A DNA stretch of 64,000 nucleotides, taken from the NCBI RefSeq assembly GCF_001050235.1, contig NZ_DF967972.1, positions 2,927,901 to 2,991,900 of the forward strand, in the 5' to 3' direction. Source of the DNA: Longilinea arvoryzae (GTDB taxonomy: Bacteria > Chloroflexota > Anaerolineae > Anaerolineales > Anaerolineaceae). Position 1 is the first letter of the stretch; each line of letters starts with the position of its first letter. A program made the position numbers and the translations under genes. Shown one piece after another: positions 1 through 64,000 of this stretch. The notes beneath the pieces were generated by a model. The model made no database searches and was not told the origin of the DNA. It saw only the letters and a list, made by a program, of their open reading frames with translations.

Positions 1-765
1 GTTCTGGTGTATTTTCAAATTCGCAGGAACCCCAGGACCACTTCACCTCGCGTGCGCATGTATTACGCTTTGCATACCATGGCCGAGGTCCTGGATAATG
101 ACCTGGACGCGAACGAGGAAAGGACCCTGACAACGGACCTGACCTGGGTGGCGCAGCAGGTGCAGGATCCTCAACTGGCCCAGATGGCCCGTGCCATCCT
201 GGAATATATCCAAAGCGATCAAACCGTGGTGGTCGATCGCCAGCCGACGGTTTTCGAACGTGTCAAATACACGGTTCTAAAATTTCTGGATGGTCTCTTT
301 ACAAAAAGAATAACCAGGATTGTACTGGTTGTCATGCTTGGGATCATGAGCCTTGCCGCAATCGTCGAGGTTGTTTATCTCCTTGTCTTCCGCTTTGGCT
401 TGAATATCCATATACCCATCCCGCTGTTTCTGACACTTGGAGAATATTCGGCCCAATTTCATATCCGCTGGTTCCTGTATCGAGTGGCATTGCAGGCCGC
501 AATAGGGATTCTCAGCCTGATCGGTCTGGTTTTGATCTTCCGGGGAGATGAAAAACACGGGCTCTTCTGGGCCCAGGTCAGCCTGATCATCAGCCTGACG
601 GGGCTGAATCTGATCGTTTTCTATATCGATCAATTCTCCGCAGTGATCAACACATTTTATCAGTTCGCGATTGTGCTGCTCATTTCTTCCTACCGACGCC
701 GCTTTCTGGTAAACCAGTCGAAGGATCGTCCTTTGATATCTCTGGAAAAATCACATCCGGATTGA
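1..765 (+). CDS. Partial multi-pass membrane protein, function unknown
   Basis: The reading frame is open from the first base of the window, so the gene probably begins upstream; a GTG at position 7 is the first possible start inside the window. The visible 254 codons hold a soluble N-terminal part of about 95 residues (acidic, helical, ending near a VDRQPT stretch) followed by about four hydrophobic segments, roughly residues 105-130, 155-180, 190-210 and 215-232, and a short basic tail. I see no catalytic motif and recognise no family. Its last 86 bases overlap the end of the IMPACT-family gene on the other strand, tail to tail. An inner-membrane location is inferred from the hydrophobic segments only. 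Confidence 0.6.
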   Translation, partial: VLVYFQIRRNPRTTSPRVRMYYALHTMAEVLDNDLDANEERTLTTDLTWVAQQVQDPQLAQMARAILEYIQSDQTVVVDRQPTVFERVKYTVLKFLDGLFTKRITRIVLVVMLGIMSLAAIVEVVYLLVFRFGLNIHIPIPLFLTLGEYSAQFHIRWFLYRVALQAAIGILSLIGLVLIFRGDEKHGLFWAQVSLIISLTGLNLIVFYIDQFSAVINTFYQFAIVLLISSYRRRFLVNQSKDRPLISLEKSHPD

Positions 766-1378
766 CCTCGAGGATCTCGGTTGGAATGCCGCCGCGGCAG
801 AAATCGCGGAGGTCGCTTTGAAATTCTGTCACGCGATCCGTCATGAAGCGAGCGGTCATCCAGATGTTGGCCTGAAAATCCTCGTCCAGAATGACCCCCT
901 CGTAGTCTTTGACCAGGCGGCGAATTCCTCCGAGCTGGGAATATTCCAATTCGAACATCAAGGTCGTCGTCGATACTTTTTGCGCCCTGGGCAGAACCTC
1001 CAACGCTTTCTGAGTCGCCTCGGTGTACGCCCTGACCAACCCGCCCGTACCCAATTTGGTGCCCCCAAAATAACGCACAACCACCCCGACGATGTCGCCC
1101 AGCCCCGAGCCTGTCAGGACGGTCAGGACCGGGCGACCTGCCGTACCGGAAGGTTCACCGTCGTCCGTGCAATGGGTGATCACATTCTGACCATGTCCAA
1201 CGATGAATGCCGGTACGTGGTGGGTTGCGTCCGGATAATCGCTCTTTATCCGGCTGATGAACGCGCGCGCTTCATCAACGGATGGCGCCGCCGATACGCA
1301 GGCAATGAACCTGGAATTGACGACCTGAATTTCAACCCGGACTTCGCCTGCCGGAACCATTCGCCTTTTTTCTGCCAA
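680..1378 (-). CDS. yigZ: IMPACT/YigZ family protein (UPF0029)
   Basis: About 232 residues, the usual size for bacterial YigZ/YvyE proteins. The N-terminal UPF0029 domain shows the family signatures HHVPAFIVG near residue 53, DDGEPSGTAGRP near 71 and VRYFGGTKLGTGGLVRAY near 100; a C-terminal DUF1949-like region follows. The family is related to the eukaryotic translation regulator IMPACT, but the bacterial role is not settled. The chosen start is a TTG at 1378 because a good ribosome site (GGAGAGG, 5 bases away) precedes it; an ATG six codons later (1360) has a poorer site. The gene is monocistronic and converges on the membrane protein gene, overlapping it by 86 bases. Confidence 0.9.
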   Translation of the reverse strand: MAEKRRMVPAGEVRVEIQVVNSRFIACVSAAPSVDEARAFISRIKSDYPDATHHVPAFIVGHGQNVITHCTDDGEPSGTAGRPVLTVLTGSGLGDIVGVVVRYFGGTKLGTGGLVRAYTEATQKALEVLPRAQKVSTTTLMFELEYSQLGGIRRLVKDYEGVILDEDFQANIWMTARFMTDRVTEFQSDLRDFCRGGIPTEILEVNPDVIFPEISKDDPSTGLPESGVGRKK

Positions 1379-1515
1379 ACCAGCCTCTCCGAAAAACCAA
1401 TCCTTGACGGATTCGGTATTGGATTAAATAAGTTACACCAAAAATCATTATAATGTAGCTTACGATTTTCAAATGAATTGTCAGGATATCGACGATTGAA
1501 TAATTGGAGCCAATT

Positions 1516-3426
1516 ATGGATTTACCGGTTGATCTCTTCCGCCCCGATTTTCAGCATGGTCCGATTCCTTACTTTTACCGGTCGACATCGGATCTCGAAA
1601 AGGGACTGAGGCATTTCATTCACCGCGGTATGGAACATCGCCAAAAAATCCTTTGCCTTCCGCCGCAAGCTGAGCTCCAGGCGCAATTCGATTCGCCTTT
1701 GCTGATCCGATCCATGGAAAATCTAGGGCTGACCGATCATCAGTTTGAATGGATACCCGACTCTGTCGAATGGGCAACCACCGGGCCATTCGATGCCGGA
1801 GTGTTGAAGGAATGGTTTCTGAGCCAACAGACTACCGCCGTCGCGAATGGGTATGCCGGTATTCGGGTCTGGCTCGACTTGACCCGGACGCTTTGCACTC
1901 AAACACAGATCGAACCCCTTCTGAATTGGCTCGAGACGTTCTCATCTCAACCGATTGCAGATGTACCGCTCTATTGTGCCTATGCTGACAACCAGATACC
2001 TCCGCGGACCATCCTTCAACTGCTGGCCGCACATCGAACTTTACACTTCGGGAATCAACTTCTGATCAATCCTTATCATGGCCTGACCCTGTCTGCGGAT
2101 TCCGCTCCTTCTGCCGAGACGGTATCCAGGATCATCTCCAACCTTCAAGGATTGATTTCTTTCACCTCGAACCCCAGGCCGGAGCAACCGCGCCCGGATG
2201 CCATCCTGCGCGATGCGCCATATGGCATAGTCACCCTGGGAATCGATGGCTCGATTCGGACCGCGAACCCGAAAGCGTTAACGATTCTTGGCTACACGCA
2301 AGAAACCGATCTCAATTCCACACTTTTCATCGACCTGTTTTCTCCGGAGGATCGTTTCGAAGTCAGCCGCGTTCTTTCCGACCCGCGTTCGAAAAGTCAT
2401 ACCGATCTCGCGGTCGAATGCAAAATCCTTCGCAGGGATGGAATATCCATCCCGATTGAATTAAGGGTCAGTCAGATCGAACTGCCAGAACCCGATGGAG
2501 CTCATCTGGCCTGTTATTTTCACGATATCACCCACCATTATGAAATCGAACAGGCCCTGCGGGCCAGCGAACAACGCTATCGCTTCCTGGTCGAAAATCA
2601 AGGCGAGGGCGTGGTGATGATCGACGCGGATGGGAAGATCGATTACATCAATGCCGCCGGTGGAAATCTGTTGGGAGGAATCCCGGAATTCTTCATTGGG
2701 CAACGGATAACGAATTTCATCCCCGACTCGCAGATGAACCACTATCGATTGCAGCATGGAAATCGCCGGAAAGGCGTATCGACATCCTTTGAAATCGCGG
2801 TCCGCTCGTTTGACAATATCGAACGGGACATTCTGGTTACAGCCACTCCGCGCTATTCCCCGGGCGGTAATTACAACGGCACGCTGGCAATATTTCGGGA
2901 TATCACCGAACGCAAACAGCTCGAAGAAAAGCTGCGCTATCAGAGTACCCACGATATGATGACCGGCTTATTCAATCGGACCTATTTTGACGACGCTGTC
3001 GAACTTTACGACCCGTTGAATGCGCTTTCGACCAGCATCATCATCGTGGACGTCGACGGATTGAAAGAAGTCAACGACCAAAATGGCCACAAGGCGGGTG
3101 ACTTGTTAATCAAGAAAGTCGCTAAAATATTAAAGGCATCTTTTCGCATCGACGATGTCATCGCTCGAATTGGCGGGGACGAATTCGCCATTTTGCTTCA
3201 TGAAACGGATGAAAGCCAATTGCGGCAGGCGATCATTCGCCTGCGCCGCAACCTGGAGGAGGCCAACGCCAACCTGCCGCTGGAACAGCAGGTCAGTTTT
3301 TCCATCGGCGGCGCCACCACCTCGCCGACCCTGGATATTTCTCAAACCCTGATGCTGGCCGACATGCGCATGTACCGCCAAAAACGCCGCAAAAAAGCCA
3401 GTCACGGCAGCCAGTTGGTGGAATGA
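1516..3426 (+). CDS. MEDS-PAS-PAS-GGDEF diguanylate cyclase
   Basis: Predicted cytoplasmic sensor that makes cyclic di-GMP from two GTP. The N-terminus (about residues 10-180) resembles the MEDS sensory domain (PYFYRSTSDLEKGLRHFI opening). Two PAS domains follow (about 225-345 and 350-470, the first opening with RDAPYGIVTLGIDG), then a GGDEF domain (about 475-630) with an intact GGDEF at residues 553-557. An RxxD inhibitory site (RIDD) lies the canonical five residues before it, so product inhibition is expected. No membrane segment is visible. I chose ATG 1516, which has GGAG six bases upstream, over an in-frame TTG at 1504. The DUF1028 gene follows after 13 bases, suggesting co-transcription. 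Confidence 0.93.
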   Translation: MDLPVDLFRPDFQHGPIPYFYRSTSDLEKGLRHFIHRGMEHRQKILCLPPQAELQAQFDSPLLIRSMENLGLTDHQFEWIPDSVEWATTGPFDAGVLKEWFLSQQTTAVANGYAGIRVWLDLTRTLCTQTQIEPLLNWLETFSSQPIADVPLYCAYADNQIPPRTILQLLAAHRTLHFGNQLLINPYHGLTLSADSAPSAETVSRIISNLQGLISFTSNPRPEQPRPDAILRDAPYGIVTLGIDGSIRTANPKALTILGYTQETDLNSTLFIDLFSPEDRFEVSRVLSDPRSKSHTDLAVECKILRRDGISIPIELRVSQIELPEPDGAHLACYFHDITHHYEIEQALRASEQRYRFLVENQGEGVVMIDADGKIDYINAAGGNLLGGIPEFFIGQRITNFIPDSQMNHYRLQHGNRRKGVSTSFEIAVRSFDNIERDILVTATPRYSPGGNYNGTLAIFRDITERKQLEEKLRYQSTHDMMTGLFNRTYFDDAVELYDPLNALSTSIIIVDVDGLKEVNDQNGHKAGDLLIKKVAKILKASFRIDDVIARIGGDEFAILLHETDESQLRQAIIRLRRNLEEANANLPLEQQVSFSIGGATTSPTLDISQTLMLADMRMYRQKRRKKASHGSQLVE

Positions 3427-3439
3427 TATTGGGAGTTCC

Positions 3440-4366
3440 ATGACCCACCGTTTTCCTTTCGCACACACTTTTTCGATCGTCGCCCGTGACCCATCGACCG
3501 GCCAAATGGGAGCGGCCATTCAGTCTCACTGGTTCTCGGTGGGTAGCCTGGTCATCTGGGGCGAAGCCGGCGTTGGCGTGGTCGCGACCCAGGCGATGGT
3601 CGACCCGAGTTACGGCAACCTGGGGCTGGAATTGATGCGCGCCGGTCGCCCGGCCACCCGGGCCCTGGTCGGGCTGCTGGCTGCGGATGAAGGCAGGGAT
3701 CTGCGCCAGGTGGCGATGCTGGATTGTCATGCGGATGTGGCCGTCCATACCGGCAGCCGCTGCATTCAGGATGCCGGCCATGAAACCGGCGACGCATTTT
3801 CCGTTCAGGCCAACATGATGGCCAATCCTTCCATCTGGCCGGCCATGGCGAAGGCGTACCGCGAATCGAGCGGCACGTTGACCGCCCGCCTGCTGGAGGC
3901 GTTGGAAGCCGGACAGGCTGCCGGCGGCGATATCCGTGGAAAACAATCGGCCGCCATTCTGGTGGTCGCGCCAACCTCGACTGGCCGCCCCTGGGCCGAC
4001 CGCTTGATCGATCTTCGCGTTGAAGACCATCCGGACCCAATCCTCGACTTAAAGCGCCTGGTTCAACTTCACGACGCATACGAATGGATGAATACCGGCG
4101 ACCAAAAGCTCGGCGAGGGGGATATCGATGCCGCCCTGGCCGCATATCAACGGGCCGCCGGCCTGGCGCCCACCATCTCCGAACTGCCCTTCTGGCAGGC
4201 GGTCACTTTGATAGAATTAAAGCGCGTCGATGAAGCGCTGCCCATCCTAAAGGATATTTTCAGCCTGGAACCTGCCTGGCGAACCTTGTTTCAGCGCCTG
4301 CCCGCTGCGGGTTTACTCAACACCGATTCAGCGACGCTCGCCAGAGTTCTGGCGTCGACTCGATAA
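3440..4366 (+). CDS. DUF1028 family protein
   Basis: 308 residues. The N-terminal two thirds match the DUF1028 family, which is placed among Ntn-hydrolase-like folds: THTFSIVARDP-type opening (here FAHTFSIVARDPSTGQMG), then VATQAMVDPSYG and HETGDAFSVQANMM. The last ~90 residues look like one or two TPR helices (GEGDIDAALAAYQRAAGLAP), an extension known in some members. No signal peptide or membrane segment is seen. The activity of the family is not established; hydrolase or amidase activity would be inference from fold. The start ATG has GGGAG four bases upstream. It sits between a diguanylate cyclase and a cNMP-binding kinase, probably in one transcript. Confidence 0.85.
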   Translation: MTHRFPFAHTFSIVARDPSTGQMGAAIQSHWFSVGSLVIWGEAGVGVVATQAMVDPSYGNLGLELMRAGRPATRALVGLLAADEGRDLRQVAMLDCHADVAVHTGSRCIQDAGHETGDAFSVQANMMANPSIWPAMAKAYRESSGTLTARLLEALEAGQAAGGDIRGKQSAAILVVAPTSTGRPWADRLIDLRVEDHPDPILDLKRLVQLHDAYEWMNTGDQKLGEGDIDAALAAYQRAAGLAPTISELPFWQAVTLIELKRVDEALPILKDIFSLEPAWRTLFQRLPAAGLLNTDSATLARVLASTR

Positions 4367-4387
4367 TGTTCACGGAGCAATTTTCAG

Positions 4388-5584
4388 GTGGATAGCCCCT
4401 TCTCCCCCATCGAAGTCATGCAAAAAGCATTCCCCGGCCTGGGACCGAATGAAGCCGCCCGGATCGTCCAGAATGGGACTTTGATGACCGTGAGTGAAAA
4501 TACGGTCCTCTGCCATGAGGGAAAATATGAAACGACTTTTTATCTCATCCTGCAGGGAAGCGCGCTGGTAACCAAGGTCATCAACGAAACCGAAACGCGC
4601 ATTCTAAAGCACCTTTCTGCGGGCGATTTTTTTGGCGAGATGGCGATCATCCACAACGCGCCCCGGGCAGCCACCGTTTCCACTCTCACACCGACGACGG
4701 TTCTTGCGTTGGAGAAAGAAGCTTTTTCGGATATCCTCGAGACCAGCTCCAGCATCTCATTGGCCATGGTGCGTGAAGTCAGCAGCCGCTTGCGGCAAAA
4801 TGACGAAATGGCCATCGAGGACCTGCGCCTGAAGGCCAGTGAGCTGGCTTCTGCTTACAACCAATTGGCTGAACTGGAGATCGCCCGCAATGAATTCTTG
4901 ACCATCCTGGCCCATGAATTACGAACGCCGCTCATGGCCGCCAACGGCTATCTGCAAATTGCGCAAAGCGGCATGTTGAAAGACGACGAGTTGAAATCGG
5001 CGATCGATACCATCTCCCATCATGTGCAGGACATCACTTCACTCGTCAATAACCTGCTTTTCCTGCAAGAGATGAAGCTGATCCTGCCCGATTTTCAAAA
5101 TGTCGACCTGGCCGGAATCGTGTCCAATGCTTGCGAAGCGTACCGCCAGACCGCCCTGAAAAACGGGTGTGAAATCAAATTGACGGCGCCGGAGGAAAAG
5201 CTGATTGTGCGCGCTTCTTCCAAGAGTCTGGAACGCGCTTTTTCCGCCATTCTGGATAACGCCGTTAAATTCAGCCCGGATGGCGGGTTGGTGCAGGTCG
5301 AAGTGGACCGTGACGAAACGAATTGCCGGGTCAGGATCATCGATCATGGCGTAGGCATTCCGGCTGAAGCCTTACCCCATATTTACGACCGTTTCTTCCA
5401 TACAGACCAAATCGGCGACAAACTGTTCCGTGGTATAGGTCTGGGACTATCCATTGCACGAGAGGTCATTCAGCAGCATGGCGGTAAAATTGAAGTCAGC
5501 TCCGTCGAAGGAGCCGGCAGTCAATTTACAATCCATCTACCCATCCTCACAGAAAACAACGTGGCTAACGTTCCGGATCGGTGA
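4388..5584 (+). CDS. Cyclic nucleotide-binding domain histidine kinase
   Basis: 398 residues and no membrane segment, so a soluble kinase. Residues about 10-125 form a CRP-like cyclic nucleotide-binding domain (FYLILQGSALV, LSAGDFFGEMAIIHNAPRAATV). A short coiled linker leads to a HisKA domain with the phospho-accepting His176 in LAHELRTP, then a HATPase domain with the N box (AILDNAVKFSPDGG), G1 (IIDHGVGIP) and G2 (GIGLGLSIAREV). No receiver domain is attached and no response regulator gene is adjacent, so its partner is unknown. The start is a GTG 22 bases after the previous stop, with GGAG rather far upstream. Sensing of a cyclic nucleotide is inferred from the domain only. Confidence 0.92.
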   Translation: MDSPFSPIEVMQKAFPGLGPNEAARIVQNGTLMTVSENTVLCHEGKYETTFYLILQGSALVTKVINETETRILKHLSAGDFFGEMAIIHNAPRAATVSTLTPTTVLALEKEAFSDILETSSSISLAMVREVSSRLRQNDEMAIEDLRLKASELASAYNQLAELEIARNEFLTILAHELRTPLMAANGYLQIAQSGMLKDDELKSAIDTISHHVQDITSLVNNLLFLQEMKLILPDFQNVDLAGIVSNACEAYRQTALKNGCEIKLTAPEEKLIVRASSKSLERAFSAILDNAVKFSPDGGLVQVEVDRDETNCRVRIIDHGVGIPAEALPHIYDRFFHTDQIGDKLFRGIGLGLSIAREVIQQHGGKIEVSSVEGAGSQFTIHLPILTENNVANVPDR

Positions 5585-5619
5585 TTGGGTCTCAGTTTTG
5601 TGAAATTAAGGAGTCCAAA

Positions 5620-5907
5620 ATGGGCGCAGAAGATGTTCATTATGAAGAATACAAGGTCGACGGCGAAGCCGTGGTAGCAAAGGTCAAGGAACTGGTTCAT
5701 GAGGGTAACATTCGCCGCATCGTCATCAAGAACGAGCAGGGCCAGACCCTCATCGAGGTTCCGTTGACACTGGGCGTGGTCGGCGTTGTGTTGCTGCCGG
5801 TGTGGGCCGCCATCGGAGCCATTGCTGCTTTGGCAGTCAAACTCACGATTGTCGTGGAACGGGTGGATACGCCACCCAGCAATCCCAATATTCCGCCTGC
5901 AGCATAG
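5620..5907 (+). CDS. DUF4342 domain protein
   Basis: 95 residues. The sequence matches the DUF4342 pattern: an acidic/basic N-terminal half (VKELVHEGNIRRIVIKNEQG) and a hydrophobic Gly/Val-rich segment with VPLTLGVVGVVLLPVWAAI, which in this family is proposed to sit at or in the membrane. Function is unknown. ATG 5620 is preceded by AAGGAG at six bases, which decides the start over an upstream in-frame GTG. It follows the kinase by 35 bases and is closed by a strong terminator, so it is probably the last gene of the transcript. Confidence 0.8.
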   Translation: MGAEDVHYEEYKVDGEAVVAKVKELVHEGNIRRIVIKNEQGQTLIEVPLTLGVVGVVLLPVWAAIGAIAALAVKLTIVVERVDTPPSNPNIPPAA

Positions 5908-5915
5908 GGTTTCAG

Positions 5916-5946
5916 AAAAATACCCGGCGCCTGACCGGGTATTTTT
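5916..5946 (+). terminator. Intrinsic terminator after the DUF4342 gene
   Basis: A GC-rich stem (TACCCGG paired with CCGGGTA, extended by A/T pairs) with a 7-base loop and a run of five T. It ends the transcript that starts with the GGDEF gene and lies just before the promoter of the radical SAM gene. Confidence 0.85.
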
Positions 5947-5950
5947 GTAC

Positions 5951-5979
5951 TTGAAATAATAACACATTTGTTCTATAAT
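5951..5979 (+). promoter_or_regulatory. Sigma-70-type promoter for a leaderless message
   Basis: TTGAAA, 17 bases, then a perfect TATAAT. The ATG of the radical SAM gene begins six bases after the -10 box, where transcription should start, and no ribosome site fits between. The message is therefore predicted to be leaderless. Confidence 0.85.
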
Positions 5980-5985
5980 CTGGTT

Positions 5986-7137
5986 ATGGATACAGGTCAA
6001 AAGATCGGCCTCTTAACCGAACACATGGCGTTGGAACCCGATGGTGACAGCCCACTTTACGCCCCGCCTGCGTGCGATCTCCACAACCCAAGTGATGCCG
6101 GCGTCATCTATGGCGCTGCGGCCGGCGGCAGACGGGTGAAATTATTGAAAACGCTGCTGACCTCGGCATGTGAACGGGATTGCTACTACTGTCCGTTTCG
6201 GGCCGGCCGGAATTTTCAGCGCGAAACGATGCAGCCAGATGAACTGAGCGCATCTTTCTCTCACATGGTTCGGGCGGGCCAGGTCGAAGGGCTCTTTCTC
6301 AGTTCAGCGCTCGCCGGCGGCGGCGTGAAAACGCAGGACCGGTTGATCGCAACAGCCGAGATCCTGCGGCAGAAACACGGTTTTCATGGTTATCTGCACC
6401 TGAAGATCATGCCCGGCGCAGAAAAGGAGCAGGTCCTAAGGGCCATGCAGTTAGCCGACCGCGTCTCGATCAATCTCGAGGCGCCAAACGAAAAACGGCT
6501 GGGATATCTGGCGCCACATAAGAATTTCTGGGAGGAATTGTTCACCCGGCTGCGTTGGGTGGAGGATGTTCGCCGCAGCCTGCCGGGCGAGCAGGCCTGG
6601 AAAGGACACTGGCCATCCGTTACCACGCAATTTGTGGTGGGAGCCGCGGGCGAGAATGATCTGGAATTACTGACCACATCCGAATACCTCTTCCGCCAAT
6701 TTCACCTCGCCCGAACCTACTATTCGGCCTTCAATCCGATTCCCGACACCCCTTTGCAGGACCATATCCCCGAAAATCCGGTGCGCCAACAGCGTCTCTA
6801 CCAGGCTTCTTTTTTACTGCGCGATTATGGATTTTGCCTCGAAGATTTGCCTTTCGAGCAGACCGGCTTTCTCCCCCTGACAATCGACCCCAAAAGAGCC
6901 TGGGCTGAACAAAACCTGAGCGAACAACCCATAGACATCAACCGGGCTGACCGGGCGCAACTTCTGCGCGTCCCCGGCATTGGGCCAAAAACAGCGGATC
7001 ACCTGCTCTCGGAGCGTCATCGGAATCCGCTCCATACCGTGAGCGATTTGGCGCGTCTGGGAATTCCCGTCCAGAAAAGTACGCCGTTCATTCTGCTGGA
7101 TGGGAAAAGGCCTGCCCACCAGATGTCCTTATGGTAA
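5986..7137 (+). CDS. Radical SAM protein with C-terminal helix-hairpin-helix, putative DNA modification/repair
   Basis: 383 residues. A CxxxCxxC cluster motif (CERDCYYC, Cys62, Cys66, Cys69) binds the 4Fe-4S/SAM centre; the radical SAM barrel follows (SINLEAPNEKR, TTQFVVGAAGE). The last ~60 residues carry a helix-hairpin-helix DNA-binding element (LLRVPGIGPKTADHLL). This architecture is that of the family annotated as 'putative DNA modification/repair radical SAM protein'; the actual reaction is unknown to me. The partner gene often seen next to this family (a uracil-DNA-glycosylase-like DUF4130 protein) is not in the window. Start ATG 5986 is chosen because it coincides with the predicted transcription start; an in-frame TTG at 5968 would lie upstream of the -10 box. 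Confidence 0.88.
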   Translation: MDTGQKIGLLTEHMALEPDGDSPLYAPPACDLHNPSDAGVIYGAAAGGRRVKLLKTLLTSACERDCYYCPFRAGRNFQRETMQPDELSASFSHMVRAGQVEGLFLSSALAGGGVKTQDRLIATAEILRQKHGFHGYLHLKIMPGAEKEQVLRAMQLADRVSINLEAPNEKRLGYLAPHKNFWEELFTRLRWVEDVRRSLPGEQAWKGHWPSVTTQFVVGAAGENDLELLTTSEYLFRQFHLARTYYSAFNPIPDTPLQDHIPENPVRQQRLYQASFLLRDYGFCLEDLPFEQTGFLPLTIDPKRAWAEQNLSEQPIDINRADRAQLLRVPGIGPKTADHLLSERHRNPLHTVSDLARLGIPVQKSTPFILLDGKRPAHQMSLW

Positions 7138-7146
7138 GATTCAGGC

Positions 7147-7629
7147 ATGCCATTCATTGAGTCGTTGGATACACCCGCGATCCATTTTCTTTTACAGGCC
7201 GGGGTGGCATTTAAAATCTTTCACCATTTATCCAAAATCCAATCCTTGCGACAAGCCGCTGAAGAACGCGGTCAGGCTACTGACCAGATTGTTCGCAGCA
7301 TTCTGTTTCGCCTGTCAACCGGCGATTTTGTGATGGTCCTGATGGCCGGCGAAAGCCAGATCTCCTGGAAATCTTTGCGGGCCTACCTCGGTGAAAGACG
7401 GCTGACCCTCGCGGCGCCTCAGGATGTGCTCGAACAGACCGGTTATGAAATCGGCGCGGTCACACCCTTTGGCTTGCCCCGCAGCCTGCGAATTCTGGCT
7501 AATCCATCCGTATTTGTTTACCCTGAAATATCGCTTGGCTCGGGCAAGAAAGGATACGCCATCCTGATTCAGCCTGGTTTACTAAAAACTTTGATCGAAA
7601 ACCTGGAAATTGCGCCGTTAACCGAGTAA
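7147..7629 (+). CDS. YbaK/EbsC-type aminoacyl-tRNA deacylase
   Basis: 160 residues, a full-length stand-alone YbaK/prolyl-tRNA-deacylase-associated domain. Signatures are the N-terminal PAIHFLLQAGVAFKIFHH and the GAVTPFGLPRSLRIL motif near residue 98, which lines the editing pocket. Members hydrolyse mischarged tRNA (for example Cys- or Ala-tRNAPro); which substrate this one uses cannot be read from the sequence. The usual catalytic lysine region (SILFRLSTGDFVMVLMAG) departs from the common xKxLV form, so activity is not certain. The ATG lies six bases after a TAAGAT box and has no ribosome site, so this message too may be leaderless. Confidence 0.82.
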   Translation: MPFIESLDTPAIHFLLQAGVAFKIFHHLSKIQSLRQAAEERGQATDQIVRSILFRLSTGDFVMVLMAGESQISWKSLRAYLGERRLTLAAPQDVLEQTGYEIGAVTPFGLPRSLRILANPSVFVYPEISLGSGKKGYAILIQPGLLKTLIENLEIAPLTE

Positions 7630-7695
7630 TTTTCATCCTGCTCTTATCTCTTTTTATTACCATTGACATCATCTACGTGTTTTTGAGGTTTGTGA

Positions 7696-8187
7696 ATGGC
7701 ACAACCGAAAAAGAGTAATTCCAACGATAATTCCGCTCCGTTGATTCTGATGGCAGCGGGATTGGTCTTGATCATTATTGTGCTGATCTGGCAGTTGTAT
7801 AAATCGCAATCCAATAATTACAATCACAGCATGCTGCTTCCGACCGCCACAAGTGAAATCCCTTACCCGGAGGTAACCCGGGTAAGTCTGAAAGACGCGC
7901 ACATCGCGTTTGATGAGAAAACCGCCGTTTTTGTGGATGTCCGGTCCGCATCGACATATGATCAAGGCCACATTCCGGGCGCGATCAACCTGCCGCTCGA
8001 TCAGTTGGAAGCCAGTATTTCCCAACTCTCGCCGAAAAGCTGGATCATCCCGTACTGTACCTGACTCCATGAACAATCCAGTGCTCGTGCAGCGCAATTA
8101 TTGATCGAAGCCGGGTTTACCGATGTCACTCCCCTGTTAGGTGGATATGGCGCCTGGACGACGAAAGGTTATCCGACCGAACCTTAA
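7696..8187 (+). CDS. Membrane-anchored rhodanese-like selenoprotein (in-frame UGA at 8062)
   Basis: Conventional reading stops at the TGA at 8062-8064, in the middle of the rhodanese loop. Reading through it gives 163 residues ending at TAA 8185 with a complete domain: N-terminal membrane helix (about 15-36), VDVRSASTYDQGHIPGAINLP, then the loop PYCT-UGA-LHEQSSARAAQLL and the closing LLGGYGAW. In rhodanese homologues I know the loop reads YCxCPxExxSAR, so UGA (codon 123) stands exactly at the second cysteine, two residues after the presumed catalytic Cys121. A SECIS-like hairpin follows. Selenocysteine insertion is the best reading; a nonsense mutation is the alternative. ATG 7696 has GAGG eight bases upstream. 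The domain probably faces outside the membrane. Confidence 0.75.
8065..8107 (+). promoter_or_regulatory. Bacterial SECIS-like hairpin downstream of the in-frame UGA
   Basis: Stem GTGCT (8081-8085) pairs with AGCGC (8091-8095), including one G-T pair, around a five-base loop CGTGC. A lower stem of CAAT (8074-8077) with ATTG (8100-8103) extends it. The loop begins 21 bases after the UGA and has G at its second position, followed by T; this meets the usual bacterial SECIS rule (a G in the first two loop bases, 16-37 bases from the UGA). Confidence 0.6.
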
Positions 8188-8223
8188 CAAACCCAACCTC
8201 TCAGGCCGAAATTTTCGGTTTTC

Positions 8224-8232
8224 TGGTATAAT
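8224..8232 (+). promoter_or_regulatory. Extended -10 promoter of the glycine riboswitch/gcv transcript
   Basis: TGG followed by a perfect TATAAT (8227-8232) gives an extended -10 box; no good -35 is seen. It lies about 95 bases upstream of the first aptamer and is the best candidate for the gcv promoter. Confidence 0.6.
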
Positions 8233-8324
8233 TTTTTTGGTGTTAACTTTTTGACATCATTGGTTCCACTTTCATTCAAGGAGCCGAAGCTTTTCCAGAA
8301 CGTCGTAGTTCAACTAAATATTGC

Positions 8325-8492
8325 AGACAGAGAAGAGATCGGCAAGCACCGACACCGAAGGGGCAAGCGTATGGAATGGCATTCCACACGTGAATCTCTC
8401 AGGTACACAAGACCCTGTCACATGCAGACTCTGGAAAGTCGCAAGACACCGAAGGGGCAAACCCATTGGGCGAATCTCTCAGGTTATCAACA
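8325..8492 (+). ncRNA. Tandem glycine riboswitch (gcvT motif, two aptamers)
   Basis: Two consecutive copies of the glycine aptamer core are visible: ACACCGAAGGGGCAAG (from 8352) closing with GAATCTCTCAGGT (to 8404), and ACACCGAAGGGGCAAA (from 8446) closing with GAATCTCTCAGGT (to 8484), joined by a short linker. This is the classical cooperative tandem arrangement. It stands directly upstream of a terminator hairpin and of gcvH, so glycine is expected to relieve termination and switch on glycine degradation. Confidence 0.93.
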
Positions 8493-8495
8493 GAG

Positions 8496-8526
8496 GGCAC
8501 GCATTTTCTTAATGCGTGCCTTTTTC
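8496..8526 (+). terminator. Riboswitch expression-platform terminator
   Basis: A ten-base-pair stem (GGCACGCATT with AATGCGTGCC), five-base loop, then five T. It lies between the second glycine aptamer and the gcvH ribosome site and is the element the riboswitch would control. Confidence 0.88.
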
Positions 8527-8554
8527 TATCCACCTAATCTTGTCGGAGGAAAAC

Positions 8555-8938
8555 ATGAATATCCCGAATAACTTGAAGTACACCAGCACGGATGAGTGGG
8601 TAAAAGTCGATGGAAACATCGCCACAGTTGGTATCACGGATCATGCACAGGAACAGCTCTCGGATGTCGTCTTCGTGGAAGTGACCGTGAGCGTCGGCGA
8701 AAAAGTCGCCAAGAAAACCACTATTGCCACCGTCGAATCGGTAAAAGCCGCCGCGGATGTCAACATGCCAGTTACTGGCAAAGTCATCGCCATTAATGAA
8801 GACCTTCCTCAGACTCCCGAACTGGTCAACAGCGACCCCTACGGCAAAGCCTGGATGATCAAAGTTGAAATCGAAAACCCGGCTGAATTGGATGCCTTGA
8901 TGGATGCAGCAGGGTATGAGAAGCACGTTCAGGAGTAA
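8555..8938 (+). CDS. gcvH: Glycine cleavage system H protein
   Basis: 127 residues, normal for GcvH. It carries the lipoyl group that shuttles the aminomethyl intermediate between the P, T and L proteins. The lipoylation site is Lys64 in VESVKAAADVNMPVTG; the N-terminus (YTSTDEWVKVDGNIATVGIT) and SDVVFVEV are typical. ATG 8555 follows a strong GGAGG site. It is the first gene after the glycine riboswitch terminator, and gcvPA begins nine bases after its stop. Confidence 0.97.
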   Translation: MNIPNNLKYTSTDEWVKVDGNIATVGITDHAQEQLSDVVFVEVTVSVGEKVAKKTTIATVESVKAAADVNMPVTGKVIAINEDLPQTPELVNSDPYGKAWMIKVEIENPAELDALMDAAGYEKHVQE

Positions 8939-8947
8939 AACAAAAGC

Positions 8948-10294
8948 ATGTTCACGCCACATACGGATGCTGAACGCGAGGAAATGCTGCGCGTCATTGG
9001 CGTCGGCAGACTGGACGACCTGTTTGCGGATGTCCCGGCAGCGCATCGTTTCCCGACATTGAATTTACCGCCGGCGTTCACGGAAATGGAAGCCCGCATG
9101 CAGATGGAAGAGTTGGCAGGTGCCAACGAAACCGCGCATGATCTGATTTGTTTCCTCGGCGCCGGCGCGTACTATCATTACATACCCGCCGTTGTAGATG
9201 CCATCATACGCCGCGGTGAATTTTTGACGGCTTACACTCCTTACCAGCCCGAGATTTCACAGGGCACGCTCCAGGCAATCTTCGAATATCAGAGCATGAT
9301 TGCCAACCTCACCGGGATGGAAGTCAGCAACGCCTCGCATTACGATGGCGCCACTGCGGCGGCCGAAGCCGCTGTGATGGCTTACCATCACTTCCGCGGA
9401 AAACGCGCTCGCTTCGTCCTGTCTCCCAGCCTCAACCCGCAATACCGCGATGTCATCAAGACCTATATGGCGGGTTACGAACAGGTTGAGTTTGCCGGAT
9501 GCGATTCCAACCCGTTCGGTGATTTGAGCGACCTGGCTGGATGCCTGGATGGCAATACCGCCTTGTTAATTGTCCAGTACCCCGACTTTCTCGGTCGCAT
9601 CTACGATTTCACCGATCTGATCGAAAAAGCCCACCAGGCCGGCGCGCTAGTTGCGGTCACGGCCAACCCGATCGCCCTGGGCATCCTCAAGACCCCGGGA
9701 GCCATGGGCGCGGACATCGTTGTCGGTGAAGGCCAACCGCTGGGGATCCCGCTTTCCTACGGCGGACCCTACCTGGGCTACTTCGCAACCAAGAAAGAGT
9801 TCGTGCGCAAAATTGCCGGCCGCCTGGTCGGTGAAACCGCAGACGCGGAAGGCCGGCGCGGATACGTGCTGACCCTGACCGCGCGCGAGCAGCATATTCG
9901 CCGTGAAAAAGCCACGTCGAATATCTGCTCCAACCAGGGATTGATGGCGCTGGCTGCCACTGTTTATATGAGCGAAGTCGGAAAGAGCGGCCTGAAGCAG
10001 GTTTCCAATCTGTGCTACCAGAAGGCGCATTACGCCGCAGCCCAGATCGGCAAAGTCGCCGGTTATGAAGTACTGACCGGCACGCCGTTCTTCCATGAAT
10101 TTGTGGTCAAGTGCCCGAAGTCCGTCGAAGAAATCAACCTGCACCTGCTCGATCACGGGATCCTGGGCGGATACGATCTTGGAAAAGATTTCCCGGCCCT
10201 GGAAAACCATATGCTGATCGCTGTCACCGAGATGGTCAGCAAGGATGACATCGATGCGCTGTGCGAAGTTCTGGAGGAGGTGAAGCATGGCTGA
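8948..10294 (+). CDS. gcvPA: Glycine dehydrogenase (decarboxylating) subunit 1
   Basis: 448 residues, matching the N-terminal half of P protein in organisms with a split enzyme. Recognisable stretches are CFLGAGAYYHYIPAVVDAI, TAYTPYQPEISQGTLQ, MEVSNASHYDGATAAAEA and the C-terminal TSNICSNQGLMAL. With GcvPB it forms the PLP-dependent P protein that decarboxylates glycine and passes the aminomethyl group to lipoyl-GcvH. The end overlaps gcvPB by eight bases, indicating translational coupling. Confidence 0.97.
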   Translation: MFTPHTDAEREEMLRVIGVGRLDDLFADVPAAHRFPTLNLPPAFTEMEARMQMEELAGANETAHDLICFLGAGAYYHYIPAVVDAIIRRGEFLTAYTPYQPEISQGTLQAIFEYQSMIANLTGMEVSNASHYDGATAAAEAAVMAYHHFRGKRARFVLSPSLNPQYRDVIKTYMAGYEQVEFAGCDSNPFGDLSDLAGCLDGNTALLIVQYPDFLGRIYDFTDLIEKAHQAGALVAVTANPIALGILKTPGAMGADIVVGEGQPLGIPLSYGGPYLGYFATKKEFVRKIAGRLVGETADAEGRRGYVLTLTAREQHIRREKATSNICSNQGLMALAATVYMSEVGKSGLKQVSNLCYQKAHYAAAQIGKVAGYEVLTGTPFFHEFVVKCPKSVEEINLHLLDHGILGGYDLGKDFPALENHMLIAVTEMVSKDDIDALCEVLEEVKHG

Positions 10295-11750
10295 GCCTAC
10301 GATCTATGAGATCTCGTCTCCAGGGCGCGTCGGTTTCCGCTTCCCGGCCTGCGATGTCCCTGAAACAGCGCTTCCCACCGGGCTGGTTCGCGAAGACCTC
10401 CCGATGCCGGAAGTCGCCGAATTGGATGTCGTCCGGCATTTCACCAACCTGTCGCACCTGAACTACTCGATCGATTCGGGCATCTATCCGTTGGGGTCTT
10501 GCACGATGAAGTACAACCCCAAGATCAATGAGGATGTCGCCCGTCTGCCCGGTTTCGCCTACTCGCATCCCCTGCAGCCGGTCGAGACCGTTCAGGGCAA
10601 CCTGGCCATGATGTACGAACTGCAGCAGTGGTTGTGCGAAATCAGCGGCATGGCCGGTGTGACGTTGCAGCCCTCGGCCGGCGCCCAGGGTGAATTTACG
10701 GGTGTGTCCATCATCCGCGCCTATCACCTCTCGCGCGGCGATGCCAAACGGACCAAGATCATCATCCCCGATTCGGCTCACGGCACCAATCCGGCCACAT
10801 CCTCGATGAACGGCTTCGAAGTCGTCGGCGTCTCGACCGACGCCAACGGCAACGTCGACCTCGATTCGCTCAAGTCCGTTTTGGACGATACGGTCGCCGG
10901 TTTGATGCTGACCAACCCCAACACGCTGGGGCTGTTCGATCAAAATGTCGAAGAAGTGGTTCGTCTGGTGCATGAAGCCGGCGGTCTGGTCTACGGCGAC
11001 GGCGCCAATTTGAACGCGTTGCTCGGCATCGTCCGCCCGGGCGACGTCGGATTCGACGTCATGCACTTCAACCTGCACAAGACCTTCTCCACACCCCACG
11101 GCGGCGGCGGACCCGGATCTGGGCCGGTGGGCGTTGCCAAACACCTGCTCGATTTCCTGCCCACCCCGGTTGTTGGAATCATCGAAGAAGGTGACGAAGA
11201 GCTGCCTCCTCTGTATGGGTTCGATACGCCGAAGCAAACCATCGGCCGCGTCAAGGCCTTCCACGGGCAGTTCGGCATGATCGTCCGCGCCTATAACTAC
11301 ATCAGCATGCATGGCCCGGATGGATTGCGCGATATTGCCGAATGCGCGGTCCTGAATGCCAATTACCTGCTGGCCCGCCTGCGCGATACCTATCACGTTC
11401 CGTACGGCCGGCATTGCATGCATGAATTCGTCATGGAAGGACAGTTGGATGGCGCGCCGGATGTACACGCACTGGATATCGCCAAACGCATGATGGATTA
11501 CGGCATTCATCCGCCAACGAACTACTTCCCGCTGATCGTCCATGAAGCCCTGATGATCGAACCCACCGAGACCGAGAGCAAACAAACCCTGGATCACCTT
11601 ACGGATGTGTTGATCAAAATCGCTGGAGAAGCGCGCACCAATCCCGAGTTGCTGCACGCTGCCCCGCACAACACCCCGGTTGGGCGTCTGGATGAAGTTC
11701 GCGCAGCCAAGGAACTTGTTTTGTGCTGCTGGCTTCCGGAAAAAATCTAA
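10287..11750 (+). CDS. gcvPB: Glycine dehydrogenase (decarboxylating) subunit 2
   Basis: 487 residues, the C-terminal half of P protein. The PLP-binding lysine is Lys265 in FNLHKTFSTPHGGGGPGSG; other signatures are YPLGSCTMKYNPK, AGAQGEFTG and DSAHGTNPATS. It completes the gcvH-gcvPA-gcvPB operon. No aminomethyltransferase gene (gcvT) lies before or after it in the window, so T protein must come from elsewhere. The transcript ends in a strong terminator 24 bases after the stop. Confidence 0.97.
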   Translation: MAEPTIYEISSPGRVGFRFPACDVPETALPTGLVREDLPMPEVAELDVVRHFTNLSHLNYSIDSGIYPLGSCTMKYNPKINEDVARLPGFAYSHPLQPVETVQGNLAMMYELQQWLCEISGMAGVTLQPSAGAQGEFTGVSIIRAYHLSRGDAKRTKIIIPDSAHGTNPATSSMNGFEVVGVSTDANGNVDLDSLKSVLDDTVAGLMLTNPNTLGLFDQNVEEVVRLVHEAGGLVYGDGANLNALLGIVRPGDVGFDVMHFNLHKTFSTPHGGGGPGSGPVGVAKHLLDFLPTPVVGIIEEGDEELPPLYGFDTPKQTIGRVKAFHGQFGMIVRAYNYISMHGPDGLRDIAECAVLNANYLLARLRDTYHVPYGRHCMHEFVMEGQLDGAPDVHALDIAKRMMDYGIHPPTNYFPLIVHEALMIEPTETESKQTLDHLTDVLIKIAGEARTNPELLHAAPHNTPVGRLDEVRAAKELVLCCWLPEKI

Positions 11751-11773
11751 ATTCAATCCATTCTTAGCCTTTA

Positions 11774-11811
11774 CTGAAAGCTGCCGCTAGACACGGCAGC
11801 TTTCAGTTTTG
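11774..11811 (+). terminator. Terminator of the gcv operon
   Basis: A perfect twelve-base-pair stem (CTGAAAGCTGCC with GGCAGCTTTCAG), a nine-base loop and TTTTGTT. Confidence 0.9.
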
Positions 11812-11824
11812 TTAATCATAAATA

Positions 11825-11852
11825 TTGACTTTTACCGACTTTATTCCATAAT
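11825..11852 (+). promoter_or_regulatory. Promoter of the Flp-type pilin gene
   Basis: TTGACT, 16 bases, CATAAT; each box differs from consensus at one base. It lies about 45 bases upstream of the pilin start in an A/T-rich stretch. Confidence 0.65.
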
Positions 11853-11896
11853 CTATCTATCAATCCAATATTCATTACAGAAAGGGGGTGAGTTCG

Positions 11897-12043
11897 GTGT
11901 ATTTCTATCCCGCTGAGCGAGGACAGGGGCTGGTCGAATATGCTTTGATTCTTGTTCTTGTTGCTGTTGTCGTGATTGTTATTCTGGCTTTGCTCGGTCC
12001 AGCAATCGGAAACATCTTCAGCAATGTCATCAATCTGATCTGA
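11897..12043 (+). CDS. Flp-type (type IVb) pilin, orphan
   Basis: 48 residues. A short leader ending in ...AERG is followed by QGLVEYALILVLVAVVVIVI, which has the type IVb pilin features: cleavage after Gly9, Glu at +5 followed by Tyr, and one long hydrophobic helix. The tail ends GNIFSNVINLI. It should be inserted in the membrane and, if a TadV/prepilin peptidase exists, processed and assembled into a thin pilus. No tad/cpa genes are in the window. The GTG at 11897 is chosen because GGGGG lies eight bases upstream; a GTG at 11888 overlaps that site. The gene has its own promoter and terminator, so it is a single-gene unit. Confidence 0.85.
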   Translation: MYFYPAERGQGLVEYALILVLVAVVVIVILALLGPAIGNIFSNVINLI

Positions 12044-12077
12044 AGCACATCCAACCCAACTGTACGTGTCCTCCAAG

Positions 12078-12112
12078 GGCCAGATGGTTTTTGCCATCTG
12101 GCCAGTTTTTTT
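12078..12112 (+). terminator. Terminator of the pilin gene
   Basis: A perfect ten-base-pair stem (GGCCAGATGG with CCATCTGGCC), six-base loop, then a run of seven T after AG. Confidence 0.92.
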
Positions 12113-12131
12113 ATCGATTCAAGAAAATAAG

Positions 12132-12160
12132 TTGACAAGTGTTTTGGAATAAGGTATACC
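12132..12160 (+). promoter_or_regulatory. Promoter overlapping a repeat array
   Basis: A perfect TTGACA (12132-12137), 17 bases, then TATACC (12155-12160). The -10 box shares its last bases with the first unit of a tandem repeat, so a protein bound to the repeat would directly control this promoter. It points toward the metallophosphoesterase and leucyl aminopeptidase genes. Confidence 0.7.
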
Positions 12161-12233
12161 CTAAAAACCAGGGTGAACCCTAAAAACCAGGGTGAACCCT
12201 AAAAACCAGGGTGAACCCTAAAAACCAGGGTAG
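12158..12233 (+). repeat. Four tandem 19-bp repeats, each an internal palindrome
   Basis: Four head-to-tail copies of ACCCTAAAAACCAGGGTGA, with only the last base or two of copy four changed; a partial fifth ACCCTGAG follows. Each unit has inverted arms ACCCT and AGGGT around seven bases, so it can be a dyad operator in DNA or a hairpin in RNA. The array begins inside the -10 box and covers the start of the untranslated leader, about 100 bases before the next gene. Confidence 0.9.
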
Positions 12234-12336
12234 ACCCTGAGCTGCATACCCCGATGGAAATATCTGTCTCAAAGGCAGAGCATATTCAAGTAAGTTAATC
12301 CGTGAACCCGGTTTCAGGCTGAAAACGATTCGTTGA

Positions 12337-13482
12337 ATGGATAATCGAGAATTTAAAGCACGCGATTTTTCCAAATTTCATAATTTCCCGGGCACAGCCA
12401 ACAACGATCTGGATGTCATCCTGCACGGTTTCGAAAAGATTCAGGATGTTCCCACTTTCTTGTTTGGCCTTTTCTTGATGGCGCTCGCATTTGCTTTTTC
12501 CAGGTTCAACTGGCAATTCGCCTTGCTCCTGTGGGGATTCTTCCTTTCCGACTGGCTGCTCCTGGAATTATTGCCGCGCTTCGATAAATCCTTCGGTCCG
12601 GCCAAACCCCCGGTCTTTCTTTTATCCGTCGGACGAAGCCTGGCTGCCCTGCTGCCCTGGCCCTTCAACCTTGCCTTCCAGGTCCTGGGTACTTTGTTGG
12701 TCATTTACGGCTTCTGGATCGAACCTCACCACATCCGGGTGACCCACCAGACCCTGGTTTCAGCGAAACTGAAGCCTGCCTCGAAGTTCAAAGTGCTTCA
12801 CCTGGGCGACCTGCATATCGAACGCATCACCGGCCGCGAAAAGCAGCTCGCCGCCCTCATCAAAGAACTCGCGCCGGATCTCATCCTGTTTTCCGGCGAT
12901 TTTCTCAATCTGTCCTACCTCAATGACCCGATATCGCAACGAGATGCCCGTAAGGTCCTGCAGGAGTGGAGCGCTCCGCTGGGCGTGTTCGCCGTATCCG
13001 GCAGTCCGGCGGTCGATCTGGATGGTTCGGTCCCCATTTTATTGAAGGACCTCCCCATCCACTGGTTGGACGGGGAGTGTGCAAAACTACCGATCGGCGA
13101 TGATTCGATCCAGATTGCCGGCCTGACTTGCTCGCACAAGCCCTTTGTGGATTTTCCGGTTCTCCAAAAAATCGTGGCGGTGAATCCACCCGAATTTACG
13201 ATATTGCTTTATCACAGTCCCGATCTCGCCCCGAACGCAGCCGATCTGGGAATCGATTTACAGCTTTCCGGGCACACGCACGGCGGGCAGGTCCGGATTC
13301 CAGGGTTCGGGGCACTGTTTACCGCTTCTCTTTACGGACGCCGTTTCCAATCCGGTCGCTATGCCATCCGGAATCTCGTGCTTTACGTGACACGCGGGAT
13401 CGGGATGGAAGGCGCCGGCGCCCCTCGGGTGCGCTTCTTATGCCCACCTGAAATTATTCTCTGGGAGATCACAGGGGCCTGA
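12337..13482 (+). CDS. Membrane-anchored metallophosphoesterase-like protein lacking the GNHD motif
   Basis: 381 residues. The N-terminal ~125 residues carry about three hydrophobic segments (near 38-50, 55-72 and 95-128); the rest is a calcineurin-like phosphoesterase domain of the YkuE type. Metal motifs seen: LHLGDLHIE (DxH), LFSGDFLN (GD), LLYHSPD and LSGHTHGGQ (GHxH). The GNH[DE] motif, expected after GVFAV, is replaced by SGSPAVD, so the bridging Asn and catalytic His are missing. It may be an inactive or altered enzyme. The ATG at 12337 has no clear ribosome site. The upstream promoter overlaps a palindromic repeat array. pepA follows closely. Confidence 0.85.
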   Translation: MDNREFKARDFSKFHNFPGTANNDLDVILHGFEKIQDVPTFLFGLFLMALAFAFSRFNWQFALLLWGFFLSDWLLLELLPRFDKSFGPAKPPVFLLSVGRSLAALLPWPFNLAFQVLGTLLVIYGFWIEPHHIRVTHQTLVSAKLKPASKFKVLHLGDLHIERITGREKQLAALIKELAPDLILFSGDFLNLSYLNDPISQRDARKVLQEWSAPLGVFAVSGSPAVDLDGSVPILLKDLPIHWLDGECAKLPIGDDSIQIAGLTCSHKPFVDFPVLQKIVAVNPPEFTILLYHSPDLAPNAADLGIDLQLSGHTHGGQVRIPGFGALFTASLYGRRFQSGRYAIRNLVLYVTRGIGMEGAGAPRVRFLCPPEIILWEITGA

Positions 13483-13515
13483 CCCTGTCTCATCACAATC
13501 GATATGGAGGGTACT

Positions 13516-14949
13516 TTGACTACATCTTTTGTCGAACCTGTTGTCTCGATTAAATTCGAAATCAGTTCGGCGGCTCTTTCCGAAAAAGAGCTTCATCTCG
13601 TTTTCAAGACCTCACCCGATAAACCTGCCCTCGGCGAAGCCGGAGCCAAGGCCGGGGCTACAACCCTGATCGACCCGTCCACGGTCTTGGTCTCACTGGG
13701 AAAAGCCGGTAAACTTTCGCCTGAGTCGTTCCGTCAGGCTGGCGGGGGTCTGGCAAAATGGATTGCCCAGAATCAGGTCGTCCGGATCCACCTGGATGTG
13801 GCCAGCCTGAACAGCCTGGGCATTGCCGGGGATGTCCCCGCCCTGCTGGAAGGCCTGTTGCTGGGTTCTTTCCGGTTCGATCGCTATAAGAAAGCCGATG
13901 AAATTCCGGTCTGCGTGGTCGTTTTGCACAGCCAGCAGGCAGCCGTTCTCGAAAAAATCGTCGAACGCAGCGAGAAGATGTGCGCGGCCGTCAACATGGC
14001 CCGCGATTGGGAACATGAACCGGCCAACGTCATCGATCCAATCACCCTGGCCGAACGGGCTCAGGCGCTGGCCAGCCAGTACGGTTTGCGCTGCACGGTG
14101 CTGGACGATCAACAGCTCGAATCGATGGGCGCAGGCGCCATCGTGGCCGTCGGACGCGGCAGCGCCACCCCGGCCCGTTTGATCATCCTCGAATACGCGG
14201 GCAACAATCCGCCGGCTGGCGCCAAACCCGTCGTCCTGGTCGGTAAAGCGCTGACCTTCGATTCGGGCGGCTATTCGCTCAAGGATCGCGAAAACATTCT
14301 GACCATGAAATACGACAAATGCGGCGGTGTGGATGTGATCGCGACGCTGCGCGCGGCAGCCGAACTCAAGATTCAGACCCCAATCGTGGGTGTGATCGGT
14401 GCTGCCGAAAACATGGTCTCGGGCGACGCTTATCTCCCGGACGATATCCTGGTTTCGCTATCCGGGAAGACCATCGAGATCATCTCGACGGATGCCGAAG
14501 GCCGCCTGGTTCTGGCCGATTCGCTGACCTACGCTCAACAGAAATTCCAACCCCGGGCGATCATCGATCTGGCCACCCTGACCGGAGGCGTGGTCATGTC
14601 TCTGGGCCACAACCGCGCCGGTTTGATGGGCAACGACGACCAGCTTGCCCAGCAGCTCTTCAACGCCGGCGAGCAAACTTATGAAAGGCTGTGGCGTTTC
14701 CCGTTGGATGATGAATACGCCGACCTGCTCAAGGGCGATGACGCGGATATCAAAAACAGCGGCGGCCGCGAAGCTCACGCCATTCAGGGCGGCATGTTCC
14801 TGAAGGAATTCATCGTCGCCGGCAACCCCTGGGCGCACCTGGATATCGCCGGTACGGCCGATACTGCCAAGGAACTGCCCTACTGCCCGAAAGGCGCAAC
14901 CGGTTTTGGCATTCGCCTGTTGATCCAGTACCTCGAGAACCTGGACTGA
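13516..14949 (+). CDS. pepA: Leucyl aminopeptidase (M17 family)
   Basis: About 477 residues. The C-terminal catalytic domain shows the two-metal site: VLVGKALTFDSGGYSLK (Lys and Asp ligands), MKYDKCGG, and STDAEGRLVLADSLTYA (Asp and Glu ligands with the catalytic Arg). The N-terminal domain is the usual less conserved alpha/beta domain. It removes N-terminal residues from peptides in the cytoplasm. The site AENMVSGDAYLPDDIL is the counterpart of the usual AENMPSG..PGDI. The preferred start is TTG 13516, with GGAGG five bases upstream; an in-frame ATG at 13504 lacks a site. It ends at a terminator shared with alaS. Confidence 0.93.
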   Translation: MTTSFVEPVVSIKFEISSAALSEKELHLVFKTSPDKPALGEAGAKAGATTLIDPSTVLVSLGKAGKLSPESFRQAGGGLAKWIAQNQVVRIHLDVASLNSLGIAGDVPALLEGLLLGSFRFDRYKKADEIPVCVVVLHSQQAAVLEKIVERSEKMCAAVNMARDWEHEPANVIDPITLAERAQALASQYGLRCTVLDDQQLESMGAGAIVAVGRGSATPARLIILEYAGNNPPAGAKPVVLVGKALTFDSGGYSLKDRENILTMKYDKCGGVDVIATLRAAAELKIQTPIVGVIGAAENMVSGDAYLPDDILVSLSGKTIEIISTDAEGRLVLADSLTYAQQKFQPRAIIDLATLTGGVVMSLGHNRAGLMGNDDQLAQQLFNAGEQTYERLWRFPLDDEYADLLKGDDADIKNSGGREAHAIQGGMFLKEFIVAGNPWAHLDIAGTADTAKELPYCPKGATGFGIRLLIQYLENLD

Positions 14950-14971
14950 GTCGGTTCCAAAAAACAATAAA

Positions 14972-14999
14972 AACACCCTCCTGATCACAGGAGGGTGTT
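14972..14999. terminator. Convergent terminator between pepA and alaS
   Basis: A perfect twelve-base-pair stem (AACACCCTCCTG with CAGGAGGGTGTT) around a four-base loop. The T-run is better on the minus strand (five T after the stem), so it mainly ends alaS, but it can serve pepA too. Confidence 0.88.
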
Positions 15000-15019
15000 A
15001 TTTCATATCTACACGAAAT

Positions 15020-17758
15020 TTATTCCACCAGTTTTGCCTTGACGAATGGCCCAACCTGGTCGATGGCTTCGTTCAGCTTCGAGGCATCCTTGCCGCCAGC
15101 CTGAGCCAGCGTTGGGCGGCCGCCGCCACTGCCGCCGATGACCTGCGCCGCGACTTTCACCAGGTCGCCGGCTTTCAAACCGCGCTGGACGAGGTCATCG
15201 GTCACTGCGGCGATCAGCACCGGACGATTTTCAGGCGCAGACCCCAGCACCACCACGCCGGAGCTGAATTTCTCGCGGAAGCGGTCGCACATCTGGCGGA
15301 GGGTATCGATATCCGCGTTGGCCAGCACCGCTGCCAAAACCGGGATACCCTCGATGTGGGGTACGGATTCGAGCTTGCGTTCGAATTCGAGGGCCACCAG
15401 TTCCTGGCGCAGCTTCCCCAGTTGCTTGTGGGCCTTATCCAGGTCGTCGACCAAAACCTGGGCCTTGGCGGGCGCTTCATCGGCCGAGGTGGTCATCAAA
15501 CCGGCGATTTCCTTCAGCGCCTTGAAACGCCGCTGGACCAGTTCATAAGCCGCCTGTCCGGTGACCGCTTCGATACGCCGCACCCCGGCGGCCGCGCTGC
15601 CCTCGCTGGTGATCAGGAAGAGCCCGATATCAGCGGTCTCATGCACGTGCGTACCGCCGCACAATTCATACGAGAAGACGTCCTGATTTCCGATGGAAAT
15701 CGTGCGCACCGATTCGCCGTACTTCTCACCAAACAGGGCCATGGCGCCTTCCGAGATGGCCTGCTGCAGCGGTTTGACCATCGTCGTCAAACGGTGATTT
15801 TCGAGAATCGCGCGGTTGACCAGGGCTTCGATCTGCTCGAGCTGTTCCGGCGTAACCGCTTCGGGATGGGTAAAATCGAAGCGCAGCCGGTCGGGCGCCA
15901 CCAGCGAGCCCGCCTGGCGGGCATGGTCGCCGAGGATCTTGCGCAGTTCAGCGTGCAGCAGGTGGGTTGCCGTGTGATTGCGCATGATCGCCTTGCGTCG
16001 ATCCAGGTCGACGCTGGCAATGGCGGCGTCCCCGACCCGTGGAGTGCCCTTCACGACTACGCCGCTGTGCACGACCACACCCGCGGCGGGTTTGCGCATA
16101 TCATCCACCCGAATTTCCCAGCGCGGTTCTTCGACCGAAACGATCGTCCCGTGATCCGAGACCTGGCCACCGGCTTCGACATAGAAACAGGTCTTCGGCA
16201 ACAGCACCTCGACGGTATCACCCGGTTGGACCGCATCCACGCTTTCACCATCGTGGAAGAAGGCCGCCACCGGAGCTTCGACCTCGAATCCGCTGTAGGG
16301 ATCGTATTGCACGCCCTTTTTACTCAGCTTTCCTCCGCCGATGAGCTCTTCTAAAGCGGTGCGGTAGACATCCACATCCTCGCCGCCCATGGATCCGAAG
16401 ACCTTGCCGGCGCTGGAGGCTAGACGATGTTCGTCCATGGCCCTGCGAAAACCTTCCTCGTCCACATCCATGCCCTGTTCGCGGGCCACATCGCGGGTCA
16501 GTTCCAGGGGCAGGCCAAGCGTGGCATACAGATCGAATGCCTTATGGCCGTCCAGCACGGTTTGGCCGGAGGCCGTCATTTCAGCCAGCAGATCGTTCAG
16601 GTGGCTCATGCCGGCGTCCACTGTGCGCTGGAAGCGCTGCTCCTCGCGCGTCAAATTGGTGAGGATCGTGGCCCGGTTGCGGCGCAGTTCAGGATAAGCC
16701 GCGCCGTAATTCTCGACGACAACATCGGCCACCTTGGCCAGGAAGGGTCCGGTCAGGCCCAATTTGGTGCCAAAGCGCGCGGCGCGCCGGATGATCATAC
16801 GGCACACATAATTCCGTCCGGTATTGCCCGGCACAACTCCGTCGGCGATTAAAAAGGTCGCGGCGCGGCTGTGATCGGCAACCACGCGGTAAGGGGTTAT
16901 GTTGGCGTCCCGTTCGGCTTCGGTTTGGCCGGCCAGGGTACGCACGGTTTCCATCAACGGCAGCAGCAGATCGGTCCGGTAGTTCGAGCTGACGCCCTGC
17001 ATGACCGAAACAATGCGTTCCAGGCCCATACCCGTATCGACATGCGTCGCCGGCAGTGGTTCGAACTGGGTGACCGACAGGCGGTTGTACTGGATGAAAA
17101 CCAGGTTCCACAATTCCAGGTAACGCGAGCAATCGCCGTTCACCCGGCACACATGCCCCGGAACGCCCTGTTTGTTACAAAATTCGGGCCCGCGATCAAT
17201 GTGAATTTCACTACACGGGCCGCAGGGGCCGGTCTCGGCCATTTCCCAGAAATTCTCTTTGCGTCCGAAGGGCAGCACGTGAGTCGGGTCGATGCCCGGC
17301 TGTTTGCACCAGTTTTCGGCCGCTTCTTCATCGGTGGGCAAATCACCCTTGTCGTCTTGGAAATAGGTCGTCCAGAGTTTGCTTTTATCGAGGCCAAAGA
17401 CATCCGTGAGCAACTGCCAGGCCCAGGTAATGGCTTCCTTTTTATAATAATCGCCGAACGACCAGTTGCCCAGCATCTCGAAAAAGGTGTGGTGCGTGTC
17501 ATCCCGACCGACATCATCCAGATCGTTGTGCTTGCCAGCCACACGCATGCACTTCTGTGAATCGACCGCGCGGGTGTACGGCCGGTGGTCTGTTCCCAGG
17601 AAGACATCCTTGAATTGAACCATACCGGCGTTGGTGAACAGTAAAGTCTGGTCACCGCCCGGAACCAACGAAGAGGATGGAACCACCGTATGTCCGTGTT
17701 CGGTAAAAAAATCGATGAATGCCTGGCGGATTTCCGCACCGGTCATGTTCTTGTCCAT
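15020..17758 (-). CDS. alaS: Alanine--tRNA ligase
   Basis: 912 residues, full length. The class II catalytic core begins TGAEIRQAFIDFFTEHGHT and holds the LFTNAGMVQFKDVFLG and HHTFFEMLGNWSFGDYYK signatures. The editing domain has the HTATHLLH zinc/editing motif and CGGTHVHETADIG; the C-terminal C-Ala domain ends with SGGGRPTLAQAGGKD. It charges tRNAAla with alanine. ATG 17758 is chosen because MDKNMTGAEIR matches the family N-terminus and GGGAG lies upstream; an in-frame ATG at 17851 would lie upstream of the -10 box. Monocistronic, with its own promoter and terminator. Confidence 0.97.
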   Translation of the reverse strand: MDKNMTGAEIRQAFIDFFTEHGHTVVPSSSLVPGGDQTLLFTNAGMVQFKDVFLGTDHRPYTRAVDSQKCMRVAGKHNDLDDVGRDDTHHTFFEMLGNWSFGDYYKKEAITWAWQLLTDVFGLDKSKLWTTYFQDDKGDLPTDEEAAENWCKQPGIDPTHVLPFGRKENFWEMAETGPCGPCSEIHIDRGPEFCNKQGVPGHVCRVNGDCSRYLELWNLVFIQYNRLSVTQFEPLPATHVDTGMGLERIVSVMQGVSSNYRTDLLLPLMETVRTLAGQTEAERDANITPYRVVADHSRAATFLIADGVVPGNTGRNYVCRMIIRRAARFGTKLGLTGPFLAKVADVVVENYGAAYPELRRNRATILTNLTREEQRFQRTVDAGMSHLNDLLAEMTASGQTVLDGHKAFDLYATLGLPLELTRDVAREQGMDVDEEGFRRAMDEHRLASSAGKVFGSMGGEDVDVYRTALEELIGGGKLSKKGVQYDPYSGFEVEAPVAAFFHDGESVDAVQPGDTVEVLLPKTCFYVEAGGQVSDHGTIVSVEEPRWEIRVDDMRKPAAGVVVHSGVVVKGTPRVGDAAIASVDLDRRKAIMRNHTATHLLHAELRKILGDHARQAGSLVAPDRLRFDFTHPEAVTPEQLEQIEALVNRAILENHRLTTMVKPLQQAISEGAMALFGEKYGESVRTISIGNQDVFSYELCGGTHVHETADIGLFLITSEGSAAAGVRRIEAVTGQAAYELVQRRFKALKEIAGLMTTSADEAPAKAQVLVDDLDKAHKQLGKLRQELVALEFERKLESVPHIEGIPVLAAVLANADIDTLRQMCDRFREKFSSGVVVLGSAPENRPVLIAAVTDDLVQRGLKAGDLVKVAAQVIGGSGGGRPTLAQAGGKDASKLNEAIDQVGPFVKAKLVE

Positions 17759-17822
17759 TAGCGCCACTCCCTGTACGATATACATCGCCTGATCGAACCC
17801 GCTGAAGCAGGCGTAAGTATAA

Positions 17823-17851
17823 ATTATACGCCCGCTAATCTCAGGAATCAA
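17823..17851 (-). promoter_or_regulatory. alaS promoter
   Basis: On the minus strand, TTGATT (17851-17846), 17 bases, then a perfect TATAAT (17828-17823). It would give a leader of roughly 60 bases. I see no T-box in that leader. Confidence 0.72.
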
Positions 17852-17861
17852 TGAACCCGCT

Positions 17862-17901
17862 CAAAAAACGAATGTCCCCTTTCCGGGGTGGAAAGGGGAC
17901 A
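17862..17901 (-). terminator. Terminator of the TPR/protease operon
   Basis: On the minus strand a perfect eleven-base-pair stem (GTCCCCTTTCC with GGAAAGGGGAC), five-base loop, then ATTCG and six T. It stands 26 bases after the protease stop codon and closes the whole minus-strand gene cluster. Confidence 0.9.
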
Positions 17902-17926
17902 TCGAACCTGATCATTCAGGAGGATA

Positions 17927-20545
17927 TCAACGCGATACGGCCAGTTTGATGACCTTGCCGTGTTCATCCAGCGTCACCCGGGCATACTGGGTATGCTCCC
18001 GGCGCGCCGCCGGAATGGTTTTGGTGATGGTCACGACATAGTGGTTCAACTCTGGCAGAGCCTTTTTCCGTCCTTTGGCCACGCTACCCGTATTCGCCGC
18101 CTGGGGATTCGCTTCGGGTTTCAACAGGCAAACCTGCACCTGCGAATTCTCCAGTCCCGGCAGGTAGGACTCCACGGTTTTCTTCACTGATGTGATCCAC
18201 TCGGATCGGATCGTCTCAGGTCCATCCGCGGGCATGGATTGATCACTGACCGTCTTGATGGAAATTCCAATTTTCATGCGCAGCGCCTGCTTCGACTGCC
18301 GGACAGCCAGTTCTGCGGACGCCAGGGGATCGCCGTAAAGGACGAAGGAAAGCAATGTCTTCTGATCCTCGCCATCCAGGTAACCTTGCCGCCGGTTCAT
18401 CTCGCGAATCATGTTGATCTTGGCCAGCATTAAAGCCTCACCTGCCGTATAGCCTTCCTTCAACGACTTCCAGAACAACTGGCCGAGCAAATCGGCGCCC
18501 ACCAGCGGCGTGTTAACCGAGCCATACGAGATGCTGGTCGATCCCACCATCCCGAGCACTCCGATCGAGAGAAATTTGAGGGCAATCGATTGGGCTTCGG
18601 TTTTTCCGGCGACATGCCCACCGTAACAGGCTTCGCTGAAAACAACGCTGGGAGCGCGTCCGTTGCGCTGCAAATCAGCGGCCGTCAACGCGACAGGATA
18701 ATCCGGCCCACTGCCGGCATCGCCGAGATCGCGTTGGCCGTACCATTCGGCAGAGTCAATCACACCATGCAGATTGTAGTAATTCAGGCGCGCGGAGGTG
18801 ACCTTCTTGGGGTTGATACTGCCGGCAATCTCGGGTGGAGAGATATGTACATCGGTGGCCTGGGCTACCGGGCGGAACACCGCCACGGAGGAGCGCCGCC
18901 AGGCAGCCGCCGAATAACCAAATCCGTTGTTTTTGGAGCGCAGGGCGCGCCGGTTGCGCCAGGATTGCCAGGTGCGGTAGAAGATCGATTTCTTCCAGCC
19001 CTGGGTGGCTACGGCGCGCTGCTCGTGGAAACGCAGGTTCTGCCGGATCTGCTGCAACAGCAGGCCCGCGTCTGTTCCGCTCTCGCCGGGCAGGCGCCCC
19101 ACCAGCCATTCGGCAACGAAGTAATTGCCATCCGTCGACGCGTATGGATTGTCCGAAAGCACTTCGCTGTCCTGATCCTCGGTTGGATTGGGCAGCTTAT
19201 GGAAGGGCACGATCTGCTCGCCGCCGATGATCATCAGCGCGCCAATCCGCTCGCCGCGATGCGCCAGCGCCTTGTCCAAATCGCCCAATGATAATTTGAT
19301 CTTCCAGGGATCGTTGTTCTCCAGCGCAGTGATTCCGTATCTGGCCGTACAGACCGGGTCGTCTGGCAAGTACGCCAGAGCGCCCCAACCCTGACGCCGG
19401 CGGACGACCTCCGCCAGGTGATCCATCTCAGAGATCAACACCTGCGCGGATTGCTGGCCGTATTGGGCGATCAGGCCGGTGCGTGACGACAACACCACAT
19501 AGACCGGAAAACGCCCGTCCGATTGGCCAATGGCCGGTTTCTTGAGCTTCTTGGCCAGCTTCTCGAACTCACTCTGGATGGCATTCAGATCCTGCCCGTC
19601 GCGAACGCCGGCTGTTTTCGTCTCGGGCGGCATTTTTGGCATGGTTTCGCTGACAGCCGCCGGGGTTTCGGACTGAGGCATTTCGACGATTTCCTCAGGC
19701 AGTGAAGTCATTGGCGGTTCGACCGTCTGCGTTTTTTCCGGCAGATGATTCATCCCCAGGCGCGAAGCGACATCGGCCGGGATGGGCGAATCGAAGCGAA
19801 TGGTCAACTCGCCAGGCCACAGCGGCTGGTAGGCATGTTGGTTGCCCATCCAACGCCGGGCAACCAGACCGGCCGAATCGCGCGTGACGCACTCATGCAG
19901 CAGCGCGACGGCCGAAGCTTCGTCGCCGCTTTCCATCAACATCTCAGCCGTCACATACTGGAATGCCAGACAATCGGGCCAGCGTTCGTGATACATATCG
20001 GCCAACTGGCGCACCGCCAGCCAATCCTGTTGAACCCGGTTGATTTTGAGGTGCAGAAGATCGACCAAAGGCAGCCCGGAATCGACGATCAGCGCCTGGT
20101 GGATCAACTCTTCCGCTGCCTGGGTTTCCTGGCGTTCAAGCCTGACCAGACTCTCACGCGCCGGTTTACTCCATTCCGGCAGACGTACATTACGCGGGCT
20201 TGGGCCTCCCAGGGCATACACCGCTCCCCACCATTGAGCCATCTGTTCGTCGCTGGCTTCGCCTTTCAGATCGATCAGCGCCTGATAGGCCTCCCGATCC
20301 TCGGGGTCGATCTGGATGACTTTCTCCAGGGTCGTCCGCGCCTGCGCAGTTTTTCCGTCCGCCAGCAATGCCAATCCCAGCAAACGGTTGACTTCCAAAT
20401 CTCCGGGATACGCCACCAGCCAGGTCATCGCGGCCTGACGGGCAAATTTGACCGCGTTGACCTCGATTCCAACTTTCAACAGCCGGACCAGCTCAGATCG
20501 CGTCATCAATGAAGGATAGAAATCTTCCTGATACCCTAATGCCAT
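17927..20545 (-). CDS. TPR protein with gingipain/caspase-like (C25-type) protease domain
   Basis: 872 residues, no signal peptide or membrane helix, so predicted cytoplasmic. Residues about 1-270 are TPR-like helices; a Pro/Glu/Thr-rich linker (about 280-325) leads to a clan CD protease domain. Evidence: an N-terminal sub-domain with LMIIGGEQIVPFHKLP, SDNPYASTDGNYF and LVGRLP as in C25 peptidases, His593 in NLHGVID, Cys640 in FSEACYGGHV, and the closing LSFVLYGDPLA, which corresponds to the VFGDP motif of gingipains. A C-terminal domain of about 80 residues follows. Secreted gingipains have signal peptides; this one does not. Its start overlaps the giant TPR gene by ten bases, with AGGAGG upstream, so the two are coupled. 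The substrate is unknown. Confidence 0.82.
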   Translation of the reverse strand: MALGYQEDFYPSLMTRSELVRLLKVGIEVNAVKFARQAAMTWLVAYPGDLEVNRLLGLALLADGKTAQARTTLEKVIQIDPEDREAYQALIDLKGEASDEQMAQWWGAVYALGGPSPRNVRLPEWSKPARESLVRLERQETQAAEELIHQALIVDSGLPLVDLLHLKINRVQQDWLAVRQLADMYHERWPDCLAFQYVTAEMLMESGDEASAVALLHECVTRDSAGLVARRWMGNQHAYQPLWPGELTIRFDSPIPADVASRLGMNHLPEKTQTVEPPMTSLPEEIVEMPQSETPAAVSETMPKMPPETKTAGVRDGQDLNAIQSEFEKLAKKLKKPAIGQSDGRFPVYVVLSSRTGLIAQYGQQSAQVLISEMDHLAEVVRRRQGWGALAYLPDDPVCTARYGITALENNDPWKIKLSLGDLDKALAHRGERIGALMIIGGEQIVPFHKLPNPTEDQDSEVLSDNPYASTDGNYFVAEWLVGRLPGESGTDAGLLLQQIRQNLRFHEQRAVATQGWKKSIFYRTWQSWRNRRALRSKNNGFGYSAAAWRRSSVAVFRPVAQATDVHISPPEIAGSINPKKVTSARLNYYNLHGVIDSAEWYGQRDLGDAGSGPDYPVALTAADLQRNGRAPSVVFSEACYGGHVAGKTEAQSIALKFLSIGVLGMVGSTSISYGSVNTPLVGADLLGQLFWKSLKEGYTAGEALMLAKINMIREMNRRQGYLDGEDQKTLLSFVLYGDPLASAELAVRQSKQALRMKIGISIKTVSDQSMPADGPETIRSEWITSVKKTVESYLPGLENSQVQVCLLKPEANPQAANTGSVAKGRKKALPELNHYVVTITKTIPAARREHTQYARVTLDEHGKVIKLAVSR

Positions 20546-23500
20546 GCCTGAGCCTCCTGAGAGTGTTGGACGAGATTCAATGCAATCACGGCGCCGAGCT
20601 GACGGCGGATGTTCAAATCATTGGGCGCCAGTTCTGCTGCCTTACGCAGCATTTTTTCAGCGGAAGAATAATCCTTTGCATCCCGTAAAGCCGCGGCAGC
20701 CAGGACGTAGGCCCGCGTGTCGGTCGGGGCCACCCGGATGGCCTGTTGGAAGGCCACAATGGCCTTTTCCTGTTCGCGGCGTTCCTGGTAGACTTTCCCC
20801 AGTTCCAGATAACCCTCGACTTCCACCGGACTGAGCTGAACGGCTTCGGTCAGGTGATAGACGGCCTGGTCCAATTGTCCGCCGGCTGCCTTGATTTGTC
20901 CCATCAGTAATTGCAGGTTGGCCTGATTGGGTTCGTAGCGCAGCGCGTGTTGCGCGGATTTTTCAGCCCCGGCCGAATCGCCGCATTCGTACTGGACTGT
21001 CGCCAGAATGGCCAGAAGCTTGACGCTGTTCGGGAATTTCTTTAGCGCCTCTTTGGCTGCCGGCAGGGCCGCAGCCGAACCATACACTTGGCGAATCAGT
21101 TCGAGACGCTCGACCTGGAGGACCAGTTCTTGAGTCAATAGACCCGAAGCCTGTTCCAGCGCCGCCAGGGCTTCCTGCAATTTGCCCCGTTTTTCCAGCA
21201 GGTGGACGTTGAAGATCACCACCTCGGGAATGGTACTGCCGTGTTTGAGCGCCTGATCGCTGATCGATTGCGCTTCGGTCAGATTACCCATCTGGATGAG
21301 GATTTCCCCCTGCATCAACAGCGCCTGAAGCGCGTCGGGGTCGACTGCGGCTGCGCGCTGGGCGCACTGCAAAGCGCGCTCGAAGTGCCCGGCGCGCAGA
21401 TGCGCTTCGGCAAGCACCAGCCAGCATTGCGGATTGTTTGCGTCCTGACGGCTGGCGGTTTCGAGCACGTCGATCGCCTTGCCATAATTCCGGGTTTCCA
21501 GGAAGACAACCCCCAGATTGAACGTGTATCCGGCCTGCTCGGGCTGCAGAGTGTGCGCCGCCTCCCAATGTTGAATGGCTGCGGCTGGATCGCCCAATGC
21601 CTGGCTCAGTCGAGCCAGTTCGGCCTGCCAGATGGGCTCATCCGGCCAGATTTGAATGGCCGATTGCCAGGCTTCCATTTCTTCCGCGGGTTGGTCGTTC
21701 TTGGATAACAAAACGGCGCGGAGGGCGTGGAAAAGCGGCTGTCGCGGTTCCAATTCGACTGCCTGTTGCGCGAAGGCCATTGCTTTTTCGGCGTCTTTGG
21801 ACATCAGATAAACCGCGGCCTGAGCATAAACCTCGGGCTGGTCACCGGCCTGTTCAACCGCCTGGAGGACAGCGGAGGTATTTCCACCCTGGGCGATGCC
21901 GATCACCAGAGCCGCCTTGTCGGTTGGCGGGTGCCCTTCGGTCAAAGTATGCTTGAATTGGCCCGCGTTCGATGGGAGAACCAGTTTCCCGATCTGACGC
22001 AACTCGGAGATCTTGGGCGACCCGCTGAACTGGCTCGCTGCCAATAAGGCATTTTCGAAAGCTTCGATCTGCCCCGCTTTGACGTTCGGATTATGGGTCG
22101 TCGCATGGACGCCATCGCACAAACGGGTGGCCTTGCTGCGTTGGACCAGCAGGCTGGCGAATTGATAATGCCCGACCGCCTCGCGGGCGTAGTTCTCGCG
22201 TCCGGTTTCAAGGTAGCGGTTGGCCGCATCCCAGCGATACAGATCCCGGGCGACCTCTCCCAACCAGATCGGTGCGTATTCCAGCAGATCGAGATGATAG
22301 ACCGTTCGGCTCGAATCCGAAGCGATGGGTTCAGCTTTTTCCAACGAAGTTTTCACCTCGTCGAATAGTTCTCCAGCCGCCGCATATTCACCGTTTCGGG
22401 CCAATAAACGGGCCTGAATGGCCTTCATGCGGGGCTGGACTGCGCCTTTTTCAAGGATTGGATTGACAATCCCTGAAACATCGTCCTCGTTTCCATCCTC
22501 GAGTAATAATTCGCAGCGCAGCGCCTGAAGAGTCTGCCAGCAGGCTTCAGCATCATCGTGAAGCAGGGTCTCGGTAAAAGCCGGTTTTTCGATGGCGGTC
22601 AGCTCAAGGACGTGATCGAATTGGAGTTGAGAATAGGCCAACCCGGCCATCAATAAACGGATCGAAAGATCGTCCGGCAGGATGTCCAGGGCTTTTTCGG
22701 CGAAGAAAAGCGCGCCCGAGATATCGCCCTGTTTTTTCAACAAAACCGCTGATCGCGAATAAATCGCGGCCGGGTTGAAAATGGCGTTATCGGCCGTGAA
22801 CAGGCTGCTGTTCTGGCGTGGCGGCTGCTTTTCCGAAATCGACTTGCTTTCCATCAAACGGGCCGCTTTCTCCAGGCAGGCCAACGCGGCCTGCGTGCGA
22901 GTCTGCTGAGCCAATAAATCCGCCTGAAGAACATGCAGGCGGATATTTTGATCATCCACCTTGACTGCCTTTTCGGCGTAGACCATCGCGCCCTGGAAAT
23001 CGTTATCACGCTGGCTCAAGAAAGCCAGATCGCATAACAGGCCCGCCGATGGCGCATCCGTTGTGGCTTCGATTTTCTTCATGCAGGCCAGCGCGTGCGA
23101 ATAATCTTCCAATTTCAGGTGAAAACTGGCCGCCTGGCGCAACTCTGTCTCGGAAACGTTCGATAATTGTTCAAGCTCGGCCAGCATTTTTTCGGCAGTC
23201 TCAGGTTGGTTCGCCGCCAGCGCGAACTGGGCCCGTTTCAACCACAAGCCGCTCCGTTCCGGCGAAAGCTGAACTGCGGTTTCCAACGCACGCTGAGCTT
23301 CATCCAGATTCCCCAGGCGTTCCATGATATTCGAATACCAGACGAGGTTATCCACCTGATCCGGTTCCATTTGCAGAGCCCGGCCGGCAGCGCGCGCAGT
23401 CTCCTGAGCCAGGTTCGACTTCAAATAAGTCTCCGCCAGCAGATGCATCACGCCCAGATCTTCCGGATTCTTTTGCAGAACCTCCTGCAGACAGGCCAGC

Positions 23501-25962
23501 GCGGTATCCAGTTCATTTGCGGCTAATGCGGCCGCGCCAAATCCAGCCTGCACCCGATTATGAAGGCTTTCATCTTTTACTCCACACTCGTCCAGCAATT
23601 GTTGGTAAGCATCGAAAGCGGCTTGGGTCTGACCCCGTAAGCGCAGAAGATCTGCCATCCACATCCGGGCGGTAAAATCGGTCGGTGAAATCGCCAGAAT
23701 CTTTTGCAAAACCTGCGTCAGGCGCTGCAACAGGAGCGGATCGTAATCCGCCGGCATGGCCGCATAGAGCTGCTCTGGAGTTTGCAAATACATCTGCACA
23801 TAGAATTGCAACCACTCGATTTCCGGCTTTTCAGCCTTGACGGCAATCTCCAGTGATTCCAGCGCCTTCTGGCGGTTTCCAAGATCCTGGAGAGTCAGAG
23901 CTTCCAGATAAGCCAGTTGCGCATTCTTGGGCCAGCGCTGGCGGGCTTCCGACAAAATCTTCGCGGCCTCGGCGTGATGCCCCAACTGGCGCAGTGTCTT
24001 CGCCAGTTCGGTGGTTACCGAAGGCACCTCCGGGGATAGCCGGGCTGCCTGGCGCAGGTAAGGCAGTGCATCCGTCAGATAGCCCTGATCGAGCAACATA
24101 CGGGCCAGTTGGAAATGGACTTCCGAGGAATCCGGCACGGCCAGGATTGCAGCCCGCAGAGTGTCCAGGGCGCGCTGGGTATCGCCTTTCTTCTGCTGGG
24201 CTTCGGACAGTGCCAACCATGTGCGCGGAGAATCGGCACACAGGAGGGTCGCCCGGCTGAGGTGGCTCACCGCATCGTCCACTTTGCCTTGGCGCAACAA
24301 CGCCTGCCCCTTGAGCGTGTGCGCGATTCCATGTTCAGGCTGGGCTGCCAGAATTTGATCGCAGGAATTCACCGCCAATTCGGCTTCTCCGGCCTGAATG
24401 GCGCAGTTCGCCAGCGCAAGTTGATCTTCGAGGCCGGCGTTTTCAGTATTTTCAAGGATGAACTGGCGCTGCTCCAGGGACTTCGTCCATTGATTCTGGT
24501 CTTCCAACCGGTGAGCCAACTCACGCCTGAATTGCATATTCTGGGGTTGAAGCATGACCATTGTTTCCACATCGGCGGTCGCCTGATCATACTCGCCCTG
24601 TTTCTCTTCGATCAAGGCTGCGATTTGCAGCAAATCCGGATCGTTGGGGCGCTTCTGCAAGAATGCATCTGCGCACCGGGTAGCTTCCGGGAGCAGATCC
24701 AGGCCAACCAGCGTATTGAGCGCTTGAGCCAGGCTTCCATCCAGTTCGAATGTCTGCCATGAAGCATTCTTCCGTTCCGAAAGCCATTCTTCAACCGCCC
24801 GGCTGGCCGTCTGGCGCGCCAACTCGGTATTATCTCCGGCCGCCATCTGACGAGCCAGGTACAGCGCAGAAAGAAATTCTGGTTCCCAGCCGGTGGATGG
24901 GATTTTCACATCCAACAATCCCGTCTGATGCAAAATAGATGCACCGCGTTCGATCAGCTTTGGATCCTGGCTGATCTTGTAGGCCTTTTCCACTTTAGCG
25001 ACCGCGACATCGGTCTTTTGGTCTTGAGCGTCCAGGACGGCGTTTTGGATCTGAACCCCTGCCAGGCAATAAGCCAGGAGCGTCTGCGCCTTTTCGAGCA
25101 TGCCGGCGGCCTGCAGGGATGCTCCGGCGCACTGATAGATCACGGCAGCCTGCTGGTATATCGCGGCCTGGTCAAGGACCGCCTGGTAAGGCGCCTGAGA
25201 AGGAATGTATTGTATTTTCAACCCATCGAAAACGGTCTGGTTGTCCGCCAGCAGCATTCTGGCGATTTTTCCGGCCAGAGCCTCCCGCCCTACAGATTGG
25301 AGTCTTGCTAGCCAGGCAGACTGGACCGCCAGCGGTGCGTCGATGATCAGGCCGGTCAGCTTCCGAGCCTGTTCATCCTCGCCGGCCGGGTTACTCAAAA
25401 GGATATGAAGGCACCAACCCATGCCCACCACCGGGTTCTTATCCAGAAGCGCCTTGAGAATTTCATCCCGATCCGGAATCAGGGTATAGAGGCAGGCCAG
25501 CGCGCTTTCCCAAATCCCGGCCATTCGTTCCTGACCGAGGCCGCTCTTGATCAACAGGTCATCCGTCAAACCGGTCCAGGAACGGGTTTTCCGGCGTCGT
25601 TCGCGCAATGCCAGTGCCAACAGCCCGGCTTCCTTCAGATCGGCCGGCTCGCGGCCGGTACGCAGCGTTTCTTCGAATACAGCCAGTGCGCGCCGCTGCA
25701 GGTTGCCATCCAGCACCGTCAGCGGCTCCCGGCGTAAACTGTCTGCGTTCAGATCGGTCTCGAGTGCAAACAAAGCCAGATTGGCGGGACACCACGGTTC
25801 AACGGTTTGTTTTTCCGCCTGACGTTGCGCGTACTGTTCCAAATCCAATTGCGGCAGGATCTTCCACACCAACGGGTCGTGCCGCAGCGCGATCAGCGTT
25901 TCGGGAATGCTTTTTGAATCGCAGCTATTTTTGAGCGAAGATAAGACGGCTTTGGTTTGCAT
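20536..25962 (-). CDS. Giant tetratricopeptide-repeat protein
   Basis: About 1808 residues built almost wholly of TPR-like helical pairs, for example ALLRQGKVDDAVSHLSRATLL, MLLDQGYLTDALPYLRQAARL and GYLELGKVYQEREQEKAI-type units near the C-terminus. The first ~130 residues are not recognisably TPR. No signal peptide, membrane helix or catalytic motif is seen. Such solenoids bind proteins or peptides. ATG 25962 has AAGGGG five bases upstream and begins MQTKAVLSSLKN; an in-frame upstream ATG at 26043 would overlap the preceding gene. It starts 35 bases after the small membrane protein and overlaps the start of the protease gene, which suggests the two products act together, as scaffold, regulator or substrate receptor. 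Confidence 0.88.
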   Translation of the reverse strand: MQTKAVLSSLKNSCDSKSIPETLIALRHDPLVWKILPQLDLEQYAQRQAEKQTVEPWCPANLALFALETDLNADSLRREPLTVLDGNLQRRALAVFEETLRTGREPADLKEAGLLALALRERRRKTRSWTGLTDDLLIKSGLGQERMAGIWESALACLYTLIPDRDEILKALLDKNPVVGMGWCLHILLSNPAGEDEQARKLTGLIIDAPLAVQSAWLARLQSVGREALAGKIARMLLADNQTVFDGLKIQYIPSQAPYQAVLDQAAIYQQAAVIYQCAGASLQAAGMLEKAQTLLAYCLAGVQIQNAVLDAQDQKTDVAVAKVEKAYKISQDPKLIERGASILHQTGLLDVKIPSTGWEPEFLSALYLARQMAAGDNTELARQTASRAVEEWLSERKNASWQTFELDGSLAQALNTLVGLDLLPEATRCADAFLQKRPNDPDLLQIAALIEEKQGEYDQATADVETMVMLQPQNMQFRRELAHRLEDQNQWTKSLEQRQFILENTENAGLEDQLALANCAIQAGEAELAVNSCDQILAAQPEHGIAHTLKGQALLRQGKVDDAVSHLSRATLLCADSPRTWLALSEAQQKKGDTQRALDTLRAAILAVPDSSEVHFQLARMLLDQGYLTDALPYLRQAARLSPEVPSVTTELAKTLRQLGHHAEAAKILSEARQRWPKNAQLAYLEALTLQDLGNRQKALESLEIAVKAEKPEIEWLQFYVQMYLQTPEQLYAAMPADYDPLLLQRLTQVLQKILAISPTDFTARMWMADLLRLRGQTQAAFDAYQQLLDECGVKDESLHNRVQAGFGAAALAANELDTALACLQEVLQKNPEDLGVMHLLAETYLKSNLAQETARAAGRALQMEPDQVDNLVWYSNIMERLGNLDEAQRALETAVQLSPERSGLWLKRAQFALAANQPETAEKMLAELEQLSNVSETELRQAASFHLKLEDYSHALACMKKIEATTDAPSAGLLCDLAFLSQRDNDFQGAMVYAEKAVKVDDQNIRLHVLQADLLAQQTRTQAALACLEKAARLMESKSISEKQPPRQNSSLFTADNAIFNPAAIYSRSAVLLKKQGDISGALFFAEKALDILPDDLSIRLLMAGLAYSQLQFDHVLELTAIEKPAFTETLLHDDAEACWQTLQALRCELLLEDGNEDDVSGIVNPILEKGAVQPRMKAIQARLLARNGEYAAAGELFDEVKTSLEKAEPIASDSSRTVYHLDLLEYAPIWLGEVARDLYRWDAANRYLETGRENYAREAVGHYQFASLLVQRSKATRLCDGVHATTHNPNVKAGQIEAFENALLAASQFSGSPKISELRQIGKLVLPSNAGQFKHTLTEGHPPTDKAALVIGIAQGGNTSAVLQAVEQAGDQPEVYAQAAVYLMSKDAEKAMAFAQQAVELEPRQPLFHALRAVLLSKNDQPAEEMEAWQSAIQIWPDEPIWQAELARLSQALGDPAAAIQHWEAAHTLQPEQAGYTFNLGVVFLETRNYGKAIDVLETASRQDANNPQCWLVLAEAHLRAGHFERALQCAQRAAAVDPDALQALLMQGEILIQMGNLTEAQSISDQALKHGSTIPEVVIFNVHLLEKRGKLQEALAALEQASGLLTQELVLQVERLELIRQVYGSAAALPAAKEALKKFPNSVKLLAILATVQYECGDSAGAEKSAQHALRYEPNQANLQLLMGQIKAAGGQLDQAVYHLTEAVQLSPVEVEGYLELGKVYQERREQEKAIVAFQQAIRVAPTDTRAYVLAAAALRDAKDYSSAEKMLRKAAELAPNDLNIRRQLGAVIALNLVQHSQEAQAWH

Positions 25963-25997
25963 GGATGCCCCTTGCAGTAGATTTACGTGTGAACCGA

Positions 25998-26324
25998 TTA
26001 ATGAAGCTGAACGACCAGGCCGTAAGCCGCTGCCATCATGCAAAAGCTGACCAGGATCAGAAAAACACCCACGCCGGCCGAGGTTTTAACCAGCGAATTC
26101 AGGGCTTCGATGAGGGACGAAGCGTTCCCAACCAGGCCGGCAACGTCTTCAGCGATCCCTTTTTGTGCCAAACGAGCGGTTTGATTCGCGATGGTCTTGA
26201 TTTCTTTGCCTACGACGCGGGAAATCAGGACATAAATGCCAATCGCCAGAACGACGACCGCCAAAGCCAGCAGACAGCCGGCCATGGTCAAAATAAAATC
26301 GTTGAATGACATTGAAAAAAACAT
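25998..26324 (-). CDS. Small two-helix membrane protein of the sigma-54 cluster
   Basis: 108 residues: a hydrophobic helix at about 10-35 (FILTMAGCLLALAVVVLAIG), a polar, probably helical middle (EIKTIANQTARLAQKGIAED, about 40-75), and a second hydrophobic helix at about 82-104. No family recognised. ATG 26324 has a near-perfect AAGGAGG five bases upstream. It is the first gene downstream of a sigma-54 site and heads the stretch that continues into the giant TPR and protease genes. A role as membrane anchor or sensor for the complex is inference. Confidence 0.78.
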   Translation of the reverse strand: MFFSMSFNDFILTMAGCLLALAVVVLAIGIYVLISRVVGKEIKTIANQTARLAQKGIAEDVAGLVGNASSLIEALNSLVKTSAGVGVFLILVSFCMMAAAYGLVVQLH

Positions 26325-26360
26325 CCCCGCCTCCTTGAGAAATTCTCTGAGGACGAGGAT

Positions 26361-26375
26361 GCAAGTAGTGTGCCA
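26361..26375 (-). promoter_or_regulatory. Sigma-54 (-24/-12) promoter of the membrane protein/TPR/protease genes
   Basis: On the minus strand TGGCAC, five bases, TTGCA: an intact -24 GG and -12 GC pair with exact spacing. It lies 12 bases after the stop of the NtrC-type activator gene and about 37 bases before the next start codon. Confidence 0.85.
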
Positions 26376-26386
26376 GGGTGATCGGA

Positions 26387-27568
26387 TCAGTCGCTTGCCG
26401 CGGTCTTCGAGACTTCCGAAGGTAGATCGGCCAATTCGATGGTCTCTCCGTCGCAGAACAGCATGGCCCGTTCAATGGCGTTGCTCAACTCGCGAATATT
26501 CCCCGGCCAATCGTAGGCTGTCAGGGCCGCCAGCGCCCGGGGAGATATGTTGGTCACATTGCAACCCTGCCGCCCGTTGTACTGGCGAATGAAGAATCCA
26601 ACCAATTCAGGGATGTCGATTTTTCGTTCGCGTAATGGCGGCACATGAAGATCGACCACCTTGAGTCGGTAGAAAAGGTCTTCGCGGAATTGGCCCTCTT
26701 TTATCAAAGTGGCCAATGGTCGGTTGGAAGCGGCCACAATTTGTACATCGATTTTGATCATCGCTGTGCCGCCCACCCGCCGGAAGGCGCGCTCTTCGAG
26801 CGCCCGCAGGAGTTTGGCCTGAATGTCCACTGGCATCGAGGCAATTTCATCCAGGAAAAGAACGCCCCCGTCGGCCACTTCCATCAGGCCGGTCTTGCGT
26901 TTTTCAGCGCCCGTGAAAGCGCCGGCTTCGAAGCCAAAAAGCTCTGCCTCGAGCATGGTATTCTGAATGGCGGCGCAGTTGATGGCTATGAAAGGTTTAC
27001 CCGCGCGCGGGCCGTTGGCATGAATGAATTTGGCCAGCACTTCCTTGCCGCTGCCCGTATCGCCGGTGATCAACACGGAAACCGATTTTTCAGCGGCTTT
27101 TTGGGCCTGCGTCAATACTTCGTGCATGATCGGGCTCTTTCCGACGATGAATTGATTCTTCTGCTGCTGCGATTTCCGTAAATGAGCCAGTTCGCGGCGC
27201 AGAGCCACCACCTCGCCGGCGCGTTCGATCGATTTTTCAAGTTGATTCAATTGGATAGGCTTGGTGAGAAAATCATGAGCACCGTTCTTCATCGCATCGA
27301 CCGCCATATCGATGTCGCCGTAAGCGGTGATCAGGATGATCGGCGGGCGCAGCGGCATGGCTGCCGTCTCATAAAGCAGATTGGGGCCGTACCCATCCGG
27401 TAATTGCACATCCAGTAAAACCACATCCGCATCGCCGCGCTGCAAACTGGCGCGTCCTTCGGCCAGGGTGGCCGCGCCGATGACCGCATACCCTTTTGCA
27501 GTCAGAAATAGCCCGATGTTTTCCCGGGCGTTGTCTTCATCATCTATGATCAGAACGGTCATTCCCAT
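26387..27568 (-). CDS. NtrC-type sigma-54 activator lacking a DNA-binding domain
   Basis: 393 residues. A receiver domain (DDED near residue 10, phospho-acceptor in LLDVQLPDGYG near residue 53, Lys in TKPI) is joined to an AAA+ domain with Walker A (GDTGSGKE near 170), the sigma-54-contacting GAFTGA loop at 216-221, Walker B (GGVLFLDEIA) and the arginine-finger region (FREDLFYRLKV). The protein stops about 15 residues after the AAA+ domain, where typical NtrC proteins carry a Fis-type helix-turn-helix, so it should activate sigma-54 from solution. Its gene starts two bases after the kinase stop codon; a sigma-54 promoter follows its own stop. Confidence 0.94.
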   Translation of the reverse strand: MGMTVLIIDDEDNARENIGLFLTAKGYAVIGAATLAEGRASLQRGDADVVLLDVQLPDGYGPNLLYETAAMPLRPPIILITAYGDIDMAVDAMKNGAHDFLTKPIQLNQLEKSIERAGEVVALRRELAHLRKSQQQKNQFIVGKSPIMHEVLTQAQKAAEKSVSVLITGDTGSGKEVLAKFIHANGPRAGKPFIAINCAAIQNTMLEAELFGFEAGAFTGAEKRKTGLMEVADGGVLFLDEIASMPVDIQAKLLRALEERAFRRVGGTAMIKIDVQIVAASNRPLATLIKEGQFREDLFYRLKVVDLHVPPLRERKIDIPELVGFFIRQYNGRQGCNVTNISPRALAALTAYDWPGNIRELSNAIERAMLFCDGETIELADLPSEVSKTAASD

Positions 27569-27570
27569 GA

Positions 27571-29526
27571 TTAGACATCCTCGCTGGCAGGTAGATTTAC
27601 AAAAAACATTGTACCACCGGGAAAAGTATTCACCGTAATGCTGCCGCGATGTGCTGTAACGATGCGTTTGGTAATGGCCAGGCCCAGGCCGGTGCCCTGG
27701 GATTTGGTGGTTACAAAAGGCTCGAAGATGTGCTCACGCACGTGTTCGGGGATTCCAGGTCCGTCATCCGAAACTGTGACCTGGATTTGCGGGCGGTTCC
27801 CGACGGCCGTGCCCTGTGAAACCTTGACGGCGATGGTCCCATTTCCGCGTGTTCCCAGCACGTCCACCGCGTTGCTGATCAGGTTTGTAAAGACCTGTTC
27901 GAGCATGCGCGCGTCACCGTAGACTTCCGGGTGCTCGAGATCGGTTTGATAGAAGGCTTTGACGTTCACGCGGGTCATGCGCGGCCGCCAACGATCCAGA
28001 ATCCGTTGGAGCAAGAAACCGACGTCCATCATCTCGAACTTTGGCTCAATCGTGCGCGAGAAGGTCAACACGGATTCCATGAGGTGATTTAACCGCTGGC
28101 AGTCGTTTTCCATGCGGTTCATCACCTCCAGGTTCGGATCGTCCGCCGAAAGCCGGCTGGTGATCAACTGGATGCCCGTCGAAATGTTGTTGATCGGGTT
28201 GCGCACTTCATGCGCAAAGATGGCCGTGAATTCGCCCAGCAGAGCGCGATGCTCCAACTGCTGGCTGTGCAGGCGGATCTCTTCATGCTCGCTGACGTCG
28301 TTGATGATGATGGCGATCGCCAGCGGGCGTTCATCCCGCACGATTGGCAGGACCTGGATATGGGCCGGGAAGGATTGGCCATTTCGGCGGTTCAATGAAA
28401 CGCCGCTGATATTATGCGTGGGTTGTCCCTGGCGGGCATTTTGCAGGGCGGGGATGATTCTTTCCGAACCGATCAACACATTCTCGACCGGCTGCCCCCT
28501 GACTTCCCAATCCCCATACCCCAGCAGCCACTCGGCGGCCGGATTGATGTCACTCACGATCATCTCAGGGGTTACCAACACAATTCCTTCCTGGACGGAT
28601 TCAACGATAGAGGATTGAATCGATAATCCCTGTTCGAGCGCCAGGTTCTTTTGACGCAGCTCCTCGACCAATAGAAAATAATTATGCGCGGAGGTTAAGA
28701 ATGCGGCAAACAACCGAAGAATTTGGGGCAGCCGCTGCATCGCCTGTTTCGAGCGATCACCGACAACAATCAATCCCACCTGCGCCCTGGCGTTACCCAA
28801 AGGACAGGTTCCCAGATAAGAAAGATTTTGCATCCGGGCCGAGATATGCAATTCGGTCTGGACGCGTTTCCCCTGAATCCAGACCTGGGCATCGCCCAGG
28901 CGAATGAGGTCGGAGGATGGAATCCGGTCCGGTAATGTGACGCCGTTTTCAATCGTCGAGATTTTTCTTAATTCTGGCACATTGCAATCGGCATGATAGA
29001 TAGAGACAACCTCAGCCGCCAAAAGCGTCTTCAGCGTGCCGGTTGTCCAGTTTACAGCTTCTTCGAAATTATCCATCTCATTGAGAGATGCAATTTCTGT
29101 AATCGCCTTCAACCACAGGGCCTGGTTGCGGATATCGGTCTGATAATAGTCCTCGAGTGGTATCAGTTCCAGAATGGCCAGTTGATTGGAGCCCTCGATA
29201 GGTTGGATTTGCCCCATGACGGTTTGCGGCGGTCGGCTGTTGCGCATTATGGTAACTTCCACCGAGTTTCTCGCTTGCAGTTTTCCCAGACCATCGTCGG
29301 GCAGAATGGCATCCACGGACCGTCCAGACACATCCATCAAAGGGAAAGCCGATATTTTCATGAACGCGCTGTTTGCGGCCAGGATCAGGCGCGAATCGAC
29401 ATCCACAACGAGCGTCGGCACATCGAGATGGTTCAATAACCCCCAGAATAAGTTTTGCGCTTCAGCTTCCAGTTGCTTGGCCGGCCAGGATACTTTGCGT
29501 GGATTCAGGGGGAGAGTCGGTGTCAT
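27571..29526 (-). CDS. Soluble PAS-GAF-PAS histidine kinase
   Basis: 651 residues with no membrane segment. PAS at about 25-125 (VVDVDSRLILAANSAFMKI), a GAF-like domain at about 145-300, a second PAS at about 310-425 (VQEGIVLVTPEMIVSDINPA), HisKA with phospho-accepting His439 in IFAHEVRNPINN, and a HATPase domain with NLISNAVDVL, VSDDGPGIP and GTGLGLAITKRIV. The NtrB-like HEVRNP box fits its position just before the NtrC-type activator, which is its evident partner. It starts 15 bases after the rpoN stop. The signal is not deducible; Cys residues in the GAF part (ADCNVPE, LGTCPLG) could be a redox or cofactor site, which is speculation. Confidence 0.93.
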   Translation of the reverse strand: MTPTLPLNPRKVSWPAKQLEAEAQNLFWGLLNHLDVPTLVVDVDSRLILAANSAFMKISAFPLMDVSGRSVDAILPDDGLGKLQARNSVEVTIMRNSRPPQTVMGQIQPIEGSNQLAILELIPLEDYYQTDIRNQALWLKAITEIASLNEMDNFEEAVNWTTGTLKTLLAAEVVSIYHADCNVPELRKISTIENGVTLPDRIPSSDLIRLGDAQVWIQGKRVQTELHISARMQNLSYLGTCPLGNARAQVGLIVVGDRSKQAMQRLPQILRLFAAFLTSAHNYFLLVEELRQKNLALEQGLSIQSSIVESVQEGIVLVTPEMIVSDINPAAEWLLGYGDWEVRGQPVENVLIGSERIIPALQNARQGQPTHNISGVSLNRRNGQSFPAHIQVLPIVRDERPLAIAIIINDVSEHEEIRLHSQQLEHRALLGEFTAIFAHEVRNPINNISTGIQLITSRLSADDPNLEVMNRMENDCQRLNHLMESVLTFSRTIEPKFEMMDVGFLLQRILDRWRPRMTRVNVKAFYQTDLEHPEVYGDARMLEQVFTNLISNAVDVLGTRGNGTIAVKVSQGTAVGNRPQIQVTVSDDGPGIPEHVREHIFEPFVTTKSQGTGLGLAITKRIVTAHRGSITVNTFPGGTMFFVNLPASEDV

Positions 29527-29541
29527 AAGATTAAGGTCGGA

Positions 29542-30939
29542 TTAGTTTGCGTGACGTAAATGCGCAGGCAGGATGCCTTCCATGGCGCGGTATTTGGCGA
29601 CCGTGCGCCGCGCAACATTAAACCCGCGTTCGGCCAGCAGCTCTGCCAGCTCCGAATCGCTGAGTGGGCGGGTTTCCTGATCGATAAAATCGCGCAGGAT
29701 CGTGCGGACATTCAGACTGCGGTCGAAGAAGGAAGAGAGCGGAATGATGCGCCGGTTGGGAAGTTGAACGCATTTACCCGAAACCGCGCGGGAAATGGTG
29801 GATTCGTGAACTTCCAATTCCTCCGACAATCTGGCCCGCGTGAAGGGCTTGAGAAATTTCTCTCCCATTAGAATGTAGTCCCGCTGCAGCATGACCAGGC
29901 GATACATCATGCGTTGCATGGTGTGGTTGCGCTGCTGCAGGCATTTTACGAACAGCGACGCCCGTTCCAGATCGCTGCGCATGTTGTCCCGTGTGTCCGC
30001 GTCCGTCTGTTGTAAGGCTTGCTTGAACATCGGGCTGACCCGCAGCACGCCCGAAAGCGGCATGATGATTTCCACTACCAGTGCTTTATGCACATCCCCG
30101 TTCAAATGGCTGATGATGATATCCGGTTGGTGGTAAACCTGCTCGGTGGATTCCGAAGGCAGGCGCACATCTCCCCAGTGAGATCGCGCCGGGAATGGAT
30201 TCAAGTTCTCAGCGATGAAATGGGCCGCCTGCTGCACCCGGGTCAGGCTGGCGCCGAGTTGTCTGGCCAGTTCATTCAATTGGTGCCGGCTGAGGAGATC
30301 CATCCCTTCCGAGACGATTTTCCAGGCCAACTCTGGTACATTTTGCTGTTCCTGTAACACATCGAGTTGAACCAGCAACGCTTCGGTCGGATTTCTCGAG
30401 CCGACGCCGACCGGATCCGCGCGCTGGATCATGCTCTTTACCGCTTCCACCTGCTGCAGGCTGACATGCAGGTAGTGGGAAATTTCAACCAGACTGATCG
30501 TCAGGAACCCATCTTCATTCAGGTGAGTCAGCAAATAAGCCGCGATGCTGCGTTGTGAAGAGTCGAGATCGGCCGCGATTTGCTTCAACACATAGGTGGG
30601 CAGATCATCCGTCATGGGCGAAACGGGCTCATCCGGATAATCTTCCGGACTGCGATCGGAATGGGAATAGAAATCATCGCGCGGCGATATGAAGACAACG
30701 GGCTCTTCGATCGAGTCCACCGTCGGCCGGCTGCAAATCGGGCAGATGCCACCACTTTCCAGCGGTCGGCGGCAGACCGGGCAGCGCCGCTCTTCCACCA
30801 GTTCCAAAGCTGGATTGGCGGCAAGCTCAGACTCGATTTGCTGTTGTAATTCTTCGCCAGTCAGGCTCAACAGTGCCATCGTCTGTGCCAGATGTGCTGT
30901 GGTTGCAGGTCGTATGGTGTGAAACTGACCTTGAAACAT
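29542..30939 (-). CDS. rpoN: RNA polymerase sigma-54 factor with an inserted CxxC ribbon
   Basis: 465 residues. Region I (LAQTMALLSLTGEELQQQIE) is normal, the core-binding and HTH parts are present (ARLSEELEVHESTISRAVSGK), and the C-terminal RpoN box reads ARRTVAKYR. Between region I and the core, where region II is usually acidic, lies CPVCRRPLESGGICPIC, two CxxC knuckles spaced as in a zinc ribbon. I do not know this insertion from textbook RpoN. It heads the minus-strand cluster with its kinase and activator. ATG 30939 has AGGGG six bases upstream. A sigma-54-type promoter precedes it, so it may amplify its own synthesis. Confidence 0.94.
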   Translation of the reverse strand: MFQGQFHTIRPATTAHLAQTMALLSLTGEELQQQIESELAANPALELVEERRCPVCRRPLESGGICPICSRPTVDSIEEPVVFISPRDDFYSHSDRSPEDYPDEPVSPMTDDLPTYVLKQIAADLDSSQRSIAAYLLTHLNEDGFLTISLVEISHYLHVSLQQVEAVKSMIQRADPVGVGSRNPTEALLVQLDVLQEQQNVPELAWKIVSEGMDLLSRHQLNELARQLGASLTRVQQAAHFIAENLNPFPARSHWGDVRLPSESTEQVYHQPDIIISHLNGDVHKALVVEIIMPLSGVLRVSPMFKQALQQTDADTRDNMRSDLERASLFVKCLQQRNHTMQRMMYRLVMLQRDYILMGEKFLKPFTRARLSEELEVHESTISRAVSGKCVQLPNRRIIPLSSFFDRSLNVRTILRDFIDQETRPLSDSELAELLAERGFNVARRTVAKYRAMEGILPAHLRHAN

Positions 30940-30983
30940 ATTGACCCCTTATCGTAAGAGTATAGCCGGTAAGCGGTATAGGT

Positions 30984-30998
30984 GCAAGTTCCATGCCA
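30984..30998 (-). promoter_or_regulatory. Sigma-54 (-24/-12) promoter upstream of rpoN
   Basis: On the minus strand TGGCAT, GGAAC, TTGCA, a close match to the -24/-12 consensus. A possible sigma-70 promoter overlaps: TTGCAC (30987-30982), 17 bases, TATACT (30964-30959). The -12 element of one is the -35 of the other, so the two polymerases would compete. Confidence 0.72.
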
Positions 30999-31052
30999 GA
31001 GGAATTTTCATACAAAATGGTAGAATTAGACATTCTATCGTTAGGATACTGC

Positions 31053-32408
31053 ATGAGCGATCTGATCATCGTTGGCGGCGGCCTGGCCGGTTGTGAAGCG
31101 GCCTGGCAGGCGGCTCAACGTGGAATTAAAGTATTTTTATATGAAATGCGCCCAAATGTCATGACCGGCGCGCATCGAACGGCGCAGCTTGCCGAGCTGG
31201 TGTGTTCGAATTCGCTGGGCTCGAGTCTCTTGGACCGTCCTTCCGGCCTGTTGAAGGAAGAACTCCGGCGGATGGGCTCGCTGCTGGTGGATTGCGCCGA
31301 TCGGGCAGCTCTCCCGGCCGGCGGCGCGCTGGCGGTCGATCGCGAGGTTTTTGCGTCCCTGGTCACCCGGGCTATCGAAAGCCACCCCAACATCCGGATC
31401 ATCCGCGAAGAAATCACATCCATTCCAAACCAGCCGGCCATCATTGCCTCCGGGCCGCTTACCTCCGCGAATTTGATTACGAGCATTCAACAATTGACGG
31501 GCGAAGACCACCTGTTCTTCTTCGACGCCATTGCTCCGGTCGTCCAGGCGGAGTCGGTCGATATGCAAATTGCCTACCGGGGTTCGCGCTACAAGGTCGG
31601 CAGCGCTGAAGCCGGCGATTATATCAATTGCCCGATGAGCGAGGATGAATACCACGCCTTTGTCGACCAACTCCTCGCGGCCGATCGCATCCAACTTCGC
31701 GATTTCGAAGGGGAAATTCGAGAGGGCGTCCGCGCCGGCGAAAACCATTTCTTCGAAGGCTGTCTACCGGTCGAGATTCTGGCCGAACGCGGTCGGGATA
31801 CCCTGGCTTTTGGTCCCATGCGCCCCATCGGCCTGCGCGGGCCAGGCCGAGGCGCTCGAAAAACCTTTGCCGTGCTGCAATTGCGTCAAGACGATCTGGC
31901 TGGCAGCCTGTTCAATCTGGTCGGCTGTCAGACGAACCTGACATTTGCGGAGCAGAGCCGGGTTTTTCGCCTGATTCCAGGTCTGCAAAACGCCGAATTC
32001 GCCCGTTATGGACAGATGCACCGGAATACGTTTATCGCGTCGCCGCGCCTGCTGTCAGCCACGCTCCAAACCCGCGAATATCCCGACCTGTTCTTCGCCG
32101 GGCAAATCACCGGCGTGGAGGGATATATGGGCAACATTGCCACCGGCCTTCTGGCAGGCGTAAATGCGGCCCGGGTATTGCGCGGCATTCCCCCGCTGAC
32201 CTTGCCCCCGGCCACCATGCTCGGCGCATTGTGCAATTACATTTCCCATGCGAATCCAGCCGACTTTCAACCCATGAAAGCCAATTTTGGAATTCTCCCG
32301 CCGATTGCGCACCCCAAGATCAGCCGCCGCGAACGCGCCATTCAATGCGTCGAACGCGCTTTGCTGTCCCTCGATCCCATCCTGTCCCAATTCCAAATTA
32401 ATTCCTGA
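31053..32408 (+). CDS. trmFO: Methylenetetrahydrofolate--tRNA-(uracil-5-)-methyltransferase
   Basis: 451 residues. The FAD-binding N-terminus DLIIVGGGLAGCEAAWQAA, YEMRP, CSNSLGS and the C-terminal ITGVEGYMGNIATGLLAG are diagnostic of TrmFO (formerly Gid). It makes ribothymidine at position 54 of tRNA using methylene-THF and FAD, as in most Gram-positive and many deep-branching bacteria. ATG 31053 is chosen because it gives the family N-terminus; an in-frame ATG at 30993 would add 20 residues. The gene diverges from rpoN across a 113-base gap. The M28 peptidase gene follows after 11 bases. Confidence 0.96.
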   Translation: MSDLIIVGGGLAGCEAAWQAAQRGIKVFLYEMRPNVMTGAHRTAQLAELVCSNSLGSSLLDRPSGLLKEELRRMGSLLVDCADRAALPAGGALAVDREVFASLVTRAIESHPNIRIIREEITSIPNQPAIIASGPLTSANLITSIQQLTGEDHLFFFDAIAPVVQAESVDMQIAYRGSRYKVGSAEAGDYINCPMSEDEYHAFVDQLLAADRIQLRDFEGEIREGVRAGENHFFEGCLPVEILAERGRDTLAFGPMRPIGLRGPGRGARKTFAVLQLRQDDLAGSLFNLVGCQTNLTFAEQSRVFRLIPGLQNAEFARYGQMHRNTFIASPRLLSATLQTREYPDLFFAGQITGVEGYMGNIATGLLAGVNAARVLRGIPPLTLPPATMLGALCNYISHANPADFQPMKANFGILPPIAHPKISRRERAIQCVERALLSLDPILSQFQINS

Positions 32409-32419
32409 GAGGAATACCC

Positions 32420-33310
32420 ATGCTTCGAAATCGTTGGGTTCGCACTGTGCTCGTTATTTTGCTCGTGGTTTTGGTCGCTACCGGATATATCCTTTACAGG
32501 GCTGACGGGAAAAAGCATTTCGATGCGGAACGCGCCTACCAGGACATTCTGACCCAGATGGCGTTCGGCCCGCGCACACCCGGCTCGGATGCCCACACCC
32601 AGGCGGTCGATTGGATGGTCGGCGAACTCAAGAAGGCAGGTTGGGGGGTCGAAGTCCAGGAACTGGAGTATCAGGGCCAGCCGGTCCGCAATGTCATTGC
32701 CAAAAGAGGCAGTGGAACTCCCTGGATCATCCTCGGCGCGCATTACGATTCACGCATTATGGCCGACCAAGACCACGATCCAATTTTGAGCCAGAAACCC
32801 GTGCCCGGCGCGGATGATGGCGCTTCAGGCGTGGCGGTATTAATGGAACTGGCCCGCGCGCTACCCGAAAACGCCTCCAGAGCCAGCCAGATCTGGCTGG
32901 TGTTCTTCGACAGCGAAGACCAGGGTGATCTTCCGGGGTGGGATTGGATCTATGGATCGCGCGCCTTTGTCGATCATTTGAACGGGCAGCCGGATGGGAT
33001 GGTTTTGTTGGATATGATCGGCGACGCCGATCTGAATATCTATCAGGAGAAAAATTCGGATGCCGAATTGACCCACCAAATCTGGGAAACCGCCGCCGAT
33101 TTGGGCTATTCGAAGCAGTTCATATCAACCCAGAAATTCAGGATGTTGGACGATCACATTCCATTCATTGAAAAAGGCATCCCGGCCGTCGACCTCATCG
33201 ACTTCGATTATCCGTACTGGCATACCAGCCAGGATACGGCCGACAAGGTTTCGGCCGACAGTCTGGAGATCGTCGGGCAGACGCTGTTGGTCTGGTTAAC
33301 AACCCCGTAA
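32420..33310 (+). CDS. M28 family protein, glutaminyl-peptide cyclotransferase-like
   Basis: 296 residues. An N-terminal hydrophobic helix (about 8-26) acts as signal anchor, so the enzyme domain should be outside the membrane. Zinc-site motifs of M28: GAHYDSR (His, Asp), PVPGADDGASGVA (Asp), FFDSEDQGD (Glu), and DDHIPFIEKGIPAVDLIDFD with YPYWHTSQD (His). The DHIPF and WHT motifs resemble glutaminyl cyclases more than aminopeptidases, so pyroglutamate formation on exported peptides is the likely reaction, with aminopeptidase as the alternative. GAGGA lies before the ATG. It probably shares a transcript with trmFO. Confidence 0.88.
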   Translation: MLRNRWVRTVLVILLVVLVATGYILYRADGKKHFDAERAYQDILTQMAFGPRTPGSDAHTQAVDWMVGELKKAGWGVEVQELEYQGQPVRNVIAKRGSGTPWIILGAHYDSRIMADQDHDPILSQKPVPGADDGASGVAVLMELARALPENASRASQIWLVFFDSEDQGDLPGWDWIYGSRAFVDHLNGQPDGMVLLDMIGDADLNIYQEKNSDAELTHQIWETAADLGYSKQFISTQKFRMLDDHIPFIEKGIPAVDLIDFDYPYWHTSQDTADKVSADSLEIVGQTLLVWLTTP

Positions 33311-33314
33311 GGTG

Positions 33315-33343
33315 TTGGCAAAAACCGGTTCATGGCGTACACT
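33315..33343 (+). promoter_or_regulatory. Promoter abutting the start of the following kinase gene
   Basis: TTGGCA, 17 bases, TACACT. The ATG of the kinase begins eight bases after the -10 box, so the message would have almost no leader. Confidence 0.65.
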
Positions 33344-33351
33344 TAAGGTCT

Positions 33352-34614
33352 ATGACGAATGAGCTGGTACTCCTCCAAACCATTCGCCCTATTTGGACTC
33401 ATCGAGTTTTGCAAAGCCTGGCGCGAGGCGCTGGTTTGCGAGAGGGCCTGCGCAACCAGCTAGACCAGTTCTTCAACCTGCTCGAAGAAGCTGTTGAGAC
33501 TGGAGACCCGGCATGGCTCGATTCGGTTATCGAAATTTGGGCTACTTCCCTTACACAGACCGACCTTGAAGGGGGGACCTCCAATCTCACCCGTCTCATG
33601 GGTGAATTGATGGTTCATACCCACGAAGTCTGCCGGGAAACATTGGATGAAGCGCAGGGACAAACGCTCATGGGCGCTTTGTTACCCTGTTTTAGTCATG
33701 CTTTTGAAAAAGCTGCGCAAGCAGAAAACCAGGTCAAAATGGCCTTTCTTTCCAATGAATTGGCCGACGTGCGCCAATCCCTGGAAAAGTTGGACCGTAG
33801 TAAAAGCGATTTTATTTCCGTAGCCGCCCATGAATTACGGACTCCTTTGACGCTTATCGAAGGATACGCGGCCATGCTCGAAGAATCTCTGGAACAGGAA
33901 GCGGCGAAGGGAACTGAAGCTCAGTTGATCCGGGGAATTCATCACGGGACGCGCCGGCTGCATTCCATCATCGATGACATGATCGACGTTTCATTGATCG
34001 ACAACAACATGTTGACGCTCAATCACCAACCCGTGTGGGTCAACCGTTTGCTGGCGGTCCTGTCGGAAGAAGTCCGAAGCACGCTCTCCGATCGGAATCT
34101 GAGTTTGAACCTCGCCGATTTCGAGGGCAGTAACGAGATGATCTTTGGCGACCCCGAACGGTTGCTTCAGTTGCTACGGAATGTGCTCACGAATGCGATA
34201 AAATTTACCCCGGATGGCGGTCAAATTTGGATCGACGGCCGGAAATTACCCGGCTTTTTAGAAATAACGATTCACGACAGCGGTATCGGAATCGATCAGG
34301 AAGATCAGTCGACGATCTTCGATAAATTTAGCCGGCTTGGAGATCCTTCCCTGCACTCCAGCGGGAAGACCAAATTTAAAGGTGGCGGACCAGGCCTGGG
34401 ATTGCATATTGCCAAAGGAATTGTGGAGGCCCATAACGGGGCAATCTGGGTTGACTCACCGGGATATGATGAAAAGAAATTTCCCGGTTCGACATTCCAC
34501 ATTTTGCTCCCCATCCAGCAAGAACCGCCGGATGAAAAGATGGCGCGTATATTTTCTTCCCTCCATACCACATCCTCAAGCGAGAGAAAAACTCAACCCT
34601 ATGAAACCTTCTGA
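33352..34614 (+). CDS. Soluble sensor histidine kinase
   Basis: 420 residues without membrane helices. The first ~135 residues are a helical region of unknown family; a short coiled coil (ELADVRQSLEKLDRSKSD) precedes HisKA with His160 in VAAHELRTPLTLIEGY. The HATPase domain has the N box (LRNVLTNAIKFTPDGG), G1 (IHDSGIGID) and G2 (GGGPGLGLHIAKGIV). Its expected partner regulator is not adjacent. The end overlaps the aminotransferase start by 14 bases. No ribosome site precedes the ATG, in keeping with the near-leaderless promoter. Confidence 0.9.
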   Translation: MTNELVLLQTIRPIWTHRVLQSLARGAGLREGLRNQLDQFFNLLEEAVETGDPAWLDSVIEIWATSLTQTDLEGGTSNLTRLMGELMVHTHEVCRETLDEAQGQTLMGALLPCFSHAFEKAAQAENQVKMAFLSNELADVRQSLEKLDRSKSDFISVAAHELRTPLTLIEGYAAMLEESLEQEAAKGTEAQLIRGIHHGTRRLHSIIDDMIDVSLIDNNMLTLNHQPVWVNRLLAVLSEEVRSTLSDRNLSLNLADFEGSNEMIFGDPERLLQLLRNVLTNAIKFTPDGGQIWIDGRKLPGFLEITIHDSGIGIDQEDQSTIFDKFSRLGDPSLHSSGKTKFKGGGPGLGLHIAKGIVEAHNGAIWVDSPGYDEKKFPGSTFHILLPIQQEPPDEKMARIFSSLHTTSSSERKTQPYETF

Positions 34615-35788
34615 ACCAACCTTTCAACCTGCCGATCGAATTGCGTCCTTCAAACCCTACTTCTTTGCCGCCCTCACCCAGAAAATCAACACGCTCAAGG
34701 CAAAAAACGTCGACGTCATCCGGATTGACATGGGATCGCCAGATCTTCCCCCGGCCGAGTTCATCGTCGATGCGCTTGAAAAATCCGCCCGCCGCAAGGA
34801 TACGCACGGTTATTCGCCCAATGGCGGCACGCCGGCTTTCCGGCAGGCCATCGCCGATTACTACCTCAATCGGTTCGATGTATCCCTGGATCCAAAGACC
34901 GAAACGCTGGCGTTGCTGGGTTCCAAGGAAGGCCTCTTTAACCTGAGCCAGGTCATCCTCAATCCGGGAGACATTTCCATAGTCCCGGATCCCGGTTATC
35001 CGGTTTACAGCGCCTCGGGCCTCATCGCCGGCGGCGAAATCCATTACGTTCCGCTGCTCAAGGAAAACGGCTTCCTGCCTGACCTCGACAGTATCCCGGC
35101 CGATATTTTGGATCGGGCCAAGATTCTCTGGCTGAATTACCCCAACAATCCAACCGGCGCAATTGCACCATTTGCTTTTCTGGAAAAGGCCATCCATTTT
35201 GGCCACCAGCATCACATCTTGATCGCACATGATGCGCCGTATGCCGATGTGTGCTTCGATGGTTACCGCGCTCCCAGCATCCTGCAGGTCCCCGGCGCCA
35301 GGGAAGTGTGCATCGAATTCAATTCGCTGTCGAAAGCCTATAACATGGCCGGCTGGCGATTGGGCATGGCGGTGGGCAATCCTCAGGTGTTGGGCTATCT
35401 TTCGACCTATAAAAGCCAGGTCGACACCTCTGTCTTCCAACCCATCATGGACGCCGGCATTGCTGCGTTGACCGGCGACCAGGGCTGGTTGGAGGGCCGC
35501 AATCAGATTTATCAAAAACGGCGCGATATCGTCGTCGCCGGATTGAAAGAGGCTGGCTTTGCCGTCGATGTGCCGCCAGCCGCGATTTACGTCTGGGCGC
35601 ATTTGCCAGAAGGTTATCCAGATTCGATGGCCTATTGTGACCGGCTTTTGAATGAAACCGGCGTCAGCATGACCCCCGGTCGTGTTTACGGCAATTTTGG
35701 GGAAGGGTATATCCGGATTTCCCTGGGAACCGCGACCGAGCGCATTCAGCAAGCCATGGATCGATTGGTCGATTGGATGCATCAATAG
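34601..35788 (+). CDS. Class I/II PLP aminotransferase, LL-diaminopimelate aminotransferase-like
   Basis: 395 residues. The PLP lysine is Lys245 in NSLSKAYNMAGWRLG; other class I motifs are YPNNPTGA, HDAPYADV and GYIRISLG. The SLSKAYNMAGWR box and IDMGSPDLPP opening resemble the DapL/DapC2-type enzymes of lysine and peptidoglycan synthesis, but substrate cannot be fixed from motifs and an alanine or aspartate aminotransferase is possible. ATG 34601 lies inside the end of the kinase gene; upstream in-frame codons read through kinase coding sequence and are unlikely to be used. hflX follows after 11 bases. Confidence 0.9.
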   Translation: MKPSEPTFQPADRIASFKPYFFAALTQKINTLKAKNVDVIRIDMGSPDLPPAEFIVDALEKSARRKDTHGYSPNGGTPAFRQAIADYYLNRFDVSLDPKTETLALLGSKEGLFNLSQVILNPGDISIVPDPGYPVYSASGLIAGGEIHYVPLLKENGFLPDLDSIPADILDRAKILWLNYPNNPTGAIAPFAFLEKAIHFGHQHHILIAHDAPYADVCFDGYRAPSILQVPGAREVCIEFNSLSKAYNMAGWRLGMAVGNPQVLGYLSTYKSQVDTSVFQPIMDAGIAALTGDQGWLEGRNQIYQKRRDIVVAGLKEAGFAVDVPPAAIYVWAHLPEGYPDSMAYCDRLLNETGVSMTPGRVYGNFGEGYIRISLGTATERIQQAMDRLVDWMHQ

Positions 35789-35799
35789 GAAGCAAGTCC

Positions 35800-37137
35800 A
35801 TGTCGAAAAGAGTCTCGGAACCAACCGCCCCACCCGTCGAGCGCGCATTTCTGGTCGGTGTAGAAGTCAAAAGCCAGCCCGGTCTCCTTTCACTCGAGGA
35901 TTCTCTGAGCGAGCTTTCGCTGCTGTGTGAGACCGCAGGATTGGAAGTGGTCGGCGAGACGAAACAGCGCCTGGATACACCTCACCCCAATACCTACATC
36001 GGGTCGGGCAAGGTGGAAGAAATCCGTCTGCTGGTCGAAGAGACTCTTTCCAATGTGGTGGTGTTCGACACCGAATTATCACCCACCCACCAGCGCGAAC
36101 TGGAAGAAAAATTAGGTGATAACGTCCGGGTTCTCGATCGCACCGCGATCATCCTGGATATTTTCGCCCAACACGCCAATACGCGCGAAGGGAAATTACA
36201 GGTCGAGTTGGCGCAATACGAATACCGGTTGCCCCGCCTGACGCGCGCCTGGACGCACCTCGCCAGACAGGCCGGTGGCGGCGGCGGGCGCACCGGCAGT
36301 GTTGGCGGGGTTGGCCTGCGCGGCCCGGGTGAAACGCAGTTGGAAGTCGACCGCCGGGATATTCATCGCCGGATTTCGGCGCTCAAAAAGGAACTGGAGA
36401 ACGTCCGCGCGCACCGCAGCCGGCACCGCGACCAGCGCCGCCGGACTCAGATTCCGGTGATCGCCCTGGTTGGCTATACGAATGCCGGAAAATCGACTTT
36501 GCTCAATCACCTTTCCAAAGCCGACGTTTACGTGGCCGATAAGCTTTTCGCAACCCTCGACCCCACCACCCGCCGGGTCGAATTACCCGGCGGCCATTGG
36601 GTTCTGATGACCGATACGGTCGGCTTCATTCAAAAATTGCCCACCCAGCTCATCGCCGCATTCCGCGCCACCCTGGAAGAGATCACCGAGGCGGATCTGC
36701 TTATCCACCTGGTTGACGCGACCCATCCCAACGCTCATGTTCAGTGGGACTCGGTCAAGGAAACCTTGAGCGCCATCGATGCCGGAAACATTCCAATGAT
36801 TACCGCATTGAATAAGATCGACCAGTTGTCCGATCCAGAGGAAGCCCAACGCCTCACAACGGAATACGAGGATGCCATCGCGATTTCGGCTTTGAAGGGC
36901 GCCGGGATACAGAACCTCTTGAGTTCGATCGAACGGGAACTCTTCGAAACCTTCGTCCCCGTGACGGTCTATCTGCCATTCCAGGAAGGCCAACTGATTT
37001 CGTTGTTCCACGAGCAGGGACAGATCGCCACCACTGAAAATACGCGGACCGGCGTGACCATCCAGGGCAACCTCCCCGGCCGGCTCATCGCCCGCTACCA
37101 GCCTTTCTTCGAACGTCCAAAATCAACGGAGGAATAA
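35800..37137 (+). CDS. hflX: GTPase HflX, ribosome-associated
   Basis: 445 residues. The N-terminal HflX domain (THQRELEEKLGDNVRVLDRT, GGGGGRTGSVGGVGLRGPGE with the glycine-rich loop) is followed by a GTPase domain: G1 GYTNAGKST from residue 225, DPTTRR, G3 DTVGF, G4 NKID. HflX splits stalled ribosomes under stress. ATG 35800 has AGGAAG upstream. It probably lies in one transcript with the aminotransferase and the small membrane gene that starts directly after its stop. Confidence 0.96.
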   Translation: MSKRVSEPTAPPVERAFLVGVEVKSQPGLLSLEDSLSELSLLCETAGLEVVGETKQRLDTPHPNTYIGSGKVEEIRLLVEETLSNVVVFDTELSPTHQRELEEKLGDNVRVLDRTAIILDIFAQHANTREGKLQVELAQYEYRLPRLTRAWTHLARQAGGGGGRTGSVGGVGLRGPGETQLEVDRRDIHRRISALKKELENVRAHRSRHRDQRRRTQIPVIALVGYTNAGKSTLLNHLSKADVYVADKLFATLDPTTRRVELPGGHWVLMTDTVGFIQKLPTQLIAAFRATLEEITEADLLIHLVDATHPNAHVQWDSVKETLSAIDAGNIPMITALNKIDQLSDPEEAQRLTTEYEDAIAISALKGAGIQNLLSSIERELFETFVPVTVYLPFQEGQLISLFHEQGQIATTENTRTGVTIQGNLPGRLIARYQPFFERPKSTEE

Positions 37138-37347
37138 ATGCTGCAAGGCTTTTCGCGGTTCCTCGATCAGGCCTCCGAATTCCTGGCCACCCGTAAGGGG
37201 TTGTTGCCCATTCTGGGCATGCTCCTGATCGGGGTGAATTTCGTCTTTCGACTGGCCGTCCCGGGATGGTTCCAGGAGTCAGATTTCTTCCTGCATCTGG
37301 GACTCATCCTGGCGATATTGGGCTTTTTACTGGCGCAAGCTTTATAA
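37138..37347 (+). CDS. Small membrane protein, two helices
   Basis: 69 residues with two hydrophobic helices (about 22-40 and 50-68) and a short polar N-terminus (GFSRFLDQASEFLATRKG). No family recognised. The ATG immediately follows the hflX stop, and GGAGG in the last hflX codons gives a good ribosome site, so it is translated from the hflX message. A hairpin follows its stop. Confidence 0.72.
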   Translation: MLQGFSRFLDQASEFLATRKGLLPILGMLLIGVNFVFRLAVPGWFQESDFFLHLGLILAILGFLLAQAL

Positions 37348-37354
37348 GAATCGC

Positions 37355-37382
37355 AAACGGGCCGCAAAATGCGGCCCGTTTA
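37355..37382. terminator. Convergent hairpin between the hflX operon and rpmF
   Basis: An eleven-base-pair stem (AAACGGGCCGC with GCGGCCCGTTT) and five-base loop. T-runs are short on both sides (GTTTA on plus, CGTTTG on minus), but the stem is strong and the position fits a shared terminator. Confidence 0.7.
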
Positions 37383-37400
37383 CAATTCATAGGAATAGAA

Positions 37401-37598
37401 TTACTTGGTTTTCTTTTCTTTTTCGACGCTGATGACTTCGCGACCCTGATAATGGCCGCAGTTGGGGCAAACCGTGTGCGGTAAGCGCATCTCGCCGCAC
37501 TGGCTGCATTGAACCAGGTTCATAGCCATCAGTGCATCATGCGCTCTGCGGCGATCGCGACGACCCTTGGATAATTTCCGTTTTGGAAGAGGAACCAT
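37401..37598 (-). CDS. rpmF: 50S ribosomal protein L32
   Basis: 65 residues. VPLPKRKLSKGRRDRRRAHDAL is the L32 N-terminus after the initiator Met; two zinc knuckles, CSQC and CPNC, show it is the C+ (zinc-binding) form. ATG 37598 gives the family N-terminus and has GGAG upstream; an in-frame ATG at 37631 is less likely. It is alone rather than beside yceD (DUF177) or plsX, its usual neighbours, and has its own consensus promoter. Confidence 0.96.
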   Translation of the reverse strand: MVPLPKRKLSKGRRDRRRAHDALMAMNLVQCSQCGEMRLPHTVCPNCGHYQGREVISVEKEKKTK

Positions 37599-37657
37599 GC
37601 CAAACTCCTGTATCTGATTGCCAGCCGGCAAATTTAAGCTCTTGAATAAGCCGTCGA

Positions 37658-37687
37658 ATTATATCCGCAGCCTGTCATTTATGTCAA
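37658..37687 (-). promoter_or_regulatory. rpmF promoter, full consensus
   Basis: On the minus strand a perfect TTGACA (37687-37682), 18 bases, and a perfect TATAAT (37663-37658): the strongest-looking promoter in the window, fitting a ribosomal protein gene. Confidence 0.88.
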
Positions 37688-37733
37688 GAGAACCGCCGGC
37701 ATTTTCTTATGGAGCATTCCGGATCAACACACC

Positions 37734-38411
37734 ATGAGGAATGGGTTCGCACGAATCATCGCTCGCCTGATGTCCTGGTTTTTCAACCAGCTCTACACTC
37801 GCCTGGCCTGGGCCTACGACGGAGTGGCCGGCCTGGTCTCGCTGGGCCGGTGGCAGGATTGGGTGCTGGCGATGATCCCCCATGCAACCCCATCCCCAAC
37901 CCTGGAGGTGGGTTTCGGCCCCGGCCATCTGCAGAGCGCATTACGTCTTCGGGATGATGAAATTTACGGGATCGATCTCAGCCGTCCGATGTGCAACTTG
38001 ACTCGCAAACGTCTTCTGGAAATCGGCCGGGTTGCCAGGATCACCCGCGCAGATGTCGAGAATGCCCCCTTCCCGGATGAAACCTTTTCCCGAATTGTGA
38101 CCACCTTCCCGGCGCCCTACATTTTTTCTCCCGCAACGGCGCGGGAGTGCTACCGGTTATTGAAAGCGGATGGGGTCCTGGTGGTATTGCTCTCGGTGCA
38201 AATGAATGGGAATTCTCTTCCCGAAAGGGTCATACGCTTGGTCTTGCGGCCCCCTGGTCTGAGAAAGGCGGAAAATCTGGCAGTCGAGACGATCTTCGCA
38301 GCCTACCGGGCGCAGGGTTTCCAGACGACTTCCCAATGGCTCCGGTCTCGCGAAGACGACCTGCTGGTTTTATCCTTCCAGAAACCTGGCTTTATTATTA
38401 AAGGATTCTGA
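37734..38411 (+). CDS. Class I SAM-dependent methyltransferase
   Basis: 225 residues. Motif I is LEVGFGPGHL near residue 62, followed by GIDLSRPM and the VENAPFPDETFSRIVTTFPAPY stretch typical of Methyltransf_11 proteins. The N-terminal ~50 residues include a hydrophobic/aromatic stretch (LMSWFFNQLYTRLAWAYD), as in ubiquinone/menaquinone-type methyltransferases. The substrate is unknown. No clear ribosome site precedes the ATG. The SpoIIE-type gene begins 15 bases after its stop. Confidence 0.88.
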   Translation: MRNGFARIIARLMSWFFNQLYTRLAWAYDGVAGLVSLGRWQDWVLAMIPHATPSPTLEVGFGPGHLQSALRLRDDEIYGIDLSRPMCNLTRKRLLEIGRVARITRADVENAPFPDETFSRIVTTFPAPYIFSPATARECYRLLKADGVLVVLLSVQMNGNSLPERVIRLVLRPPGLRKAENLAVETIFAAYRAQGFQTTSQWLRSREDDLLVLSFQKPGFIIKGF

Positions 38412-38426
38412 GATAAAATTCAAGGT

Positions 38427-39152
38427 ATGGAAATTCAGATTGCAGTCGCCAAAACCAATCGATACGCCACAGCAGAAAGCGGCGATACCCTCGAAGTCGT
38501 CGAACGTCCGAATGGCGGCGTTTCAGTCGTACTGGCGGACGGCCAAACCTCCGGCAGAGCGGCGAAAATAATCTCTTCCATTGTTGTTCGTCAGGTCATC
38601 GGGCTGCTGGCGGAAGGCGTGCGCGACGGCGCAGCCGCCCGAGCCGCTTCCGATCATCTCTTTACGGAACGCAGCGGCCGAATCAGCGCCACGCTGAATA
38701 TTCTTTCTGCCGACCTGCAGACCGGAACGCTGGTCATTACCCGCAACAACCCGACGCCGATTTTCATTGCCCGCGTCGAAAAAATCGAATGTCTGACCGG
38801 CGAAAGTACTCCGATCGGAACTTCGCGCAACATTCGTCCCGCCATTACCGAAATTCCCCTCGAACTTGGTTTGACGGTCGTTCTCTACACCGACGGGGTG
38901 TGGAATGCCGGCGATCAGTACGGATCGCATTTGGATGTGTGCACATTACTGGAAGCAACACTGGAAGAACAGGAGCCGCCCGCCCAGGAAATTGCGGATA
39001 CACTCCTGGCGCAGGCCATCCGTTTGGATCATGGCCGGCCAAACGACGATATGAGTGTGGTCGTTTTACGAGTCATCCCGAACGAAGAAGAGGGAATTCG
39101 ACGGATGGGAGTACGGCTGCCGGTTCCGGTTACCTCGCCATTCAATCAATGA
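38427..39152 (+). CDS. SpoIIE/PP2C-type serine phosphatase domain protein
   Basis: 241 residues, a single SpoIIE-like phosphatase domain without sensor domain. Metal-binding motifs: VLADGQTSG near residue 36 (the DG pair), LYTDGVWNAG near 155, and RPNDDMSVVVLRV near 205. It probably dephosphorylates an anti-sigma-factor antagonist or similar Ser/Thr phosphoprotein; no STAS or anti-sigma gene is adjacent. The ATG begins seven bases after a TAAAAT box with no ribosome site, so it may be leaderless. Confidence 0.85.
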   Translation: MEIQIAVAKTNRYATAESGDTLEVVERPNGGVSVVLADGQTSGRAAKIISSIVVRQVIGLLAEGVRDGAAARAASDHLFTERSGRISATLNILSADLQTGTLVITRNNPTPIFIARVEKIECLTGESTPIGTSRNIRPAITEIPLELGLTVVLYTDGVWNAGDQYGSHLDVCTLLEATLEEQEPPAQEIADTLLAQAIRLDHGRPNDDMSVVVLRVIPNEEEGIRRMGVRLPVPVTSPFNQ

Positions 39153-39206
39153 GATTTACCGTCCGGTCTCTGTTGGCATGCCAGGAAAGATCCTCGCGAT
39201 CCATCC

Positions 39207-39578
39207 ATGGGAAATACCTCAGATGCTGACCCTCTTATAGGTCTTGTTGGCGTCTGCGCTGCGGGAAAAACAACCATCACAGCCAGGCTGAGAGCCTTGG
39301 GAATCCGCGCCAAACCGATCGCGCAAGAACATTCCTACGTCGCCGATATGTGGCTGCGTCTCACCCATCCCGAAATTCTCGTCTTCCTGGACGCTTCCTA
39401 TCCGGTCTGCATGGCTCGCAGAAAGCTAAACTGGACGGAAATGGAATATCAGGAACAACAACACCGCCTCAGGCATGCCCGGCAGCACGCCAATTTATAT
39501 ATTTTCACCGATGATTTGACGCCGGAGCAGATTATTGAGAAAATCAGAGCCTTCATACAGGTCTGGCGACAGCAATGA
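39207..39578 (+). CDS. Small P-loop nucleotide-binding protein
   Basis: 123 residues. An N-terminal Walker A-like GVCAAGKTT (about residues 15-23) and a kinase-like layout (LVFLDASYPVCMARR, a LID-like YQEQQHRLRHARQ) suggest a small nucleoside/nucleotide-kinase-fold protein, much shorter than usual (180-220 residues). No second catalytic motif is clear. It follows the SpoIIE-type gene by 54 bases on the same strand. Substrate and activity unknown. Confidence 0.7.
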   Translation: MGNTSDADPLIGLVGVCAAGKTTITARLRALGIRAKPIAQEHSYVADMWLRLTHPEILVFLDASYPVCMARRKLNWTEMEYQEQQHRLRHARQHANLYIFTDDLTPEQIIEKIRAFIQVWRQQ

Positions 39579-39685
39579 AATTCCTGGGCCTTAATTCGCC
39601 CTACACATCCAATTCCATCGAGTGTATAATCCTACAATCCGCCAGCTGCGTGCTGGCATTTGCATGAATCGGAGGCCACTCTCGA

Positions 39686-41098
39686 ATGAGTCGACGTTAT
39701 GTAAACATCCTTTTGATCTTTGTACTCCTCGCCGTTTCAATTTGGGCGGATCTCACCACCAGCGGCATCGGCAAGTTTCAGCCCAAGACTGTTCTAGGGT
39801 TGGATTTACGCGGTGGTTTGCAGGTCATTTTGGAAGCCAAACCCGCCGCGGGGGTCACGGTTACACGCCAGGACCTCGAAGACGCCAAACAGATCCTGGA
39901 AAATCGCGCGAATGCCCTGGGTGTCAGTGAAGTCACCTTCCAGGTCGCCGGCGATAATAGCATCGTGGGTGAATTCCCGGGCGTCACGGATCCGAAGGAA
40001 GTGATCGATACCATCAGCAAGGTCGCTTTGCTCGAATTCGTCGATTTCGGGGATGTCAACCAGAGCGAAATCATGGGAAAGACGGTCATTACCGACGAAG
40101 GCGGCACAGCATCCACCACCGCCACGCCTGAGGCGACCGCCAGCGCAGAGGCCACACCGACCGCTGAGGCAACCCAGAGCGCCGAAGCGACTCCGACGGC
40201 TGAACCCAGCATCACTGAAAAGATCTGGCACACGGTGATGATCGGCAGTGATTTGAAAGAGGTTGGTGTTCAACCCGTTCAAAACTCGGCCTACTATGAG
40301 ATCTCCTTCACCCTGTCGGATGAAGGTACAAAAATCTTCTCGGATTTCACCACCAATAACGTTGGCAAAATTCTGGGCATTGTCCTCGATAAGAAAGTCA
40401 TCTCCGCTCCCAGCATCAATACCGCCATTACAGAAGGCCAGGGTGTCATTACCGGTAAATTTACCCGCGACGAAGCCAATAACCTGGCCGTGCAGATGCG
40501 CTATGGCTCCCTGCCTGTCCCCCTGGAAGTCGTCCAGACTCGTTTGATCGGTCCGACCCTGGGCGCCGATTCGTTGAATAAGAGCCTGATCGCTTACGGA
40601 ATTGGTTTCGTGGTGATGATGCTCTTCATGGCGATTTATTACCGCGTTCCAGGTTTGATGGCTGACCTCTCGATCATGACCTATGCTGTGATTGCCTTTG
40701 CCATCTTCCGTTCCATTCCGGTGACATTGACGCTCTCCGGCATCGCTGGTTTCATGTTAAGTACAGGTTCAGCCCTGGACGCCAACATCCTGAGCTTCGA
40801 GCGTATGAAAGAAGAATTACGCGCTGGACGTACGGTTGCGCAGGCGATCGAGTTGGGTTGGAAACGCGCCTGGCCGTCCATTCGCGACTCGAACATCGCC
40901 GCCTTGATCACAAGCGCCATCCTCTTCTGGTTTGGTTCGACTTTTGGCGCCAGCATTGTCAAAGGCTTTGCGCTGACCCTTGCGCTGGGTGTTGTGATTT
41001 CTGTATTCACTGCGCTTTTTGTCACACGCAATTTCCTCGGGGCTGTAATGTCCTGGATCAAAGACGCAGAAAAACGCCCCGGCCTGTTTGGCCTCTAA
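39686..41098 (+). CDS. secD: Protein translocase subunit SecD
   Basis: 470 residues. Begins with a membrane helix (about 6-24), then LGLDLRGGLQVILEAKP (SecD motif D1), the large exported P1 domain, and five C-terminal helices with STGSALDANILSFERMKEEL (the D4-like DAN box). SecDF pulls exported proteins across the membrane using proton motive force. Odd: residues about 147-185 of P1 are a low-complexity Ala/Thr/Pro/Glu insertion with repeats of the type ATPTAEAT. GGAGG lies ten bases before the ATG. secF follows after 13 bases. Confidence 0.96.
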   Translation: MSRRYVNILLIFVLLAVSIWADLTTSGIGKFQPKTVLGLDLRGGLQVILEAKPAAGVTVTRQDLEDAKQILENRANALGVSEVTFQVAGDNSIVGEFPGVTDPKEVIDTISKVALLEFVDFGDVNQSEIMGKTVITDEGGTASTTATPEATASAEATPTAEATQSAEATPTAEPSITEKIWHTVMIGSDLKEVGVQPVQNSAYYEISFTLSDEGTKIFSDFTTNNVGKILGIVLDKKVISAPSINTAITEGQGVITGKFTRDEANNLAVQMRYGSLPVPLEVVQTRLIGPTLGADSLNKSLIAYGIGFVVMMLFMAIYYRVPGLMADLSIMTYAVIAFAIFRSIPVTLTLSGIAGFMLSTGSALDANILSFERMKEELRAGRTVAQAIELGWKRAWPSIRDSNIAALITSAILFWFGSTFGASIVKGFALTLALGVVISVFTALFVTRNFLGAVMSWIKDAEKRPGLFGL

Positions 41099-41111
41099 AA
41101 AGGAACCGGCT

Positions 41112-42056
41112 ATGCTCGATATTCTCGGTAAACGCTACTATTTCTTTCTCTTCTCCCTCGTGGTCATCGTTTCAGGCCTGATTGTCCTGGCGATTCACGG
41201 CCTACCGTTGGCCGTCGATTTCAAGGGCGGTTCGTTGCTGGAGGTCCAATTCAGCACCACCAATCTTCCTACCACGGAAGCCATCACGAAGATCTACGAA
41301 GCCAATGGCTTCAATGAAGTCTATATCCAACGCACCGCACTCGAACAAGGCGCTCCTGAAGACTCTTTGATCATCCGCTCACCGTTCATGGATGATGCCA
41401 TGCGCACCACCATCGTGAACGAGATGAAAACACAATTCAACGAGCCCAATCTCGTCATCAACCGCTTCGAGAGCGTTGGCCCATCCATCGCCACCTCCGT
41501 GGCCCAGCGCGCCTTATTGGCGGTTGCTGTGTCCGCTCTGGCCGTTATCCTTTACATCACGCTGGCCTTCCGGGGTATTCAACACGCCTTCCGCTATGGT
41601 GTGTGCGCAATCGCTGCCATGATCCACGATATTCTGGTGGTCATCAGCGTTACAGCCATCGGTGGACAGTTGTTTGGCTGGCAGGTTGACTCGCTCTTCT
41701 TAACGGCGCTGCTGACGGTCATCGGCTTCTCCACGCAGGACAAGATTGTGGTGTTCGATCGTATTCGCGAAAACAGCGCCTTCCTGCGCAAACTGCCCTT
41801 CGAAACACTGGTCAACCATTCGATCGTCCAGACGTTGGAACGCTCGATCAATACCCAGTTGATGACCGTGGAATTCATGCTGCTTTCGCTGGCTTTGTTT
41901 GGCGGCGTCACCCTGCGTGAATTCGCAGTCATTCTGCTGATCGGTCTGGCGTGCGGTACTTACTCCTCGATCTTCATTGCGGCTCCGCTGCTGGTGATCT
42001 GGGAGAAGAAAGAGTGGCGCACCTGGTTCAGACACGCGACTCCCAAGACCGCTTAA
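41112..42056 (+). CDS. secF: Protein translocase subunit SecF
   Basis: 314 residues. First helix FLFSLVVIVSGLIVLA, then VDFKGGSLLEVQF (SecF signature), periplasmic domain, and five helices with VIGFSTQDKIVVFDRIRENS and RSINTQLMT. Works with SecD as proton-driven export motor. ATG 41112 (AAGGA upstream) gives the family N-terminus MLDILGKRYYFF; an in-frame ATG at 41088 lies within secD. A terminator follows 24 bases after the stop. Confidence 0.97.
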   Translation: MLDILGKRYYFFLFSLVVIVSGLIVLAIHGLPLAVDFKGGSLLEVQFSTTNLPTTEAITKIYEANGFNEVYIQRTALEQGAPEDSLIIRSPFMDDAMRTTIVNEMKTQFNEPNLVINRFESVGPSIATSVAQRALLAVAVSALAVILYITLAFRGIQHAFRYGVCAIAAMIHDILVVISVTAIGGQLFGWQVDSLFLTALLTVIGFSTQDKIVVFDRIRENSAFLRKLPFETLVNHSIVQTLERSINTQLMTVEFMLLSLALFGGVTLREFAVILLIGLACGTYSSIFIAAPLLVIWEKKEWRTWFRHATPKTA

Positions 42057-42079
42057 TCACGATCGCAAATGTCTCAGGC

Positions 42080-42118
42080 AAGGTTCCACCCCATCCAACG
42101 GGTGGAACCTTTTGATTT
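42080..42118 (+). terminator. Terminator of secDF
   Basis: An eleven-base-pair stem (AAGGTTCCACC with GGTGGAACCTT), ten-base loop, then a T-rich tail. Confidence 0.88.
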
Positions 42119-42288
42119 TCAACGAGTTTCGGCCCACGAGCTTGCAAGGTTGGAAGGTTATTAGGGTATTTTTATAACAAATCTCAGTACCCAAAAGACA
42201 CACATCAAGTAAAATGAAATTTGCAAACCTGTGAAAACTCATTGATGGTGTAGTTTTCTGAAATTCTATCCCCGAAAAGAGGAAAAAG

Positions 42289-43311
42289 ATGCGTAAAGAA
42301 GTGGTTCTGATCACTGGAGCCAACGGTGAAATTGGTCACGGCCTGATCACTCATCTGGGTGAGCAGGGGAATGTAGGTATAGTTGCGTTGGATGTCAGCC
42401 CGCTGGACGAATCGCTCAAGAAATATTGTGAACGCTTCATCCAGGGTGATATTTTGGATACGATGATCCTCGGTCGTCTTGTATCGGAATTCGAAATCCG
42501 GACCATCTATCACCTGGCATCCATTCTCTCGACAAAGGCGGAATACAATCCCGAAACAGCTCATCGAATTAACGTCGAAGGCACGTTGAATCTGTTGCGC
42601 CTGGCCGTCGAGCAGGCCGCCTGGCAGAGCCGTCCGGTCAAATTCTTGTATCCCAGTTCGATCGCCGTGTATGGGTTGCCGGATTTGAAGACCAAGGAAG
42701 CAGCCGGGAAAGTCAAAGAAAACGAATATTTACAGCCGACGACCATGTATGGCTGCAATAAACTTTATTGCGAGCACCTGGGTCGCTATTATTCTTCAAA
42801 TTATCGCCAACTGGCAGCCGATCGTTGCCAGAACACAATCGATTTCCGCTGCCTGCGCTTCCCCGGCCTGGTCAGTGCTGTCACCATCCCCACGGGTGGC
42901 ACCAGTGACTACGGTCCCGAGATGTTGCATCACGCCGCGCAGGGAATCCATTACGATTGCTTCGTCCGCCCCGACACACGCCTGCCCTTCATGGTCATGC
43001 CGGATGCCATCAAATCGATTCTGGATCTGGAAGCAGCCCCGGCCGAGAAGCTCACTCAGCGCATCTATAACGTCACCAGCTTCTGCCCCACCGCGCAGGA
43101 ATTTTACGATATCATACTCAAGGCCTTCCCCAACGCGGATGTGGATTTCAAACCGCATGCCAGTCGCCAGGGTATCGTCGACACCTGGCCATGCGACATC
43201 GATGACTCGGCTGCGCGGCGTGATTGGAACTGGAAACCCAGTTACAATCAAGAACGCTCTTTCGATGATTACCTGCTGCCGGCCATCCGCCAACGCTATG
43301 CGGTAAAATAG
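42289..43311 (+). CDS. L-threonine 3-dehydrogenase, epimerase (SDR) family
   Basis: 340 residues. Rossmann GANGEIG near residue 10, the YxxxK catalytic pair in MYGCNKLYCEHL, and the stretch RFPGLVSAVTIPTGGTSDYG with DTRLPFMVMPDAIKSIL, which matches the short-chain L-threonine dehydrogenases related to UDP-galactose epimerase. It oxidises threonine to 2-amino-3-ketobutyrate with NAD, feeding glycine to the cleavage system encoded at 8.5-11.7 kb. The partner KBL gene is not in the window. AGAGGAAAAAG before the ATG is a good ribosome site. Another SDR epimerase is the alternative. Confidence 0.85.
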   Translation: MRKEVVLITGANGEIGHGLITHLGEQGNVGIVALDVSPLDESLKKYCERFIQGDILDTMILGRLVSEFEIRTIYHLASILSTKAEYNPETAHRINVEGTLNLLRLAVEQAAWQSRPVKFLYPSSIAVYGLPDLKTKEAAGKVKENEYLQPTTMYGCNKLYCEHLGRYYSSNYRQLAADRCQNTIDFRCLRFPGLVSAVTIPTGGTSDYGPEMLHHAAQGIHYDCFVRPDTRLPFMVMPDAIKSILDLEAAPAEKLTQRIYNVTSFCPTAQEFYDIILKAFPNADVDFKPHASRQGIVDTWPCDIDDSAARRDWNWKPSYNQERSFDDYLLPAIRQRYAVK

Positions 43312-43349
43312 GCTTCAAGCATCATAAAATAGCATCGCTTCAAGGAGGC

Positions 43350-43898
43350 ATGATGACCGAAACGACACCCACCTCTCTTTACACATTGGCTGAAGATGAA
43401 AGAGCAGCCGGGCTCATGCTCTACACGGTAAACGCCCTCATCTGGGGTGAAGTGGTTGTAAAACAAGCCATCCGGGTCAGCACCTGGCTGCGCACCAACG
43501 CCGCGCCGGATAAAATCTTCTTATACGGCGCCAAGATGCTGCTAACAACCACCACCGGGAATGTTCAGCCTGCCAGCCATCGTGAGATGATCGTTCCGGT
43601 CAGCGTGGTGAATGCCTATCACCTCATTCCCCCCGCCAGCGATCCCCTGGATTATGACCCGACCGAACCCAACCGGATGATGGTGCCGGCCGTGATTCTC
43701 CTTGGATCGTCGCGCATCAGCGGCAAAATGCGCATGACCCAACAGAGCAACCTGCAGAAATACCTGGATGTGGCCCACGAGAGTTTCACGTCCATCTACG
43801 ACGCTGAAATCAAGAACAGCCTGCTGCCTTCACTCGGCACGCTCAAGGTTCCTTTCTTGCAGGTCAGGTTGGAAGCAAGCATTTTTGCCTCCCTATGA
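43350..43898 (+). CDS. Conserved protein of unknown function
   Basis: 182 residues, soluble, no signal peptide. Features: AGLMLYTVNALIWGEVVVKQAIRVSTWLRTNAAPDKIFLYG near the N-terminus, a central MIVPVSVVNAYHLIPPASD, and a C-terminal VPFLQVRLEASIFASL. I recognise no family, although similar proteins appear to be common in Anaerolineae. The ribosome site AAGGAGG stands directly before a double ATG (43350, 43353). It follows the threonine dehydrogenase by 38 bases and ends at a terminator. Confidence 0.75.
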   Translation: MMTETTPTSLYTLAEDERAAGLMLYTVNALIWGEVVVKQAIRVSTWLRTNAAPDKIFLYGAKMLLTTTTGNVQPASHREMIVPVSVVNAYHLIPPASDPLDYDPTEPNRMMVPAVILLGSSRISGKMRMTQQSNLQKYLDVAHESFTSIYDAEIKNSLLPSLGTLKVPFLQVRLEASIFASL

Positions 43899-43925
43899 TG
43901 GCGTAAGCAAAAAGAGTAAAATAGA

Positions 43926-43956
43926 GCCAGCCGCTTTCACCAGGCGGCTGGTTTTT
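43926..43956 (+). terminator. Terminator upstream of htpG
   Basis: An eight-base-pair GC-rich stem (CCAGCCGC with GCGGCTGG), nine-base loop, then TTTTTCTTT. Confidence 0.88.
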
Positions 43957-44018
43957 CTTTCACCAAAATTCTACTCGACTCCCAGAGAGACACATCGATC
44001 ATCCATGGTGGTGCAGAT

Positions 44019-45878
44019 ATGAGTGACATGAATTCGAACAATCCCGTCCCATTTAAAGCAGAAACTCACCAATTACTCGAAATTTTGATCCACTCGTTAT
44101 ATACAGAACGAGAAGTTTTCCTGAGAGAATTGATTTCCAATGCATCCGATGCCCTGACGCGTCTAAACTTCGAGACGCTGACGAAACGTGAAATACAGGA
44201 TCCTGAACTCGAACTGGGCATCTGGATCACCGCCGACCCGGACGCCAAGACCTTGACCATCCGGGATACCGGGCTTGGCATGACCGCTGCGGAATTGGCT
44301 GAAAATTTGGGCACCATCGCGCATTCCGGAGCCCGCGCTTTTCTCGAAGCGGCCCGTTCGGGCGAGGCAAAGGTCGAAGATATAATCGGGCAGTTTGGGG
44401 TTGGTTTTTATTCGGCTTTTATGGTGGCCGATTGGATTCGGGTGACCTCGCGCTCTTTCCAGCCCGAGGCAGCGCCCGCGGTGTGGTTCTCGACCGGCGC
44501 GGATACTTTTACAGTGGGTCCGGCAGAGAAAAATGAGCGCGGCACGGAAGTGATTCTGCGCGTCAAAGACGAATATCTCGAATTCTGCAAAGAAGAACGT
44601 ATCCGCCAGATCATCAAACGCCATTCGGATTTTGTTCCCTTCCCGATTTACGTCGGTGAAAACAAGGAACAGGCCAACCGCCAGACGGCTCTGTGGCGCC
44701 AGCAACCCCGTCAGGTCCAGGAAAAGGACTATCAGGACTATTATCGCCAGCTTACCCTCGAATTTGAACCTCCGCTGAGCTGGCTTCACCTTTCGGTCGA
44801 TGCCCCGGTCCAGGTCTACGCACTCCTCTATATCCCCGCCTCGGCGGAGCCCGGCATCGTATCCACCCGAAAAACGGATGGCTTGCGACTTTACGCCCGC
44901 AAAGTATTGATCCAGGAGTACTGCAAGGATTTGCTGCCCCAATACCTGCGTTTCATGGCGGGTGTGGTCGATTCGGAGGATTTACCTCTGAACGTCTCGC
45001 GGGAATCCGTTCAATCGAACCGCACCATGGGACAGTTGAAAAAGCTGCTCACTTCGAAGGTCCTGGATCACTTCGCATCCCTGGCGAAGGATCATTCGGA
45101 TACCTACACGAAATTCTGGACGGTTTATGGAAGCTTTCTCAAAGAAGGCATCGCCACGCCCAAGGAAAACTCGGAGCCGCTGCTGCCCTTGCTGCGTTTC
45201 CATTCGCTCAACCATCCCCAGGATTGGATCAGTTTCGACCAATATCTGGATAATATTCCCGCGGAACAGAATCAGATCTATTACCTGTTGGGCGACAGCG
45301 AAATGGCCGCGTTGCACAGCCCGCACCTGGAAGCTTTCCGTTCGCGAGGACTCGATGTGCTGATCCTGGCCGACCCGATCGACTCGTTCGCCTTGCTCAA
45401 TGTAACCCAGTACAGGGATCACACCCTGGCCGACGCCGCGACGGCTGACCTGCCGGCCGCCCCTGAAAAGACGGAAAAACCGGCTGAAGCCGAAAAACTG
45501 ATGGATGAGGCCCAATCCGAATCGATCCTGCAGCGCTTCAAGACGGTCTTGACGGACAGGATCAGTGATGCCCGTTTGAGCGATCGCCTGGTCGAATCGC
45601 CTGTGCGCCTGGTCCAACCGAAAGAGGGCCCCAGCGCAGAAATCCAGCGTGTTTACCGCATTCTGCAAAAAGATCTCGACACACCCAAACCGGTTCTCGA
45701 GATCAACCCCTCCCACCCCATCATTCAGGCATTGGCACGGTTAGGACAAGATGACGTTTCGGCTTCGTTGATGGTCGAACAGATCTTTGCCAACGCCCAA
45801 ATAATGGAAGGATTGCCCGTGGAACCCTCCCAGATGGTCGATCGTATTCAGCAGATCATTCTAAAAGCCCTCAAATAA
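44019..45878 (+). CDS. htpG: Molecular chaperone HtpG (Hsp90)
   Basis: 619 residues, full length. The N-terminal ATPase has the Hsp90 signatures YTEREVFLRELISNASDAL, IRDTGLGMT, LGTIAHSGARAF and GQFGVGFYSAFMVAD; the middle domain has SWLHLSVDAPVQV and LPQYLRFMAGVVDSEDLPLNVSRE; the C-terminal dimerisation domain is less conserved. A short Ala/Pro/Glu-rich linker lies near residue 485. ATP-dependent folding of client proteins in the cytoplasm. No heat-shock element (CIRCE) is seen in front of it. The next gene begins 19 bases after the stop. Confidence 0.97.
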   Translation: MSDMNSNNPVPFKAETHQLLEILIHSLYTEREVFLRELISNASDALTRLNFETLTKREIQDPELELGIWITADPDAKTLTIRDTGLGMTAAELAENLGTIAHSGARAFLEAARSGEAKVEDIIGQFGVGFYSAFMVADWIRVTSRSFQPEAAPAVWFSTGADTFTVGPAEKNERGTEVILRVKDEYLEFCKEERIRQIIKRHSDFVPFPIYVGENKEQANRQTALWRQQPRQVQEKDYQDYYRQLTLEFEPPLSWLHLSVDAPVQVYALLYIPASAEPGIVSTRKTDGLRLYARKVLIQEYCKDLLPQYLRFMAGVVDSEDLPLNVSRESVQSNRTMGQLKKLLTSKVLDHFASLAKDHSDTYTKFWTVYGSFLKEGIATPKENSEPLLPLLRFHSLNHPQDWISFDQYLDNIPAEQNQIYYLLGDSEMAALHSPHLEAFRSRGLDVLILADPIDSFALLNVTQYRDHTLADAATADLPAAPEKTEKPAEAEKLMDEAQSESILQRFKTVLTDRISDARLSDRLVESPVRLVQPKEGPSAEIQRVYRILQKDLDTPKPVLEINPSHPIIQALARLGQDDVSASLMVEQIFANAQIMEGLPVEPSQMVDRIQQIILKALK

Positions 45879-45897
45879 TGATCCGAGGTGATGTGCA

Positions 45898-46893
45898 ATG
45901 GATAAGCCTGCCGTCTTTATAACCCGCCTGATCCACGAACCGGCCCTGGAGAAAATCCGCGCCGTGGCAGAGGTCGAAGTCTGGCCGTTCGATTCTCCCC
46001 CGCCCAGGAGTATCCTGATCGATCGCGCCGGACGCATGGACGGCCTGCTGACTCTCCTGACGGATCCGATCGACACGGAAGTAATCGCGGCCGCGCACGG
46101 AAAACTCAAAGTCATCAGCCAGATGGCGGTAGGTTTCGACAATATCGATGTCAAAACGGCTAACGCGCAGCGAATTCCAGTTGGAAATACGCCCGGCGTG
46201 CTCACCGAAACGACTGCCGACATGGCCTGGGCGTTGATCATGGCCACGGCTCGTCGCATTCCTGAAGCTGACCGCCAGGTCAGGCAGGGCATCTGGCATC
46301 CCTGGGGGCCGTTCGTCCTGACCGGTACCGATGTCAGCGGCGCCACGCTGGGTATCATCGGCATGGGGCGCATTGGGCAGGCCGTTGCCCGGCGCGCAAG
46401 GGGTTTCGACATGCGTATCCTGTATACCGATTTGAAACGCAATCCGGAAGCCGAACAACAACTGGGCGCGCATTTCGTCACCCTCGGCCAACTGCTCGCC
46501 GAATCTGATTTCGTCAGCCTGCACAGTTACCTTTCGGCCGAGAATTACCATATGATCGGCAGGCAACAGTTGGCAATGATGAAACCCGGCGCCATCCTCA
46601 TCAATACCGCCCGCGGCGGTCTGGTGGATCCACAGGCGCTGACCGAAGCCCTGCGAAACGGTCCAATTGGGGCTGCCGGCCTGGACGTATTCGAACCCGA
46701 ACCCATTCCCCAGGATCATCCCCTGTTGGCAATGGACAACGTCGTCATTGCGCCGCATATCGCCAGCGCCAGCAAGCAGACCCGACTGCGCATGGCGCTG
46801 ATGGCAGCCGATAACCTGATCGCCGGTTTGCAGGGGAAACGCTTGCCGTTCTGCGTCAACCCCGAGGTCTATGAAGTATCGGGGCCGCGCTGA
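45898..46893 (+). CDS. D-isomer-specific 2-hydroxyacid dehydrogenase (glyoxylate/hydroxypyruvate reductase-like)
   Basis: 331 residues. NAD(P)-binding motif GIIGMGRIGQAVARRA, catalytic Arg in NTARGGLVD, Glu in GLDVFEPEP and His in APHIASAS. The sequence most resembles glyoxylate reductases (VGFDNIDVKTANAQRIPVGNTPGVLTE). It reduces 2-oxoacids such as glyoxylate to hydroxyacids; exact substrate open. It starts 19 bases after htpG and probably shares its transcript. Confidence 0.93.
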   Translation: MDKPAVFITRLIHEPALEKIRAVAEVEVWPFDSPPPRSILIDRAGRMDGLLTLLTDPIDTEVIAAAHGKLKVISQMAVGFDNIDVKTANAQRIPVGNTPGVLTETTADMAWALIMATARRIPEADRQVRQGIWHPWGPFVLTGTDVSGATLGIIGMGRIGQAVARRARGFDMRILYTDLKRNPEAEQQLGAHFVTLGQLLAESDFVSLHSYLSAENYHMIGRQQLAMMKPGAILINTARGGLVDPQALTEALRNGPIGAAGLDVFEPEPIPQDHPLLAMDNVVIAPHIASASKQTRLRMALMAADNLIAGLQGKRLPFCVNPEVYEVSGPR

Positions 46894-47271
46894 AGAGGTT
46901 TCATCTCCGCATCCGCCGGGGAAAATGACATCGCCGAATTCCATGACGAAAATACCGGATAATTGAGGACTTTTGTTTGTCAAAAAACGCATAAAATTGA
47001 GTCATTGTTCACAATCGAGTTTGACGAAATTACCGTATGATGAGATGAAGATTTTAACCACCCCTCGACAGTATCTCCGTCAAATGTTCAAACCCATCCA
47101 AGGGATTAAACCCCTCCCAATAGATTGATCTCTGCGGGAGGGTTTTTATGTGCTTTTATAAAGAACCTTAAGAAATATCAATAACCTTCGTTCGTAAAAT
47201 GGTGTGAGGGGTATACTATACTTTTGCACCCTTTCCTTGTTTATCAACCATCCATTCCAAGGAGGAAAATT
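46894..47271. other. Non-coding interval between the hydroxyacid dehydrogenase and the acyl-CoA synthetase
   Basis: 378 bases without a convincing gene. It holds a terminator at 47112-47147 and a TATACT box at 47212-47217 without a clear -35, presumably the promoter of the synthetase gene. A/T content is higher than in the neighbouring genes. I see no RNA motif in the part between 46900 and 47100. Confidence 0.6.
47112..47147 (+). terminator. Terminator after the hydroxyacid dehydrogenase
   Basis: Stem CCCTCCC (47112-47118) with GGGAGGG (47136-47142), a long 17-base loop and five T. Confidence 0.7.
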
Positions 47272-49383
47272 ATGGATCGTGTAGCTCTGAACGGGCTTCT
47301 TCGCCCAAAATCCATCGCAGTGGTTGGCGCTTCAGCCACGCCTGGTAAAATTGGTTTTACAGTTATCGATAATTTGATCAAGTCCGGGTTTGAGGGCGCC
47401 ATCTACCCCATTAACCCCACCGCGCCCGAAATCCTTGGCCTGAAGGCTTACCCGAGTGTCCTCAATGTCGAAGGATCCATCGACGCAGCCGTCATTACCG
47501 TGCCTGCCAAATTCTGCCTCTCTGTCGTCGAAGAATGCGGTAAAAAAGGCGTCAAGGGCGTCATTATCATCACCTCTGGCTTCAGTGAAGTCGGCAACCG
47601 CGATTTGGAAAACCAGATCGTAGCCGTCGCCAAGCAGTACGGCGTGCGCATCCTGGGACCGAACATTGTCGGCACCCTGTCCAACTCGGACAAGATGAAT
47701 GCGTCTTTCGCGCCCTTCCTGCCGCTGCCCGGCAAGGCAGCCTTGATTTCACAATCTGGCGCGCTTCTCATCGCGCTGGATGCCGCAAGTTATACGCGCC
47801 GCGTCGGTTTCGATAAGCTTGTCTCCATCGGCAACATGTCGGATGTCAATTTCGCGGATGTGATCAACCTCCTCGATGACGATCCCAAGACGACTTGTAT
47901 CTCCCTGTACATCGAAGGCTTCAAGGATGGCCGGGAATTCATCGAAGCCAGCCGCAAATCCTCCAAACCGATTATCGCTTTGAAATCGGGCGTTTCGGCG
48001 CACGGCGCAGCCGCGGCTGCTTCGCACACCGGTTCGCTCGCCGGCGCGGCCAAGGTCTACGGGGCTGCCTTCCAGCAAAGCGGCGTCATCCAGGCCTCCG
48101 ACCTGAATAATCTCTTCGATCGCACCCTGGCGCTCTCTCTTCAGCCGCCCATGAAAGGTGACAATCTGGTCATCATCACCAATGGCGGCGGCGTCGGCGT
48201 GCTCGCCACCGATGCTGCTGAACGCTACGGTTTGCCGCTGAAATTCGTGCCGGCTGAGGTTCAGACGGAACTCAAGAAACACATGCCCGAATTCGGTTCC
48301 GCCAAGAATCCGGTCGATTTGACCGGTATGGCCGGAAACGAATGGTATGCCGATTCCGTTCGCTTCGCCCTCGCCCACTCCTGGACGGATGGTATGGTTG
48401 TCTTGTATTGCGAAACCGCCATGACCAACCCAATGGAAATTGCCCAGGGCATCAAGAAGGCTGTTGATGAAGCCGGTGTAAAAGATAAACCGGTCACGGT
48501 TTCCTTCGTCGGCGGTGAACGCTCCGAAGAAGCCATGCGCTGGCTGGTCGAGAATGGCATCCCGGCTTACAATGCGCCCGATATCGCCGTCAATGCGATG
48601 GCTGCCCTGCGTGAATACTCCCGTATGAAAGCAATGGCCACTGAATCACTTGGCATGGACATTAAAGTCGATCGCGAAGCTGCGTTGGAAGTCATTCGCC
48701 GCGCGCGCATCGATGGCCGCGGCGCCCTGACCGAAATCGAAGCCAAACAGGTCTTCAACGCTTACGGTCTGCCCACCACAGCGACCTATCTGGCCAAGAC
48801 CGAAGACGAAGCGGTAACGCTCGCCAAGAAGATCGGTTTCCCGGTTGTAATGAAGATCGTCTCTCCTGAAATCCTGCACAAGTCGGATGCCGGCGGCGTG
48901 AAGGTCAACATCAAAGACGAAGCCTCCGTTCGGGACGCCTTCAAGACAATCTTGACCAACGCCAAAGCCTACAAGGCGGATGCCAACATCCACGGCATCG
49001 CGATTCAGGAAATGGCTCCCTGGGGTACCGAAGTCATCCTCGGATCGGTCAACGATGCAACCTTCGGCCCGACCATGATGTTCGGCCTGGGCGGCATCTT
49101 TGTCGAAGTTCTCAAGGACGTCACCTTCCGGGTTGCACCCGTTTCCCACGGGCAGGCTCTGCGCATGCTGAGTGAAATCCGCGGCGCTCCCATCCTGGCG
49201 GGTGTGCGCGGCGAAAAGCCGCGTGACCGCGAAGCCATGGCTGACACCATCTGCCGGTACGCCAACATGATCGTCGACCTGGCTGACGAAATCAGCGAAT
49301 CGGACGCCAATCCCGTTCTGGTCTACGAAGAAACCAAGGGCATCAAGGTCGTGGACGCCCGCATCATCCTGAAGAAAAAGTAA
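47272..49383 (+). CDS. ADP-forming acetate/acyl--CoA ligase, single chain
   Basis: 703 residues with alpha and beta parts fused: a CoA-binding Rossmann domain (PKSIAVVGASATPGKIGFTV), succinyl-CoA-synthetase-like ligase domains with the phospho-His region ASHTGSLAG (His252), and a C-terminal ATP-grasp domain (GFPVVMKIVSPEILHKSDAGGVK, GLGGIFVEVLKDVTFRVAP). It converts acyl-CoA, ADP and phosphate to acid, CoA and ATP, a substrate-level energy step common in fermenting anaerobes. ATG 47272 is preceded by AAGGAGG at six bases, which decides the start. Acetyl-CoA as the substrate is likely but not proven. Confidence 0.93.
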   Translation: MDRVALNGLLRPKSIAVVGASATPGKIGFTVIDNLIKSGFEGAIYPINPTAPEILGLKAYPSVLNVEGSIDAAVITVPAKFCLSVVEECGKKGVKGVIIITSGFSEVGNRDLENQIVAVAKQYGVRILGPNIVGTLSNSDKMNASFAPFLPLPGKAALISQSGALLIALDAASYTRRVGFDKLVSIGNMSDVNFADVINLLDDDPKTTCISLYIEGFKDGREFIEASRKSSKPIIALKSGVSAHGAAAAASHTGSLAGAAKVYGAAFQQSGVIQASDLNNLFDRTLALSLQPPMKGDNLVIITNGGGVGVLATDAAERYGLPLKFVPAEVQTELKKHMPEFGSAKNPVDLTGMAGNEWYADSVRFALAHSWTDGMVVLYCETAMTNPMEIAQGIKKAVDEAGVKDKPVTVSFVGGERSEEAMRWLVENGIPAYNAPDIAVNAMAALREYSRMKAMATESLGMDIKVDREAALEVIRRARIDGRGALTEIEAKQVFNAYGLPTTATYLAKTEDEAVTLAKKIGFPVVMKIVSPEILHKSDAGGVKVNIKDEASVRDAFKTILTNAKAYKADANIHGIAIQEMAPWGTEVILGSVNDATFGPTMMFGLGGIFVEVLKDVTFRVAPVSHGQALRMLSEIRGAPILAGVRGEKPRDREAMADTICRYANMIVDLADEISESDANPVLVYEETKGIKVVDARIILKKK

Positions 49384-49399
49384 AGCTTTCTAAACCAAA

Positions 49400-49436
49400 A
49401 AGTGGCGCGGTCCGAAAGGCCGCGCCACTTTTTTAT
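49400..49436. terminator. Convergent terminator after the acyl-CoA ligase gene
   Basis: An eleven-base-pair stem (AAGTGGCGCGG with CCGCGCCACTT), nine-base loop, then six T on the plus strand and a run of A/T on the minus side. It serves the plus-strand ligase gene and touches the end of the minus-strand gene. Confidence 0.9.
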
Positions 49437-49849
49437 TTTCCGTTCTTGAGCAATTCCCAGGCCCCCACCCACGGTGTGCCCAGGCGGTGCCGCTCCGGCA
49501 GGGTAACTTTCACCAGTTTTTGCCCCACCTGGGCGGCCAATCCGGCCACCGTTGCCCAATCTTCGGCCAACACCGCCTGGCGCATCGACTGCCCCAACCG
49601 GCCGGACCATTCCCAATCCATGCGGAATCGATCCGCTTTGACCCAGTAGCCCCGTTTTTCCCAGGCTACCAACGAAGTCTCTACGGTTTCATTGATTTCC
49701 ATCAATGCCAGAGCAATATAAGCTGCCAGATCGTGTGCAGTGTCATTTGGCTCGTTTTGGCGCATCAATTCGCGCAGGGCCAGGACGACCGACCGGCTCA
49801 GACGGTTGCGTTCTTTTCCAGCGCTGTCTGGATTGATCACTCGGCTCAA
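49433..49849 (-). CDS. Conserved protein of unknown function
   Basis: 138 residues, soluble, mostly helical. Recognisable stretches: NRLSRSVVLALRELMRQNEP near the N-terminus, VAWEKRGYWVKADRFRMDWEW in the middle and a basic KLVKVTLPERHRLGTPWVGAWE end. I recognise no family; similar proteins seem confined to Chloroflexota. The ATG at 49849 has GGATATCC before it, a weak ribosome site. It converges on the acyl-CoA ligase gene and is divergent from tRNA-Leu. Confidence 0.72.
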   Translation of the reverse strand: MSRVINPDSAGKERNRLSRSVVLALRELMRQNEPNDTAHDLAAYIALALMEINETVETSLVAWEKRGYWVKADRFRMDWEWSGRLGQSMRQAVLAEDWATVAGLAAQVGQKLVKVTLPERHRLGTPWVGAWELLKNGK

Positions 49850-49897
49850 GGATATCCTCCCAGATGTAGGGTTAATAATCCAGGATTATAAACGATG

Positions 49898-49926
49898 TTG
49901 ACGCGCTTTTGACTTGCCTTTATAAT
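49898..49926 (+). promoter_or_regulatory. tRNA-Leu promoter
   Basis: TTGACG (49898-49903), 17 bases, a perfect TATAAT (49921-49926), ending 19 bases before the mature tRNA. Confidence 0.82.
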
Positions 49927-49945
49927 CTTTGCGGTAAGTGAAACT

Positions 49946-50027
49946 GGGGAATTGCTGGAATTGGCAGACAGGCATGACTTAGGATCATGTGCCGCAAGGC
50001 GTGAGGGTTCGAGTCCCTCATTCCCCA
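49946..50027 (+). tRNA. tRNA-Leu (anticodon UAG)
   Basis: Acceptor stem GGGGAAT with ATTCCCC and discriminator A; D arm with the GG pair (ATTGGCAGA); anticodon stem CATGA/TCATG around loop CTTAGGA, anticodon TAG; long variable arm TGCCGCAAGGCG typical of leucine tRNA; T arm GAGGG/CCCTC with loop TTCGAGT. The CCA end is not encoded (CTG follows the discriminator). Confidence 0.95.
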
Positions 50028-50343
50028 CTGATTGATCATATTTTCATCCCGCAACAAATTCGCAATATTTTAAGGTAATTTCGTTATTATCGTCTCTGCA
50101 TTCTGGATATAATTGATTGATAAGTTTTATCGGATGCAGACCCGAATATTGATTCTCCAACCCCAGTGTCGTTTTTACTACTAGTTAACCGGCCGGATGG
50201 TTCTTCAGCGTAAACCATCCATAACATTTTATGATCATCCATCCGAAGGCTACGCTCTCATTCTCTCTTCCGCAGGTCTTCACGCGGACGATCCCATAAC
50301 ACCCAATCCATGAGTCCGATTTTCTGAATCACGGAGAACAAAA
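50028..50343. other. Non-coding interval downstream of tRNA-Leu
   Basis: 316 A/T-rich bases without a convincing gene. A TATAAT box at 50108-50113 (no good -35) may start the transcript for the membrane protein gene at 50344. I see no integrase fragment. Confidence 0.5.
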
Positions 50344-51126
50344 ATGAACTCGAGGAGCAAGGCGCACAAAACTGGTTTGATCATCGGTGGCTTTCTCTAC
50401 ATACTGGGCTTGTTGATCGGAACTGCGTTCAACCTTCGAGTGGCTTACGGATACATCGATCTATGGTCGTTCTGGGGATATCCGGAACCGATCGATTTCG
50501 ATTATTCCGATAACAACGGAGAACTTGCGGTGACAGGCTTCCAATGCCCGCTGCTGCTCACCCCCGGCGAGACGGGCAATTTCTCGATACGCATGAGGAA
50601 TAAAACCGACCAGCCCATCCAACCCGTCATCCAGATTTTGGTCGGTGAACGGGAACGAAAAGACAGCTACACCCGATTGAAAGAAGAGTTCTCGCTCGCG
50701 CCCGGCGAAACGAAGGAATTCAGCCAGACATTGGTTGCGGAAAGCAACATGCTCAATGATTCCATCAAGGTGCGGATATTCTTCGCGACCGGCAGGTTGA
50801 ATGCCTTTTCCATCAGCCGGCATTGTCCCGTGTTTGTTCACCGGTTGGGAAATTTGCACGGGACGCAAATTCTCATCCTGATCTCGTCGGTCATGATCTT
50901 GTTGGTCGGGGGTGGACTCGGATTGTTCTGGAGATCCAACTCCGAGGAGATCAAGCGCACGCCCCGGACGTTATACCGAATGATCGGGCTTGCGGCTTTT
51001 ATCATCCTCGCCATGGCGTCAAATTTGATCGAATGGTATTTCCTGGCGCTGATGTGGTTCCTTTTGGAAATTTTATTGATCCTTTCCATCTTTGAAAGCG
51101 ATACGATCAAGAAAATCTTCCAGTAA
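50344..51126 (+). CDS. Membrane protein with an extracytoplasmic beta-sandwich-like domain
   Basis: 260 residues. One N-terminal helix (about 11-31), an outside domain of about 140 residues with the rhythm of a CARDB/Ig-like sandwich (LLTPGETGNFSIRMRNKTDQ, FSLAPGETKEFSQTLVAES), and then three C-terminal helices (about 177-195, 212-228, 230-248). No enzyme motif. GGAG lies nine bases before the ATG. It sits alone between tRNA-Leu and a duplicated tRNA 3' end, so it may be cargo of an old insertion. Function unknown. Confidence 0.75.
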   Translation: MNSRSKAHKTGLIIGGFLYILGLLIGTAFNLRVAYGYIDLWSFWGYPEPIDFDYSDNNGELAVTGFQCPLLLTPGETGNFSIRMRNKTDQPIQPVIQILVGERERKDSYTRLKEEFSLAPGETKEFSQTLVAESNMLNDSIKVRIFFATGRLNAFSISRHCPVFVHRLGNLHGTQILILISSVMILLVGGGLGLFWRSNSEEIKRTPRTLYRMIGLAAFIILAMASNLIEWYFLALMWFLLEILLILSIFESDTIKKIFQ

Positions 51127-51305
51127 GGCCGTTGATCCTTCGAGATTGAGGATTTTGAATAGGACCGCGCAGGTTGGATGACGAACATTGACCCATCCTG
51201 CGGTGCAGGTCATCGGCGGCGTTTGGAGGGGATCCCGGGAATATTGGCCTTCCGGCCTCCAATCTGATGCAATTCTTATGTACAGCCTTTAGAATAAGGC
51301 TCGTA

Positions 51306-51314
51306 TGGTATAAT
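51306..51314 (+). promoter_or_regulatory. Extended -10 promoter, probably of tig
   Basis: TGG followed by a perfect TATAAT (51309-51314), without a clear -35. It would give a leader of about 155 bases that includes the tRNA-like fragment. Confidence 0.55.
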
Positions 51315-51417
51315 TCTACGCCGAAAGCGGCTGGAACACAGCCTCCTTCGCACGATTTATCATGTGTGGAACGCACGGGACGCGCCCGACGGCAGATCAA
51401 TTGTTTGCTGGAGGGTT

Positions 51418-51444
51418 TGAGGGTTCAAGTCCCTCATTCCTCAC
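51418..51444 (+). repeat. Near-copy of the tRNA-Leu 3' end (possible attachment site)
   Basis: 27 bases that match 25 of 27 bases of the tRNA-Leu 3' end at 50002-50028 in the same orientation: the T arm GAGGG...CCCTC and acceptor strand ATTCC(t/c)C. Here it continues as A-CCA. The two copies flank about 1.4 kb containing a single membrane protein gene. Confidence 0.75.
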
Positions 51445-51478
51445 CAAGGAATAGTACATTTTTTGAAGGATTGCTGAA

Positions 51479-52915
51479 TTGAAAATCGAAACCCAACCAC
51501 GTGAAGACCATCAGGTCAAGATTATCGCCGAGTTCGACGCTGAAACCATGGAAGGCTTCAAGCGTCGCGCTGCCCGCAAGATTTCCCAGGAAACCCGCAT
51601 TCCCGGTTTCCGCCCGGGAAAGGCGCCTTATGATATCGTCCGCCGCACCTATGGCGACGATGCGATCCAAAAGCAGGCCATCGAGATATTGGTCGATGAT
51701 CAGTATTCGAAGATTCTTGACGAAGCCGGCGTAAAGCCCGGCGCGCCGGGCGCCCTGGAGGATATTCTCTCCACCGATCCGGTAAAATTGAGCTTCATCG
51801 TACCGCTGGCCCCCGAGGTTACTCTGGGCGATTACAAAGCCATCCGCAAAGAGTACGAAGCTCCGGCCGTCACCGAAGAACAGATTGACGAGTACCTGCG
51901 CCGCCTGCAGACCAGCTACGCCACCGCCGAACCCGTCGAACACCCGGCCGAAAAGGGTGATCTGGTTTACTACATGCTGAGCGGTCATCTTACCCAACCG
52001 GCTGAGGGCGAGGATGCCGAAGTCATCAAGGACGGACCCGCCCAGGTCATCATCGGCGAGGATACCCTTTCCGACAAGGATTGGCCGTACGCTGGATTTG
52101 CCGAGGAATTAATCGGCCTGTCAGCCAACGCTGAAAAGACCGTCAAGCACACGTTCGCCGAAGACGACAAGGATGAGAAACTGCGCGGTCGTGAAGTCGA
52201 ATTCCACATCACCGTGCAGAGCATCAAGTCGCTGCACCTGCCGGAGTTGAACGACGAATTTGCGCAGACCATGGGCGAATTCTCCACCTTCGAAGAACTT
52301 AAGGCGTCGGCTGTCAAGCAATTGGAAGCCAACACCAAGCACGAATACGATGAGAAGTTCTTCGATGAGTTGTTCGAGCAGATCGCGTCCGAATCCACAA
52401 TCAAGTACCCGCCTCAGGTTCTCGAGGATGAAAAGGAACACATCCTGGAGCATCTCACCGAGGATCTGAGCAAGAATAACCTCGACCTGGATACCTACCT
52501 TAAACTCATCAACACCAACCGCGAAACCTTCATGGCCGAACAGGTTACCCCGGCGGCCGTGAAGCGCCTGACTCGCTCACTGGTGTTGGAAGAGCTTGGC
52601 CGGGCTGAGAAAATCGAACTGGCTGAAGCCGAAGTGAACAATGCCGTCAATGGCACGTTGAACCAACTCTCAGCGACACCGGGCTTCAACCCCAAGAAAG
52701 TCACCGAACGCGTGGTGAATGCCATCGCCATGGATGCCGTTTCCCGCCTGTACAATCAGCGCATCCTGGACCGGCTCAAGGCGATCGCCACCGGCGAAGC
52801 TGAAAAAGCTGCTGCTGAACCCAAAGCTGAAGCAGCCGCCGAATCAGCTACCGAAGCCGGCGAAAAAGCTCCTGGCGGTGAGAGCGAGCCGGCTGAAAAC
52901 GACGCAGTCAAATAA
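51479..52915 (+). CDS. tig: Trigger factor
   Basis: 478 residues. The N-terminal ribosome-binding domain has [18 protein letters not shown] (the GFRxGKxP signature appears as GFRPGKAP), a PPIase-like middle domain ([32 protein letters not shown]) and the helical C-terminal arms. It ends with an Ala/Glu-rich tail. It shields nascent chains at the ribosome exit. The start is a TTG at 51479 with AAGGA upstream; the next ATG is 23 codons later and would cut the ribosome-binding domain. clpP follows after 29 bases, the usual tig-clpP pairing. Confidence 0.96.
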
Positions 52916-52944
52916 CGTCGTCGCATAAACACCTAGGAGGGTTT

Positions 52945-53550
52945 ATGTCCATTCCGAATTTCGAATCGGTCATCCCGATGGTCGTTGAGTCATCCGGCCG
53001 CGGTGAACGGGCTTATGACATCTATTCCCTGCTGCTCAAGGAACGCATCATCTTCCTGGGCACGGCGATCGATGATCAGGTCGCCAATGTAACCGTTGCG
53101 CAGTTGCTTTATCTGAGCAAGGAAGATCCCGAACGACCCATCCAGATGTACATCAATTCGCCGGGTGGGCAAATCTATGCAGGGTTGGCCATCTACGACA
53201 CCATGCAAATGATTCCCAACAAGATCAGCACCGTGGCCGTAGGCGTCACTGCCTCTTTCGGCACCGTTCTGCTGACCGCCGGCACCAAAGGCCAGCGCTA
53301 TGCGCTGCCGCATGCCACCATCCATATGCACCAGCCCCTGGGCGGCGCGCAGGGTCAGGCTTCGGATATCGAAATTCAGGCGCGTGAAATCCTGCGTCTC
53401 AAGACCCGCTTGAATGAGATCATGGCGAATTCCACCGGCCAATCCCTCGAGACGATCGCGCATGACACCGAGCGCGACTTCTATATGGATGCCAACCAGG
53501 CAGTCGAATACGGCCTGGTGGACCAGGTGCTGGTTGCGCCCAAGAAGTAA
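52945..53550 (+). CDS. clpP: ATP-dependent Clp protease proteolytic subunit
   Basis: 201 residues. The catalytic triad is visible: Ser104 in TASFGTVLL, His129 in [15 protein letters not shown] and Asp178 in TERDFYMD. The opening ([20 protein letters not shown]) is normal, with little propeptide. Forms the barrel that degrades proteins fed by ClpX or ClpC; no clpX is in the window. AGGAGG stands before the ATG. It follows tig and precedes a stable hairpin. Confidence 0.97.
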
Positions 53551-53576
53551 CCGGTACGAACCAATTCAAGTCACAT

Positions 53577-53610
53577 CGCAAGCCGGATGGCATCTGCTAT
53601 CCGGCTTGCG
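53577..53610 (+). other. Stable hairpin between clpP and the HAD gene
   Basis: A perfect twelve-base-pair stem (CGCAAGCCGGAT with ATCCGGCTTGCG) and ten-base loop, followed by TGTAAG rather than a T-run. It is unlikely to be an efficient terminator; a processing or stability element is possible. Confidence 0.65.
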
Positions 53611-53628
53611 TGTAAGAACGAGGTTTTG

Positions 53629-54417
53629 ATGCAATTTTCGCTTCCCATCCAGGCCATGATTCTGGACATGGATGGCGTCCTCTGGAAGGGCCAGGAAACG
53701 ATCGGCGACCTGCCGTCCATTTTTTCACGCCTGCAGGCGAAAGGCATCCAGGTCATTCTGGCAACCAACAACGCCACCCGCACCCCGGAGCAGTACACCG
53801 AAAGGCTGGCCGGTTACGGGGTGACCATCGAGACCTGGCGCGTGATCAATTCCGCCAAGGCGACCGCCTTCCGCATGAAGCGAGATTTTCCCGAGGGCGG
53901 CCCGGTGTATGTGATTGGCGAAGAAGGTCTGGTGGATGCATTGGCCGCGCAGGGATTTTGCGCGGCGAGTTTCGAAGACCATCCCATCGCCGTCGTGGCT
54001 GCCATGGATCGCCAGTTGACCTATGCCAAACTCCGGTGGGCCACTTTGCTCATCCGCAAAGGAATCCCCTTCTACGGCACCAATCCCGATCGCACATTTC
54101 CGACCCCGGATGGGCTAATCCCGGGTGCCGGTTCGATCCTCGCAGCCCTGGAAGCCGCCACAAGCGTTCACCCGATCATTGCCGGCAAACCCTCGCCGGA
54201 TATGTATTATATGGCACTGGACCTTCTCAAAGTGGACGCAAGCCACACCCTGGCGGTCGGCGACCGTCTGGACACGGATATCCTGGGCGGGCAGCGCGCC
54301 GCCTGCCGTACTGGGTTGGTTTTGAGCGGCGTCACCTCGCTGGAGGATGTGCAAACCTGGGAACCCAGGCCGGATTACGTCGCCGGCGACCTGAGCCAGT
54401 TGGTCGATATGATATAG
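53629..54417 (+). CDS. HAD-IIA family hydrolase (NagD/phosphoglycolate phosphatase-like)
   Basis: 262 residues. HAD motif I is LDMDGVLWKG, motif II ATNNAT, the IIA cap follows, and motifs III/IV appear as GKPSPDMYYMALDLL and VGDRLDTDILGG. The layout and size match NagD-type nucleotide or phosphoglycolate phosphatases. ATG 53629 (AGG upstream) gives the family N-terminus. rlmN begins seven bases after the stop. Confidence 0.92.
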   Translation: MQFSLPIQAMILDMDGVLWKGQETIGDLPSIFSRLQAKGIQVILATNNATRTPEQYTERLAGYGVTIETWRVINSAKATAFRMKRDFPEGGPVYVIGEEGLVDALAAQGFCAASFEDHPIAVVAAMDRQLTYAKLRWATLLIRKGIPFYGTNPDRTFPTPDGLIPGAGSILAALEAATSVHPIIAGKPSPDMYYMALDLLKVDASHTLAVGDRLDTDILGGQRAACRTGLVLSGVTSLEDVQTWEPRPDYVAGDLSQLVDMI

Positions 54418-54424
54418 TAAGAGA

Positions 54425-55483
54425 ATGAGCCAGATGGAAACGGAACGACCTTTGATTTTCGACCTTGACCTGGATCAGCTTAAAGAGCTGGTGCTTTCCT
54501 GGGGCGAACCGGCTTACCGCGCCAAACAGATCTGGCAGGGCATCTATTGTCAGTTGTGGCAGACTCCGCAGGAATTTACCCCGCTTCCCGCGAGCCTGCG
54601 CGAAAAAATGGCGGCGGAACTGCGTTTTAGCGGTCTGACGCCGGCGGCGGTCTTGAAATCCAGTGATCATCAAACGGTAAAAACGTTGTTCCGCCTGGCA
54701 GATGGCCGTTCCATCGAAGCTGTGCTGATGCGCTACGAACACCGCCAGACCCTGTGCATCTCCTCGCAGGCCGGCTGCGCCATGGGTTGCGCCTTTTGCG
54801 CCACCGGGCAGATGGGATTCAAACGCCATCTCTCCAGCGGAGAGATCGTCGAACAGGTTATGGTCTATGCGCGCCAGCTCAAACAGGAAGGAAAAGCCGT
54901 CACCAACGTGGTCGTCATGGGCATGGGCGAGCCATTTCACAATTACGCCAATACCCTGGCCGCCATCGACCGCCTGAACCACCCGGACGGCTTCAACCTG
55001 GGCGCGCGCCGTTTCACCATCTCCACCGTCGGCCTGGTACCCATGATCCGCCAGTTTGCCTTGGAAAGACGTCAGATCAACCTGGCGATCAGCCTGCACG
55101 CCTCGGATGATGAACTGCGCGCCAGCATGATGCCGGTCGATAAGAGGTACCCCATTGCCGAGTTGATGCAGGCCTGCCGGGAATATATCGACGCCACCAA
55201 GCGCCGCCTGACGTTCGAATGGGCGCTGATCCAGGGCGTCAACGACACCCCCGAGCAGGCGCGAGCGCTGGCCCACCTGCTCAAAGGCATGTTATGCCAT
55301 GTCAACGTCATCCCACTCAACCCGACCCATCAATTTAGCGGCACGGGCAGTACCCGCGAACGCGCCGAAGCCTTTCGCGCCGAGCTCGAAAAAGCGGGCA
55401 TACCCTGCACGGTGCGCCTGCGCCGCGGAATCGATATTCAGGCTGGCTGCGGCCAACTGGCCACGGAACACGCCGCCGACTGA
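54425..55483 (+). CDS. rlmN: Dual-specificity 23S rRNA/tRNA adenine-C2 methyltransferase RlmN
   Basis: 352 residues. The radical SAM motif is CAMGCAFC (Cys118, Cys122, Cys125), with the SQAGCAMGCAFCATGQMG signature, VVMGMGEPFHNY, and a conserved second cysteine near the end in RGIDIQAGCGQL. It methylates A2503 of 23S rRNA and A37 of some tRNAs. The start lies six bases after a TATAGT box and lacks a ribosome site, so part of its messages may be leaderless. ftsY follows after 41 bases. Confidence 0.97.
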   Translation: MSQMETERPLIFDLDLDQLKELVLSWGEPAYRAKQIWQGIYCQLWQTPQEFTPLPASLREKMAAELRFSGLTPAAVLKSSDHQTVKTLFRLADGRSIEAVLMRYEHRQTLCISSQAGCAMGCAFCATGQMGFKRHLSSGEIVEQVMVYARQLKQEGKAVTNVVVMGMGEPFHNYANTLAAIDRLNHPDGFNLGARRFTISTVGLVPMIRQFALERRQINLAISLHASDDELRASMMPVDKRYPIAELMQACREYIDATKRRLTFEWALIQGVNDTPEQARALAHLLKGMLCHVNVIPLNPTHQFSGTGSTRERAEAFRAELEKAGIPCTVRLRRGIDIQAGCGQLATEHAAD

Positions 55484-55524
55484 TGGGGAACCGGGCTGTG
55501 TTATAATCACACGCCGGGAAGCAT

Positions 55525-56433
55525 ATGTTCAATAAATGGATTGAAGGACTCAACCGTACTCGCAAAGTGGCCTTTGGCCGCCTGGCAACCCTCTTCGGCG
55601 CAACGGACATCTCCGCTGAGACTTGGGACGAGCTGGAAGCCATCCTCATTCAAGCCGACCTCGGCGTTGAGACCACCGAATCGATTCTGGCTGTCTTGCA
55701 GGACCTGGTAAACAGGGAGGGTCTCACCCATACGGATGAGCTTCAATCCAGCTTACGGGCTGAATTGATCCGCCGTCTGGACGCCGCCCCGGCCGTGGAC
55801 TTTGACAGCCATAAGCCAACCATCGTGCTGGTGGTCGGAGTCAACGGCTCGGGCAAAACCACAACCATTGCCAAGTTGGGCCGCCAATATGCGATGCAGG
55901 GCAAAAAGGTGCTTCTGGCTGCGGCAGATACCTACCGCGCCGCAGCGGTCGATCAGCTTCAGGTATGGGGAGAACGTTTGAACATCCCGGTCATCGCCGG
56001 CCAACCGGAGGGCGATCCGGGAGCGGTGGCATTCGATGCCGTGCAGGCGGCGTTATCCCGCAAGATGGATATCGTCCTGATCGATACCGCCGGGCGTCTG
56101 CACACGCGCTACAACCTGATGGAAGAACTCAAGAAGGTCTATCGCGTGGTCGGCAAAGCCCTCCCGGGGGCTCCCCACGCCACCTGGCTGGTCCTGGATG
56201 CGACCACCGGACAGAATGCCCTCCAACAGGCGCGCGCCTTCAAGGAAACCGCCCAGGTGAGCGGCGTCATCCTGGCCAAGCTGGATTCATCCGCCAAGGG
56301 CGGAATGGCATTTGCCATTCAAAAAGAACTTGGGCTTCCAATTCTTTACGCCGGATTGGGCGAACGCCCCGAAGACTTGCAGCCCTTTGACCGCGAAGCT
56401 TTCGTGGATGGGATTTTAGGACTCAAGAATTAG
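55525..56433 (+). CDS. ftsY: Signal recognition particle receptor FtsY
   Basis: 302 residues, the short form with no acidic A domain. N-terminal helices ([17 protein letters not shown]) lead to the NG domain: G1 [27 protein letters not shown]3 DTAGRL, G4-like [11 protein letters not shown] and [12 protein letters not shown]. GTPase that docks SRP-ribosome complexes at the membrane. A TATAAT box at 55502-55507 and GGAAG before the ATG point to its own promoter. prfB follows after 11 bases. Confidence 0.97.
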
Positions 56434-56444
56434 CTGGAGGAAGC

Positions 56445-57543
56445 ATGCAAGATTTGATCGAACGCCTGCGTAGCGCCGCAGACCGAATCCATGAACTCAT
56501 GGTGCATCTTTGACTTACCCGGCAAAGAAGTAGAAATCGCGAGTTTACAAAAGAAATCCGAAGACCCTGAGTTATGGAACGACCGCGAGCATGCGCAACG
56601 GATCATGAAGAATCTGGCCGACCTGCGCGACGAACTCGAGGGCTGGCGGAAGTTGGAAAACCGAATCACCAGCTCGCTGGAATTAGCCGAACTGGAAGAC
56701 GAGAGCCTGCAACCCGATCTGGAGGCAGAGCTGGAGCCGATCGAGAAGGAACTCGAGCAGCGTGAGCTCAGCACCCTCCTGGCCGGACCTTATGACAAAG
56801 GCGACGCCCTGCTGACCATCAGTTCGGGCGCCGGCGGCACCGAATCGAACGATTGGGCCGCCATGCTGCAACGCATGTACCTGCGCTGGATCGAACGCCA
56901 CAACTACGAAGCCGAAGTTTTGGACCTCACCGAAGGCGAGGAAGCCGGCATCAAGAGCGTCACCATCAGCGTGAAAGGCCGCCTGGCCTATGGCTATCTG
57001 CACGCCGAAAAGGGCGTGCACCGCCTGGTGCGCCTCTCGCCCTTCGATTCGGCTCACCGTCGGCATACCTCCTTTGCGCAGGTGGAAGTCCTGCCGGAGG
57101 TCACCTCCGAAACGGCCACGGTGCAGATCAACCCAGAAGATCTGCGCATCGATGTCTATCGCTCGGCCGGCGCCGGCGGACAGAACGTGCAAAAGAATTC
57201 GACTGCGGTGCGCATCACCCACCTGCCCACCGGTCTGGTCGTCTCCTGCCAGAACGAACGCTCGCAGATGCAGAACCGCGAAAGCGCCATGCGCGTGCTG
57301 CAGGCTCGTCTGGAAGATATCGCCCAGCAGGAACGCGACAAGGAACTGGCCAATCTACGCGGTGAATATGTGAAAACCGAATGGGGCAGCCAGATTCGTT
57401 CCTATGTGCTGCATCCTTACCAGATGGTCAAGGATCATCGCACGGAGTATGAAGTTGGCAACGCTCAGGCTGTGCTGGACGGCGACCTGGATGGTTTCAT
57501 CGAAGCGTATCTGCGCTGGCGCCTTGATCCTGCAAAAGAATAA
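56445..57543 (+). CDS. prfB: Peptide chain release factor 2, with programmed +1 frameshift
   Basis: The zero frame runs ATG 56445 to an in-frame TGA at 56511 (codon 23). Skipping one T and reading on from GAC at 56512 gives 365 residues, exactly the usual RF2 length. RF2 motifs are present: the tripeptide anticodon SPF in RLSPFDSAHRRHTS and GGQ (about residues 244-246) in AGAGGQNVQKNSTAVR. RF2 releases chains at UGA and UAA; low RF2 favours the frameshift and raises its own synthesis. GGAGG lies before the ATG. It closes the tig-clpP-HAD-rlmN-ftsY-prfB series. Confidence 0.96.
56498..56514 (+). promoter_or_regulatory. prfB: RF2 +1 frameshift site
   Basis: CTT-TGA-C at 56508-56514, the universal slip sequence. 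The stimulating Shine-Dalgarno-like element normally three bases upstream is only partly kept: ATGGTG-CAT instead of AGGGGG-TAT. Confidence 0.92.
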
Positions 57544-57545
57544 TA

Positions 57546-57576
57546 AAATCCCCGCCGTTCGAGCGGGGATTTTTTC
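57546..57576. terminator. Convergent terminator between prfB and pfkA
   Basis: A ten-base-pair stem (AAATCCCCGC with GCGGGGATTT), seven-base loop and a T-run on the plus strand; A/T bases on the other side serve the minus-strand gene. Confidence 0.88.
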
Positions 57577-57579
57577 AAC

Positions 57580-58548
57580 TTAATCCAATATTTCCGCCAG
57601 TTCGAACAGATTTGGGTCGATCTGTTTTTTGGTGTTGACCACCACTTCCAGCGGTGTGGATTGGATTTCGCCTTTGACCAGGCCCTTCAAGACGCCAAAT
57701 TCGCCCTTCGATAACGCATCGGTCGCGGCCGCGCCTAACCGGCTCGCCAGAATGCGGTCGAATGCACCCGGGTTGCCGCCCCGCTGAACGTAACCGAGCC
57801 GGGTGGTGCGCAATTCGAAACCCAGGCGTTCGCGGTGTTCGGAAAAATAAGCCGCCAGTTTGTCCGCGTTGTAATCGGCGCCTTCGGCGACGACGATGAT
57901 GGCGTGCGCCTTGCCTTTTTCATACGATTTTCGCAGTCGGTCGGCGATCTGTTCCGGGGTCACGGGAATTTCCGGGATGACTGCCATCTCTGCTCCGCCG
58001 GCCAGCCCCGACATCAATGCCAGGTAGCCGCAGCCGCGCCCCATCACCTCGAGAAGAAAGGCGCGCTGGTGCGACGAAGCGGTCACCTTCAAACGGTCGA
58101 TGGCTTCCAATGCAATATTCAGGGCTGTATCGACGCCGATGGTGATTTCGGAACCGAACAGGTCATTATCGATGGTCGACGCAATTCCCACCACCGGGAA
58201 ACCATGTTTGGAAAGTGCATACGAGCCGGTTTGGGACCCATTTCCACCGATGATCACCAGGCCATCGATGCCAGCTTCATTTAAGTTCCGGATGGCTTTG
58301 ATCTGGCCTTCCTCGGTCTTGAATTCCTGCGACCGCGCGCTGCCCAGAATCGTCCCGCCGCGCTGAATGATCCCGCCGACGTCTCGCGCGCCTAAAGGCA
58401 CGATCTTGCCACTGATCAGGCCCTCATATCCCAACCTGACGCCAAACACATCCCAGCCGCGGTGAAGTCCCGTTCGCACAACTGCCCGGATCGCGGCATT
58501 CATACCCGGAGCATCCCCACCACTGGTCAGAACGGCGATTCTCTTCAT
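57580..58548 (-). CDS. pfkA: 6-phosphofructokinase
   Basis: 322 residues, normal for bacterial PFK. Motifs: LTSGGDAPGMNAAIR, TIDNDLFGSEITIGVDTALN (catalytic Asp), RAFLLEVMGRGCGYLAL, and LGYVQRGGNPGAFDR. The nucleotide-site motif is GGNGSQTG rather than the usual GGDGS, so the Mg-binding Asp is replaced by Asn; phosphoryl donor (ATP or PPi) is therefore uncertain. AAGGAAGG stands before the ATG, and an extended -10 (TGC-TAGAAT at 58605-58597) lies upstream. Monocistronic. Confidence 0.93.
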   Translation of the reverse strand: MKRIAVLTSGGDAPGMNAAIRAVVRTGLHRGWDVFGVRLGYEGLISGKIVPLGARDVGGIIQRGGTILGSARSQEFKTEEGQIKAIRNLNEAGIDGLVIIGGNGSQTGSYALSKHGFPVVGIASTIDNDLFGSEITIGVDTALNIALEAIDRLKVTASSHQRAFLLEVMGRGCGYLALMSGLAGGAEMAVIPEIPVTPEQIADRLRKSYEKGKAHAIIVVAEGADYNADKLAAYFSEHRERLGFELRTTRLGYVQRGGNPGAFDRILASRLGAAATDALSKGEFGVLKGLVKGEIQSTPLEVVVNTKKQIDPNLFELAEILD

Positions 58549-58756
58549 GATGCCCTTCCTTATGACGAAAATAAGACAACAAACCAGATTTATGAAATTC
58601 TAGCACGAATTAAAAGTTATGACACTCAGAAGGCCAACACAGGCTAAATTGCAGTGCCGGAAAACCGGATTGGTTTGTTACAATTCCGAATGATTCAATT
58701 AATCCGCTTGAATCAACTGCATCCGCACGTGACATTCCATTCCCAAAGGGAACATA

Positions 58757-60841
58757 ATGACAGAATTCCGGATCAGGCAACACCCCATCTTACCCATCCC
58801 GGAGCGGGATGAGATTGAATTCTTCTGGCAAGGACAAAAGCTGAGCGCTCTCAGGGGAGAGACCATCGCGTCGGCCCTTTTTGCGCACGGTATTCATGTG
58901 TTCGGCCATCACCACCGCGACCATTCACCGCAGGGCATCTTTTGCGCGAACGGTCAGTGCTCACAATGCATGGTGATCGCCAATGGAAAGCCTTTGAAGG
59001 CCTGCATGGAACTGGTCGAAGAGAACATGCAGATTGCTCCCATGGAAGGCCTGCCCGACCTGCCCAAAGTCAGCCAGGTGCCCGATATGGAGGCCGTCCA
59101 GGATATCGAGGTCCCGGTTTTGATCATTGGCGGTGGACCGTCAGGTTTATCGGCCGCCATCGAACTTGGCAAGCGCGGTGTCAAGGTTCTCCTGATCGAT
59201 GATAAGCACCGCCTGGGCGGCAAGCTGGTTTTGCAAACGCACCGCTTCTTCGGCTCCACCAACGCGGTCTACGCCGGAACGCGCGGCATCGACATCGCCA
59301 CCCGCCTCGAGGAAGATCTGCGCGAGTATCCCAGCGTTGAAATCTGGACACGCAGCACCTGTCTGGCCGTCTTCAGCGATCAGAAAGTCGGCATTCTAAA
59401 GAACGGCGCTGAATATGTGCTGGTCAAGCCCCAGGTCCTTCTGGTGGCATCCGGCGCACGTGAGAAATTTCTGGCGTTCAAAGGCAACACATTGCCGGGC
59501 GTCTTTGGCGCGGGCGCCTTCCAGACGCTCGTCAACCGGGATCTCGTCAAGCCCGCTGAAAAGCTGTTCATCATCGGCGGCGGCAATGTCGGTTTGATCG
59601 CCGGTTACCATGCGCTGCAGGCCGGCATCGGCGTCGTCGGGCTGGCGGAAGCCTTGCCGGAATGCGGTGGGTACAAGGTCCACAAGGACAAACTCACCCG
59701 TATGGGCGTGCCGATCTACACCTCGCATACGGTCCTGAGCGCCAACGGCCAGGACAAGGTTGAATCGGTCACCATTGCGCAGGTGGATGCGAATTTCAAA
59801 CCCATTCCCGGCACCGAACAATCTTTCGAATGCGACAGCGTCCTGGTGGCGGTCGGTCTCGATCCAGTCAACGAGTTCTACCTCAAAGCTAAAGATTTTG
59901 GCCTGACCGTCTATGTGGCCGGCGACGCTGAAGAAATCGCCGAAGCCTCGGCAGCCATATTCTCCGGCAAAATTCGCGGCGTCGAAATTGCGCGCAGCCT
60001 GGGGATCGCCACCGAAGAAATTCCACGCTCCTGGTACCGCACCAGTGAGATCCTCAAGTCCCGCCCGGGACGGACGATGAGCGAGGATCTGCCGGAGGTC
60101 AACGCCGGCGTCATGCCCGTCATTCACTGCACCCAGGAAATCCCCTGTAACCCATGCTCGACCCTGTGCCCGCACGGGTTGATCTACGTGGATACCAAGG
60201 ATATCCGCCAGATTCCCAGTTTCCTGGGCAACAATTATTGTTGTGAAGCCTGTGAACGCTGTGTGGCGGGCTGTCCCGGTCTGGCCATCACCCTGGTCGA
60301 TTCGCGCGGCAATGCGGATATGCCGATCGTATCCATCCCCTATGAATTCACGCGCGAAGAAATCCACAGATCGGATGTCGTGACGGTTCTGGATACGGAA
60401 GGGTCCGCCCTGGCCGACCTGGAAGTGGTTTCAGTCCACAGCATTCCCAACATCGACCGCACCCTGGTAGTCCAGGTGCAGGCGCCGTATGAGATTGCCA
60501 GCCATATCGCCGGTATCCGCGTGCAGGGACCGGCCATCACCCAGCCGTTGGATCAATACATCCCCCACATCGCCGACGATATGATCGTTTGCCGTTGCGA
60601 GCGGGTCACTGCCGGCGAAATCCGCGGTTTGATCCACCAGGGGTACCGCGACATGAACGAGATCAAGATCGTCACGCGGGCCGGAATGGGCGCCTGCGGA
60701 TCCAAGACATGCAATGCCATCATCCATCGCTTGTTTAAGGAAGAAGGCATTGCCAATGAAGAAATCACCGAAAGCACCAAGCGCCCGATCTTTGTCGAAG
60801 TTACGCTGGGCACTTTCGCCGGCGAAAAAGAGCAGGAGTGA
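58757..60841 (+). CDS. Iron-sulfur flavoprotein, alpha/gamma-fused subunit of an amino-acid dehydrogenase
   Basis: 694 residues with four parts: an N-terminal 2Fe-2S ferredoxin-like domain (CANGQCSQC, about residues 62-80), an FAD/NAD disulfide-oxidoreductase-like domain (VLIIGGGPSGLSAAIELGKR, LFIIGGGNVGLIAGYHAL, VYVAGDAEE), a ferredoxin insert with two 4Fe-4S-like clusters (CNPCSTLCPHG, CCEACERCVAGCPG), and a C-terminal BFD-like 2Fe-2S domain (VCRCERVT ... GMGACGSKTC). This equals the HcnA and HcnB (or D-hydroxyproline dehydrogenase gamma and alpha) subunits fused. With the following DAO-type gene it should oxidise a small amino acid and pass electrons on. Confidence 0.88.
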   Translation: MTEFRIRQHPILPIPERDEIEFFWQGQKLSALRGETIASALFAHGIHVFGHHHRDHSPQGIFCANGQCSQCMVIANGKPLKACMELVEENMQIAPMEGLPDLPKVSQVPDMEAVQDIEVPVLIIGGGPSGLSAAIELGKRGVKVLLIDDKHRLGGKLVLQTHRFFGSTNAVYAGTRGIDIATRLEEDLREYPSVEIWTRSTCLAVFSDQKVGILKNGAEYVLVKPQVLLVASGAREKFLAFKGNTLPGVFGAGAFQTLVNRDLVKPAEKLFIIGGGNVGLIAGYHALQAGIGVVGLAEALPECGGYKVHKDKLTRMGVPIYTSHTVLSANGQDKVESVTIAQVDANFKPIPGTEQSFECDSVLVAVGLDPVNEFYLKAKDFGLTVYVAGDAEEIAEASAAIFSGKIRGVEIARSLGIATEEIPRSWYRTSEILKSRPGRTMSEDLPEVNAGVMPVIHCTQEIPCNPCSTLCPHGLIYVDTKDIRQIPSFLGNNYCCEACERCVAGCPGLAITLVDSRGNADMPIVSIPYEFTREEIHRSDVVTVLDTEGSALADLEVVSVHSIPNIDRTLVVQVQAPYEIASHIAGIRVQGPAITQPLDQYIPHIADDMIVCRCERVTAGEIRGLIHQGYRDMNEIKIVTRAGMGACGSKTCNAIIHRLFKEEGIANEEITESTKRPIFVEVTLGTFAGEKEQE

Positions 60842-60847
60842 AGCACA

Positions 60848-62014
60848 ATGACTGCCAACCCAATCTCGCATTATGATGTGATCATCATTGGCTCCGGCTC
60901 CACAGGCACGCCCACCGCCCTCAGCATGGCCAAGGCGGGCCTTAAAGTGCTGGTACTGGATCGTTGCCCAAGCGTCGGCCAGGAATCGAATAAGAAAGCC
61001 ATCGGCGGCATTCGCGCCACGCACTCCGACCCGGCGAAAATCCGCCTGTGCCTGCGCAGCATCGAAATCTTCTCCACCTGGAAAGAAACCTGCGGCGACG
61101 ATATCGAATGGTACCAGGGCGGGTATATGTACCCGGTCTACCGCGAAGCCGAAGAAAAAACGCTCAAGGAACTTCTGGCGAAGCAAAAAGCCTACGGTTT
61201 GAACATCGATTGGCTCGATGCCCGCCAGATGCTCGAAGTGACGCCGGATCTCAACCCCGATCACCTGCTGGGCGGCACCTTCTCTCCAAAGGACGGCAGC
61301 GCGTCCCCGCTGCTGGCATCCCATGCCTTCTATCATCAGGCGCTCCTGCATGGCGTTGAATTTCGTTTCAATGAACCCGTCGAAGAGATCGTCTTGAACG
61401 GCGGCCGTGTCGCCGCGGTGCGCACCAACCACGCCACCTACGGCGCAGACGTCGTCGTCAACGCCGCCGGCGCCTGGGCCAATGAGATCGGCAAGCTGGT
61501 CGGATTGGATATCCCGGTCCATCCGGATTGTCACGAAGCGGCCATCACCGAACCGGTGGCGCACTTCCTGGATCCGATGATCGTCGATATCCGGCCGGCG
61601 CCCGGTTCGGCCAACTACTATTTCTACCAGCACCTGACCGGCCAGATCATCTTCTGCATCACCCCCAGCCCTAATATCTGGGGATATGACACACGCGAGA
61701 CCAGCAGTTACCTGCCGATGGTATCCCGCCGCATGGTCGAGATCATGCCGCGCCTGAAGAACATCCGGGTGCGGCGCACCTGGCGCGGCCTCTATCCCAT
61801 GACCCCGGACGCGACGCCGATCGTTGGCTGGTCGAAAGAGGTACCCGGTTTCATGTTGGCGGTCGGCCTGTGCGGCCAGGGCTTCATGTTGGGCCCGAGC
61901 GTGGGCGAACTGGTGTCGCGCCTGGTCACGAACCAGACCGTTCCGGAAGACGCCGAAACGCTTGAAATCGTCTCGCCGTACCGGAAGTTTGGCGGTCCGG
62001 AAAAATTACAATAA
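60848..62014 (+). CDS. FAD-dependent amino-acid dehydrogenase (DAO family), catalytic subunit
   Basis: 388 residues. FAD-binding DVIIIGSGSTGTPTALSMAKAG at the N-terminus, VVNAAGAWANEIGKLVG, and the C-terminal GLYPMTPDATPIVG and GLCGQGFMLGPSVGELVSRLV motifs of sarcosine oxidase beta/glycine oxidase/HcnC-type enzymes. It begins seven bases after the preceding iron-sulfur subunit and is its partner. The substrate may be sarcosine, glycine, D-proline or hydroxyproline; the sequence does not decide. A terminator follows. Confidence 0.9.
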   Translation: MTANPISHYDVIIIGSGSTGTPTALSMAKAGLKVLVLDRCPSVGQESNKKAIGGIRATHSDPAKIRLCLRSIEIFSTWKETCGDDIEWYQGGYMYPVYREAEEKTLKELLAKQKAYGLNIDWLDARQMLEVTPDLNPDHLLGGTFSPKDGSASPLLASHAFYHQALLHGVEFRFNEPVEEIVLNGGRVAAVRTNHATYGADVVVNAAGAWANEIGKLVGLDIPVHPDCHEAAITEPVAHFLDPMIVDIRPAPGSANYYFYQHLTGQIIFCITPSPNIWGYDTRETSSYLPMVSRRMVEIMPRLKNIRVRRTWRGLYPMTPDATPIVGWSKEVPGFMLAVGLCGQGFMLGPSVGELVSRLVTNQTVPEDAETLEIVSPYRKFGGPEKLQ

Positions 62015-62025
62015 CACATCGATCC

Positions 62026-62060
62026 AAAAGAGAGCGGAGGAATTCTCCGCTCTCTTTTTA
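62026..62060 (+). terminator. Terminator of the amino-acid dehydrogenase operon
   Basis: A fourteen-base-pair stem (AAAAGAGAGCGGAG with CTCCGCTCTCTTTT), five-base loop, ending in a T-rich strand. Confidence 0.9.
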
Positions 62061-62072
62061 TGCGTTTGGTTG

Positions 62073-62078
62073 TAAAAT
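62073..62078 (+). promoter_or_regulatory. -10 box directly before the HAD gene
   Basis: TAAAAT, eight bases before the ATG of the HAD hydrolase. No convincing -35 and no ribosome site, so a leaderless start is suggested. Confidence 0.5.
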
Positions 62079-62086
62079 TACCCCCT

Positions 62087-62779
62087 ATGAATATTCAAGC
62101 CCTTATTTTCGATTTTGACGGTTTATTGGTTGACACTGAAACCCCTCAATTGACTGCCTGGCAAAATATCTACCGCGCTCACGGGGCCCGGCTTCTGCTC
62201 GAGGAATGGGTCAAATGCCTGGGCACCTCAGCCGACGCTTTCGACCCGATTCGCGATCTGCACTCCAAGACTCCCCTTCCCATCGACGGCGAACGGCTGC
62301 GAGCAGAGTTCAAAGCGCGTTCGATCGAAGCCATTCAGAAAGAAAACCTGCGCCCCGGCATTGAAACGCTTCTCGAGCAGGCCCGCCAGCGTAATTTGCG
62401 CATGGCAGTTGCCTCCAGTTCGAACCGAACTTGGGTGGAATCGGGTTTAAATCGGCTACACGCAGCCGATTATTTCGATGTCATCTGCACCTCGAATGAT
62501 GTTACACGGGTGAAACCGGATCCGGAGTTGTTCTTACTTGCCCTTGATCGCCTGGGAATCGATTCGAACGAAGCCATCGTCTTCGAGGATTCACCCATGG
62601 GCATCCAGGCCGCCAAATCGGCCAATCTGGCCTGCGTCGCCTATCCGAATGCGATTTCCGTTCATCTGGATTTACGCCAGGCCGATCTGGTCATCCCATC
62701 CCTGGTTGATTATCCGCTTGTAAAAATCCTTCAGGTTTTCGACGGCTATCGGCCGGATTTAAGCCACTCCTCGGACTGA
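62087..62779 (+). CDS. HAD-superfamily hydrolase, beta-phosphoglucomutase-like
   Basis: 230 residues. HAD motif I is FDFDGLLVDTE, motif II VASSSNRTW, motif III with RVKPDPELFLLAL, motif IV VFEDSPMGIQAAKSA: subfamily IA with a helical cap. Such proteins are sugar-phosphate phosphatases or beta-phosphoglucomutases; the substrate is open. ATG 62087 gives the family N-terminus (NIQALIFDFDG); an in-frame ATG at 62060 lies upstream of the -10 box. It ends at a shared terminator. Confidence 0.92.
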   Translation: MNIQALIFDFDGLLVDTETPQLTAWQNIYRAHGARLLLEEWVKCLGTSADAFDPIRDLHSKTPLPIDGERLRAEFKARSIEAIQKENLRPGIETLLEQARQRNLRMAVASSSNRTWVESGLNRLHAADYFDVICTSNDVTRVKPDPELFLLALDRLGIDSNEAIVFEDSPMGIQAAKSANLACVAYPNAISVHLDLRQADLVIPSLVDYPLVKILQVFDGYRPDLSHSSD

Positions 62780-62784
62780 TTAAC

Positions 62785-62813
62785 AACAGCCCGGCTTATC
62801 CAGCCGGGCTGTT
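62785..62813. terminator. Convergent terminator
   Basis: A twelve-base-pair stem (AACAGCCCGGCT with AGCCGGGCTGTT) and five-base loop between the HAD gene and the lipoprotein gene; the T-run is weak on both strands. Confidence 0.75.
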
Positions 62814-62830
62814 CTCTGCTGCTTTGAATA

Positions 62831-63712
62831 TCAAGAACCGTGGATTTCCATCGATTGGATCATGGCGTCCAAGGCGCTCAAGTCCGGCGTGAAGGCATTG
62901 GCAGTCTGTTGGTTGAGAGTGGTGACCACGTCTTCCAGGTACTTCGGAAAATCGTTGGTGAACTCGGGCGGTTCCTGACCGGTCACCTGGCCATCCGCCG
63001 GCAGGCTGGCCAGATTCACCGGTAAGACGGCGGCTACATAATATTTGCCGTCAGCGGTCAGGCCCTGGAACGTGTAGATCAATTCGTGGTTGTTGATCGG
63101 CAGGAACGCCTGATCGAACTGGGTCAGGTAGCGAACACCGCTGCCATTTTTGAAGTTCAAAAAACTTACCTGGGCGTGCATCACCTGGGCGGCGTTGTAC
63201 ATGGGCAGGAAGGGCAGGTTCTTGCCAATCTGCTGGTTTTGCAGCAGGGTTTGCAGGTCGGCGGCGATTTTCCCGGCGCCTTCATTCGCAGCCGTCATCT
63301 CAGCCACCGGGTAAATGAAGATCTGCGCGGACATCAGATGATTGGTAATGGGATATCCTTCCAGCGTCAGCATTTCATACTCCGGCATCTGCTCCCAGTA
63401 TGGAGCATCGGTGCTGCTCGCAGGCGCTGGAACGACCTGCGAGAGGAGAATCTGAGCCACACCGTTCAGGTCCATCCGCATCGATCCGCTTTCTGTGATC
63501 GGGTTGGAAGCGCTGGCCTGGGTCGGTGGAACCAGGGTGGAGGGAATTTGAGTCGGTGGAATTTGGGTCGGTGGAATTTGGGTTGGCGGTATTTCCGTTT
63601 GCGTGGCGCTCGGAACGGCTGCTGGACCGTTACAGGCAGCCAGGATTACGAGCAACGCCAGTACAATGGCCGGGATCTGCAGTCGGGGGACGAGGTTCTT
63701 CTTTCGTTTCAT
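62831..63712 (-). CDS. Lipoprotein with a PPTQI-repeat linker, function unknown
   Basis: 293 residues. A basic N-terminus (KRKKN), hydrophobic stretch and lipobox LLVILAAC give a lipoprotein signal with Cys27. Next comes a linker with repeats of IPPTQ (about residues 41-66), then a folded domain of about 220 residues without known motifs (ANHLMSAQIFIYPVAEM-like region, YVAAVLPVNLASLPADGQ). It should be tethered to the outer face of the cytoplasmic membrane. The repeat is also visible as a 15-base tandem repeat in the DNA at about 63538-63590. Conserved domain function unknown. Confidence 0.82.
   Translation of the reverse strand: MKRKKNLVPRLQIPAIVLALLVILAACNGPAAVPSATQTEIPPTQIPPTQIPPTQIPSTLVPPTQASASNPITESGSMRMDLNGVAQILLSQVVPAPASSTDAPYWEQMPEYEMLTLEGYPITNHLMSAQIFIYPVAEMTAANEGAGKIAADLQTLLQNQQIGKNLPFLPMYNAAQVMHAQVSFLNFKNGSGVRYLTQFDQAFLPINNHELIYTFQGLTADGKYYVAAVLPVNLASLPADGQVTGQEPPEFTNDFPKYLEDVVTTLNQQTANAFTPDLSALDAMIQSMEIHGS
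63538..63590 (-). repeat. 15-bp tandem repeat encoding the PPTQI linker
   Basis: About three to four near-identical 15-base units (plus-strand form GTCGGTGGAATTTGG) inside the lipoprotein gene. They keep the frame, so unit number can change without breaking the gene. Confidence 0.8.
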
Positions 63713-63803
63713 GATGATTCTTCCTCAAAAAGGATGGATTGGGCAGGCTTGCTGCCCATGGGATTATAAACGTTTCTTCATTAGAAAAAGTTCCACACAG
63801 GTC

Positions 63804-63833
63804 TTGTTATTCCACCGCGGGTAAGGGTATACT
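63804..63833 (+). promoter_or_regulatory. Promoter of the rel gene
   Basis: TTGTTA, 18 bases, TATACT. An ATG lies nine bases after the -10 box and opens a nine-codon frame before rel. Confidence 0.7.
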
Positions 63834-63842
63834 ATCACATCC

Positions 63843-63872
63843 ATGAAGACAATCCTTCTGGAAGTGATCTGA
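63843..63872 (+). CDS. Nine-codon upstream reading frame before rel
   Basis: ATG 63843 to TGA 63870-63872, encoding MKTILLEVI. It starts at or within two to three bases of the predicted transcription start, and its stop shares the base A with the rel start codon (TGATG). A leaderless leader peptide coupled to rel translation is a possible reading; chance is the alternative, as no comparative data are available. Confidence 0.35.
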   Translation: MKTILLEVI

Positions 63873-64000
63873 TGCAGACCTCTTTTCTCGATGGATTAAT
63901 GCAGGCTCTCCCGGAATCCTATTCGGTGATCGACCGGGAATTAATCCAGCGCGCCTATTATTTTGCCGAGAAAGCCCATGCCGGACAAAAACGCGCCTCC
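63872..64000 (+). CDS. rel: RelA/SpoT-type (p)ppGpp synthetase/hydrolase, 5' part
   Basis: 43 codons before the window ends. The visible sequence ends IQRAYYFAEKAHAGQKRAS, which is the opening of the HD hydrolase domain of RelA/SpoT proteins (A..FA..AH.GQ.R.SG). GGAAG seven bases upstream serves as ribosome site. It would make or degrade the stringent-response alarmone; whether it is bifunctional cannot be seen here. Confidence 0.8.
   Translation, partial: MQTSFLDGLMQALPESYSVIDRELIQRAYYFAEKAHAGQKRAS

Follow-up and report, generated by a model that had tools for sequence, protein, structure and literature searches.

A conserved sigma-54 gene set of Anaerolineae as a candidate module for septation and cell separation

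What would a bacterium switch on when sigma-54, a histidine kinase and an activator are encoded directly ahead of a giant TPR protein and a caspase-like protease? Such a set of six genes lies in a 64,000-nucleotide stretch of the Longilinea arvoryzae genome (contig NZ_DF967972.1, positions 2,927,901 to 2,991,900; hereafter the window). Several activators usually share sigma-54; in this genome it appears to serve a single programme, the products of which would include an FtsZ paralogue and a caspase-type protease. This is likely a programme for dividing or separating cells, because the sole rpoN of the genome resides in a conserved protease/TPR set and its sites also stand before a second ftsZ (ftsZ2). 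With slightly more confidence than doubt, we read the gene set as a putative sigma-54-switched septation and cell-separation module.

Organization of the gene set

The features of the window are as follows.

30983..30998, minus strand: sigma-54 -24/-12 site TGGCATGGAACTTGCA, perfect consensus, with the rpoN ATG 43 nt downstream
29542..30939, minus strand: rpoN, sigma-54, 465 aa (Pfam; own-genome search; RpoN box ARRTVAKYR)
27571..29526, minus strand: PAS-containing histidine kinase, 651 aa, without TM segment (Pfam; hydropathy)
26387..27568, minus strand: NtrC-type activator, 393 aa, receiver and AAA+ with GAFTGA (Pfam; motif; own-genome search)
26360..26375, minus strand: sigma-54 -24/-12 site TGGCACACTACTTGCA, perfect consensus, with the SMALL ATG 35 nt downstream, kept in relatives
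25998..26324, minus strand: SMALL, 108 aa, two hydrophobic segments, no Pfam family
20536..25962, minus strand: giant TPR protein, 1808 aa, ATG at 25962 (Pfam TPR)
17927..20545, minus strand: TPR and C25-type cysteine protease, 872 aa, dyad His593/Cys640 (Pfam; conservation; model and fold)
17871..17903, minus strand: intrinsic terminator, 14-pair stem with T tail

The six minus-strand genes that a previous sequence-only reading had placed within 17927-30998 were recovered by ORF and Pfam analysis, and the strong terminator put after the last gene is indeed present, with 14 pairs at 17903-17871. An alternative TTG start at 26043 would give a TPR protein of 1835 aa instead of 1808 aa, and the TPR gene shares 10 bases with the protease gene.

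Sigma-54, kinase and activator

The rpoN product possesses the Pfam Sigma54 AID, CBD and DBD domains, and the RpoN box is present in all 40 class loci examined, two of which read ARRTVSKYR. The activator comprises a receiver, a Sigma54_activat domain (PF00158, 227 bits) with GAFTGA at residue 216 and an AAA lid, in agreement with the initial assignment of both proteins. Among relatives the GAFTGA loop varies, reading GSFTGA, GAFTSA, GAFTDA, NAFTGA, NAYTGA and others. Pfam found no C-terminal Fis/HTH_8 DNA-binding domain in the activator, which ends just past the AAA lid; 27-40 residues follow the WPGN motif in ten loci of the window genome's family (f1), compared to 89-123 in longer relatives. 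This missing domain is a point that the sequence-only reading had not raised. The kinase has PAS (two PAS_4 stretches), HisKA and HATPase_c domains, and hydropathy analysis revealed no TM-like segment; of the soluble PAS-GAF-PAS kinase first proposed, the soluble and PAS parts stand, and a GAF domain is absent from the Pfam assignments.

Own-genome searches found a single copy of rpoN and one strong sigma-54 activator, the cluster's own, and exactly one strong activator was found in 38 of the 47 rpoN-bearing genomes searched. Together with the conserved gene order, the sole rpoN and sole strong activator uphold the idea that sigma-54 is dedicated to one circuit, served by a kinase and an activator of the cluster.

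Positions of the -24/-12 sites

TGGCACACTACTTGCA and TGGCATGGAACTTGCA are the only perfect matches to the consensus in the window, and thus the same core does stand ahead of both rpoN and the last three genes, as first read. With one mismatch allowed, the window holds five matches against 3.05 expected, so that the site count alone proves nothing. The own genome gave 19 matches and a reversed-pattern control one; this control proved too lenient, since rpoN-less genomes also exceed the reversed pattern (111 versus 25, summed), and site counts alone were dropped as evidence. Many sites elsewhere in the genome, initially named as a sign against the link, were not found: sites are only about twice as dense as in rpoN-less relatives.

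The position of the sites, unlike their number, does count as evidence. In related loci with rpoN, sites fell between -300 and +80 of the ORF start at 57 of 77 SMALL genes, compared to 0/91 activator, 1/86 kinase and 2/77 TPR genes and 35/2900 random windows, some genomes being entered twice in these locus counts. The other 20 SMALL genes have no site in that range, and SMALL genes without rpoN in range have one in only 3/24 cases. By ORF start in rpoN loci, sites stand at 5/9 ftsZ2 and 3/10 TIM-barrel genes. Consistent with these positions, the SMALL, TPR and protease genes are likely under sigma-54 control, and rpoN is likely under positive feedback by its own product.

Protease and its C-terminal domain

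Pfam assigns the protease TPR and Peptidase_C25 domains (48.9 bits against a cut-off of 23), with no CHAT domain. His593 and Cys640, whose conservation had been set beforehand as the test of the protease call, are invariant in 20/20 aligned sequences, the window sequence included. Structural similarity search of the predicted model using Foldseek returned gingipain (PDB 4rbm) as the best fold match, followed by weaker matches to the TPR-CHAT chains 8eey and 8d9f and to 9hma. A PDB sequence search with the protease profile gave only TPR-type chains among the best 60 of 137 matches. By simple hydropathy, the protease has no hydrophobic N-terminal segment that would indicate secretion. An alignment-based search yielded 276 protease loci, the best 80 of which were kept, and a single-sequence back-translated search in named genomes returned no protease relative.

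A distal ftsZ2 group and cell-wall targets

Another two perfect matches occur 256 kb from the window start, ahead of a TIM-barrel-like gene and of a second ftsZ; they stand before and inside a distal group of TIM-barrel, ftsZ2 and 72-aa genes. In five other genomes the TIM-barrel and ftsZ2 genes lie within the same cluster as the rpoN set, with the same site positions; of the five loci with the whole set in one cluster, all carry a site ahead of the TIM-barrel gene or at its start, and another at its 3' end ahead of ftsZ2, and four carry one ahead of rpoN. Moreover, in the 11 drawn genomes of family f1 and in G289 the FtsZ2 GTPase domain is preceded, at a distance of 74-1548 bp, by a perfect site.

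FtsZ2 (L021:1544-2698) has the Pfam Tubulin and FtsZ_C domains, the GGGTGTG motif, the T7 loop and a C-terminal tail resembling that of housekeeping FtsZ. Housekeeping FtsZ sequences (30) and those of the cassette (20) form two separate sets in a tree, with a support of 0.98; the tree is not used for dating, because its housekeeping sequences all belong to a single order. Downstream of ftsZ2, a 72-aa protein is encoded that represents the C-terminal domain of the protease on its own; HHalign matched this domain to the 72-86-aa ftsZ2 neighbors with a probability of 98.7 and an E-value of 3e-16. No Pfam family was assigned to the TIM-barrel protein, and a PDB sequence search with its profile returned nothing; as its fold matches to aldolases, GH20 and GH128 have low TM-scores, we claim no enzyme activity for it.

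Further recurrent site targets are peptidoglycan hydrolases. Wall-related domains, including LysM, GH25, M23 and deacetylase, occur in 14/39 scanned genes among the other site targets, compared to 0/8 from rpoN-less genomes. One of these control genes encodes a SpoIIM domain, however, and this could be counted as wall-related. Since sites precede the distal TIM-barrel/ftsZ2 operon and the cell-wall hydrolase genes as well, the description of the circuit as self-contained is not supported; the lead towards defence or regulated death also needs changing.

Conservation across genomes

The same gene order is found in five or more further families of the class, all compared genomes being of one phylum and not independent; the order from rpoN to protease is kept across several families, in line with the co-occurrence proposed as a check. 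Among 396 drawn genomes of the class, rpoN was found in 45 and the protease part in 43 (by a cut of 120 bits of our own choice), both in 35 and neither in 343. The occurrence of rpoN without the protease, earlier named as evidence against the link, was seen in 10 of the 45 rpoN-bearing genomes, and the link is kept in the other 35; it is therefore strong but not universal. Conversely, 8 of the 43 protease genomes have no rpoN, and some of these exceptions on either side are incomplete genomes.

At least two FtsZ are encoded in 32/35 genomes with both rpoN and protease versus 57/343 with neither, so that having a second FtsZ does not by itself identify the set. In family f1, each of the 11 drawn genomes has two FtsZ, and all 20 of the rpoN-less sister family f2 have one. 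Single genomes depart from the pattern: in G253 (family f1, one contig) the SMALL and protease genes are direct neighbors, the TPR gene that would separate them being absent, and the cassette shows no site; G340 has rpoN, kinase, activator and SMALL with one FtsZ; and A. thermolimosa has its three regulator genes at a distance from the effector genes, the site before SMALL still being kept (L252).

MraZ and RsmH are members of the division cluster. In other families MraZ, FtsZ, amidase or TIM-barrel genes come after the protease gene; outside the class, Pfam confirmed neighbors with wall or division functions (amidase, RsmH, MreC-MreD-PBP) in 4 of 18 stretches, and neither rpoN nor a site was seen at these 18. 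An MreC-MreD-PBP neighborhood is found at locus L364.

Proposed mechanism and alternatives

Linkage of rpoN to the effector genes is established at the level of sequence, from which we infer the division role and the proteolytic step. The circuit is predicted to switch on sigma-54, the TPR protein and protease, FtsZ2 and the hydrolases at the same time. We propose that the soluble kinase responds to a signal in the cytoplasm by phosphorylating the activator, which, lacking a DNA-binding domain, would work from solution on every sigma-54 promoter, a mode tolerable because it is the sole activator in the genome; rpoN would amplify its own expression. FtsZ2 might then form a conditional second ring or join the first, and the two-helix protein SMALL might anchor the TPR protein and the protease at the membrane. 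The C-terminal domain common to the protease and the 72-aa ftsZ2 neighbor may dock both to one site. The protease would cleave a septum or wall-synthesis protein, committing the cell to separation, and the hydrolases expressed alongside would split the wall. More tentatively, and with doubt prevailing, Chloroflexota may possess a second, inducible division machine, in which a sigma-54-dedicated FtsZ2 ring, a separase-like TPR-caspase protease tied to it by the shared docking domain, and a giant TPR scaffold would cut filaments into cells on command.

Alternatively, sigma-54 might remodel the wall (thickness, sheath or shape) under stress, with FtsZ2 serving as a scaffold elsewhere than at the site of division. 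The LysM, GH25, M23 and deacetylase targets and the neighborhood at L364 fit such an envelope response, but the housekeeping-like tail of FtsZ2 and the division-cluster genes MraZ and RsmH do not, and we consider it unlikely. It would accord with the proposal of sigma-54 as a controller of the bacterial exterior (PMC3162934).

Programmed lysis, in which hydrolases open the wall, SMALL perforates the membrane and the protease executes, for example breaking filaments at sacrificial cells, is less probable still. Sites of this kind in front of wall hydrolases, the two hydrophobic segments of SMALL and the predicted gingipain/caspase-type fold would suit it; however, an FtsZ paralogue that is conserved and keeps its motifs and C-terminal tail, and the MraZ, RsmH or MreC-MreD-PBP neighbors in some genomes, fit growth and division better. 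A PADLOC-DB scan of eight proteins (the TPR protein outside it) matched only the activator, to RtcR-type and other models via its AAA and receiver domains, and neither the protease nor SMALL.

The same scan left the kinase and rpoN unmatched and makes a defence role, with a stress-controlled TPR/caspase system resembling TPR-CHAT, very improbable: 8eey and 8d9f are among the weaker fold matches of the modelled protease, but Pfam assigns C25 rather than CHAT, and the linked genes are those of division and peptidoglycan. That rpoN and the TPR/protease genes are neighbors by position only is scarcely credible, since the genomes holding one without the other and the split set of A. thermolimosa are outweighed by an order conserved over several families, by the association of the SMALL site with rpoN in range and by its retention at L252.

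If the division reading is true, filamentous bacteria would have an inducible second cytokinesis system, and a caspase-type protease would be at work in bacterial division. Longilinea and several relatives are termed filamentous in titles cited in PMC4574363, and Anaerolineae are known from digesters and activated sludge. The gene set offers a handle on the formation and breakage of their filaments, and RNA-seq, localization and protease assays are possible because the window genome matches a cultured type strain.

Comparison with known systems

Full-text literature searches, with most subscription papers out of reach, found no description of this gene set. Its protease resembles gingipain K and the C25 family in Pfam score, best fold match and His/Cys dyad, but differs in the N-terminal TPR, its own C-terminal domain, the lack of a hydrophobic N-terminal segment and the location among division genes. 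With TPR-CHAT (Csx29 of type III-E CRISPR) and separase it shares helical repeats and a clan-CD-type protease (8eey, 8d9f, 9hma), a likeness of architecture only, as these matches are weaker than those to gingipain and stem partly from the repeats.

The circuit is reminiscent of CtcC/sigma-54 of Chlamydia, described as having one activator in the genome, without a DNA-binding domain (PMC3162934). In contrast, rpoN, kinase, activator and effectors here form one conserved cluster with FtsZ2 and the protease. Chlamydia is not known to have such a cluster. According to a survey, a few bacteria carry a second FtsZ outside dcw, some in conserved loci (PMC9871819); compared to these paralogues, the second copy here travels with a sigma-54 circuit and with TPR and protease genes.

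Gene set and dedicated regulators

The six minus-strand genes described by the sequence-only reading are present at the same positions, and are listed below with the promoter sites (perfect -24/-12 patterns) of the window and of a distal group on the same scaffold (C1).

rpoN, minus strand: sigma-54, 465 aa
kinase, minus strand: 651 aa, no transmembrane segment
activator, minus strand: NtrC-type, 393 aa, receiver and AAA+ domains with GAFTGA
SMALL, minus strand: 108 aa, two hydrophobic segments
TPR, minus strand: giant TPR protein, 1808 aa
protease, minus strand: TPR plus C25 protease, 872 aa
30983-30998: perfect site upstream of rpoN
26360-26375: perfect site upstream of SMALL
3' of the protease gene: terminator, 14 pairs
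C1:3183773 and C1:3185134: distal sites, 1.36 kb apart, two of 19 in the genome

Pfam revealed no DNA-binding domain in the window activator. The genome (4,438,311 bp, two scaffolds) carries one rpoN copy and one strong sigma-54 activator, in addition to three PF00158 matches each below 35 bits, in agreement with the proposed circuit having its own kinase and activator. Among 47 genomes (45 rpoN-bearing genomes of the class and two others), 38 have one strong activator, seven have two, one has three and one has none. By length, the Fis domain is absent from the activators of the rpoN-bearing family f1, genomes G289 and G340, and the f57 loci, and present in others, some of which have an additional receiver-domain gene (EBP genes of L056-L095); the activators may thus have given up DNA binding on more than one occasion. 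In a second rpoN context (L084-L086, L091-L094), the activator adjoins rpoN, and the fetched stretch holds no SMALL, TPR or protease. A TrmFO-like gene (assigned by eye, 30993-32408) starts divergently inside the rpoN promoter site, and its homologues lie beside rpoN in a number of relatives.

Conservation across genomes

Matches to rpoN were found in 45 of 396 drawn class genomes, including all 11 of f1 and none of the sister family f2, and 40 rpoN neighbourhoods were fetched. The order rpoN-kinase-activator-SMALL-TPR-protease is kept in 8 of 10 fetched f1 loci and in families f5, f28 (with an insert), f29 and f57; the ordered co-occurrence that the sequence-only reading had suggested searching for is thus found across relatives. 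One f1 contig (L061) ends inside TPR. In the single-contig genome G253 (L065, 11138-11174), the TPR gene is missing and the protease adjoins SMALL in an otherwise intact cassette, so not all members require the TPR protein. In f9 the protease lies just beyond the fetched stretch, with additional kinase and receiver genes, and in f56 the kinase and activator have exchanged positions.

Among the best 80 of 276 named loci, SMALL, TPR and protease occur together in 60, of which 46 also have rpoN within 10 kb, while the remaining 20 have at most 5.0 kb of sequence upstream of the protease. Twelve of the 14 loci lacking rpoN in range come from rpoN-bearing genomes, and two (G407, G408) from drafts in which no rpoN was found. 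The regulator trio sits apart from the effector genes in Anaerolinea thermolimosa (L252, L337) and three other genomes. Within the same best 80, the nearest named protease relatives are Longilinea records, at 69% (L235) and 75% over part (L312).

Across the class, 35 genomes have both rpoN and protease, 10 have only rpoN, 8 have only the protease and 343 have neither (Fisher's p 2e-33, relatedness ignored). The protease was called at 120 bits; 154 genomes matched, nearly all matches below the cut-off falling in the TPR part. The anticipated objection that rpoN might occur without the protease thus holds for 10 genomes, against 35 with both.

Placement and number of promoter sites

A site was assigned to a gene when lying within -300 to +80 of the ORF start; some genomes are present twice via two routes, so that the following counts are not independent. 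SMALL has a site at its start in 57 of 77 rpoN loci versus 3 of 24 loci without rpoN in range, and rpoN itself in 20 of 44. The corresponding counts in rpoN loci are 0/91 for the activator, 1/86 for the kinase, 2/77 for TPR and 5/71 for the protease, and those of the second ftsZ (ftsZ2) and the TIM-barrel gene preceding it are 5/9 and 3/10, with uncertain ORF starts. Random windows contain a site in 35 of 2900 cases. The sites thus occupy particular positions and are not scattered at random. In f1, SMALL is preceded by a site in nine of the ten fetched loci; no site was found in the G253 cassette.

The pattern TGGCAYN5TTGCW has 19 matches in the window genome versus one for its reverse. This control was rejected as too lenient, because the rpoN-less f2 also exceeds the reversed pattern (TGGCAYN5TTGCA, 111 vs 25; f1, 101 vs 16). 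The fair comparison is between families: 101 sites in 31.8 Mb of f1 (11 genomes, 3.2/Mb) against 111 in 72.6 Mb of f2 (20 genomes, 1.5/Mb; Mann-Whitney p = 0.0003). This amounts to some five extra sites per genome, and the regulon is therefore likely small. The anticipated objection that many sites might lie elsewhere in the genome does not hold, the density being about twice that of rpoN-less relatives.

Second FtsZ and wall-related targets

The 449-aa TIM-barrel gene begins 32 nt after the first distal site and carries the second at its 3' end, 27 nt upstream of ftsZ2. The 449-aa protein matches no Pfam family; its predicted structure (pLDDT 78) resembles a TIM barrel, and the fold matches are weak. 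FtsZ2 has Tubulin and FtsZ_C domains, the GTP-binding GGGTGTG and the T7 loop, and its tail LDLPAFMRRR resembles that of the housekeeping FtsZ (LDVPAFLRNR). The 72-aa protein encoded after ftsZ2 and six counterparts of 78-86 aa match the C-terminal domain of the protease over 79 columns, with an HHalign probability of 98.7 and an E value of 3e-16.

Two FtsZ genes occur in all 11 f1 genomes and G289, and one in all 20 f2 genomes; G340 has one despite rpoN. A site precedes the second FtsZ, 74-1548 bp before the GTPase domain, in all 11 f1 genomes and G289. Within the class, at least two FtsZ genes were found in 32/35 genomes with rpoN and protease, 1/10 with rpoN only, 3/8 with protease only and 57/343 with neither. 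Many genomes of families f38 and f39 lacking both rpoN and protease carry two or three.

Five loci (L330, from the chromosome-level MAG CP070764.1, L331, L332, L335 and L336) share the order rpoN, kinase, activator, TIM-barrel, ftsZ2, at least one gene, SMALL, TPR and protease. Sites stand before rpoN in all but L330. All five also have a site before or at the TIM-barrel ORF start and another within the 3' part of that ORF, upstream of ftsZ2; these two positions are those of the distal group of the window genome. Because these five genomes hold both genes within the cluster, physical linkage supports membership of the distal group in the regulon. A lipoprotein-like gene (~490-540 aa, by eye) recurs on the opposite strand in L330, L331, L332, L334, L335, L336 and L338, between activator and effector genes or 3' of the protease. 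In other families, genes for MraZ, FtsZ, an amidase and the TIM-barrel protein come after the protease gene, and their order varies (Pfam on L126, L138 and L134 genes; FtsZ alignment of eight such loci); L134 has the TIM-barrel gene fused to SpoIID.

The 76 site instances examined in f1 comprise 55 in non-coding sequence upstream of a gene, 18 intragenic and 3 without a downstream gene; an upstream position was seen for 8 of 16 instances in 17 loci of the rpoN-less f2. With the cassette, TIM-barrel and ftsZ2 genes set aside and orthologues counted separately, 14 of 39 scanned downstream genes encode wall-related domains: four GH25, three Amidase_3, three M23 (one with LysM), three LysM lipoproteins and one polysaccharide deacetylase. 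None of these domains occurs in eight control genes from rpoN-less genomes, one of which has SpoIIM. The window genome has a single such target, an M23 peptidase (L007). With TIM-barrel/ftsZ2 and wall-hydrolase genes also behind sites, the earlier claim of a self-contained circuit is not supported. A perfect pattern (L019:1501-1516, C1:3122861) lies 121 nt upstream of a gene that by eye is CpaB-like and is followed by a receiver-domain-like gene, which makes a Tad-type pilus operon a possible further target.

Distribution in the phylum

The protease is present in 30 of 400 drawn phylum genomes, 18 of them outside the class. In the 18 stretches fetched there, neither rpoN nor a site upstream of SMALL was found; TPR adjoins the protease in 10, with SMALL upstream of the pair in 9, and the TIM-barrel gene lies 3' of the protease in 8, whereas five (L356, L357, L359, L367, L368) have no TPR or SMALL in ~10 kb or more upstream. 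Pfam-checked neighbours in four include amidase (L358, L353), RsmH/MraW (L365) and MreC, MreD and PBP (L364); the remaining stretches have unrelated neighbours. Parts of the core thus have a broader distribution than its sigma-54 control and, in several genomes, stay beside genes of the wall and of division.

Proposed function and comparison with known systems

The Pfam C25 profile and a His/Cys dyad back the earlier protease assignment. The protease model (pLDDT 77.5) best matches gingipain K (4rbm, E 1.7e-7), followed by TPR-CHAT (8eey, 8d9f) and human separase (9hma). Because the three-part query gives low TM-scores, these matches support the predicted fold, not the function.

We propose that a signal leads to phosphorylation of the activator, which would act from solution, and that rpoN is autoregulated. 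SMALL would anchor the TPR protein and the protease at the membrane, FtsZ2 would form a ring and the protease would cleave a target, resulting in septation or separation of filament cells; L. arvoryzae KOME-1 is a filamentous anaerobe by the title of its formal description, as cited in PMC4574363. We slightly favour this septation or separation module. That the circuit remodels the wall without division is rather unlikely, and that it brings about lysis is more doubtful still. The missing TPR gene of G253 leaves the balance among the three unchanged.

Among the papers listed by full-text literature searches, none was found to describe this gene set. Conflict systems with caspase-like proteases are known in multicellular bacteria, and the gene sets described in the available part of that 2020 study (PMC7159879) differ from the present one. 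Second FtsZ copies outside dcw occur in a few bacteria, according to an FtsZ survey (PMC9871819). According to a 2011 survey (PMC3162934), sigma-54 occurs in only some Chloroflexi, single activators are found in Chlamydia and Borrelia, and CtcC and FlgR are activators without a DNA-binding domain. The same survey makes the case that the bacterial exterior is under sigma-54 control, a proposal that the wall theme here fits.
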